Positions 1 through 34,669 of a stretch of DNA of 34,669 nt are shown one piece after another (the stretch's first letter is position 1; each line of letters opens with the position of its first letter). The DNA comes from an uncultured Saprospiraceae bacterium (GTDB taxonomy: Bacteria; Bacteroidota; Bacteroidia; Chitinophagales; Saprospiraceae). The stretch is taken from assembly GCA_937921555.1 (NCBI GenBank), contig CAKZUV010000374.1, forward strand, positions 1 to 34,669, given 5' to 3'. The notes beneath the pieces were generated by a model. The model was not told the origin of the DNA. It was given only the letters and a program-made list of their open reading frames with translations, and did no database searches. A program made the translations under genes and the position numbers.

Positions 1-1
1 C

Positions 2-9
2 TATCTTTA
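2..9 (+). promoter_or_regulatory. Possible -7 box upstream of ligA
   Basis: TATCTTTA matches the Bacteroidota -7 consensus TAnnTTTG at all but the last base and lies 27 bases before the ligA ATG. The matching -33 element would fall outside the window, so this is only a candidate. Confidence 0.35.
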
Positions 10-36
10 CCCCTCATTTTACACCAAAAAAACGAT

Positions 37-2160
37 ATGTACACGACCGAACAACAACGAAAATTTGTCGAACAATCCCGTCAATTACTGGAAGTGCCCA
101 CCGCCACCGACTCGGCGGGTGCCGAAAATCAGGCCGCCCAACTCCGGCAGATTCTGATCTACCACGAATGGCGATATTCGGTCAAAAATGATCCGGTCAT
201 CAGTGATTTTGAATATGATCATTTGTACAAAAAACTGGAAGCCCTCGAAGCCGCTTTTCCGCTGCTCATCGTTCCGGACTCTCCGACGCAGCGGGTCAGC
301 AACGACCTGAGTGGCTACGGTGCCTCCGTCACCCACCTCGTCCCGATGCTTTCCCTCGCTAACTCTTACAACGCCGAGGATCTGAAAGATTTCGATACCT
401 CCATTCGCAAACTCCTCAACGTGGACGAAGATTATCCAATTGCGTATTGCGTAGAACCAAAATACGACGGTGGTAGTCTGGCGTTGGTTTACGAAAATGA
501 CCTGCTCGTTCGTGGTGCTACGCGTGGCAATGGGAGTGAAGGAGAAGACATTTCTGCCAACGTAAAATCCATGCGCTCCATTCCGGTTCGTGCAGCTTTT
601 TCCAAAACTAATATTCACAAAGTCGAACTGCGGGGCGAAGCGGTCATCCGTAAAGATCGTTTCGAAGAAATGAATAAAGAACGGGCCAAAGCGGGACAGC
701 AATTATTCGCCAATCCAAGGAATACGGCGACCGGAGGACTCCGTACCAAAGATCCAAAAGAAACCGCCGTCCGGAATATCGAAGCGTTTGTTTATCAACT
801 CGGATACGCGGTCGATCAGGATGGAAATGATAAAATGGGACAGTTTGAAAGTCACGATGCGGGCATTGAGTTACTGGGAAATTTGGGTTTTAAAATTCCA
901 ACCAAAGAACGAAAAGTCTGTAAAACTATCAAAGAAGTCAGTGATTTTTGTGCCAAATGGGAACGCGAACGCGAGGACTACGAATACGAAATTGACGGAA
1001 TGGTCATCAAGGTAAACGACCTGGTCTTGCAGGAACGTTGTGGCTACACGAGTCATCACCCGCGCTGGGCTATTGCCTATAAATTCAAAGCAAAACAAGC
1101 TACTTCCAAATTAGTCAACGTCGATTTTCAGATTGGTAAAATTGGTGCGATTACGCCCGTTGCCAAAATCGAACCGGTACAACTGGCGGGCGTTACCGTC
1201 TCGTCTATTTCTTTGCACAATCAGGATTTTATCACCGAAAGGGATATCAAAATTGGCGATACGGTGCTCGTCGAACGGGCGGGCGATGTGATTCCGTATA
1301 TTGTCAAAGCGATGGACGAACTCCGTGACGGCAGTGAAACGGATATTCAGTTTCCCGAAAATTGTCCGTCCTGTGCTACGCCGCTGATCCGTCTCGAAGA
1401 GGAAGCGGCCTGGCGTTGTCCCAACTATCACTGCGAAGCGCAACTGGTCCAGCGGATGATTCACCACGTTTCCAAAGATGCGATGGATATTGACGGCTTC
1501 GGGCGCTCGTACGTAGAACGGTTCCATAAGCTGGGCTGGCTGAAAAGTATTGCGGATGTTTATTCGCTGGATTACGATGAGATTGCCGATCTGGAAGGAT
1601 TCGGAGATCGTTCGGCGACCAACTTACGCATGGCCGTAGAAAAAGCAAAAAAGCAGCCGCTTCACCGGTTTTTGTACAGTTTGAGTATCCATCATCTGGG
1701 ACGAAAAGTGTCCAAACTGCTCGCCGCAGAAATCAAGCACGCCATGGATTTAAAGGACTGGACGGAAGAACAATTTACTGATATCAAAGATGTGGGACCA
1801 GTGGTCGCCAAAAATGTAACGGCCTTTTTCAGAGACGAAGAGAACATTAGTCTGATCCGCCAACTGGAAGAAAACGGGGTCAATGTTCAGCAAACCGAAA
1901 AGGATATTCCTCAGGTCGCAGACGCCAACGCCCCGTTGATTGGCAAAACTATTTTGTTTACGGGGTCACTCAATATCAACCGTAAGGAGGCACAACAAAT
2001 GGCCGAAAAAGCGGGTGCGAAGAATGTGAGCGGCGTCAGTTCTAAATTAAATATTCTGGTAGCAGGTGAAAAAGCGGGTTCTAAACTGAAGAAAGCGCAG
2101 GCGCTCGGAACGGTGGAAGTTTGGACGGAAGAGGAGTTTTTGGAGCGAATTAGTGGTTAG
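37..2160 (+). CDS. ligA: NAD-dependent DNA ligase LigA
   Basis: This enzyme seals nicks in duplex DNA using NAD+ during replication and repair, in the cytoplasm. The 707 residues are slightly longer than the usual ~670. The nucleotidyltransferase motif is VEPKYDGGS, with the lysine to be adenylated at about residue 142. An OB-fold region follows, then a four-cysteine zinc finger (C443, C446, C461, C466), helix-hairpin-helix repeats, and a BRCT domain over roughly residues 630-707. The ATG at 37 gives a normal N-terminal Ia domain (YHEWRYSVKNDPVISDFEYD). The KYDGG form, in place of the commoner K-x-DG-L/A, resembles a divergent LigA class I recall from Bacteroidota, some of which carry two ligA genes. 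Whether this is the main or an accessory copy cannot be told from the window. Confidence 0.97.
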   Translation: MYTTEQQRKFVEQSRQLLEVPTATDSAGAENQAAQLRQILIYHEWRYSVKNDPVISDFEYDHLYKKLEALEAAFPLLIVPDSPTQRVSNDLSGYGASVTHLVPMLSLANSYNAEDLKDFDTSIRKLLNVDEDYPIAYCVEPKYDGGSLALVYENDLLVRGATRGNGSEGEDISANVKSMRSIPVRAAFSKTNIHKVELRGEAVIRKDRFEEMNKERAKAGQQLFANPRNTATGGLRTKDPKETAVRNIEAFVYQLGYAVDQDGNDKMGQFESHDAGIELLGNLGFKIPTKERKVCKTIKEVSDFCAKWEREREDYEYEIDGMVIKVNDLVLQERCGYTSHHPRWAIAYKFKAKQATSKLVNVDFQIGKIGAITPVAKIEPVQLAGVTVSSISLHNQDFITERDIKIGDTVLVERAGDVIPYIVKAMDELRDGSETDIQFPENCPSCATPLIRLEEEAAWRCPNYHCEAQLVQRMIHHVSKDAMDIDGFGRSYVERFHKLGWLKSIADVYSLDYDEIADLEGFGDRSATNLRMAVEKAKKQPLHRFLYSLSIHHLGRKVSKLLAAEIKHAMDLKDWTEEQFTDIKDVGPVVAKNVTAFFRDEENISLIRQLEENGVNVQQTEKDIPQVADANAPLIGKTILFTGSLNINRKEAQQMAEKAGAKNVSGVSSKLNILVAGEKAGSKLKKAQALGTVEVWTEEEFLERISG

Positions 2161-2332
2161 AAGTAGAGAATCTTGAATCTTGAATATCCAATCGTGAATA
2201 TTGATTGGGCTCTTCTATCGTTTCACCATTCGATATTCAACTGGTCGATATTAAGAATTCGGTATTCCTCTCTGATTTTCATAAGTAAATATTATTGGAA
2301 GCAAGACGACCAATCATCCCCTTAATTTTCGT

Positions 2333-2340
2333 TATCTTTG
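2333..2340 (+). promoter_or_regulatory. Probable -7 box for the TlpA-like gene
   Basis: TATCTTTG fits the Bacteroidota TAnnTTTG consensus exactly. No clear TTG-type -33 element is visible at the usual 17-23 base spacing. If it is used, the leader is about 115 nt and contains the tandem repeat at 2380-2438. Confidence 0.45.
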
Positions 2341-2379
2341 AATCTGAATAAGACAATGTTGAATCATGGTTTTTCAACG

Positions 2380-2438
2380 ATTCAACAAGCAAAGCGATTC
2401 AACAAGTGAAGCGCCTCAACATTTCAACAAGCGAAGCG
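2380..2438 (+). repeat. 17-base tandem direct repeat in the leader
   Basis: Two adjacent 17-base units, ATTCAACAAGCAAAGCG (2380-2396) and ATTCAACAAGTGAAGCG (2397-2413), differ at two positions. After an 8-base spacer a third near copy follows (2422-2438), whose end AAGCGAAGCGCTT is itself a small palindrome. The array ends 25 bases before the start codon of the lipoprotein gene. Confidence 0.8.
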
Positions 2439-2463
2439 CTTCAACACCAATAACATATCTACC

Positions 2464-3873
2464 ATGATTCTTAGATACTCACTAATTACGATTTTCGGTT
2501 TACTAATTTTTGGATGTAAATCTCCGTCGGCAGTCGTAGACGCCGTCAATAAACAACCAGAGACCAACCAGTTCACCCTCAATGCACACTTAAAAGGTTG
2601 TGAAAAAGAACCGATCAAACTCTATAAATTTGACGGCGTAGGATTTAAAGAACTCGCGGCGGCCCGCGTAGTTGGGAAAGATAGTTTTCAGTTTGATATT
2701 ACTAAAACTGCTAGTCCGCAATTTTACTATATTGGTCAGTACAGTCAGCAAAAAATGCCGGTCCTCGCAGGAACCGAACACCATATCGCCATGGTGGGAG
2801 GCTGCCAGAATTTACGGCAAACCACCACTTTTACCGGTTCCGAGCTGAACGACGCTTACGGCGATGTCATCAAAGAAATTGGTACTGCCGGTAACCGTCG
2901 CCGCCAACTCGGTCAGCAATTTGCCAAAAGCCGAAATAATCCGCAGGCAGCCAAAAACGCGGTTGACAATCTGGCCCAGCTCGACCAGCAACAAATGGCT
3001 TATCTCGATACATTGAAAAAACAAAATCCTTACCTCGCCCGCGTGGCCGCTCTCGGTACTTACCCGAGCTTTCAGAACAACCAGGGCAGTTATAACAACG
3101 AAATAGATTATTTCGCTAACAATTACTTTCAATTCGCAGATTTGGACAACGCGGACTACGATCAGATTCCTTATCTCTTTGAAGCCGCTAAAAATTATGC
3201 GACGGTCCTCAGTCAACAACCTATTCCCGTCGAAAATTTTCATGGTTTTTTAGATCAAATGCTCGTAAAATTAAATCCCAACGGACAGGCTTACAAATAT
3301 GCGCTGGGCGGAATTTCCATTGGCTTACAATCCAAAAACCACCCTAGTTTTGTCAAATACGGTAACCAGTTTCTTGATAAATACGGTGCCGAAGCATCGC
3401 CGATGATTGATAATTTTAAAATGGCCGTTAACCGGGCAAGCAGCTTTATGACCGGAGCCGTGGCGCCTGATTTCGCCCAAAATGATCCGGACGGAAACCC
3501 TATCAAGCTGAGTGAATTACGGGGCAAAGTCGTGCTCGTAGATTTCTGGGCAAGCTGGTGCGGTCCGTGCCGCCGTGAAAATCCAAACGTGGTCAGAATG
3601 TACAATAAATACAAAGATCAGGGATTTGAGATCCTGGGTGTCAGCCTGGATAAGCGCAAGGATGCCTGGCTGAAAGCGATTGAAAAAGACCAGCTTACCT
3701 GGCCACACGTCAGTGATTTGCGTGGCTGGAAAAATCAGGTCGCACAGCTTTATTCGGTCACTTCTGTTCCGGCAACGATTCTGCTGGACCGGGAAGGACG
3801 GATTATCGCACGTAATTTACGCGGGCCGGCACTGGAAGCAAAGGTTGGTGAGGTGTTGAAAGGGGCGAATTAA
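2464..3873 (+). CDS. TlpA/ResA-like thiol-disulfide oxidoreductase lipoprotein with DUF4369-like N-terminus
   Basis: This is probably a membrane-anchored extracytoplasmic thiol-disulfide oxidoreductase. Residues 1-18 form a lipoprotein signal ending in the lipobox IFGC (C18). Residues about 34-135 resemble DUF4369, which often precedes thioredoxin domains in Bacteroidota, and a helical middle region follows. The C-terminal ~140 residues form a TlpA/AhpC-TSA thioredoxin fold with FWASWCGPC (active cysteines C366 and C369) and a VPAT cis-proline segment. Redox residues are intact, so activity is expected, but the client protein is unknown. The gene stands alone: repeat-rich DNA lies upstream and a strong hairpin follows 23 bases after the stop. 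Confidence 0.93.
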   Translation: MILRYSLITIFGLLIFGCKSPSAVVDAVNKQPETNQFTLNAHLKGCEKEPIKLYKFDGVGFKELAAARVVGKDSFQFDITKTASPQFYYIGQYSQQKMPVLAGTEHHIAMVGGCQNLRQTTTFTGSELNDAYGDVIKEIGTAGNRRRQLGQQFAKSRNNPQAAKNAVDNLAQLDQQQMAYLDTLKKQNPYLARVAALGTYPSFQNNQGSYNNEIDYFANNYFQFADLDNADYDQIPYLFEAAKNYATVLSQQPIPVENFHGFLDQMLVKLNPNGQAYKYALGGISIGLQSKNHPSFVKYGNQFLDKYGAEASPMIDNFKMAVNRASSFMTGAVAPDFAQNDPDGNPIKLSELRGKVVLVDFWASWCGPCRRENPNVVRMYNKYKDQGFEILGVSLDKRKDAWLKAIEKDQLTWPHVSDLRGWKNQVAQLYSVTSVPATILLDREGRIIARNLRGPALEAKVGEVLKGAN

Positions 3874-3896
3874 TTAGAGGTTGAAAGGTTGAATGG

Positions 3897-3939
3897 AAAA
3901 AACGTAGAGACAAAGCAATGCCTTGTCTCTACGTTTTTT
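3897..3939 (+). terminator. Strong hairpin terminator
   Basis: A perfect 17-bp stem (AAAAAACGTAGAGACAA at 3897-3913, its complement at 3923-3939) encloses a 9-base loop and ends in a T6 run. It directly follows the thioredoxin lipoprotein gene. The A-run at its left end would also let it work on the other strand. Confidence 0.85.
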
Positions 3940-4005
3940 CGTTTTACGGTTTTAATACGTTTTCCAATTATACCAATATATTTCAATTTCAGAAACCAAT
4001 ACGTA

Positions 4006-4743
4006 ATGCCCAACAACTATATTTTTTTGTTAAGCGTTTTTTTATGTCTGGGAATTTTTGGGTGCCAGACAACGACAACCGATACTCCTCCTTCGGATAC
4101 CAAGCAAGAAGCAGACACCTTATCAATTGTTCCCATGGATATCATCGCGGTTGAAGAGGCGGATGAAATCTTAAAAAAGGCAACGCCAATAGATTACGAT
4201 ACCACCCAATGGACCGAACTCATCCGGCTGGACGAAAATTTTATTCTTAATTTAAAATATGCCACCGAAGACAACTTTGTCGACCGGCAACTCTACGATT
4301 GTCCCCGGTGCTTTTTACATCCCGAAGCCGCCAAGGCATTACTGAACGTACAGCGGGAATTGGCAAAAATGGACTATACCCTGATGTTGTTTGATTGCTA
4401 TCGCCCCTGGTCGGTACAACAGGCACTTTGGGAAATTATGCCGAATCCCAGTTATGTTACACCACCCAAAAGAGGTTCCATGCACAACCGAGGTCTGGCG
4501 GTAGATTTAACCATCGCGCACCTCAACGGCGACACCCTCGAAATGGGAACGCCCTTCGATTACTTCGGTCCGCGTGGACATCATACGTATACGCATCACA
4601 CACCGACCGTACAGGCAAACCGGGCACTCCTGAAATCCACGATGGCGAAACACGGATTCGCTTCTATCCGAACCGAATGGTGGCATTATAATTATCGGGG
4701 CGTACGGCGTAAGACGGCGGATATGCGGTGGGAGTGTGATTGA
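4006..4743 (+). CDS. VanX-type D-alanyl-D-alanine dipeptidase lipoprotein (peptidase M15D)
   Basis: This is a zinc D,D-dipeptidase of family M15D, which cleaves D-Ala-D-Ala. The protein is 245 residues from the ATG at 4006. An in-frame TTG at 3889 was rejected because the reading frame would run through the terminator hairpin. Residues 1-20 form a lipoprotein signal (LGIFGC, C20), so the enzyme should be anchored in the envelope. The zinc and catalytic motifs are complete: GSMHNRGLAVD gives H160 and D167, and EWWH gives E224 and H227. The DCYRPW segment matches the conserved Arg region of VanX. There are no vanA/vanH/vanR neighbours, so a resistance role is not implied. Turnover of wall-derived dipeptide is more likely (inference). 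Confidence 0.93.
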   Translation: MPNNYIFLLSVFLCLGIFGCQTTTTDTPPSDTKQEADTLSIVPMDIIAVEEADEILKKATPIDYDTTQWTELIRLDENFILNLKYATEDNFVDRQLYDCPRCFLHPEAAKALLNVQRELAKMDYTLMLFDCYRPWSVQQALWEIMPNPSYVTPPKRGSMHNRGLAVDLTIAHLNGDTLEMGTPFDYFGPRGHHTYTHHTPTVQANRALLKSTMAKHGFASIRTEWWHYNYRGVRRKTADMRWECD

Positions 4744-5246
4744 AAACGTTTTATGTAAAGCGAAGGGTAATTTTTAAAGAGAGCAGTGTAGGTTGGAATT
4801 AGTTTTGAGTTTTTCAATGATGAAAGCAGGGTGAAAAATCATAAAATCTCCCCCTGGGGCCGGGGTGAAATTTTATGATTTTTCGCCGTTTTGGGTTTTG
4901 AGTTTTGGAATTTTAGAAGCATATTTTCGGATGAATCTCAGAGAACCTGCTGGCCGTAAGCTGAATCACATTATTATACAGTATTAGCATTGACTGATCC
5001 TCTTACCCACCTCCCCGCCCCCCAAATCGTCCGCCGTATTTCAAACCATAATCCTTTATTCTCAACACGAAACAAAGCATTCTAAAATCGCGTTTATAAC
5101 CCGAAGGAAGCCGAAAAACAAATATTGATTGAAAACCAGTATTTTTACCCGGCATTCTAAATACCAGACTATACGCTTACCGTTACCTGAAATTCGGGGA
5201 AGCAGGAAGTTTATTAACCACAAAATCACCGCAATTAAAAATAATT
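4744..5246. other. Spacer between the dipeptidase and moxR, no gene seen
   Basis: This 503-base gap has no ORF longer than about 20 codons that looks coding and no tRNA. It holds one long hairpin repeat (4833-4884, annotated separately). Several A/T-rich stretches near 5120-5150 include a weak -7-like TATTTTTA at 5140-5147, with no well-spaced -33 element. Confidence 0.6.
4833..4884. repeat. Dispersed hairpin repeat, copy A
   Basis: A perfect 15-bp stem (GAAAAATCATAAAAT at 4833-4847, complement at 4870-4884) encloses a GC-rich loop beginning CTCCCCCTGGGG followed by CCGGGG. A homologous element with the same loop type lies at 23891-23940. Copy A lies about 90 bases after the dipeptidase stop, so it could act as a terminator. 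The conserved loop suggests a mobile or structured repeat family. Confidence 0.75.
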
Positions 5247-6218
5247 ATGCAAGACACCGCTTATAAAACCGACGTAGAAGCCGTAGATGGATTGGCAAAA
5301 TCTTACCGGGATCTTTCCCAGGAAATTGGAAAAGTGATCGTAGGACAGGAAGAAGTCGTCAAGGCCGTTATTATTTCGATGTTTAGTAAAGGTCACAGTT
5401 TGCTGGTCGGAGTACCCGGACTTGCCAAAACCCTGCTGGTAAGTACGATTGCCGAAGTTCTGGATCTGGAATTTAAACGGATTCAGTTTACACCGGATTT
5501 GATGCCCTCGGATATCACGGGATCAGAAATTCTGGGAGAAAACCGACAATTTAAATTTAACAAAGGTCCCATCTTCTCCAATATCGTACTGGCGGATGAG
5601 ATCAACCGTACCCCACCCAAAACACAGGCAGCCCTCCTGGAAGCGATGCAAGAACGTTCGGTTACAGTAAACGGTGAACGCCATATTCTGCCCGCTCCGT
5701 TTTTCGTACTGGCCACCCAAAACCCGATTGAGCAGGAAGGAACCTATCCGCTGCCCGAAGCACAGCTGGACCGTTTTATGTTTAATATCTCGCTTGATTA
5801 TCCTTCGTACGAAGAAGAAATTGCCGTCGTAAAAGCGACTACCAAAAACACAAAATACGACCTGAAACACATCGTTACAGGTCAGCAGATTTTATACTTT
5901 CAGGAATTGATCCGTAAAATTCCAATCGCCGACAACGTACTGGAATACGCGGTTTCACTGACCACCAAGACCCGTCCCAATACGCCACGGGCCACTTCCG
6001 AGGTCAACAACTATATTTCCTGGGGTGCGGGTCCACGGGCTTCTCAGTATCTGGTGCTTGGCGCAAAATGTCACGCAGCCATCAACGGTAAGTACAGCCC
6101 GGACATCGAGGACGTACAGGCAATTGCCAAACTTGTGCTGCGTCACCGGATCGTGCGCAACTACAAAGCCGAAGCGGAAGGTATTACCGAAGAAAATATT
6201 ATCGAAGGATTATTTTAA
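5247..6218 (+). CDS. MoxR-family AAA+ ATPase
   Basis: MoxR AAA+ ATPases act as chaperones, usually with DUF58 and von Willebrand factor A partners in cofactor insertion, envelope or stress functions. The protein is 323 residues, the usual family length. Walker A is GVPGLAKT (55-62), Walker B is IVLADE (D117, E118), sensor 1 is in ATQNP (N159), and the QLDRF segment (R176) is the likely arginine finger. The C-terminal lid matches AAA_lid_2. The start at 5247 gives the standard N-terminus. Unusually, no DUF58 or VWA gene follows: about 550 bases of spacer and an unrelated lipoprotein come next. Its partners are therefore elsewhere or missing. Confidence 0.95.
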   Translation: MQDTAYKTDVEAVDGLAKSYRDLSQEIGKVIVGQEEVVKAVIISMFSKGHSLLVGVPGLAKTLLVSTIAEVLDLEFKRIQFTPDLMPSDITGSEILGENRQFKFNKGPIFSNIVLADEINRTPPKTQAALLEAMQERSVTVNGERHILPAPFFVLATQNPIEQEGTYPLPEAQLDRFMFNISLDYPSYEEEIAVVKATTKNTKYDLKHIVTGQQILYFQELIRKIPIADNVLEYAVSLTTKTRPNTPRATSEVNNYISWGAGPRASQYLVLGAKCHAAINGKYSPDIEDVQAIAKLVLRHRIVRNYKAEAEGITEENIIEGLF

Positions 6219-6355
6219 GAAAATCTGCGATAGTCAGAAATGAGTGGTGAACGGTCATTTTTCAGGTATTTCAGACAAATACTACTTACCATCTGTTTAC
6301 CGTAAGAGACAACGTGTAAACCTTTCGGCAGTAATCATATCCCTATTTTCCGAAT

Positions 6356-6424
6356 GATCCCAGCGGGATCACATTATGTTAGCCACGATTCGTGGCCCCG
6401 CGTTTGATCGATCCCAGCGGGATC
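6356..6424. repeat. Cluster of three hyphenated palindromes
   Basis: GATCCCAGCGGGATC occurs twice (6356-6370 and 6410-6424), flanking a different palindrome GCCACGATTCGTGGC (6382-6396). Each outer copy is followed by a related tail (ACATTATGTT and GCATTATTTT). The last copy runs into a T-rich tract, so it could terminate transcription of moxR. Confidence 0.8.
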
Positions 6425-6694
6425 GCATTATTTTTTTCTATTTTTTTATCAAACAATGCGCGCAGAAGGAGTGTAGCCGTAGCTACCCGACTGATAAGCA
6501 AAGAAGTATGATGAAAAAAGAGACCGCATAAGGTGTCGGTTATTTAGTTCCCGAGGCACTAATTATAACTTATCGTTTAATTTGTCCACGTACTTACCCT
6601 CCCCGATTTTGTGATTGCTCCAAGACACAAATCAAGCAATAAAGGTATTTTTCCTTTCCATTCTCACAACCTCCGGCAAATCATTCCTTTTAAG

Positions 6695-6702
6695 TAACTT
6701 TG
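6695..6702 (+). promoter_or_regulatory. Possible -7 box for the DUF4837 gene
   Basis: TAACTTTG matches TAnnTTTG exactly. It lies about 115 bases before the preferred start codon at 6817, and no good -33 element is seen. Confidence 0.35.
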
Positions 6703-6816
6703 TTTTCCACCAAAAACCGTTTCGCAGGCATCTTATTAATGAAAGAAAAGCGCTGACATTGAAGACTGCCCGTGCTTAAATATTTGCGTTCTTTGTACAT
6801 TATTAAAATCGTCGAA

Positions 6817-7923
6817 ATGAAATATTTAAAAATTGCCAAAAATATGGTTCCTAAAATTATTTTTCCTTTACTGTTCGTCATGATCTGGACCGGTTGCGCC
6901 AGCGATATGACCAGTAAATTTAACGCACCAAAAAATGCGTTTGGTCAGGCCAACCGACTCTGCGTTATTGCCGATCAGGACGTCTGGGAAGGAGCGATTG
7001 GAGATTCTATCCGCTATCTTTTCGGAGCAGCCTACCCTATTCTGCCCCAACCCGAACCATTATTTGACTTGCAACATTTTACGCCACAGGAACTCGATCT
7101 GGATCCGTACCGCCGGGAGTTGCGCGCCTACCTGATGGTCGGAGACCTGAGCAATCCGGAATCACCCACCGTACAGTCTATCACCAAAGATCTGGGAGCA
7201 GAAAACTTACGGAAAGCCCGTGAGCAGTCTGATTTTAATATCAAAGTCGGATACGACAAGTGGGCACAGGGACAAACCCTGGTCTATTTATTTGCCCAGT
7301 CAAAAGACAAATTACTCAATGCGGCGGAGCGGAACTTCCCGGCGATTGCCAATAAACTGCACAAAACGGATAAGGAACAATTTGAGGCGACCATCTACTT
7401 CGGTGGAGAAAATGTTTCTATAGCACAGAAAGTTAAAAATCAATTCGAAATGGACCTTCGGGTTCCCAGCGATTATTTTGTTGCCATTCAGGATACGGGA
7501 ACGATCTGGCTGAGAAAAGAAACAGAATTTTTGAGCAGCAATATTCTGATACACAAAAAACCTTACACCAGTCAGGATCAGCTCACCAAAGCAGGCATCA
7601 AAAAGTTAAGAGACGAACTGGGCAGACAGTATGTCAGCACCGAAATCAAGGATACGTATATGCGTACCAACGACGTAGATTTGCCGATGCTTACCAAGGC
7701 CATAGACTTGAATGGCGCTTATGCCATCGAAGCCCGTGGCATCTGGGATATCGTCAACGATTTTATGGGTGGCCCTTTTTTGAGTTATTTGATTTTTAAT
7801 AAAGAAAAGAATGAACTTATTTACATTGATTGTTTTGTTCATGCACCGGGCAAAAAGAAAAGAGACTATATGATGCATCTGGAATACATCATCGAGTCAG
7901 CAAAATTTTCAACGACTCAGTAG
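6817..7923 (+). CDS. DUF4837 family lipoprotein
   Basis: This is a Bacteroidota-specific lipoprotein family of unknown function. From the ATG at 6817 it is 368 residues. The signal ends at MIWTGC (C27 from this start); an in-frame ATG at 6844 would give a tighter 18-residue signal, while the ATG at 6772 would add 15 residues of poor signal character. Family hallmarks are the early WEGAIGDSIR segment followed by LPQPEPLFDL. The body is soluble with no further membrane segment, so it should sit in the periplasm or at the inner face of the outer membrane. It stands alone, with a clear hairpin 40 bases downstream. The family assignment is from recall of the conserved pattern and no activity is known. 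Confidence 0.85.
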   Translation: MKYLKIAKNMVPKIIFPLLFVMIWTGCASDMTSKFNAPKNAFGQANRLCVIADQDVWEGAIGDSIRYLFGAAYPILPQPEPLFDLQHFTPQELDLDPYRRELRAYLMVGDLSNPESPTVQSITKDLGAENLRKAREQSDFNIKVGYDKWAQGQTLVYLFAQSKDKLLNAAERNFPAIANKLHKTDKEQFEATIYFGGENVSIAQKVKNQFEMDLRVPSDYFVAIQDTGTIWLRKETEFLSSNILIHKKPYTSQDQLTKAGIKKLRDELGRQYVSTEIKDTYMRTNDVDLPMLTKAIDLNGAYAIEARGIWDIVNDFMGGPFLSYLIFNKEKNELIYIDCFVHAPGKKKRDYMMHLEYIIESAKFSTTQ

Positions 7924-7963
7924 ATAATTAAAAACGTCATCCCGACTTATTCAAATATTTTAG

Positions 7964-7995
7964 CAAGCCCTCTTTTTATCTAAAAAGAGGGCTTG
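7964..7995 (+). terminator. Hairpin terminator after the DUF4837 gene
   Basis: A 14-bp perfect stem (CAAGCCCTCTTTTT at 7964-7977, complement at 7982-7995) has a 4-base loop. It is followed by TTAGTTTTT and separates the lipoprotein from the sigma-factor operon. Confidence 0.8.
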
Positions 7996-8073
7996 TTAGT
8001 TTTTACACATCCAGTGCCACGGGATCAAATATCGGTTTACATCTATTAATTTCTTCTTTCCCATTAAATTCCT

Positions 8074-8081
8074 TAGCTTTA
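8074..8081 (+). promoter_or_regulatory. Possible -7 box and small palindrome before the ECF sigma gene
   Basis: TAGCTTTA (one mismatch to TAnnTTTG) lies 23 bases before the ATG and sits inside the palindrome TTAGCTTTAGGCTAA (8073-8087). The overlap could be an operator, but there is no further support. Confidence 0.3.
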
Positions 8082-8104
8082 GGCTAAACATACTAAAAAC
8101 ATCC

Positions 8105-8713
8105 ATGCTCTCTGTCGCAACCATCACTTCGGAACCCCTCTCCGACGAAGAAATTTGTCGGCAATTTGCCGCTACCGGTGACCGGAAACTGATCGGCGAA
8201 TTGTACAAAAGATACGGCCATCTCGTCTACGGTGCCTGCATGAAATATTTGAAAAACACCGAAGAAAGTAAGGATTTGGTTTCTGTTATTTTTGAAAAAA
8301 TAATGCTGAAAATTCCTGACACTCCAATATCTGCTTTTAATTCCTGGCTGTACACCGTTATCCGGTCCGAGTGTCTGATGCGGCTGCGCCGTGATAAAAA
8401 ATATGATGCGCTGAAAGAAAATGTTTTCCGGCAGGAAGAAAATAATGAGGTCATTACACCCCGTTATGGCGATAATACCCGCGTAGGAAAAGGGCTGAAT
8501 TTAATCGCCTCCAACCGGGAAGAAATGGTCATTGAAGCCATCAAAAGTTTAAATCCCGAACAACATACTTGCATCACGCTTTTCTTTTTTGACAAAAAAA
8601 GTTACAAAGAAATTGTAGCCAGTACGCCCTTCTCCGAAAAGGAAGTCAAAAGCTATTTGCAAAATGGAAAACGTAATATCAAACAATTCCTCGAACTGCA
8701 CGAATATGAATAA
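8105..8713 (+). CDS. ECF-type RNA polymerase sigma-70 family factor
   Basis: This 202-residue extracytoplasmic-function sigma factor would direct RNA polymerase to a stress or envelope regulon. A sigma-2 region covers about residues 25-95 (LIGELYKRYGHLVYGACMKY, then SAFNSWLYTVIRSECL). A sigma-4 helix-turn-helix region covers about 140-195 (LNPEQHTCITLFFFDKKSYK onward). No sigma-3 region is present, as expected for the class. The stop codon overlaps the start of the next gene (ATGAATAA at 8706-8713), so sigma factor and membrane partner are translationally coupled, the typical sigma/anti-sigma arrangement. It has no TonB-receptor neighbour, unlike the FecI-like factor at 23240. Confidence 0.93.
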   Translation: MLSVATITSEPLSDEEICRQFAATGDRKLIGELYKRYGHLVYGACMKYLKNTEESKDLVSVIFEKIMLKIPDTPISAFNSWLYTVIRSECLMRLRRDKKYDALKENVFRQEENNEVITPRYGDNTRVGKGLNLIASNREEMVIEAIKSLNPEQHTCITLFFFDKKSYKEIVASTPFSEKEVKSYLQNGKRNIKQFLELHEYE

Positions 8714-9473
8714 AATACTTACCAACACCACCTGTCTCAGTCCCGAACAAATTCAGGCATACCTCAAAGAGGAACTCGACAAAGACCAGCGTTTTGACGT
8801 GGAAAATCATCTGCTCGATTGTCCTCTGTGTACCGATGCCGTGGAAGGCTTCGCTAATCATCACAACGTCGAGGATTTACCCGAACTTGATTTTTTAAAG
8901 ACCACTGAAACTGCCTCCCCCACTCCGGCAGTGGTAAAAGAACTACCAGTTCGTAAAAACTGGGCCATGCGAATCGCAGCGAGTTTGCTTTTACTGAGTA
9001 TCCCCATTGGTAGTTATCTTTACTGGCAAAGCAACGCTACCGAACGGATTCTGGCGGCCAATTTTATGGAAGAAAATAATCCGATAGTCGGCGCCCTGCG
9101 ATCAGGTGATGAATCTCTGATTACCAATACTTCTTTACAAAACGGATTGGAGGCTTACCAAAACGAGCAATACCAGGTTAGTTTGGATATATTTACCGAA
9201 GTATTAAACACCGATCCTGAAAATGTGTTAGCTAATTATTATAGCGGAATGGCGGCCAAAAAATTGAAGAACTGGCCAATTGCAGAAAAACAACTAAAAA
9301 TTACCCGGATCAATATACCCGAGCATTACGACGAAGCAACCTGGCAATTAGTGGCCGTTTATTTGTCGCAGGATAAAAAAGAGGAAGCAGACAACCTGCT
9401 GCGGGAAATAATTGAAAACGATAAAAGCCGATATCAGAGATCCGCACTGGATGTCTTAAAAAAATTAAATTAA
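8706..9473 (+). CDS. Membrane-anchored zinc-finger/TPR protein, probable anti-sigma factor
   Basis: This 255-residue single-pass protein probably sequesters the sigma factor encoded just upstream (inference from gene order and domain type). The N-terminal cytoplasmic part has an anti-sigma zinc-finger motif, H35-x3-C39-x2-C42 (HLLDCPLC). A membrane helix spans about residues 87-107. The outer part (about 145-250) has TPR-like helices (GLEAYQNEQYQVSLDIF, VLANYYSGMAAKKL) that could sense a protein or peptide ligand. The ATG at 8706 overlaps the sigma stop; an in-frame ATG at 8664 would lie deep inside the sigma gene and is less likely. The MDR reductase gene starts 4 bases after this stop. Confidence 0.88.
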   Translation: MNKILTNTTCLSPEQIQAYLKEELDKDQRFDVENHLLDCPLCTDAVEGFANHHNVEDLPELDFLKTTETASPTPAVVKELPVRKNWAMRIAASLLLLSIPIGSYLYWQSNATERILAANFMEENNPIVGALRSGDESLITNTSLQNGLEAYQNEQYQVSLDIFTEVLNTDPENVLANYYSGMAAKKLKNWPIAEKQLKITRINIPEHYDEATWQLVAVYLSQDKKEEADNLLREIIENDKSRYQRSALDVLKKLN

Positions 9474-9477
9474 AATA

Positions 9478-10482
9478 ATGAACAAGCAACTGATACTCGA
9501 AAAACGTCCCGTTGGAATGCCCGACGCGGATACCTGGAAATTAGAAAACCACCCGGTCCCCGAACCGGGAGACGGAGAAGTACTGATCGAAAATCACTAT
9601 ATCTCTCTCGATCCGGCCATGCGCGGCTGGATGAATGACAGCAAATCTTACATTCCCCCCGTACAACTGGGCGAAGTGATGCGCGCCGGCACCATCGGTA
9701 AAGTCATTAAATCCAACAATCATCCTAAATACAAAGCAGGAGATGTACTAACCGGCTGGGGAGGTGTTCAGCAATACGCCATTACCAACGGAGAAAATTA
9801 TTATCCGGTTGATACCCGCCTCGCACCGATGCCCACGTATATCGGCACACTGGGTATGCCCGGAATGACCGCTTATTTTGGTATTCTGGAAGTGGGAAAA
9901 ATAAAAGAAGGAGACATCGTTTTGGTTTCCGGTGCTGCCGGAGCAGTAGGTAGTGTCGTGGGACAGATTGCCAAAATTAAAGGATGCCGGGTGATCGGTA
10001 TTGCCGGTGGTCCGGAAAAATGTAAGTATCTGACGGATGAGTTAGGGTTTGACGGAGCGATTGACTACAAAAATGAAAACGTTAACAAGGCATTGAAAGA
10101 ACATTGTCCGAAAGGAATTGATGTTTATTTTGACAATGTAGGCGGAGACATTCTGGACGCCGCACTCGGTCGTTTACGGATGCACGCACGGGTAGTCATC
10201 TGCGGAGCTATTTCCCAATATAACAATACCACTGCCATCAAAGGACCTTCCAATTATTTGTCTTTGCTCGTCAACCGGGCTACGATGCAGGGCATGGTCG
10301 TGATGGACTACGCCAAAGATTACCGGACGGCAGCGCAGGAAATGGGTGGCTGGATGGCTCAGGGAAAATTAAAAAGCCGCGAAGATATTTACGAGGGAAT
10401 CGAAAATTTTCACGACACTTTTAAGCGACTTTTCACGGGAGAGAAAAACGGGAAACTGGTATTGAAGGTGAAGGAAGCGTAA
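9478..10482 (+). CDS. NADP-dependent medium-chain dehydrogenase/reductase (prostaglandin/leukotriene B4 reductase-like)
   Basis: This is a zinc-independent MDR reductase of the leukotriene B4 12-hydroxydehydrogenase/CurA group, which reduces carbon-carbon double bonds of enones with NADPH. It is 334 residues, the usual length. The GroES-like N-terminal half has SLDPAMRGWM, which is typical of the group. The Rossmann nucleotide-binding segment is SGAAGAVGSVVGQIAKIKGC (about 151-170), and the IDVYFDNVGG motif follows. No zinc-ligand cysteines are present. It begins 4 bases after the TPR anti-sigma gene, so it is probably in that operon and under the same sigma factor. That suggests detoxification of reactive aldehydes or enones, though the substrate is not determined. 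Confidence 0.93.
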   Translation: MNKQLILEKRPVGMPDADTWKLENHPVPEPGDGEVLIENHYISLDPAMRGWMNDSKSYIPPVQLGEVMRAGTIGKVIKSNNHPKYKAGDVLTGWGGVQQYAITNGENYYPVDTRLAPMPTYIGTLGMPGMTAYFGILEVGKIKEGDIVLVSGAAGAVGSVVGQIAKIKGCRVIGIAGGPEKCKYLTDELGFDGAIDYKNENVNKALKEHCPKGIDVYFDNVGGDILDAALGRLRMHARVVICGAISQYNNTTAIKGPSNYLSLLVNRATMQGMVVMDYAKDYRTAAQEMGGWMAQGKLKSREDIYEGIENFHDTFKRLFTGEKNGKLVLKVKEA

Positions 10483-10596
10483 TCGTTAAATTTATCAATT
10501 GCAGCCAATTAATGGAAATTTGGACAAGCTTTTAAATCACTCATTCCTTGCGGTGAATAAAACCGCCATTTCAACGTAGGCCAATGTTTATAAAAT

Positions 10597-10628
10597 AACC
10601 CGCCTTCGCCAGAAAGCGAAGGCGGGTT
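10597..10628. terminator. Bidirectional hairpin terminator
   Basis: A 13-bp perfect stem (AACCCGCCTTCGC at 10597-10609, complement at 10616-10628) with a 6-base loop lies between two convergent genes, the MDR reductase (+) and the GH10 xylanase (-). It probably serves both. Confidence 0.8.
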
Positions 10629-10658
10629 CGTATACTCCGACTCCGACCTACAGCCAGC

Positions 10659-12779
10659 TTACTGTACCACCAATTTTCGGTATCCCGTCTTATTCAAAGA
10701 CTGTAATCGTACGATGTATACACCACTGGCTAAATCAATTTCCAGAATACTGCCATTGGCTACCTGCTCAAAATGCTGATAAATTTTACCATTGACATCT
10801 AAAATGTCCAGGTTTACGTTTGCAATTGCTTCATTTAAAGTTATTTTAATGTGGTCATGAGTTGGGTTGGGAGCAATCTCCACCAGGTTAACATCAAGTT
10901 CCTGCGTAGCGGTGACGCCCAGAATGATATGCAGCGTAGTGTCACCGCTCAGCGTAGCATTGACCTCTTGCATAATCCCATCATGTTCTACAAATATTTT
11001 GTGTTGTCCTTTGAAAGGACGGAATAACATAAGACCTTCGTCGTTGGTAGTTCCTGTTTCGTTGGTCCACCACTCGTTGAATACCAGATTGTTAAAAGCT
11101 GCTCCGGAAGGCTTTAAATTCCAATTAATATCAAACATAGGAGCATTATTTTTCCAGTGATTACCGTCCCAGAATCCCCACATGATAAAGGCATCCACAG
11201 CTTCGTGGCTAAAGGTCATGGTTAGAAAATCATTCAGATATCTGGCCTGCGTTTCCGGTGAAACAGTTGGATCAATATCATACTCGGTTATCTTTATGCG
11301 CTTACCGTAACTTTCATAAAAATCATCGTAAATATCTTTTACTCTCAGGATTGAGGTAGGTGTAGCTCCGATGTGGCCCTGAAAACCGATACCGTCCAGT
11401 TTGGCTCCGCTATCGATTATTTCCTCAATAAAATTTTTGTATCGATTGATCGTATTAGTGTTAGATCCTCCGGAAAATACGGCGTAGTCATTCAGATAAT
11501 TGGTTTTGCCGGGGGCTAATTCTGTCGCTTTATTAAATATCTCAGGATATAGCTCTCGTCCAGTAGTGTAGCCCGGATTATTTTTAAAAGCGTTTTCCAA
11601 ATCTCTGACAAAGGTTATTTCATTGATGACATCCCACTCGTCGATCAGTTCTCCCAGAACAGGATGTAGTAGCATACTTTCCAGTCGTTCATCAATTCTG
11701 TTTTTCATGTAAGTCAGATTGTTCTGATTTTGCAGCATATCATCCGGCATTTTATCCCATCCCGGCCATAACAGTGTGTGACCACGAAAATCAATTCCTT
11801 GATTGTCCAGCCAGACGACTCCGTTAACGGTTTCTTCGGGAGTCCCAATCCATTCTTCCTCCCACGCGTCCCACTTCAGCGCATTCTCATTAACCGCTGC
11901 GTTAAAACCGTGTCCCTCACCGTCCAGGTTTCCAATTTTTTGTATATAAGTCTGATTAAAACAACCATTGCCCGGAAAGCGGCACATAACCATCGCTGAG
12001 CCAAAACCAAATTCGTGTTCCTGCATTTCGACACGCACCGTAGCTCCCGGAACCGGGTTGCCATCTATATCTGAGACCATTATACCCATATCTGCCTTGC
12101 GCAAGTTGTCAATGCGGCTGGCAGCTTCTGCCCGCCAGGGTGCATCATCTGCCGATCCGCCATAGCTGTCAGCCGACAGACCGAAGGGGATGTCACTCAG
12201 CTCGTACTGATTGCCCAGATTAAGAGCGGTAAAACCTCCTATCTGAAAATTTTGGGCAACATTACCGAGATGAAATCCAAAAGACAGCGCATTGACGGGA
12301 TAATTATTAGAGGCCTTGATGACAATAAAATATTGCTCCCATTCCGGCGTGAAACTAATCGCCTGATAGAACTCTTTTTCAAAATCAGAGGTCCGCTCTA
12401 TAAAAACCGGTAAATCAGAATTTGCACTGGTTCGTTTTCCCCAGAAAGTTAGTAATACAATATCTCCCTGATTAACAAAACTTCTATTCCGGATTCCGAG
12501 ACCGGCAGCCCACGGATCTCCCACCGCACTGCTGGTGACACTTACTACTCTGGAAAATTCGTTACCGGGTGTCTCAAAAGTCGTTCTGGTAGCACCTCCG
12601 AATACATAAAATAAATTATTTATGCTGGCTTCATTATTTTCAAAAACAAACGAGGAGACTTCCAGTGAATGATCTTCCATCAACATTCCGGTCAGATTAT
12701 TATGGTAAGCATCCTGTGCATTGACAGGGAGACCGAACAGGCAAAACAGGCAAAAGAATAGATATGCAAATACTTTCAT
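10659..12779 (-). CDS. Secreted GH10 endo-beta-1,4-xylanase with N-terminal carbohydrate-binding-like module and T9SS sorting domain
   Basis: The 706-residue enzyme is expected to cut xylan backbones outside the cell. A signal peptide (cleavage after VNA, about residue 21) is followed by a beta-rich module of the CBM4/9/22 type (about 22-210), a short Ig-like linker ending in EHEFGFGSA, and the GH10 barrel (about 265-580). The catalytic residues are visible: acid/base E387 in WDVINE and nucleophile E499 in ITEYD. The last ~72 residues begin IAPNPTHD and form a type A T9SS sorting domain, so the protein crosses the outer membrane and is released or anchored. RGHTLLWPGW (H334-W341) has Pro where many GH10 enzymes have His (WHSQ), a variant I recall from a Bacteroidota-rich subgroup. 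It is the last gene of the utilisation locus and has its own upstream spacer. Confidence 0.95.
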   Translation of the reverse strand: MKVFAYLFFCLFCLFGLPVNAQDAYHNNLTGMLMEDHSLEVSSFVFENNEASINNLFYVFGGATRTTFETPGNEFSRVVSVTSSAVGDPWAAGLGIRNRSFVNQGDIVLLTFWGKRTSANSDLPVFIERTSDFEKEFYQAISFTPEWEQYFIVIKASNNYPVNALSFGFHLGNVAQNFQIGGFTALNLGNQYELSDIPFGLSADSYGGSADDAPWRAEAASRIDNLRKADMGIMVSDIDGNPVPGATVRVEMQEHEFGFGSAMVMCRFPGNGCFNQTYIQKIGNLDGEGHGFNAAVNENALKWDAWEEEWIGTPEETVNGVVWLDNQGIDFRGHTLLWPGWDKMPDDMLQNQNNLTYMKNRIDERLESMLLHPVLGELIDEWDVINEITFVRDLENAFKNNPGYTTGRELYPEIFNKATELAPGKTNYLNDYAVFSGGSNTNTINRYKNFIEEIIDSGAKLDGIGFQGHIGATPTSILRVKDIYDDFYESYGKRIKITEYDIDPTVSPETQARYLNDFLTMTFSHEAVDAFIMWGFWDGNHWKNNAPMFDINWNLKPSGAAFNNLVFNEWWTNETGTTNDEGLMLFRPFKGQHKIFVEHDGIMQEVNATLSGDTTLHIILGVTATQELDVNLVEIAPNPTHDHIKITLNEAIANVNLDILDVNGKIYQHFEQVANGSILEIDLASGVYIVRLQSLNKTGYRKLVVQ

Positions 12780-12829
12780 TACGTCAACTTTAAAAATTAA
12801 ACAAAAACACTGATATTTTATAAAAACAG

Positions 12830-12890
12830 GTCATCCCGGATTTCAGGACAGTTCCACGAAGTGGAACAATTATCCTGAAAACGGGATGAC
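12830..12890. repeat. Nested palindrome between the GH10 and five-repeat genes
   Basis: Outer arms GTCATCCCG and CGGGATGAC, extended by TTCAGGA and TCCTGAA, enclose an inner palindrome TTCCACGAAGTGGAA (12852-12866). This cruciform-like repeat lies about 50 bases upstream of the xylanase start. It could be a transcription barrier, an operator or a dispersed repeat. Confidence 0.7.
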
Positions 12891-12927
12891 TTATAATCAT
12901 TTTAAAAAATAAGATATAAAAATTGGG

Positions 12928-12952
12928 GCCGGTTAAGTTGATGCTAACCGGC
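12928..12952 (-). terminator. Hairpin terminator after the five-repeat gene
   Basis: An 8-bp stem (GCCGGTTA at 12928-12935, TAACCGGC at 12945-12952) read on the minus strand is followed by CCCAATTTTTATA. It lies 67 bases after the stop of the 995-residue gene and could separate it from the xylanase. Confidence 0.6.
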
Positions 12953-13019
12953 TGGCTATTAAGCATCCAAATATTATGCGTTATCCTTTAAATCTTTGGT
13001 ACATGGTATAGTTTATTAA

Positions 13020-16007
13020 TTATTTCTTGGTAATCTTCTCTGATGCCACCAGCGTACCATCAACTCTGGCAGTCAAAATGTACATTCCGCTACTCAGCTG
13101 ACTCAGATCAATGGGCTGATACATCGTTCCGGCCACCTGAGAAGACTGATGCTGAACGGCCGTTTTCTGACCCAGCATATCAAATACTTCAATGGTCACA
13201 TTTCCGCTCTGTAAAAGTCCCATTTCAAATACCACTTCGTCCCCGGCCGGCATCGGATAAATTTTGGCCGAAGAGGCCCGGTCATAATCAATCACCGCCA
13301 CAGTCAGTGGGCTACCAAAAGAAATCCAGTCAATGTCGATGGTTCCCTCAAATCCACCATTATCCGGGTCGGGATAAAATAAAATAGACTCAATTCTTTT
13401 ACCATCTACCGGACACGTCGTACCATCCGGACAATCAGGACTGAATCCTGCATCCAGATATCTTCCGGTAAAATCATATTCTACCAGATCAAATTCGGTC
13501 GGCAATACGGGCTGGATAGCCGAAGAATTGGTCGTATATCCCTGTAAATCGATCAGGTCAATTCTAAACGGGATATCGGCAACCGAAGAACGGGCAAAGA
13601 TAAATACCTTTCCGTCTCCGCCTTCTACGTTTAACCTTACTTCTTCGTTGGCGTCCTGATCGTGCGGTTCGTAGACAATAGCCCCGTAAGGATTACCGGT
13701 TCCATCACCGGTAATGGTCAAAATACTATTCGTTTCGGTATTTACCAGTCCAGTAGCGTCTCCGTGAAACGAATTGTCATCGTTGTTAAAATCATCCGCA
13801 TAGTTCAGAATACCTACCGGCTCGGGATTCAAATCTTCCAATGGTTCAATGGTAGATACCCAGTCAATGGTAACCGTTCCGGTGAAACCACTGGTACCCG
13901 GATCTACATAAAACAACATGGTACCTATTCTACTGGCATCTACCAGACAAGGCGGATCAGTACAGGGTGCCCCTCCGAATCCGGCGTCAACGTAGCGACC
14001 GGTAAAGTCGTATTCGTAAATCTGATAGTCGGTGGACAAGGACATCTGATTGGCATTTTCGTTGGTCACAAAACCCATTTCGTCGATCAGGTCAATTCTC
14101 AATGTAGTCATGTCAACGCTACTCTTTGCTTTAATCCATACTTTGTTGTTCGGCGTAAGGTTTGCCAGAATGGGTTCGAGCGTTTGCTGATCGTGCAGCG
14201 TGTAGCTGGAAGCGGTAAAATCCATGGAACCTCCGTCACCCGTCAGAATAAGCTCATTGTCAGTTTCTACTACGGAAAAGCCCGCTGCGTCTCCCCAATT
14301 GGAGCGGTCATCATCATCAAATTGATCCGCATAGGCATCAATCTCCGCTCCCAGTGGTGCACCGAAAGAAATATAGTCAATCATTACAGTTCCTTCGAAT
14401 CCACCATCTACAGGATTTACATAAAACAGTACATTTGCAATTGCCGTTGGGTCTACCGGACAGGTGGACATACCACTGGTTGGACAGGCTTCTGAAAATC
14501 CAAGGTCCGTATATTGTCCGTCAAAATCCAGTTCGATCAAAGAATAATTATCATCCAGCGTACGGGTAAAGGAAGGAGCAGAGGTGATAAAACCCAGCGT
14601 ATCCATTAAATCTACCCGCAGCAGCGTACCATTGGCCAGACTGGATTTGGCTTTAATAAATACTTTGTGATTTCCAGTTACATCCAGAACAACAGGTTCT
14701 AGGGTTTCCTGGTTGTGCAGGCTGTAAGCGACCGCAGAAAAAGGACCGGCCGTACCGTCACCCGTAATGGATAATTCCGTTCCGTCTTCTACGGCCAGGA
14801 AATTATCACTGGTGATAAAAGCGCCGTCTCCGTTGTCGAAATGATCGTCGTAAACAGCAACTGCCTGCCCCGGATCTACTGGCTCCAGCGGAATACCAGC
14901 CGAAATATATTCTATTTCTACCTGTCCGGCAAAAGCTTCTACCCCCGGATTAATAAAAATAAGGAAAGTCTGAATCGTTTCCGGATTTACCGGACAATTA
15001 CCCTGACCGGGAGGTTCGGATACACAGGGTGTTCCTCCCCAGCCTAAATCGGTCAGTACACCAGTAAAGTTATATTCGTACGTTTTCCATTCTGTATTGA
15101 TTACTTTGGTAACACTTCCCTGAGTAGAAATAAATCCGTTATTGTCTCCGACGTCTACCCGTACAGAAACTCCGTCAAGATTGGATCTCATCCGTACAAA
15201 TACTTTGTTATCAGCAGCGGATAAATCAAAACTGGATGGCGTGAAGTTGACCTGATTATGTACTCCATAAGTCATCGGATTGAAAGCTTCGTTGGTACCG
15301 TCTCCGGTAATAATCCATTTTGAATCCACAATTTCCTGTGAAAATCCTCCGCCTGTATTAACCCAGTTAATGGTAGAATCGGTGTCGTCAAATAATTCCT
15401 GAAAAACATCCGACATAGGAGGCTCGACGGGTTCAGTACCAACCGAAATAAAATCGAGGATGACGGTAGTTCCGTTCATCGGCTGTCCCGGATTGATAAA
15501 GAAAAGTAGCGTGGTAATTGCCGTCGGATCGACCGGGCATTCTCCTTGTCCGGCCACGGGTGGTGTACAGGAAGTACCTCCCCAACCGGCATCCACGTAT
15601 TTATCTGTAAAGTCAAATTCCAGAACAGTGTAATCGTTAAGCAATGTTTTGACAATTGCGTTTTGACTTGTCACGAACCCGTCTGCGTCCAGTACGTCGA
15701 GTCTGAACTGGGCACCAATGTTACTGGCTTTTGCTTTAACGAATATTTTATTGGTTTCAGAAATATCAATCGTCATCGGTACTCCGGTTGCCTGATCGTG
15801 GGGCTGGTAAGAAATGGCATTCCATTCTATTCCGGCCGAGTTGTCACGGATCAGTGTCCATTCGTCGTTGGCTTCTTCGGAGGTTACACCGGGAGGAATA
15901 CCAGTATTGTCGGCTGATCCGTTGTCAAACTGATCGATGTAAACCTGCGCTCCCAGATGTATGCTTAGAAAGACAACCAGGAAAAATGGTAGTATAAATT
16001 TTTTCAT
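13020..16007 (-). CDS. Secreted protein of five tandem carbohydrate-binding-like repeats with T9SS sorting domain
   Basis: I do not recognise a named family. A signal peptide (about 1-20) precedes five repeats at about 23-193, 198-373, 384-551, 557-722 and 733-900, then a T9SS C-terminal domain (about 905-995, KIYPMPAGDEV). Each repeat has the same anchors: a TGDG start (weaker in repeat 1), Y-x-x-H-D/N-Q (H70, H250, H431, H605, H782), R-x-D (R102, R283, R464, R637, R815), Y/L-x-D-x-G-F/W, a cysteine pair (147/157, 328/338, 508/516, 682/687, 859/865) and an INPG-like strand ending in DxIS. The pattern suggests beta-sandwich modules with a disulfide-closed loop, like carbohydrate-binding modules. 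No catalytic domain is visible. Placement between the TIG lipoprotein and the xylanase suggests multivalent xylan binding at the cell surface (inference). Confidence 0.85.
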   Translation of the reverse strand: MKKFILPFFLVVFLSIHLGAQVYIDQFDNGSADNTGIPPGVTSEEANDEWTLIRDNSAGIEWNAISYQPHDQATGVPMTIDISETNKIFVKAKASNIGAQFRLDVLDADGFVTSQNAIVKTLLNDYTVLEFDFTDKYVDAGWGGTSCTPPVAGQGECPVDPTAITTLLFFINPGQPMNGTTVILDFISVGTEPVEPPMSDVFQELFDDTDSTINWVNTGGGFSQEIVDSKWIITGDGTNEAFNPMTYGVHNQVNFTPSSFDLSAADNKVFVRMRSNLDGVSVRVDVGDNNGFISTQGSVTKVINTEWKTYEYNFTGVLTDLGWGGTPCVSEPPGQGNCPVNPETIQTFLIFINPGVEAFAGQVEIEYISAGIPLEPVDPGQAVAVYDDHFDNGDGAFITSDNFLAVEDGTELSITGDGTAGPFSAVAYSLHNQETLEPVVLDVTGNHKVFIKAKSSLANGTLLRVDLMDTLGFITSAPSFTRTLDDNYSLIELDFDGQYTDLGFSEACPTSGMSTCPVDPTAIANVLFYVNPVDGGFEGTVMIDYISFGAPLGAEIDAYADQFDDDDRSNWGDAAGFSVVETDNELILTGDGGSMDFTASSYTLHDQQTLEPILANLTPNNKVWIKAKSSVDMTTLRIDLIDEMGFVTNENANQMSLSTDYQIYEYDFTGRYVDAGFGGAPCTDPPCLVDASRIGTMLFYVDPGTSGFTGTVTIDWVSTIEPLEDLNPEPVGILNYADDFNNDDNSFHGDATGLVNTETNSILTITGDGTGNPYGAIVYEPHDQDANEEVRLNVEGGDGKVFIFARSSVADIPFRIDLIDLQGYTTNSSAIQPVLPTEFDLVEYDFTGRYLDAGFSPDCPDGTTCPVDGKRIESILFYPDPDNGGFEGTIDIDWISFGSPLTVAVIDYDRASSAKIYPMPAGDEVVFEMGLLQSGNVTIEVFDMLGQKTAVQHQSSQVAGTMYQPIDLSQLSSGMYILTARVDGTLVASEKITKK

Positions 16008-16066
16008 GCTTACGTGATTTTGATTAAAAAAATGGTTAATTTATTTTAGTTAACATTGCTTATTAC

Positions 16067-17167
16067 TTAGTTGACTTGTACGAATTTTATATTATCAATA
16101 TTAGCTTCGATTGCGGTAGCTGACATATTATTATTGACCAGATGAATCTTTAGATTTCTAATGATCTGCGGATTAATCTGAAGACCGTTGACGTCCTCAA
16201 ACCTGCTCAGTGGAATAGATATACGATTCCATCCCTCCTGACTGATATCCTGATTATAAGTAAAATCGTTCGGTGAGCCGTCTCTTTCCGTCAGAATTAA
16301 AACGATGTGGGAATCCTCCCGGCCATTGTTATTCAGCTCCATCTCTAAAAAGGTATTGGTCAAATCGGATTCAATCGGAAAAACACTAAATTCGTTGATA
16401 TCCCAGGCGTGGGATTCCGTTCCTCCAATCCAGATCGACCCTGGATCGACTCCCGAAAGTTTCAGGAAGTTATTATCAATCGGAGCCGGATTGGAACTTC
16501 GTACCGCTGTACTGGCGCTGCTCTGCAATATACTGCCATAAAATAACCAGTTGCTGGTTTCAGACCGTATGCCGGCGCCGTCAAAATTATTTACCAAAAT
16601 ATCCGTAACGGTAAAAAACTGTACGTTGGTCGAAATATCACCTCCGTTGGCTTTTATTTTTATAAATCCTTTCTCAACTCCCTCCGGAATTTCGACTACC
16701 ATGGAGTCGGGAGACAGAAATAAGATCGGAGCGGCAATACTGTCGAAAAATAATACCTCAATGGGTTCAAAAAAGTTTTCGCCCAGAAAAGTTACCGTGC
16801 CGCCTACTTCTCCCGACGCGGGAAAAAAAGAAGTAAGTTTAGGGGCATCCAGCGTAACTTTAAAATCAGCCATGACAGTCCCGCCTTTCGTTTCGATGGT
16901 AATAATATTATCTCCGATGGGGGCATCGAGTGGAACTCTGAATAATACCGCATTTTCAGAACCATAAGAGGGATTGAAATTAGCGGGTACTCCATCATTA
17001 AAATTCAAAGAAATAATATCTTCGAAGTGACTCCCTTCAATGGTAATCAAAGTTTCTACCGGACCCTTTACCGGAGAAATAGTAAGGATAGAAGGGGCCT
17101 CGTATTTATTGCAGGAACACCAGACCAACGAACTGAACACTGCCAGAAAAATAAATAAATGCTTCAT
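16067..17167 (-). CDS. TIG/IPT-domain surface glycan-binding lipoprotein (SusE-position)
   Basis: The 366-residue outer-membrane lipoprotein probably captures polysaccharide beside the SusCD transporter. The signal ends near VWCSC (C17 or C19). Two IPT/TIG Ig-like domains follow at about 24-106 (PVKGPVETLITIEGSHF) and 108-188 (FFPASGEVGGTVTFLGENFF). The C-terminal half (about 190-366, NNFDGAGI to NIDNIKFVQVN) resembles the glycan-binding domain of SGBP-B-type proteins. These are known partners of SusCD in hemicellulose loci. The gene starts 2 bases after the SusD stop, so the two are co-transcribed. The exact ligand is inferred from the GH10 enzyme in the locus. Confidence 0.88.
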   Translation of the reverse strand: MKHLFIFLAVFSSLVWCSCNKYEAPSILTISPVKGPVETLITIEGSHFEDIISLNFNDGVPANFNPSYGSENAVLFRVPLDAPIGDNIITIETKGGTVMADFKVTLDAPKLTSFFPASGEVGGTVTFLGENFFEPIEVLFFDSIAAPILFLSPDSMVVEIPEGVEKGFIKIKANGGDISTNVQFFTVTDILVNNFDGAGIRSETSNWLFYGSILQSSASTAVRSSNPAPIDNNFLKLSGVDPGSIWIGGTESHAWDINEFSVFPIESDLTNTFLEMELNNNGREDSHIVLILTERDGSPNDFTYNQDISQEGWNRISIPLSRFEDVNGLQINPQIIRNLKIHLVNNNMSATAIEANIDNIKFVQVN

Positions 17168-17169
17168 AA

Positions 17170-18663
17170 TTAATATCCAGGGTTTTGTGTAAGATTTTTG
17201 TTTACGGCCAACTCTTCGTTGGGGATCGGAAATAGTAAATTGTGTTCGTCCAGTGATTTTCCGTGCAGTCGCAGGGTTTCGATGGCGTTGCCGGACCTCA
17301 GTAAATCAAACCAACGCTGATTTTCAAAAGCAAATTCTACTCTTCGTTCCTGAAAAACCATTTCCGAAGTGACGGACGTAACAGAATCCAGACCCGCTCT
17401 GGTTCTGACGGCATTAAATGCTTCGAGTACATCGGGCGTAATACTCACACCTCCACCAATGGCACAAGATGCTTCGGCCAGCGACAGTAGTACATCGGCG
17501 TACCGGATGACGTGAACATTCTGGGGTGAACTCATAAAACAAACGTCAGGTCCGCCACCAATGACATACTTTTTTATACTGACTCCGGTACGGGAAATTT
17601 GCCGGGTTGGCGGATACGTAAATCCACCGTCTTCCGGATTGATCATCGGATAAAAGTCGCCGGGTGTCATAATCGTATGGTACTGCCGTAAATCACCTTC
17701 CTCAAAAGCATCCCGAATTGTTGTACCGGGACTGTCCGCCTGTCCGCTGGTGGCAGTTTGCGAACCCCAGCCGTCGGAATTTTTAGTAATACCCTGACCA
17801 AAAGGTGCAAAAAATGCCTGAAGTGCATTTCCGGTTCCGCCCGGACCACAGCCGGTGTACTGCAATTGAAAAATAGACTCTTCGTTATTATCACTGGTTT
17901 CTTTTAGCCAGTTTTCGTCGTAGGTATCCATGAGCCGGTATCGGTTTGACGCAATGATCTCTCTGGTCAGTTCCATGGCCTCTGCGTAATCTTTGGTAGT
18001 CAGATACACCTTGGAGAGCAACGCCTTGGCAGCACCGGAAGTAGCGCGTCCCGCTTCGGCGCTGTTTCTTACGGCCGGGAGAGAACCGATTCCTTCGGTC
18101 AGATCGGCAATAATCAGCTCGTAAACCTGTTCTGCGGTTGACCGGGGTACACTAAAATCAGTATAAATGTCCTGCACTTCGGTGATGAGTGGTACTCCGC
18201 CATACATCCTGACCAGATCAAAATAACTGAAAGCTCTCAGGAACTTTGCTTCTCCCAGAATAGCTGCTCTGGTCGCTTCGTCCATGTCTATATCCGGAAT
18301 TTTTTCCAGCACTTGATTCGCCCGTACAATGACCACATAATGTTCTGCCCAGAATTCTGCGTTGGGTACATTATCGCCATTGACCGTAAAATTATCAATG
18401 GTTAGAAAATCCGGATCATTACCACCGGTGGTGGCATTATCGGCAGGTATCTCCGTCATCATCCAGCTTTTACCGTACCAGTTGGTACCGTGAATGGGTG
18501 CGTAACAAGCCGTGACCGCCCGGTTGGCGTCTTCGGGCGACTGGTAGAAATTTTCGTCGATCAGCTGATCCAGGGGTTCTTTCTCAATCAGATCACTACA
18601 AGCTGTCAGGAGCAGGAGTAAACAGCTTGGGAGCAGAAATTTAATGATAGTTATATTTTTCAT
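17170..18663 (-). CDS. SusD/RagB-family outer-membrane glycan-binding lipoprotein
   Basis: The 497-residue SusD homologue forms the lid of the SusC transporter and binds oligosaccharide at the surface. The lipoprotein signal ends at LLTAC (C22). The N-terminal SDLIEKEPLDQL and ENFYQSPEDANRAVTACY segments, the TPR-like helices (AILGEAKFLRAFSYFDLVRM) and the C-terminal ERRVEFAFENQRWFDLLRSG are family hallmarks. It lies 3 bases after the susC-like gene and 2 bases before the TIG lipoprotein gene, so all three are translated from one message. SusD-family proteins diverge too much for the sugar to be read from sequence. Confidence 0.96.
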   Translation of the reverse strand: MKNITIIKFLLPSCLLLLLTACSDLIEKEPLDQLIDENFYQSPEDANRAVTACYAPIHGTNWYGKSWMMTEIPADNATTGGNDPDFLTIDNFTVNGDNVPNAEFWAEHYVVIVRANQVLEKIPDIDMDEATRAAILGEAKFLRAFSYFDLVRMYGGVPLITEVQDIYTDFSVPRSTAEQVYELIIADLTEGIGSLPAVRNSAEAGRATSGAAKALLSKVYLTTKDYAEAMELTREIIASNRYRLMDTYDENWLKETSDNNEESIFQLQYTGCGPGGTGNALQAFFAPFGQGITKNSDGWGSQTATSGQADSPGTTIRDAFEEGDLRQYHTIMTPGDFYPMINPEDGGFTYPPTRQISRTGVSIKKYVIGGGPDVCFMSSPQNVHVIRYADVLLSLAEASCAIGGGVSITPDVLEAFNAVRTRAGLDSVTSVTSEMVFQERRVEFAFENQRWFDLLRSGNAIETLRLHGKSLDEHNLLFPIPNEELAVNKNLTQNPGY

Positions 18664-18666
18664 TTT

Positions 18667-21600
18667 TTAGAAATTTACATTTAGTCCGAAAGTATAGGAG
18701 CGGGCCACCGGAAAACGGCCGTTATCTACTCCATTAATTAAAGGGTTTTGATTAAAAGAACCAATCTCCGGATCAAAACCAGAGTAACCAGAGATCGTCA
18801 GCAGGTTTTGGGCACTTACGTAAAGACGCATACTTTGTATACGCATACCCTCAATAATTTTATCGGGCATGGTGTACCCCAGCGAAATATTTTGCAAACG
18901 AATATAAGATCCATCTTCTACGAATCGGTCTGAAACCCGTCGGTTTATATTCGGATCATTCCCATTGGATCGCGGATTGGTTCCATCCTGATTATTGACC
19001 GTCCAGCGATCAATAACGTCTTTTGACTGATTGAGCCATCCGGCGGTTCCGGTCAGGTCCCGTTTCAGTGCGTTAAAGACTTCATTGCCATAAACCATCC
19101 TGAAAAATATATTGAAATCAAAGTTTTTATAACTGAGTTCGTTGATTATATTAAATGTAAAATCGGGATTTGGATTTCCAATAAATGTTTTGTCGCCATC
19201 GTCAATGACTCCGTTATTATCCAGATCTTTAAACTTAATATCTCCCGGCCGGGTTCCTGTTTCCTGAAAAGGACTTTCGGCAATTTCTTCTAAAGAACCA
19301 AAAATACCATCAACCTGATGTCCGTAATATTCTCCGATGGAACGGCCTTCTTCCGTACGGGTAATCGGGATACGCTGAATAATTCCGTTTAAGGCGCCGG
19401 TAGAACCAAGGTCAACCACTCTGTTGCGGTTAACCGAATAGTTCATCGAAGTTCTCCAATCGAGCGTACCGGTGGTATTCTGCGTATTCAGCGTAATCTC
19501 GAATCCGCGATTATTCATTTTTCCAATGTTGACAAATGGCGGATTCAACGAACCGGCTGTCCTCGGAAGAATGGCGGGTAATAACATATCCTTGGAATCT
19601 TTATTATAAATATCCAGAATGACTTCCACCCGGTTATTGAAGAATCCTGCATCAATTCCAAAATCAATTTGCACCGAACTTTCCCATTTTACCTCTGGAT
19701 TAGAAATATTATCGGGAGCAAATCCGGTAGTTAGTTCGTCCGCAATAACTACGTCCACCGACCGCAAAGTGGTGGCAAAAGAGTACAAACCGATTTCCTG
19801 GTTTCCGACCGATCCGTATCCAATTCTGAATTTGAGGTTGGACAGCGCATCGTATGATTTTAAGAAATCTTCGTTGGAAGCCCGCCAGGCCAGGGCAAAA
19901 GAAGGAAAATACCCATATTTATTGCTGGGCCCAAAACGGGATGAACCATCCACTCTGAACGTAGAGGTCAGCAGGTATTTATCCCGATAATTATAGTTTA
20001 ATCGTCCCAGGTAGGAGAGCAGTGCCCAGTGACCGGCACCTCCGTTAACGAGTTGGGTACTGGCGTCTCCCAGAGATAATTCCCGGAGTTGATTGTTGGG
20101 AAGATTTTCTCGGGATGCATTCAGGAATTCGTATTTACCTTCCTGAGCTTCCATTCCGACCAGCAGGTTAAAACTATGATCATTGACTTTTTTGTCGAAC
20201 GTCAACAGGTGTTTATTGATCCAGAAAAAGCTGTTGGCGTTAAATCTTCTGACTCTGGAGTTCCTGAACTGGGAGCCTCTTTCAAAAGCCGAAAGAAAAG
20301 TGTTATGATTGGTAAATAAGATGTCCGTAGCCAGTTCAGTCCGGTATTTCAACCAGGGAAAAATATTTATTTCTCCAAAGACACTGGCCAGTACCCGGCT
20401 TTTGCGGTTAACGTCATCCGTTTCCAGGGCATTGGCTAAAGGATTATCAAAAGTAATTACAACGTCCCGGCTGGGAGGGGTTCCAAAACTTCCGTCTAAA
20501 TTTCTGGCCGGAATCATCGGAGGAGTCAACAGAGCAGTATAAATGACTCCACCACTGGCGTCGTTAAAGGTAATATTTTCGCGGGTTCTGGCAACGTTGA
20601 TGTTTCCACCCAGATGGATTCGATCCGAAAACTTATGGGTCGCATTTAACTTTAAAGAATAGCGGTCAAAATTAGAGCCACGTACAATACCGTCTTTGTG
20701 ATGCAGTCCTCCGGATAAAGAGAACGTAGATTTTTTATTACCCCCGGAAATGGACAACTGATGATTGTACATAGGAGCGGTTCTGAATATCTCATCCTGC
20801 CAGTCGGTCCCTTCCCCCAGCAACTCCAGGTTTTCAAATTCTTCTATAGCGCCGATTCCCGTTTCGTTGATATACTGCGCGTATTCTCTCAGGTTCATAA
20901 CATCCACCTTTTTATAGAGCTGTTGAAATCCGTAGTAAGTATCGTAAGAAATCCGGGAGGTTCCCTCTTCTCCTTTTATAGTAGTAATGAGCACGACCCC
21001 GTTGGCGGCCCGTGCTCCGTAAATAGCCGTAGCCGAAGCATCTTTTAAAATTTCGATGGATTCAATATCATTGGGATTTATGGTGGTAAGCGCATTGGCA
21101 TTTTGACCACCTCCATCTGCCTCAAAGGTGGTGGAAGTACCGGCATTGTCATTAATGACGGGAATTCCGTCGATCACATAGAGTGGTTCGGAGGCCAGCG
21201 TAGAACTGGTTCCACGTATTCGGACGGAAACGCCACCACCGGGTGCACCGCTGTTTTGGGTGACGTAAACACCCGCCGAGCGTCCCTGCATCGCAGCGTC
21301 CAGTCCGGTGGCGGCCGACTGCTTGATTTCTTCGGCAGAAATAGAAGAAAGTGAGCCAGTGACGTCACTGCGTTTCTGGGAGCCGTACCCGACGACGACG
21401 ACTTCATCCAGTAATTCGGTATCACTTTCCAATAGTACTGTCAGATTCGCCTGACCGGTTATTTTTACTTCCTTTTTCTGGTAACCAATGTAGGTAAAAA
21501 CCAGTACTGCTGCTTCGGGAACGGAGATTGAAAAATCACCATCAATTCCGGTGACGGTACCCAACGTGGCGGAAGCCATAATATTTACACCGATTAGTTC

Positions 21601-22017
21601 TTCTCTTGTTTTGGCATCCAGTACTTTGCCGGAAATGGTAACAGTTTTTTCTTGTTCAGTTGCCGACGGACGAGCGGTGGCCGTTCTGGATTCGTTTAAT
21701 TTAATGACATACGTTTTGTCATTAAGTTTTTTAAATGTAAGGTTTCCGTAGGCTGTCAGCCGGGAAAGATCCTGTGCCAGATTATCGTTGGTACTGGCAA
21801 AATTATCGATCAATATTTCGTCTACCTGATTTTTATCATAAACAAAATTGACATCATATACTTTCGTCAGATGATCCAGGACATCAGAACTTTTTGCCTG
21901 GTTGAATGTTACAGAACGCTGAGCCTGCACGGAGGTCAGCACCAGCAACATACATAATATACCTGTCCACGATTTTTTAGAAAGTTTAACGAGTATTTGG
22001 GTAATTTTTAATTTCAT
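18667..22017 (-). CDS. SusC/RagA-family TonB-dependent transporter with N-terminal STN signalling domain
   Basis: This outer-membrane beta-barrel imports oligosaccharides with energy from TonB. The 1116 residues comprise a signal peptide (to about 32), an STN/secretin-like domain (about 36-106, VTFNQAKSSDVLDHLTKVYD), a carboxypeptidase-regulatory-like domain (about 126-200, ISGKVLDAKTREELIGVNIM), the SusC-type box EVVVVGYG (205-212), the plug (ALTTINPNDIESIEILKDAS) and the barrel. STN domains occur in receptors that signal through a FecR partner. The fecR-like gene lies directly upstream, 21 bases away, so substrate loading probably triggers sigma release and induction of the locus. Confidence 0.97.
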   Translation of the reverse strand: MKLKITQILVKLSKKSWTGILCMLLVLTSVQAQRSVTFNQAKSSDVLDHLTKVYDVNFVYDKNQVDEILIDNFASTNDNLAQDLSRLTAYGNLTFKKLNDKTYVIKLNESRTATARPSATEQEKTVTISGKVLDAKTREELIGVNIMASATLGTVTGIDGDFSISVPEAAVLVFTYIGYQKKEVKITGQANLTVLLESDTELLDEVVVVGYGSQKRSDVTGSLSSISAEEIKQSAATGLDAAMQGRSAGVYVTQNSGAPGGGVSVRIRGTSSTLASEPLYVIDGIPVINDNAGTSTTFEADGGGQNANALTTINPNDIESIEILKDASATAIYGARAANGVVLITTIKGEEGTSRISYDTYYGFQQLYKKVDVMNLREYAQYINETGIGAIEEFENLELLGEGTDWQDEIFRTAPMYNHQLSISGGNKKSTFSLSGGLHHKDGIVRGSNFDRYSLKLNATHKFSDRIHLGGNINVARTRENITFNDASGGVIYTALLTPPMIPARNLDGSFGTPPSRDVVITFDNPLANALETDDVNRKSRVLASVFGEINIFPWLKYRTELATDILFTNHNTFLSAFERGSQFRNSRVRRFNANSFFWINKHLLTFDKKVNDHSFNLLVGMEAQEGKYEFLNASRENLPNNQLRELSLGDASTQLVNGGAGHWALLSYLGRLNYNYRDKYLLTSTFRVDGSSRFGPSNKYGYFPSFALAWRASNEDFLKSYDALSNLKFRIGYGSVGNQEIGLYSFATTLRSVDVVIADELTTGFAPDNISNPEVKWESSVQIDFGIDAGFFNNRVEVILDIYNKDSKDMLLPAILPRTAGSLNPPFVNIGKMNNRGFEITLNTQNTTGTLDWRTSMNYSVNRNRVVDLGSTGALNGIIQRIPITRTEEGRSIGEYYGHQVDGIFGSLEEIAESPFQETGTRPGDIKFKDLDNNGVIDDGDKTFIGNPNPDFTFNIINELSYKNFDFNIFFRMVYGNEVFNALKRDLTGTAGWLNQSKDVIDRWTVNNQDGTNPRSNGNDPNINRRVSDRFVEDGSYIRLQNISLGYTMPDKIIEGMRIQSMRLYVSAQNLLTISGYSGFDPEIGSFNQNPLINGVDNGRFPVARSYTFGLNVNF

Positions 22018-22038
22018 AAAAAATAGTTGTCTTGTTTT

Positions 22039-23046
22039 TTATTTCAAAGTAATTTCACCATCTGACCGAATGATCCGGATATCGTAAATCTCGGAAAGTG
22101 CCTGCAACAATAATTCAGGATCGTTTTTGGGAATGGAAGCCGTAACTTTTCGCTTAAGCAACTGCTCATTTTTCACCCTTATATTTAGATCAAAAGAAGC
22201 TTCCAGTACGGCCACGATTTCACCGACGGGAGTATCCTCAAAGACCAGCTGTTCTTCTTTCCACATCAAATAATGTGCGGGATTTACTTTTTGCTTTTTT
22301 AATTGGCCATCCTGATAGAATAATTTTTCACCTGGAGTAAGCAGGACGGATTCTTGCTGCTGACCGAAAAATGCCAGCTTGCCGGATTCCAGAACAACTT
22401 CAAAATTTTCTTCCTGGTCGTCAATGGTAAAAGTAGTTCCTAATACTTCTACCCGTCCTTTTTGGGTATGAACCCAGAAAGTTTGCTGGCCGCCGGGTGG
22501 ATTTTTCCGGACATTAAAAAAGGCCTTTCCCGTCAACCATATTTCCCGTTTATTTTTTTCCTTCCACGTGGAGGCATATTTAATGGAGGCACCGGCTGCT
22601 AAAAATATACTGGAACCATCCGACAGTGCTACGTTGGTAGGAACTACGCCAGTGCGGGTGACATATCCGGAATTTTTGGAGGAATAATTTCCCAGCCCAA
22701 AGAAGTACCCGGCAACGATCAGTAACAGACCGATTGCGGCGATATTAAGTATTGCTGTCCGGTAGCTAGTGTTACGAGCGGAAGGGGTTTTCTCCTTGGT
22801 CGTTATTATTTTTTCGTTGAAACGAGGTTTTATTTTTGCTTTTTCAGCCCTTATTTCTTTTTCGGAAATCTGCAGTGTCAGGAGCTCTACGATTTTTTTT
22901 GCCTCTTCCATATTCGGAACCTGCTCGGGATGTACTGCCTGGTAACTGGTCCAGTACTCAATAGCTTCTTTGTTAGTTTTCAAGCAATAATCCTGAAAAC
23001 TTACGTCGGAAGCATACTGTTCGGCGGTCATAAAGTTGTTATTCAT
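22039..23046 (-). CDS. FecR-family anti-sigma factor
   Basis: The inner-membrane anti-sigma factor is expected to hold the FecI-like factor until the STN domain of the SusC transporter signals. From the ATG at 23046 it is 335 residues; a frame-extending ATG at 23094 would add 16 residues of unlikely sequence. A cytoplasmic N-terminal region (about 1-95) precedes a membrane helix (about 98-117, ILNIAAIGLLLIVAGYFFGL). The periplasmic FecR domain (about 125-225, RTGVVPTNVALSDGS and VLGTTFTID) and a C-terminal DUF4974-type domain (about 263-333, LVFEDTPVGEIVAVLEASFD) follow. It is downstream of the sigma gene by about 190 bases and upstream of susC by 21. Confidence 0.94.
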   Translation of the reverse strand: MNNNFMTAEQYASDVSFQDYCLKTNKEAIEYWTSYQAVHPEQVPNMEEAKKIVELLTLQISEKEIRAEKAKIKPRFNEKIITTKEKTPSARNTSYRTAILNIAAIGLLLIVAGYFFGLGNYSSKNSGYVTRTGVVPTNVALSDGSSIFLAAGASIKYASTWKEKNKREIWLTGKAFFNVRKNPPGGQQTFWVHTQKGRVEVLGTTFTIDDQEENFEVVLESGKLAFFGQQQESVLLTPGEKLFYQDGQLKKQKVNPAHYLMWKEEQLVFEDTPVGEIVAVLEASFDLNIRVKNEQLLKRKVTASIPKNDPELLLQALSEIYDIRIIRSDGEITLK

Positions 23047-23182
23047 TTGTAAACGATTAGATACTTTCTTGCATTGATATACAGCATTGATCAATGGAAG
23101 GTAGAATTCAGGGACTTAGAACCTCCAGCCGGGAAAATTCAGCTATTCTTCTACCTGTCTGTTATGATAGAGTAAGAATTTG

Positions 23183-23215
23183 CTGTTTTTTACCATGAAA
23201 AAATAGAAAAAACAG
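23183..23215 (-). other. AT-rich inverted repeat between fecI-like and fecR-like genes
   Basis: Arms CTGTTTTTT (23183-23191) and AAAAAACAG (23207-23215) form a 9-bp stem. It sits in the gap between the sigma gene and its anti-sigma gene and may attenuate or terminate part of the sigma transcript, changing their ratio (inference). Confidence 0.45.
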
Positions 23216-23239
23216 TAAAAAATTCTAATTTTCTATAAT

Positions 23240-23785
23240 TTACGAAATCATGTAGGTCAAAACTACCCCAAACAAAACATACTTTCGAATTCTCTTGATG
23301 GCTTCGTGTATCTGATTATAAACCGTTCTTTTAGAAGTATTGGTAGCACTGGCAATCTCCTCGTAAGATAATCCTTCGAAGAATCTTAGTTTAAGTATTT
23401 TGCGTTGAGTGGGAGAAAGGCTGGCCAGGGCCTTTTGTATACTTGCTTGACGATTAAGATCGTCCTGGGATCTGATGAGCAATTCTTCGTAAGACAATTC
23501 TTTTGACACATCAGCAGCTATCAATTGAGTAGTAGCGGATTCGTTTTTCTTTTTTGATTTTAAAATTTTTCTTTTCAGCGCAACGAGCAGGTAATTCCGA
23601 GGATGGTTAATACGCTGTATCAAATGTGGATTTTCGCACAATTCCAAAAATAACTCCTGAATAGCATCTTTTGTAAGATTTTTATCTCCGCAAAAGATGA
23701 ATCCTTGCGTGTAGAGGTATCCAAAGGTCAAATCATAGATTTCCTCTAATTTTCGGAGAGCTTTCAGATATTGGTTAGTGCGCAT
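23240..23785 (-). CDS. FecI-like ECF sigma factor of the xylan locus
   Basis: The 181-residue ECF sigma factor probably drives transcription of the adjacent SusCD locus after release by FecR. The sigma-2 region covers about residues 20-80 (LTKDAIQELFLELCENPHL). The sigma-4 region covers about 118-168 (LASLSPTQRKILKLRFFEGL, then NTSKRTVYNQIHEAIKRIRK). The protein ends in a hydrophobic stretch, YVLFGVVLTYMIS (169-181), such as occurs in some Bacteroidota FecI-like proteins and may touch the membrane or FecR. It is the first gene of the minus-strand locus and is divergent from folB. Confidence 0.94.
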   Translation of the reverse strand: MRTNQYLKALRKLEEIYDLTFGYLYTQGFIFCGDKNLTKDAIQELFLELCENPHLIQRINHPRNYLLVALKRKILKSKKKNESATTQLIAADVSKELSYEELLIRSQDDLNRQASIQKALASLSPTQRKILKLRFFEGLSYEEIASATNTSKRTVYNQIHEAIKRIRKYVLFGVVLTYMIS

Positions 23786-23828
23786 ATTCGGATAATACTA
23801 CTTCAATCCCAAAGTAAGAAATTCTAAT

Positions 23829-23836
23829 CAAATCTA
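23829..23836 (-). promoter_or_regulatory. Probable -7 box of the fecI-like gene
   Basis: On the minus strand this reads TAGATTTG, an exact TAnnTTTG match, 43 bases upstream of the sigma start. A TTTG lies 14 bases further upstream, closer than the usual 17-23, so the -33 element is uncertain. Confidence 0.45.
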
Positions 23837-23890
23837 TGGCATAATTTGGTCAAATAAAGCTACTATGTCTAATTTAGAATTTTTAAGGTA

Positions 23891-23940
23891 AAAAATGATA
23901 GAATCTCCCCTTTGGGTTCGGGGAAAAATTCCATCATCAT
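23891..23940. repeat. Dispersed hairpin repeat, copy B
   Basis: ATGATAGAAT (23895-23904) pairs with ATTCCATCAT (23928-23937) with one mismatch around a loop beginning CTCCCCTTTGGG and ending CGGGG. It is homologous to copy A at 4833-4884. The loop is conserved, and two stem positions differ in a pairing-preserving way. It lies in the divergent promoter region of fecI and folB. Confidence 0.75.
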
Positions 23941-23955
23941 TCTGGTCATATTCTG

Positions 23956-23963
23956 TATCTTTG
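23956..23963 (+). promoter_or_regulatory. Probable -7 box of folB
   Basis: TATCTTTG matches TAnnTTTG exactly and ends 15 bases before the preferred folB ATG at 23979. This supports that start over the in-frame ATG at 23895, which lies inside the hairpin repeat. The implied leader is very short. Confidence 0.5.
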
Positions 23964-23978
23964 AAAAAAATCCAACAC

Positions 23979-24491
23979 ATGGGAAAAATTTCACTGGAAG
24001 GAATGGAATTTTACGCTTATCACGGCGTATATCCGGAAGAACGCGTCATTGGCAATAGTTTTGTAGTAGATGTCTTTATCGTAACTGACTGGGAAGCTGC
24101 GGCGATGAATGACGATGTAAATGAGACGATTAATTACGAAACCATCTATCAGATTTGTCAGGCAGAGATGCGGCACACGGTACAGCTGATCGAAACCCTG
24201 ATTCAGAATATTTCGTATGCCATCCGGCGACAGTTTCGCACCATTCAGACCATTACCATTAAAGTACGTAAAAACCGACCGATTCCGGGACACCGGGTAT
24301 CGCACTCGGCGGTGGAATCGACGGAGAGCTTTGTCAATCAATGTCCGCGATGCCAGAGACCATTTATTTGTTATAATGACGATACCTGCTGGTGTTTTGA
24401 AAAACAAGTCTCTTCGGAGACCAGAGAACATATAAAGACCAGATTTCAGGGTTGTCTGTGTAGCGAATGTTTGTCCTTTTTTGCTGGGTAG
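23979..24491 (+). CDS. folB: Dihydroneopterin aldolase (FolB) fused to a Cys_rich_CWC domain
   Basis: FolB converts 7,8-dihydroneopterin to 6-hydroxymethyl-dihydropterin and glycolaldehyde in folate synthesis. From the ATG at 23979 the protein is 170 residues. Residues 1-115 carry the FolB signatures: YAYHGVYPEER with the conserved glutamate near E21, INYETIYQ, IETLIQNISYAI, and VRKNRPIPG with the catalytic-region lysine K98. Residues 120-170 add a cysteine-rich module with C122, C125, C131, C137, C139, C159, C161 and C164 (QCPRCQRPFIC, CWCF, GCLCSECL), matching the Cys_rich_CWC family, probably metal-binding. Ordinary FolB ends near residue 120, so this is a fusion in one uninterrupted frame. 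The function of the added module is unknown. Confidence 0.92.
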   Translation: MGKISLEGMEFYAYHGVYPEERVIGNSFVVDVFIVTDWEAAAMNDDVNETINYETIYQICQAEMRHTVQLIETLIQNISYAIRRQFRTIQTITIKVRKNRPIPGHRVSHSAVESTESFVNQCPRCQRPFICYNDDTCWCFEKQVSSETREHIKTRFQGCLCSECLSFFAG

Positions 24492-24647
24492 TTGACGAAT
24501 TTTTTTTATGATTTTTATAACATTTCAGGGATTTACCTTCCGTCAGTTAACCAGTCCAAAACAGTGTCAACAGACGGTACTGTCAAAGAAATTTAAACAC
24601 AAATATCACTTTACTAACTTGCCCTGTGCGGTTTAAAAAAAATTATT

Positions 24648-25355
24648 ATGATTAAGAAATTCATGTTTTTACTCGTGGCGCTGCAATTGACCGCCTGTAC
24701 TCAATTTCAGGAAATGGCCGGAGAACTTTTAAGTGGTGATGCCCTCACTTCCCAGCAGATCGGTCTCGGCCTCAAAGAAGCCCTGGACCTCGGTGTCAGT
24801 CAGGGAGTAGATAAATTATCCGCCACGGATGGCTTCCTCAAAAGTTCTTATAAGATTTTATTACCCGATGAAGTACAGAAAGTAACCAACAAATTATCGG
24901 GAATTCCTGGTTTTACTAGCGTAGAAGGCAAGATGGTCGAACTGCTCAACCGCGCAGCGGAAGATGCTGCAAAAAGTGCCAAACCTATTTTTGTCAGTGC
25001 CATCAAACAAATGACTTTTGCCGATGCTACGGACATTTTAATGGGTTCTAATAACGCAGCAACTAATTATCTGGAAAGAACCACCACTACTGAATTGACC
25101 AGTGCTTTCCGTCCCAAGGTAACCGCGTCTCTTGATCGCGTCAACGCTACCCAATACTGGAATGACGTCGTTACTAAATATAATTCTATTCCTTTTGTAA
25201 CTAAAGTAAATCCGAATCTGGATGACTACGTAACACAAAAGGCATTGGTCGGTCTGTTCGGAATGGTAGAAAAAAAGGAACTGGGAATTCGCAAAAATGT
25301 CAGCGAACGTAAGACAGATTTATTGAAAAAAGTATTTGCCAAGCAGGATAGCTAG
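24648..25355 (+). CDS. DUF4197 family lipoprotein
   Basis: The 235-residue protein belongs to DUF4197, a family of unknown function found in many Gram-negative bacteria. The lipoprotein signal ends at LQLTAC (C17). Family features include QIGLGLKEALDLGVSQGVDK, the helical region KMVELLNRAAEDAAKSAKPI, and the late LDDYVTQKALVGLFGMVEKK segment near the C-terminus. The protein is mostly helical and presumably periplasmic. It appears monocistronic, with a 156-base spacer upstream and a long hairpin downstream. Confidence 0.9.
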   Translation: MIKKFMFLLVALQLTACTQFQEMAGELLSGDALTSQQIGLGLKEALDLGVSQGVDKLSATDGFLKSSYKILLPDEVQKVTNKLSGIPGFTSVEGKMVELLNRAAEDAAKSAKPIFVSAIKQMTFADATDILMGSNNAATNYLERTTTTELTSAFRPKVTASLDRVNATQYWNDVVTKYNSIPFVTKVNPNLDDYVTQKALVGLFGMVEKKELGIRKNVSERKTDLLKKVFAKQDS

Positions 25356-25382
25356 ATCAGTTAACCGGTGATTAGTTAATTG

Positions 25383-25418
25383 GTTAATCAGTACCCGCGA
25401 TCGCGGGCACTGATTAAC
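25383..25418. terminator. Hairpin terminator between convergent genes
   Basis: GTTAATCAGT (25383-25392) and ACTGATTAAC (25409-25418) flank a perfect palindrome CCCGCGATCGCGGG (25394-25407). Degenerate ACTGATNA-type words continue to about 25460. It lies between the DUF4197 gene (+) and the esterase gene (-), so it may serve both. Confidence 0.7.
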
Positions 25419-25453
25419 TGATAACTGATCACTAACTGACAACCGATCACTGA

Positions 25454-26182
25454 TTAACTAACCTCCAGCAATTCCTTCAACTCTTTCCAAATCGTCTCTC
25501 TCACAATCTGATGTCCCTCCACGTTCGGATGAATACCATCCGGTAAATTCAGGGCTGGTTGTCCACCGACTTTATCCAGTAAAAAGGGAATCAGGGCCGT
25601 ATTATTTTTCTTCGCCAGTCGCGGGTATATCGCCGCAAATTCAGTAGTATATTCGTTCCCCATATTAGGTGGAGCCATCATTCCGGCCAGCAATATTTTA
25701 GCGGCGGGATATTTTTCTTTTACGGCATCAATGATAGATTGCAAATTAGCTTCTGCCGCCTCGACGGGTAATCCACGCAGGGCATCATTACCACCCAGTT
25801 CAAGGACAAATATATCAGGTTGGTAATTTTCCAGTATCCACGATACCCGTTCTTTTCCACCACTGGTCGTTTCGCCGCTGTTACCAGCGTTGACCACTTT
25901 ATAATTGAGATTTAATGAATCAATTCGCTTTTCGATCAGTCCGACAAAACCCTCTGCGGGGTCTAATCCATAACCGGCAGAAAGGCTGTTTCCAAAAAAA
26001 ATAATGGTTCTAGTGTCCGTCGCTGCGACCGTTCCGGATGGTCTCTCAGCGATTGCCGGACGTTCTTTCGATGGTGGTTTTCCGGCGGATTCCTTTTTAC
26101 TATCTGTGGCGCAACTTGCTCCGCTCAAAACAATAATTATTATAAAAAACAGGCAAGGACAGGTAAGGAGGTATTTATTCAT
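25454..26182 (-). CDS. SGNH/GDSL-type esterase (TesA/arylesterase-like) lipoprotein
   Basis: The 242-residue hydrolase is related to TesA (acyl-CoA thioesterase I/lysophospholipase/arylesterase) and cleaves esters or thioesters in the periplasm. A hydrophobic N-terminus ends near SGASC (C24), probably a lipoprotein signal, followed by a disordered Lys/Pro-rich linker. The SGNH blocks are FFGNSLSAGYG (nucleophile S66), NAGNSGETTSGG, GGNDALRG (N132) and DGIHPN (D215, H218). Block I reads GNSLS rather than the classical GDSLS, but the catalytic residues are complete. It is transcribed alone, convergent with the DUF4197 gene. The physiological substrate is unknown. Confidence 0.92.
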   Translation of the reverse strand: MNKYLLTCPCLFFIIIIVLSGASCATDSKKESAGKPPSKERPAIAERPSGTVAATDTRTIIFFGNSLSAGYGLDPAEGFVGLIEKRIDSLNLNYKVVNAGNSGETTSGGKERVSWILENYQPDIFVLELGGNDALRGLPVEAAEANLQSIIDAVKEKYPAAKILLAGMMAPPNMGNEYTTEFAAIYPRLAKKNNTALIPFLLDKVGGQPALNLPDGIHPNVEGHQIVRETIWKELKELLEVS

Positions 26183-26580
26183 AAAGGCAAAATATTATTT
26201 GGAATAGTGAGAAATTTACAGTGACAAAACAACAAAAAAATTAATAATTATTTAATAAAAAATATTGTTTGGAAAAAATGAATCACTTCCCATTTTTTAT
26301 TTCTTCGTTTCCGGGCAATTAAATAGCTTATAATTCAATTTGCAAAGGTGGCAAAACCAATTGAAATGCCCTGTTTTCGCTAGTGGAATAAAGGGTAAAC
26401 TTATTGTAATATTGCAACGTTATGATGGCAAAGATAAGCGATACGAACAAGTAAATTGTTGTTCATCGAAAATTTCACTTCGTTCGTCTAGCTTATTTGT
26501 TACGTGCAACCTACTGGATTTATATTTGTGTTTAAGAAAACTAAATACCCATTTAAAACCAGCAGTAAAAAATTTACATT
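26183..26580. other. Spacer with a promoter for the small secreted protein
   Basis: This gap of about 400 bases is AT-rich and shows no convincing gene. A 107-codon frame at 26340-26663 has no signal or family features and overlaps the next gene out of frame. The only clear signal is the promoter at 26496-26528. Confidence 0.6.
26496..26528 (+). promoter_or_regulatory. Bacteroidota-type promoter
   Basis: TTTG (26496-26499), a 21-base spacer and TATATTTG (26521-26528) match the Bacteroidota -33/-7 consensus (TTTG, TAnnTTTG) in sequence and spacing. It lies about 50 bases before the ATG at 26581 and is the best promoter in the window. Confidence 0.65.
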
Positions 26581-27030
26581 ATGAAAAATTATCTCCTTTT
26601 AGCAGTTCTCTTTCTGTCAAGTTTTGGCACCCAGGCCTTTACAGATCCCGTGAGCAAGCATAAGAAATGCCGATTGGATTCAGTAGAAAGTTCCAACTAT
26701 GCTGACTATAAAGAGCAGATTAGTCTTGACTTGATTTTCAACGACTGGACGTTAACCGAAAATACTACGATAGCAGGTATGACGCAACACTTTGACTTTA
26801 GCGAAATGGGAATTGTAAAAATTACCACTACGTTTGCGGATACCAGCATTCCAGCTACTTCTAAAAATATGATTTGGCAGGTAACCACAGAGCAAAATGA
26901 ATCGCTACTGATTCTGACAGATATCAATACCGATTCCTACACGACTTACACCATTGACCAGAATTGTGAAGGCATTTCGCTGAACAATACTTTGCTGAAT
27001 AAGCAACTTGATTTGGTTGTCCGAAACTAA
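26581..27030 (+). CDS. Small secreted protein of unknown function
   Basis: The 149-residue protein has a signal peptide (LLLAVLFLSSFGTQA, cleavage near residue 19). The mature part is rich in Thr, Asp and hydrophobic residues in an alternating pattern that suggests a small beta-barrel or beta-sandwich (FNDWTLTENTTIAGMTQHFD). Two cysteines remain in the mature protein. The layout (FNDWTL early, repeated beta strands) resembles lipocalin-like small proteins of Bacteroidota, but I cannot assign a family. It has its own strong promoter and a clear terminator, so it is a single-gene unit. Confidence 0.7.
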   Translation: MKNYLLLAVLFLSSFGTQAFTDPVSKHKKCRLDSVESSNYADYKEQISLDLIFNDWTLTENTTIAGMTQHFDFSEMGIVKITTTFADTSIPATSKNMIWQVTTEQNESLLILTDINTDSYTTYTIDQNCEGISLNNTLLNKQLDLVVRN

Positions 27031-27066
27031 GAGCTCGTCTAAACATTCACTGGAATAAAAAATATC

Positions 27067-27100
27067 AAAGTCGTATTCGTAACCCGGATACGACTTTTTT
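27067..27100 (+). terminator. Intrinsic terminator
   Basis: A 10-bp stem (AAAGTCGTAT at 27067-27076, complement at 27088-27097) ends in a T6 run (27095-27100), 36 bases after the small secreted protein gene. It also lies just beyond the end of the convergent minus-strand gene. Confidence 0.85.
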
Positions 27101-27111
27101 ATTCTAAAAAA

Positions 27112-27447
27112 CTACCACGCCAGGTCACCCGGATTTTCGGGTCTGGACTGTTTGTATTTTCGCTTACTGAGAATCCGTTTTTTTTGCCGGTCCACGATTA
27201 GTTTGGCCAGTGCCTGATTGGCAGGTTCGGTACAATACGGAGACAACGCAAAATTGATATCCGGCTCAAGCACATCCAGGCGGTACAGTAAACTCAACAA
27301 AAAATCCAGCCGGTGTTCAATCATATAAGCCACCTCATTGGCTACCAATGTCAGTAGTTCTTTCTCCGTCAGGGGAGTTTCATGGCCTTCCAGGCCAAAA
27401 TCTCTTGCAATCAGTACCGCTGTCTCGGCAATCATTAATTGATCCAT
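27112..27447 (-). CDS. Conserved hypothetical protein of Bacteroidota
   Basis: The 111-residue form starts at the ATG at 27447; an upstream in-frame ATG at 27474 would add nine residues. The protein is soluble and largely helical, with ETAVLIARDFGLEG, LLTLVANEVAYMIEHRLDFL and LSLLYRLDVLEP. A basic tail (ILSKRKYKQSRP) follows. I recall similar small proteins as conserved across Bacteroidota but know no function or name. It is divergent from the transglutaminase-like gene that follows. Confidence 0.75.
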   Translation of the reverse strand: MDQLMIAETAVLIARDFGLEGHETPLTEKELLTLVANEVAYMIEHRLDFLLSLLYRLDVLEPDINFALSPYCTEPANQALAKLIVDRQKKRILSKRKYKQSRPENPGDLAW

Positions 27448-27645
27448 ACGCTTTTGTTCTCTGTAAATTCCCAAATTATTGCTTATTTTGTTGGCAGTAG
27501 AGGAAGGCCATTGGTCTTTTTTTATATCAATACGACAGACTTAGAGCTTGTCCAAACTTCCAAAGAATCTCAGTCAGGCAGCAATTGGCCTGATTACCTA
27601 CAAATATCAGGATTTCATACCTCGCGTGCACAAAATTTTAGACTC

Positions 27646-29613
27646 ATGAAATATCTTTTTCCCTGGTTTCTCCTCCTTTGGTCATTTACGGTGCTCGCAC
27701 AGGAAGGCCCCCTGCTCAAATGGAATCAAATTCCAGAAGAAGATTTACAGATGACCGTTTATGATCCAGACTCCGGTGCGGCGGCAGTTGTACTGGCCGA
27801 TTACGGGCAGATTATTGTGGAGCTGGAAGGTAGCGCGGTCTTATACCGTTACAAACGTCACCGTCGGATCAAAGTTTTAGATTCCGCAGGTTTTAAAAAA
27901 GCCAGTGTGATCATTCCATATTATGTGGATAAAAAATATGCTGAAACATTTACTTATCTCCGGGGACAAACGTTCTCTCCCGATGGTAAAAAAGTAGTCA
28001 TTCCCAATAAGGATATTATTGATAAACCTGTTGATAATTTTTACGCTCAAAAAGAATTTACTTTTCCGGATATCCAGACAGGATCAGTGCTGGAATTTCG
28101 CTACGAAATTGTTAGTCCGCGGATCACAGAACTGAGAGAATGGTATTTTCAGGAAGATATCCCCGTTCGTTCCAGTCGTTTAAAAGTAGAAATTCCCAAT
28201 GCCTTTAAATACGTTTATTTATTTCAGGGAAATCAGCAACTTAACCAAATCGGAAAAGATGACCGCGCCATCGATGTCCGGGGAAATACCATCACGAAGA
28301 TAAAAGATAACGTCTACCAGATGGTAAATGTGCCGGCCATTAAAACGGATGATTATATCACTACCATTAATGACCATCGTGCCCGCTTACGTTTTCAACT
28401 CAAAGAAATTCAATTTCCGGGAGGATACTCCAAAACGTATCTAAGCAATTGGGGTGAGGTAAGCAAAACGCTGATGGAACGGAAAACTTTCGGGCAGCAA
28501 TTTACGGATGAAAAAATGTTTACTGCCTGGATCAATCCGGAGACTACCAAAATTTTATCTGCCGATCTTTCCGACCGGGAAAAAGCGATGGCCCTTTATC
28601 AGTACGTCAGCACAACCATTAAGTGGAATGGGGTGTATGATTTTTTAGTCAATAAAACCTTAAACGATGTATTTCTTACTAAAACTGGTAATAGTGGCGA
28701 GATCAATCTGGTTTATCTTACGCTGCTGCGAAAAGCGGGTATTGCGGCCTATCCCGTATTGTTGAGTACCCGGTCGCACGGCCGTATGATCAAAACCTAC
28801 CCGATCATTGACCAGTTTAACCACGTAATTATTTCTGCCAGACTGAATGATGAAACAACGTTGCTGGACGCGGGACTCCCCACCAAACCGATGGACTATC
28901 CGCAGGTTAATTCTCTGAATAAAAATGGCTGGTTGCTAAACCCGGAAGTTCCGCAATGGATTGATATTGAACCACCGTTGACGAATAGCACGACCATGGC
29001 GAGTCTGACGCTAAGTCCTGATGGTACCATGTCCGGAAAGTTGCAGGGAAAATATAAAGGATACGCGGGAGCCAAACTCCGGGAATACTTGAAAGATCAG
29101 TCGCATCAATATCCATTTAGCTGGAAGAAACAATTACCGGCGTTGGCAATAGATTCAGTTTTTACTAAAAATAAAGAAAAACCTAATAAATCATTACATA
29201 TTGTCGCGAATGTCAAAATAGCGGATTTGGCCAAAATCGAAAAAGATTTGTTATATTTCCAACCAGTTTTTATTTCTGAATATCTAAAAAATAAGTTACC
29301 GGATGAGAACCGTGCCTATCCGGTCGATATGGCCTTTCCACAAATCGAAAATTTCATTTTAAACCTCGAATTACCCGAAGGATACCACGTAGAATCTTTG
29401 CCAGCCCCGGTCAGTTTAAGCTTAGCCGACAACAGTGCTAATTATAGTTTGATGGTTTCCGTGCAGGGAACATTTCTTCAGCTGATCAGCAAAGTAAATA
29501 TCAGAGATACTACCTTTCCGTTGCCGGCTTACGAAGATTTGCGGGAGCTGTTTATTCAGATTGAAGAAAAATTAAAAGAAAAGATTGTCTTGAAAAAAAC
29601 AAATCATAAATAA
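27646..29613 (+). CDS. DUF3857/transglutaminase-like exported protein with Ser in place of the catalytic Cys
   Basis: From the ATG at 27646 the protein is 655 residues, with a signal peptide (WFLLLWSFTVLA). The in-frame ATG at 27439 is rejected because its 69 extra residues overlap the divergent gene and hide the signal. A DUF3857 domain (about 45-215) is followed by a transglutaminase-like core (about 270-410) and a C-terminal beta-rich domain. In active transglutaminase-like enzymes the nucleophile lies in GNCGD. Here the segment is TGNSGEINL with S350 and E352, while H393 (FNHV) and D408 (LLDAG) remain. The protein is therefore probably not a thiol protease or transglutaminase and may bind peptides or act structurally. 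The GGGP synthase gene starts 5 bases after the stop. Confidence 0.88.
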   Translation: MKYLFPWFLLLWSFTVLAQEGPLLKWNQIPEEDLQMTVYDPDSGAAAVVLADYGQIIVELEGSAVLYRYKRHRRIKVLDSAGFKKASVIIPYYVDKKYAETFTYLRGQTFSPDGKKVVIPNKDIIDKPVDNFYAQKEFTFPDIQTGSVLEFRYEIVSPRITELREWYFQEDIPVRSSRLKVEIPNAFKYVYLFQGNQQLNQIGKDDRAIDVRGNTITKIKDNVYQMVNVPAIKTDDYITTINDHRARLRFQLKEIQFPGGYSKTYLSNWGEVSKTLMERKTFGQQFTDEKMFTAWINPETTKILSADLSDREKAMALYQYVSTTIKWNGVYDFLVNKTLNDVFLTKTGNSGEINLVYLTLLRKAGIAAYPVLLSTRSHGRMIKTYPIIDQFNHVIISARLNDETTLLDAGLPTKPMDYPQVNSLNKNGWLLNPEVPQWIDIEPPLTNSTTMASLTLSPDGTMSGKLQGKYKGYAGAKLREYLKDQSHQYPFSWKKQLPALAIDSVFTKNKEKPNKSLHIVANVKIADLAKIEKDLLYFQPVFISEYLKNKLPDENRAYPVDMAFPQIENFILNLELPEGYHVESLPAPVSLSLADNSANYSLMVSVQGTFLQLISKVNIRDTTFPLPAYEDLRELFIQIEEKLKEKIVLKKTNHK

Positions 29614-29618
29614 AACAA

Positions 29619-30356
29619 ATGCTATTATATCAAAAACTGCAGGAGGCAAAAGATAAGGGTCAGAAAAAATTTGCCGTATTGATCGATCCCGACCAATTGC
29701 GGATGAACAACCTGGACAAAATTCTCAACCTGGCGATTGAAGCCAAAGTAGATTATTTTTTTATCGGCGGAAGCCTGATTGTAAATAGTGTGTTAGACGA
29801 CTGTCTTTCGCACATTGCCAAAGCCTGTGACATTCCCAAGATTTTATTTCCCGGCAATTCTTTACAATTGAGTTACCGGGCGGATGCCATCCTTTTTTTG
29901 TCGCTGATCTCCGGTCGTAACGCAGAGCTACTGATCGGTCGTCACGTCAATACCGCTCCGTACATAAAGTTGAGTCCACTGGAAGTAATGTCTACGGGAT
30001 ACATGCTGATTGACGGAGGAATTACTACGACCGTTTCTTACATCAGTAATACAACTCCAATTCCTGCGGCCAAGGATGATATTGCATTATGTACCGCGAT
30101 GGCCGGAGAAATGCTGGGGTTAAAACTGATTTATATGGACGCGGGGAGCGGAGCTAAGAATCCAATTTCTACCAGTATGATTGAATCGGTTGGTGGTGGT
30201 ATTCAAATTCCGTTGATCGTCGGTGGTGGTATCCGGACACCTGAAAAAGCAAAAGCTAATATAGAGGCGGGAGCCGATGTGATCGTGGTCGGAAATGCGA
30301 TTGAAAAAGATCCTTCGATTATAAAAGAAATTGCGGATGCCATTCATGGGTTTTAG
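29619..30356 (+). CDS. Geranylgeranylglyceryl phosphate synthase family protein (PcrB/GGGPS)
   Basis: This family joins a polyprenyl diphosphate to sn-glycerol-1-phosphate, the first ether-lipid step in Archaea, and is also found in Bacteroidota and Firmicutes. The 245-residue TIM barrel shows the N-terminal AVLIDPDQ, the FIGGSLIVNS strand-loop, KILFPGNSLQ, YMDAGSGA, and the phosphate-binding loops LIVGGGIRT and VIVVGNAIEKDP. It starts 5 bases after the transglutaminase-like gene, so the two are likely co-transcribed. Prenyl chain length cannot be read from sequence with certainty. No other ether-lipid genes are nearby. Confidence 0.94.
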   Translation: MLLYQKLQEAKDKGQKKFAVLIDPDQLRMNNLDKILNLAIEAKVDYFFIGGSLIVNSVLDDCLSHIAKACDIPKILFPGNSLQLSYRADAILFLSLISGRNAELLIGRHVNTAPYIKLSPLEVMSTGYMLIDGGITTTVSYISNTTPIPAAKDDIALCTAMAGEMLGLKLIYMDAGSGAKNPISTSMIESVGGGIQIPLIVGGGIRTPEKAKANIEAGADVIVVGNAIEKDPSIIKEIADAIHGF

Positions 30357-30449
30357 AAATGGTCATTAAAACTCATTTAAATTTTCGGATGGATGAACGA
30401 TTTTCCGGATTTGCTGGTTAAGCAGTAGTTCATTCTAAGATAAAAAAAT

Positions 30450-31391
30450 ATGCACAAAGGAATAGTTGTAAAATCTACGGGAAGCTGGTATCAGGTATTG
30501 CTCGAAAACGAAGAAGTGATCGACTGCCGGATTATTGGAAAGTTCAGATTGAACGGCATGAAAATCACCAATCCAGTGGCGGTCGGTGACCGGGTAGAAG
30601 TAGAAAAAGAGGCAGACGATAAAGGAATTATTAAAAAAATAATGCCACGGGAAAATTTTGTCGTCCGGCAATCTCCGCGCAAAAAACACTTCCTTCATCT
30701 GCTCGCCAGTAATATCGATCAGGCCGTAATTATCATGACAATCATCAGTCCCAACCTGAAACAAGGATTTATTGACCGCTTTTTGTTAATGACCGAACCG
30801 TATAATATTCCGGTGGTCATTGTTTTTAACAAAGCGGACTTATACGGAGAAGACGAATTGACGGTATTTAATTATCTGCGGGAGATTTACGAAAAAATAG
30901 GCTACGAAGTACGTCTGGTTTCATCTACTACGGGCGCCGGACTGGACAAACTGAAAGCCAGTTTAAAAGACAAAATTACTTTAATCAGTGGCCAGTCGGG
31001 TGTTGGAAAATCGACGCTGGTCAATGCGTTACAACCTCACCTGGATGTACACACCAATGAAATTTCGGACTATTCCGGTAAAGGAATGCACACGACTACT
31101 TTTGCGGAAATGTTTAAACTCGATTTTGGTGGACATATCATCGATACCCCGGGAATCAAGACGCTGGGATTTAATAATCTAACCCCGCTGGACGTGGTGC
31201 ATAATTTCCGGGAACTTTTTAAATACTCAAAAGATTGTAAATTTGCGGATTGTACGCACCGTAACGAACCGGGCTGCGCCGTTAAACTGGCCGTGGAAGA
31301 AGGGGAAATCAGTGAACTGCGATACATCAATTATGTCACCATCCTCGAAGAAATCGAAGACCAGAATTACTGGGAACGCCACAAAATCTAA
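30450..31391 (+). CDS. rsgA: Ribosome small-subunit-dependent GTPase RsgA
   Basis: RsgA is a circularly permuted GTPase that helps mature the 30S subunit. The 313 residues show an N-terminal OB fold (about 1-70), then G4 NKAD (127-130) ahead of G1 GQSGVGKST (181-189), the switch region GMHTTT (212-217) and G3 DTPG (232-235), the expected permuted order. A C-terminal zinc-binding region follows (C263, C268, H270, C276; DCKFADCTHRNEPGC). Length and motifs are standard. The small membrane-protein gene begins 8 bases after its stop. Confidence 0.97.
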   Translation: MHKGIVVKSTGSWYQVLLENEEVIDCRIIGKFRLNGMKITNPVAVGDRVEVEKEADDKGIIKKIMPRENFVVRQSPRKKHFLHLLASNIDQAVIIMTIISPNLKQGFIDRFLLMTEPYNIPVVIVFNKADLYGEDELTVFNYLREIYEKIGYEVRLVSSTTGAGLDKLKASLKDKITLISGQSGVGKSTLVNALQPHLDVHTNEISDYSGKGMHTTTFAEMFKLDFGGHIIDTPGIKTLGFNNLTPLDVVHNFRELFKYSKDCKFADCTHRNEPGCAVKLAVEEGEISELRYINYVTILEEIEDQNYWERHKI

Positions 31392-31399
31392 TCACCCTT

Positions 31400-31564
31400 A
31401 TGTCTTACACCGGAAAAAAAAATTATACCAGCCGTCGCGAAAAATCAGCTCGTAACCTGCGCTATTTACGCATTTTCTCCCTCTTTGCTACTCTGTTTAT
31501 GATCGTTCTTCTTTACAAAAACCGGTACCTTGTCAAAGGCTGGCTGGAAAGTGTGATTTATTAA
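31400..31564 (+). CDS. 54-residue single-pass membrane protein downstream of rsgA
   Basis: An ATG 8 bases after the rsgA stop opens a 54-codon frame. The N-terminus is strongly basic and polar (MSYTGKKNYTSRREKSARNL), followed by one membrane helix (about 24-39, IFSLFATLFMIVLLY) and a short KNRYLVKGWLESVIY tail. The positive-inside rule predicts a cytoplasmic N-terminus. The close spacing, standard start codon and membrane topology argue that it is real. The family and function are unknown to me. Confidence 0.65.
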   Translation: MSYTGKKNYTSRREKSARNLRYLRIFSLFATLFMIVLLYKNRYLVKGWLESVIY

Positions 31565-31707
31565 AATAATGCAAACCCCGTAGGAGCATCCTTTGTTTCT
31601 CATATTCCGGACAGCAATAGACTTAATTTGTCGGGCTATTTTGCACTCAAACTTCTAATTTTCAGCCCGCCTGACAATTTGGACTAATTTTAGTATAAAA
31701 ATAGATG

Positions 31708-31733
31708 GATAATCCCGTTTCGACGGGATTGTC
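31708..31733. terminator. Hairpin with TTCG tetraloop
   Basis: AATCCCGT (31711-31718) and ACGGGATT (31723-31730) close a TTCG tetraloop, extended by weaker GAT/GTC pairing. It lies in the spacer between the small membrane protein and the coiled-coil gene. There is no long T-run, so it may be a dispersed palindrome, a terminator or a leader structure. Confidence 0.5.
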
Positions 31734-31801
31734 TTGAGAATTCTATTAGACCAGCAAAACTAAAATTGCTGATTTCTTTCTTTTTTGCTAAAAAGTAAAA
31801 T

Positions 31802-34513
31802 ATGAATATTGCTAAGATTACCATCATCTGTCTTTTATTAACAGTGACTTTTACACTGTCTGCCCAGACGAAGAAAACCAGTATGCAAGACGCCAGGAAA
31901 CAGGCGCTCGAACGTGCTATGAAGGCCCGAAAGGGTGAAAGTGTCGATCCGACTCCAATTGAATCGGTCGACAATACTTCCAAAATAAGTATTGAAGAGA
32001 TACATCGAGCGGCAGCTCCCGATGCCGAGGATATGTCTATTGGTTCGGCCAGTACACCCGAAGTGGTAATGGAAACCTCAAAAGAATTGTCCAAAAAGGA
32101 AAAGAAAAAAATTAAAAAGAAAAAGAAGAAGGCGAAGGATAGTCCTGCTAAAATGGCAGCGACCGAAAAAAATGTACCAACGCAGAAACAAGACGCTTAC
32201 AGTACTTCTGCTCCGGAAACAGTACAACCGGAAATGGATAAAACAGAACAAGTAGCAACTGAAAGTTTTGGTGAAAACAATTTCGATGAAAATGAAACCC
32301 AACCAACCAATACTCCTACTCAAAAAGATGCTCATTCGGCGGTTAACGATATGAAACCGTCTGACGTTTCTTATAATAAAAGTAATATCCCATCTCCTTC
32401 CACTGAACATCTAAAAAAGATGGAAGAGAAAACAATGAGAGAAGAAGCGCGACTGGCGGAGTTACAAAATCTGCGTCAGCAAGAAGAAGAAAAACAGGCG
32501 GCTATTGCTGCCGAAGCAAACAAAATGGATCAGCTCGTACGGGAACAAGCGGAAGAAAAAGCACGACTGGCAGCACTCAAACAACAAAAAGAAATTGAGG
32601 CTAAACGTCTTGAAAATCAAAGAGCAGAGGCGGCACGGTTAGCAGAAATTGAAGCAGCCCGTAAAGCCGAAGAACGTCGATTGGAAGAACTGGCAGCAGC
32701 CCGCACGGCAGAAGCACTTCAACTGGAATCGCTGAAAAGAGAGGAACGCAGACTCGCTGAACTCGAACATCAAACCAAAGCGGAAGAAGCACGTATCGAA
32801 GCGTTACAGAAACAATTGATTCTCGAGGAAGCGCGTAATCAAAAAGCACGCGAAGAAGCGCAAAAACTGGCCGAACTGGAACGCCAGCGCATCGAAGAAG
32901 AAAAGAGAGTAGAACGTTTACAGGCAGATCAGGAGGCAGAACTCAAACGCCAGGAAGCCATCAAAGTGGAACAGGAACGGTACGCAGAACTGGCCAAAAA
33001 ACGTGTACAACAAGAGGCAGAACTGGCCGAACTTAAAAGACAGGGAGAGCTCGAGATCATCCGCTTGAGAGCAGAGTCCGAGGAGCAAGCCCGACTTGAC
33101 CGGATCGCGGAAGAAAAAAGAATCGAAGAACAGCGTATCGCTGATCTGGAAAAATTAAAAATCGAAGAGGCCGAACAACAAAAGGCGTATCTCGCAGAGC
33201 AGGATCGACTGGCTGAAATGGAAAAAGCCCGTATCCAGCAAGAAACAGAACTGGCCGAATTAAAATTGAAAGGAGAAATGGAGAAAGCCCGTCTGAAAAA
33301 TGAGGCCATCCAGCAAGCGATCGCGGCAGAAAAGCAGCAGAAAGAATTAATCGAAAAACAAAAACGGGAGGAAGAAGCGCTGCACGAAAAGATAGCAAAG
33401 GAAAAAGAAGCTACCCGGTTAGCTGAAATTAAGCGGACTCAGGCCGCCGAAAAAGAGAAAAAAGAATTGTTGAAAAAACAACAAAAAGAAGAAAAGAAAA
33501 GGCTGAAGCAAATCGAAAAAGAACGTAAACGACTAGAAAAACTGGAGAAAGAACGCATCAAGGAGGAAGTAAAACTGGCTGAGGAGCTAAAAAAGCGAAA
33601 GATCGAGGAAGCTAAAATGGCCGCCGAAGAAAAAGAACGAAAAGCGAAACAGCTCGAAAAAGTCAAAATGGAAAAAGAAAAAGTGGAAAAGCAGGCCGCC
33701 GAAGCGGAAGCCATCAGACTCGAAGCAGAAGAAGCTGCGCGCCAGCAAAGAGCAGCAGCAGAAGATAAAAAACTACAGATCGCAGTAGCAGAAAATGCGG
33801 CTAACGAAGCAAAGACTCAGGCACAAATGCAGGTCGACAAACGCGCTGCCGAAGTTTTGCTCGAAGAAAAAACCAAGCAGGAAGCTGCCATCCGGGAAGA
33901 AGCTGCACGACTCCGTCAACTCGAAGCGGAAGCTAAGCAAGTAGAAGATAACATCCCAATAGAGGCACCTGAAACCGCTATGACAACGGAAGAGGTAAAA
34001 ACGGAAATGGTAGAAATGGAAGCAACAGAAATGAAAATAGTTTCACCCGATACCGAAGTGACTATTCCGAATACAACTACAACTATTGACAATACTTCTA
34101 CGACTAGCAGTACGCAGATGATAGAAGCAGCTAATTTTAACATTGCCGACTTCATGGGAAAAACAGTGGTGCTTAATTTCTGGAGAAGTGATGATCCGGG
34201 TTCTATGGAAATTATGCCAACTTTAAATAATCTGGTAGACAAATATCAGGGACCGGACGTGGTTTTTATCAGTATCTCTACCGATGACAGTGCTACCGCA
34301 ATGGCAGCGGCCCAGGCAGCAGGATTTAAATATCAGGTGATAGCCAACGGTTCGGAGATCATTTCTGATTTAAATATTTCTAAATTTCCATCACACGTAG
34401 TACTAGACGAAAAAGGACAGCGGATTGCTACTTTTTCTAAAAATTCTCCACAGGTATTAGCAGGATTAGAATATACTATTAAAAAACACTTAAAACTTCT
34501 TAACGGGTTTTAA
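31802..34513 (+). CDS. Exported long coiled-coil protein with C-terminal thioredoxin-like domain lacking CxxC
   Basis: The 903-residue protein has a signal peptide (cleavage near LSA, residue 21) and a low-complexity polar region with a Lys-rich patch (about 95-112). A charged Ala/Glu/Lys/Arg-rich helix of about 510 residues follows (about 203-713), of the kind seen in TolA-like proteins and single alpha-helices. Within it, QQEAELAELKRQGE and QQETELAELKLKGE recur 76 residues apart. After a Thr/Glu-rich linker, residues about 770-903 form a TlpA/AhpC-like thioredoxin fold. Where active proteins have W-C-x-x-C, this one has FWRSDDPGS, with D798 and S801 at the cysteine positions, although cis-proline P863 (KFPSH) remains. 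A redox role is unlikely; a periplasm-spanning scaffold is a reasonable guess. Confidence 0.82.
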   Translation: MNIAKITIICLLLTVTFTLSAQTKKTSMQDARKQALERAMKARKGESVDPTPIESVDNTSKISIEEIHRAAAPDAEDMSIGSASTPEVVMETSKELSKKEKKKIKKKKKKAKDSPAKMAATEKNVPTQKQDAYSTSAPETVQPEMDKTEQVATESFGENNFDENETQPTNTPTQKDAHSAVNDMKPSDVSYNKSNIPSPSTEHLKKMEEKTMREEARLAELQNLRQQEEEKQAAIAAEANKMDQLVREQAEEKARLAALKQQKEIEAKRLENQRAEAARLAEIEAARKAEERRLEELAAARTAEALQLESLKREERRLAELEHQTKAEEARIEALQKQLILEEARNQKAREEAQKLAELERQRIEEEKRVERLQADQEAELKRQEAIKVEQERYAELAKKRVQQEAELAELKRQGELEIIRLRAESEEQARLDRIAEEKRIEEQRIADLEKLKIEEAEQQKAYLAEQDRLAEMEKARIQQETELAELKLKGEMEKARLKNEAIQQAIAAEKQQKELIEKQKREEEALHEKIAKEKEATRLAEIKRTQAAEKEKKELLKKQQKEEKKRLKQIEKERKRLEKLEKERIKEEVKLAEELKKRKIEEAKMAAEEKERKAKQLEKVKMEKEKVEKQAAEAEAIRLEAEEAARQQRAAAEDKKLQIAVAENAANEAKTQAQMQVDKRAAEVLLEEKTKQEAAIREEAARLRQLEAEAKQVEDNIPIEAPETAMTTEEVKTEMVEMEATEMKIVSPDTEVTIPNTTTTIDNTSTTSSTQMIEAANFNIADFMGKTVVLNFWRSDDPGSMEIMPTLNNLVDKYQGPDVVFISISTDDSATAMAAAQAAGFKYQVIANGSEIISDLNISKFPSHVVLDEKGQRIATFSKNSPQVLAGLEYTIKKHLKLLNGF

Positions 34514-34532
34514 AACGTTAGAACTTAGCTGG

Positions 34533-34553
34533 ACTTTAGCATTTTGCTAAAGT
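34533..34553. terminator. Hairpin after the coiled-coil gene
   Basis: ACTTTAGCA and TGCTAAAGT form a 9-bp stem with a 3-base loop, 19 bases after the stop. The following bases are A-rich rather than T-rich on the plus strand, so plus-strand termination is uncertain. Confidence 0.45.
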
Positions 34554-34585
34554 TGGAAAAAATAAGAGAATTCCAAATGTCTGAG

Positions 34586-34593
34586 TAAATTTG
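34586..34593 (+). promoter_or_regulatory. Possible -7 box for the gene at the window end
   Basis: TAAATTTG matches TAnnTTTG and overlaps the left arm of an inverted repeat (AAATTTGA at 34587-34594, TCAAATTT at 34607-34614) that abuts the ATG at 34615. No -33 element is evident. Confidence 0.35.
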
Positions 34594-34614
34594 AATAGAC
34601 TAAAACTCAAATTT

Positions 34615-34669
34615 ATGTTTACTCTTCCATCAGAATTCTCGAAACAAATATCGGCATTTGCTCCGTTAT
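34615..34669 (+). CDS. Start of a gene cut by the window end
   Basis: An open frame of 18 codons begins MFTLPSEFSKQIS and runs off the window. It has a plausible start context but is too short to identify. The inverted repeat directly before the ATG would fit a transposase gene near an element end, but this is a guess. Confidence 0.4.
   Translation, partial: MFTLPSEFSKQISAFAPL

Follow-up and report, generated by a model that had tools for sequence, protein, structure and literature searches.

We have found that an uncultured Saprospiraceae bacterium encodes what is likely to be a glycan-capture protein, exported and built as a flexible chain of five CBM-type modules, which would serve as an additional component beside the SusC, SusD and SGBP proteins of a GH10 xylan-type PUL. 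Glycan binding is the best reading because the repeats match no named family, the protein carries a T9SS signal, the predicted fold is CBM-like, the gene sits in a SusCD/GH10 locus and related modules are fused to GH5 and GH9 enzymes; judged from its context, the ligand would be a glycan and most likely xylan. The window (the whole 34,669-nucleotide stretch of DNA that was analysed) carries on one strand, in this order, genes for a sigma factor, FecR, SusC, SusD, the SGBP, the array protein and GH10 (Table 1), so that the array gene does lie, as the initial annotation had it, between a TIG lipoprotein, now recognized as an SGBP_B_XBD/TIG protein upstream, and a GH10 gene downstream. The locus is of the xylan PUL type in that a SusC/SusD pair, an SGBP and a GH10 enzyme occur in one run. 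The best PDB match of this GH10 enzyme is a beta-1,4-xylanase, and its GH10 domain runs without interruption (268 residues against 270 profile positions). Its Glu387 and Glu499, which we take to be the catalytic residues, align with the glutamates of the usual NE and TE motifs in a beta-xylanase of solved structure. Pfam detected no glycoside hydrolase other than GH10 among 20 window proteins scanned, and a xylose isomerase is encoded on another contig of the genome; the source bacterium probably feeds on plant xylan. The window's genome holds no further array copies: of two weak profile matches, one (contig C402, E 0.0125) is a different kind of T9SS-like repeat protein, and the other (contig C22, E 0.131) is a 253-residue protein with a distant single domain that lacks the Cys.

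Table 1. Features of the array gene and its operon (positions in the window)
Feature	Position	Strand	Basis
Array protein, 995 aa: five CBM-like modules and T9SS type A tail	13020..16007	-	open frame
Signal-peptide-like start, residues 1-20, Cys-free	15948..16007	-	boundary by eye
Module 1	15417..15947	-	profile hit
Module 2	14877..15410	-	profile hit
Module 3	14343..14858	-	profile hit
Module 4, structure predicted (pLDDT 94.9)	13830..14339	-	profile hit and AF2
Module 5	13296..13808	-	profile hit
T9SS type A sorting domain, residues 916-995	13023..13262	-	TIGR04183, PF18962
SGBP: TIG domains and SGBP_B_XBD; lipoprotein-like start by eye	16067..17167	-	Pfam
SusD	17170..18663	-	
SusC (TonB-dependent receptor; FecR_C-like domain at the N terminus)	18667..22017	-	
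FecR	22039..23094	-	
ECF-type sigma factor (Sigma70_r4_2)	23240..23785	-	
GH10 enzyme with T9SS tail	10659..12779	-	

The array protein has no catalytic domain and is made up largely of five repeats, each about 170 residues long. Its Y-x-x-H-[DN]-Q motifs start at residues 67, 247, 428, 602 and 779, and the spacings of 180, 181, 174 and 177 residues reproduce the period of 174-181 reported from the initial reading, which had given no strand; the gene lies on the minus strand. R-x-D occurs at residues 102, 283, 464, 637 and 815, with an extra copy at 981 in the tail, and each repeat has a Cys pair (147/157, 328/338, 508/516, 682/687 and 859/865) enclosing 9, 9, 7, 4 and 5 residues, respectively, which bears out the claim of a loop varying between 4 and 9. 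Repeats 2-5 are 31-39% identical to repeat 1. Each of the five scores at least 252 bits against their own profile, a circular figure, but that search also gave 147-258 bits for the repeats found in relatives, far above chance. Export by T9SS, also claimed at the outset, is supported by a C-terminal type A sorting domain that exceeds the cut-offs of both TIGR04183 (39.7 bits against 23) and PF18962 (41.1 bits against 27), making the array protein a T9SS type A cargo; the PorU sortase is present in the same genome, and a T9SS tail (E<=0.01) occurs in 27 of 28 homologue entries, two of which (L034 and L103) represent one gene. We found no lipobox Cys in the array protein, whose first Cys is residue 147.

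A scan of a public genome collection recovered 23 homologous loci, which by title comprise 19 from Saprospiraceae, one from Portibacter lacus, two assigned only to Bacteroidia and one to Chitinophagales. Together with the window these 24 loci supply 114 repeats: five in each of 18 loci, four in each of five others and four over two open frames in L031, with L021 and L026 truncated by contig ends. The recurring motifs of the initial annotation fared unequally in this set. R-x-D, extended to R-x-D-x-x-D, is present in all 114 repeats, as are exactly two Cys between module positions 118 and 133, but Y-x-x-H-[DN]-Q is exact in only 27 and its His column is occupied by His in 77 (in the 18 five-repeat proteins, 9, 6, 14, 18 and 17 times at repeat positions 1 to 5). 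Thus, of the His, Arg and Cys loop thought to recur at fixed places, R-x-D-x-x-D, a further Asp and the two-Cys loop do so and the His does not; the invariant residues are Arg81, Asp83, Asp86, Asp118 and Cys131 (module numbering, as in repeat 4), and residue 121 is always aromatic. The loop holds 4 residues between its Cys in 59 repeats, 5 in four, 6 in 39, 7 in four and 9 in eight, and 105 of the 114 repeats have no Cys outside the pair. The two Cys likely form a disulfide, given that the protein is exported and has one conserved Cys pair per module. More distant relatives keep R-x-D-x-x-D and lack the Cys, suggesting that the Cys loop marks the array branch and that the core of Arg and Asp residues arose earlier. 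In a divergent genus, three arrays (L092, L093 and L094) have a first repeat without the Cys loop.

The array itself is old and has been retained, as its modules cluster by position. When the 114 repeats were placed in a tree with FastTree, the first repeats of all 18 five-repeat proteins formed one group and their second repeats another, neither containing any other position from these proteins. The third-position group consists of all 18 third repeats plus four fifth repeats, the fourth-position group includes 14 of 18, and the fifth-position group combines 14 of 18 fifth repeats with four from position 4. The closest repeat in another protein shares the same position in 86 of 90 cases (a figure that omits comparisons among the window, L012, L013 and L014), and mean identity is 48-53% between equal positions against 35-41% between different ones. 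On this sequence evidence the array predates the split of these lineages, and each module has largely stayed in place.

By sequence, the array repeats make up a family without an assignment among Pfam, NCBIfam and PDB sequences, in keeping with the initial failure to recognize a named family. Searched with the whole array protein at E<=10, Pfam returned, beyond the T9SS tail, only DUF5719 (E 0.13, on the tail region) and no match to CBM11 (PF03425). The 114 single repeats gave scattered Pfam matches: among the 25 of 30 families listed, none was matched by more than three members, the best E value was 0.0076 (one repeat to GH43) and CBM11 did not appear. Nor is there a Pfam CBM_11 match in the window's genome. 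NCBIfam gave no credible match to the repeat, and PDB sequences searched with the array protein and three profiles gave nothing credible (best E 0.085, a fimbrial subunit). Profile-profile comparison by hhalign yielded a weak link to CBM11 (probability 41 over 66 columns) and a probability of 95 with an X584-like set, the latter partly circular because that set was chosen with the repeat profile. We also considered whether the repeat might be a homologue of its neighbours, five comparisons that double as controls for the CBM11 link, and rejected each candidate on its hhalign probability: the SGBP C-terminal domain (1.4), TIG (1.1), SusD (0.3), the GH10 catalytic domain (0.3) and the GH10 N-terminal region (0.1). 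A distant relative, L037, matches the X584 structure 8qx6 (E 0.00097), and a match obtained with a broadened profile (L146, E 8e-5) overlaps by coordinates a Pfam CBM_4_9 domain. Numbering of CBM families has reached CBM113, according to a passage in PMC13235733. Among the open-licence PMC papers listed on Saprospiraceae PULs, CBMs and T9SS, on SGBPs with T9SS and xylan and on laminarin CBMs, no title or opening of an abstract describes the array protein.

The fold is familiar. Prediction of a single repeat had been proposed as a check, and AlphaFold2, run on repeat 4 with the 114-row alignment, returned a CBM-like jelly roll (mean pLDDT 94.9, pTM 0.90). At E<=0.001, Foldseek found 62 PDB chains that resemble this model, with agarases, CBM29 and CBM11 at the top of the list. 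By VIA-align, where rows less than 1 Z apart count as ties, the best match is CBM11 6r31 (Z 13.6, 2.9 Å over 148), followed by CBM30 1wmx (13.5), the exo-beta-agarase accessory domain 4bq2 (13.5), laminarin-binding X584 8qx6 (13.3), the mitochondrial complex I assembly protein 7zkq (13.3), the virus turret protein 8qpg (13.0), BiXyn10A CBM1 with xylohexaose (4qpw, 12.4) and CBM29 (12.4). The module thus has the overall fold of CBM11 and CBM30 (Z 12.0-13.6, rmsd 2.5-2.9 Å), with two proteins that do not bind glycans tied among its matches, and for this reason the fold supports the proposed role without proving it. The novelty suggested in the initial annotation, a possible new carbohydrate-binding family, holds only in part: the sequence has no credible match in Pfam or the PDB, but the jelly roll was already known, and what is new lies in the sequence family and the layout of the locus, not in fold or principle. 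In the model, Arg81 and Asp83 stand two residues apart on one strand (78-86) and so would face the same side; the concave cleft is a candidate binding site. The full-length model (mean pLDDT 80.2, pTM 0.38) falls below pLDDT 50 between modules (residues 195-200, 379-381 and 553-557) and also at 511-513, inside a Cys loop; as modelled, the protein consists of folded beads whose mutual placement is undefined, as for a flexible string.

The initial annotation had suggested surveying whether homologues co-occur with GH10 and SusCD, and they do. Scored by tblastn with SGBP, SusD and GH10 queries, the SGBP lies directly upstream of the array in all 23 loci (three of them cut by the contig start), and SusD and a downstream GH10 gene are each found in 20 of the 20 loci with room (for GH10, L029 is cut by a contig end; L021, L026 and L031 stop at or in the array). 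Genes pointing to xylose catabolism lie near some arrays: with L015 genes as queries, 8 of the 23 fetched loci gave a GH3 match, 6 a match to a xylulokinase-like kinase and 5 one to xylose isomerase, and 15 of 23 showed no match to any of the three within the fetched stretch; the isomerase exceeded its NCBIfam cut-off in four of four copies scanned and the kinase fell below its own in four of four. In the divergent genus mentioned above, the arrays L092-L094, from three genomes, have four modules and follow SusC-SusD-SGBP, with no GH10 match in the 19 kb fetched around them; one of these genomes (G506) has GH10 genes on other contigs.

Across 150 family genomes the repeat profile (E<=0.001) matches 21, of which 16 are arrays (best E <1e-50); the other five, in which the profile aligned with only some 55 residues of a different protein, were left out of the array count. 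The SGBP gives 26 matches at E<=1e-10, 16 of them nearly full-length (E <1e-79), and ten that cover the TIG part only were set aside; the genomes with an array and those with a full-length SGBP are the identical 16 of 150 (Fisher p 7e-22, uncorrected for relatedness). GH10 occurs in 68 of the 150, namely in 15 of the 16 array genomes against 53 of the 134 others (Fisher p 2.8e-5, likewise uncorrected), and the sixteenth array genome has a GH10 fragment at a contig end. In the strict sense GH10 is therefore not the constant partner of the array, as 53 family genomes have GH10 without it; that partner is the SGBP. We sampled 19 GH10 loci without an array (L120-L138, 710-740-residue-type hits from these 53 genomes), and the fetched stretch of all 19, three of which (L122, L133 and L134) are contigs shorter than 8 kb, contains no match to SusC, SusD or the SGBP. 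By blastp, 18 of the 19 encode the same GH10 type, the exception being L125. The array family is narrow in distribution. Among 395 genomes of the phylum, arrays occur only in the window's genome and one family member, with one weak match elsewhere; with a broadened profile and a threshold of E<=1e-4, eight of the 395 are matched, but six of these matches are weak. Among 248 genomes of the order, 13 pass E<=0.001: seven have arrays, one has a GH5 fusion and five give weak matches.

The module is also found on enzymes. A fourth genome of the L092-L094 genus encodes a GH5-CBM6-module-module-T9SS tail protein (L091), and a genome of another genus (L099/L100) encodes a module-CelD_N-GH9-T9SS tail enzyme together with a five-module array; in these two genomes the module behaves as CBMs in general do, as a discrete unit fused to carbohydrate-active catalytic domains. 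One distant relative (L096) forms part of a GH16 enzyme whose locus also encodes SusC and SusD, another (L142) is encoded between SusD and GH16, and a third (L147) is alike by its GH16 side. GH5, GH9 and GH16 are partners expected of a CBM for beta-linked plant or algal polysaccharides, and the interpretation first proposed for the array is partly supported, and strengthened by the enzyme fusions and the SGBP link. GH5 and GH9 enzymes are often beta-glucanases. Taken with the three arrays that lack an adjoining GH10, the GH5 and GH9 fusions suggest that some arrays, or all of them, may have a ligand other than xylan. We consider a protein of the same kind that binds a mixed-linkage or cellulose-like beta-glucan instead of xylan; the distant relatives associated with GH16 would fit this ligand, as would the best structural matches, CBM11 and CBM30, which come from clostridial cellulases, 6r31 containing a beta-1,3-1,4 tetrasaccharide. 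However, every main-branch locus with room has a GH10 gene, the best PDB match of the window's enzyme is a xylanase, and xylose isomerase appears in some of the fetched stretches, so that we regard a beta-glucan ligand as rather unlikely.

It is also conceivable that the array acts as an adhesin on the cell surface, or as a structural protein, with jelly rolls that serve outside nutrition, since Bacteroidota adhesins commonly combine repeated domains with a T9SS tail and similarly shaped jelly rolls have non-glycan roles. We think this improbable in view of the fixed place of the gene in the operon, a phyletic pattern identical to that of the SGBP and the fusions to GH5 and GH9. A cellulosome-like docking platform for enzymes such as GH10 would suit a multi-module, non-catalytic protein encoded next to an exported enzyme, but it seems very improbable, given that none of the 20 window proteins scanned has a dockerin-type domain, that catalytic domains elsewhere carry the module directly, in the manner of a CBM, and that three arrays have no GH10 beside them. 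Of the multivalent xylan-binding scaffold first suggested for this gene, then, a multivalent CBM-type glycan-binding protein is retained as the best reading, but "scaffold" in the sense of enzyme docking is unsupported.

If the array is a glycan-capture protein, the locus might work as follows. The sigma factor/FecR pair would switch the operon on, and SusC, SusD and the SGBP would be placed in the outer membrane. The five-module protein, exported by T9SS and presumably retained at the surface, would grip a long polysaccharide at several points and keep chains near the cell, where the T9SS-exported GH10 enzyme would cut them; the resulting oligosaccharides would be taken by the SGBP and SusD and imported by SusC. 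We advance more tentatively, and without yet favouring it, the fuller proposal that a CBM family absent from Pfam and the PDB is an obligate component of these SusCD systems, with four or five position-conserved xylan-binding modules delivered by T9SS, one to one with the SGBP, in place of the CBMs inserted in the GH10 enzymes of gut Bacteroidetes. Saprospiraceae are widespread polymer degraders for which, to our knowledge, little biochemistry is available. Should the module bind xylan, it would define a CBM family with a signature (R-x-D-x-x-D plus the two-Cys loop) that can be searched for in genomes, give a function to a protein that is blank in the profile libraries searched save for its export tail, and reveal a type of PUL that assigns multivalent capture to a T9SS cargo of its own, linked to the SGBP.

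Among known modules, CBM11 (6r31, 6r3m, 1v0a and 2lro) and CBM30 (1wmx, 2c24 and 1wzx) share with the array module the jelly roll and a length of about 170 residues, at 13-18% identity in the structural alignment. Unlike them, the array module has a conserved two-Cys loop and occurs mainly in a non-catalytic protein of four or five modules. X584 (8qx6) likewise shares the fold, but shows no sequence match to the repeat and belongs to a different type of locus. The closest parallel in gene order is the core xylan cluster of gut Bacteroidetes, susC-susD-unk-GH10 of the Xyn10C/Pm25 type. For 44 of the 45 PUL members in the Pm25 cluster, PMC7848910 gives a position downstream of susC-susD-unk; it also reports that arabinoxylan is bound by UNK and that one to three CBMs are inserted in the GH10 enzymes. 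The order SusC-SusD-binding protein-GH10 is common to both, whereas in the window no CBM interrupts the GH10 domain, the enzyme ends in a T9SS tail, and a distinct protein of five modules is encoded between the SGBP and GH10.

SusE and SusF have several starch-binding domains. SGBPs of this type are, like the array protein, non-catalytic and encoded in PULs; they are lipoproteins, whereas the array protein has a T9SS tail and no lipobox Cys. SusE and SusF are proposed to act as immobile starch-binding centres (PMC7618045). CHU_1279 of Cytophaga hutchinsonii, described in excerpts of PMC12016534 as an SGBP-B-like, cellulose-binding protein of the outer membrane from a glycan locus, resembles the array protein in being a non-catalytic tandem of CBM-like domains, but differs in having two modules, in being likened to a CBM22 tandem and in having cellulose as its ligand.

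We find that the SusC of the locus (window 18667-22017) carries a FecR_C-like domain at its N-terminus and that its gene adjoins genes for FecR and a sigma factor, and the locus is therefore likely to be under trans-envelope signalling control. The gene for the array, the protein of five CBM-like repeats, is separated from the GH10 gene by 240 bases (window 12780-13019) that contain two terminator-like stem-loops (see table). Stem-loops are no more frequent here than chance would predict, since three were found in 12500-16200 and 3.5 are expected from shuffled sequence. An antisense open frame inside the array gene, which has no other support, appears to be a coding-strand shadow. At L031 (807-3230), on a 3.4 kb contig from elsewhere, the array gene is present as two open frames with two repeats apiece, reflecting either a genuine break or an assembly error.

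Features at the array locus and genes encoding distant relatives of the repeat
Feature	Position	Strand	Context
Terminator-like stem-loop	12952-12928	minus	array-GH10 gap
Terminator-like stem-loop	12850-12832	minus	array-GH10 gap
Open frame, 277 codons	13662-14495	plus	antisense, inside array gene
253-aa protein, single distant module	L011 1135-1893		contig C22, window genome
~320-aa gene, distant repeat relative	L142 967-1932		beside GH16
~320-aa gene, distant repeat relative	L147 865-1818		beside GH16

A GH10 of about 710 residues, of the type found at array loci, is present at 18 of the 19 loci retrieved from genomes that lack the array (L120-L138), and in the stretch fetched around these 18 genes there were no matches to SusC, SusD or SGBP.

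The single module encoded elsewhere in the window's own genome retains R-x-D-x-x-D and lacks the cysteines, and by eye its protein has a T9SS-like tail. The relatives at L142 and L147, whose two genomes belong to a different family within the phylum, likewise lack the cysteine loop. Neither gene has a Pfam match, and SusD, confirmed at L142 only, lies upstream of the gene there. It is possible that these two proteins represent a beta-glucan-binding SGBP family.
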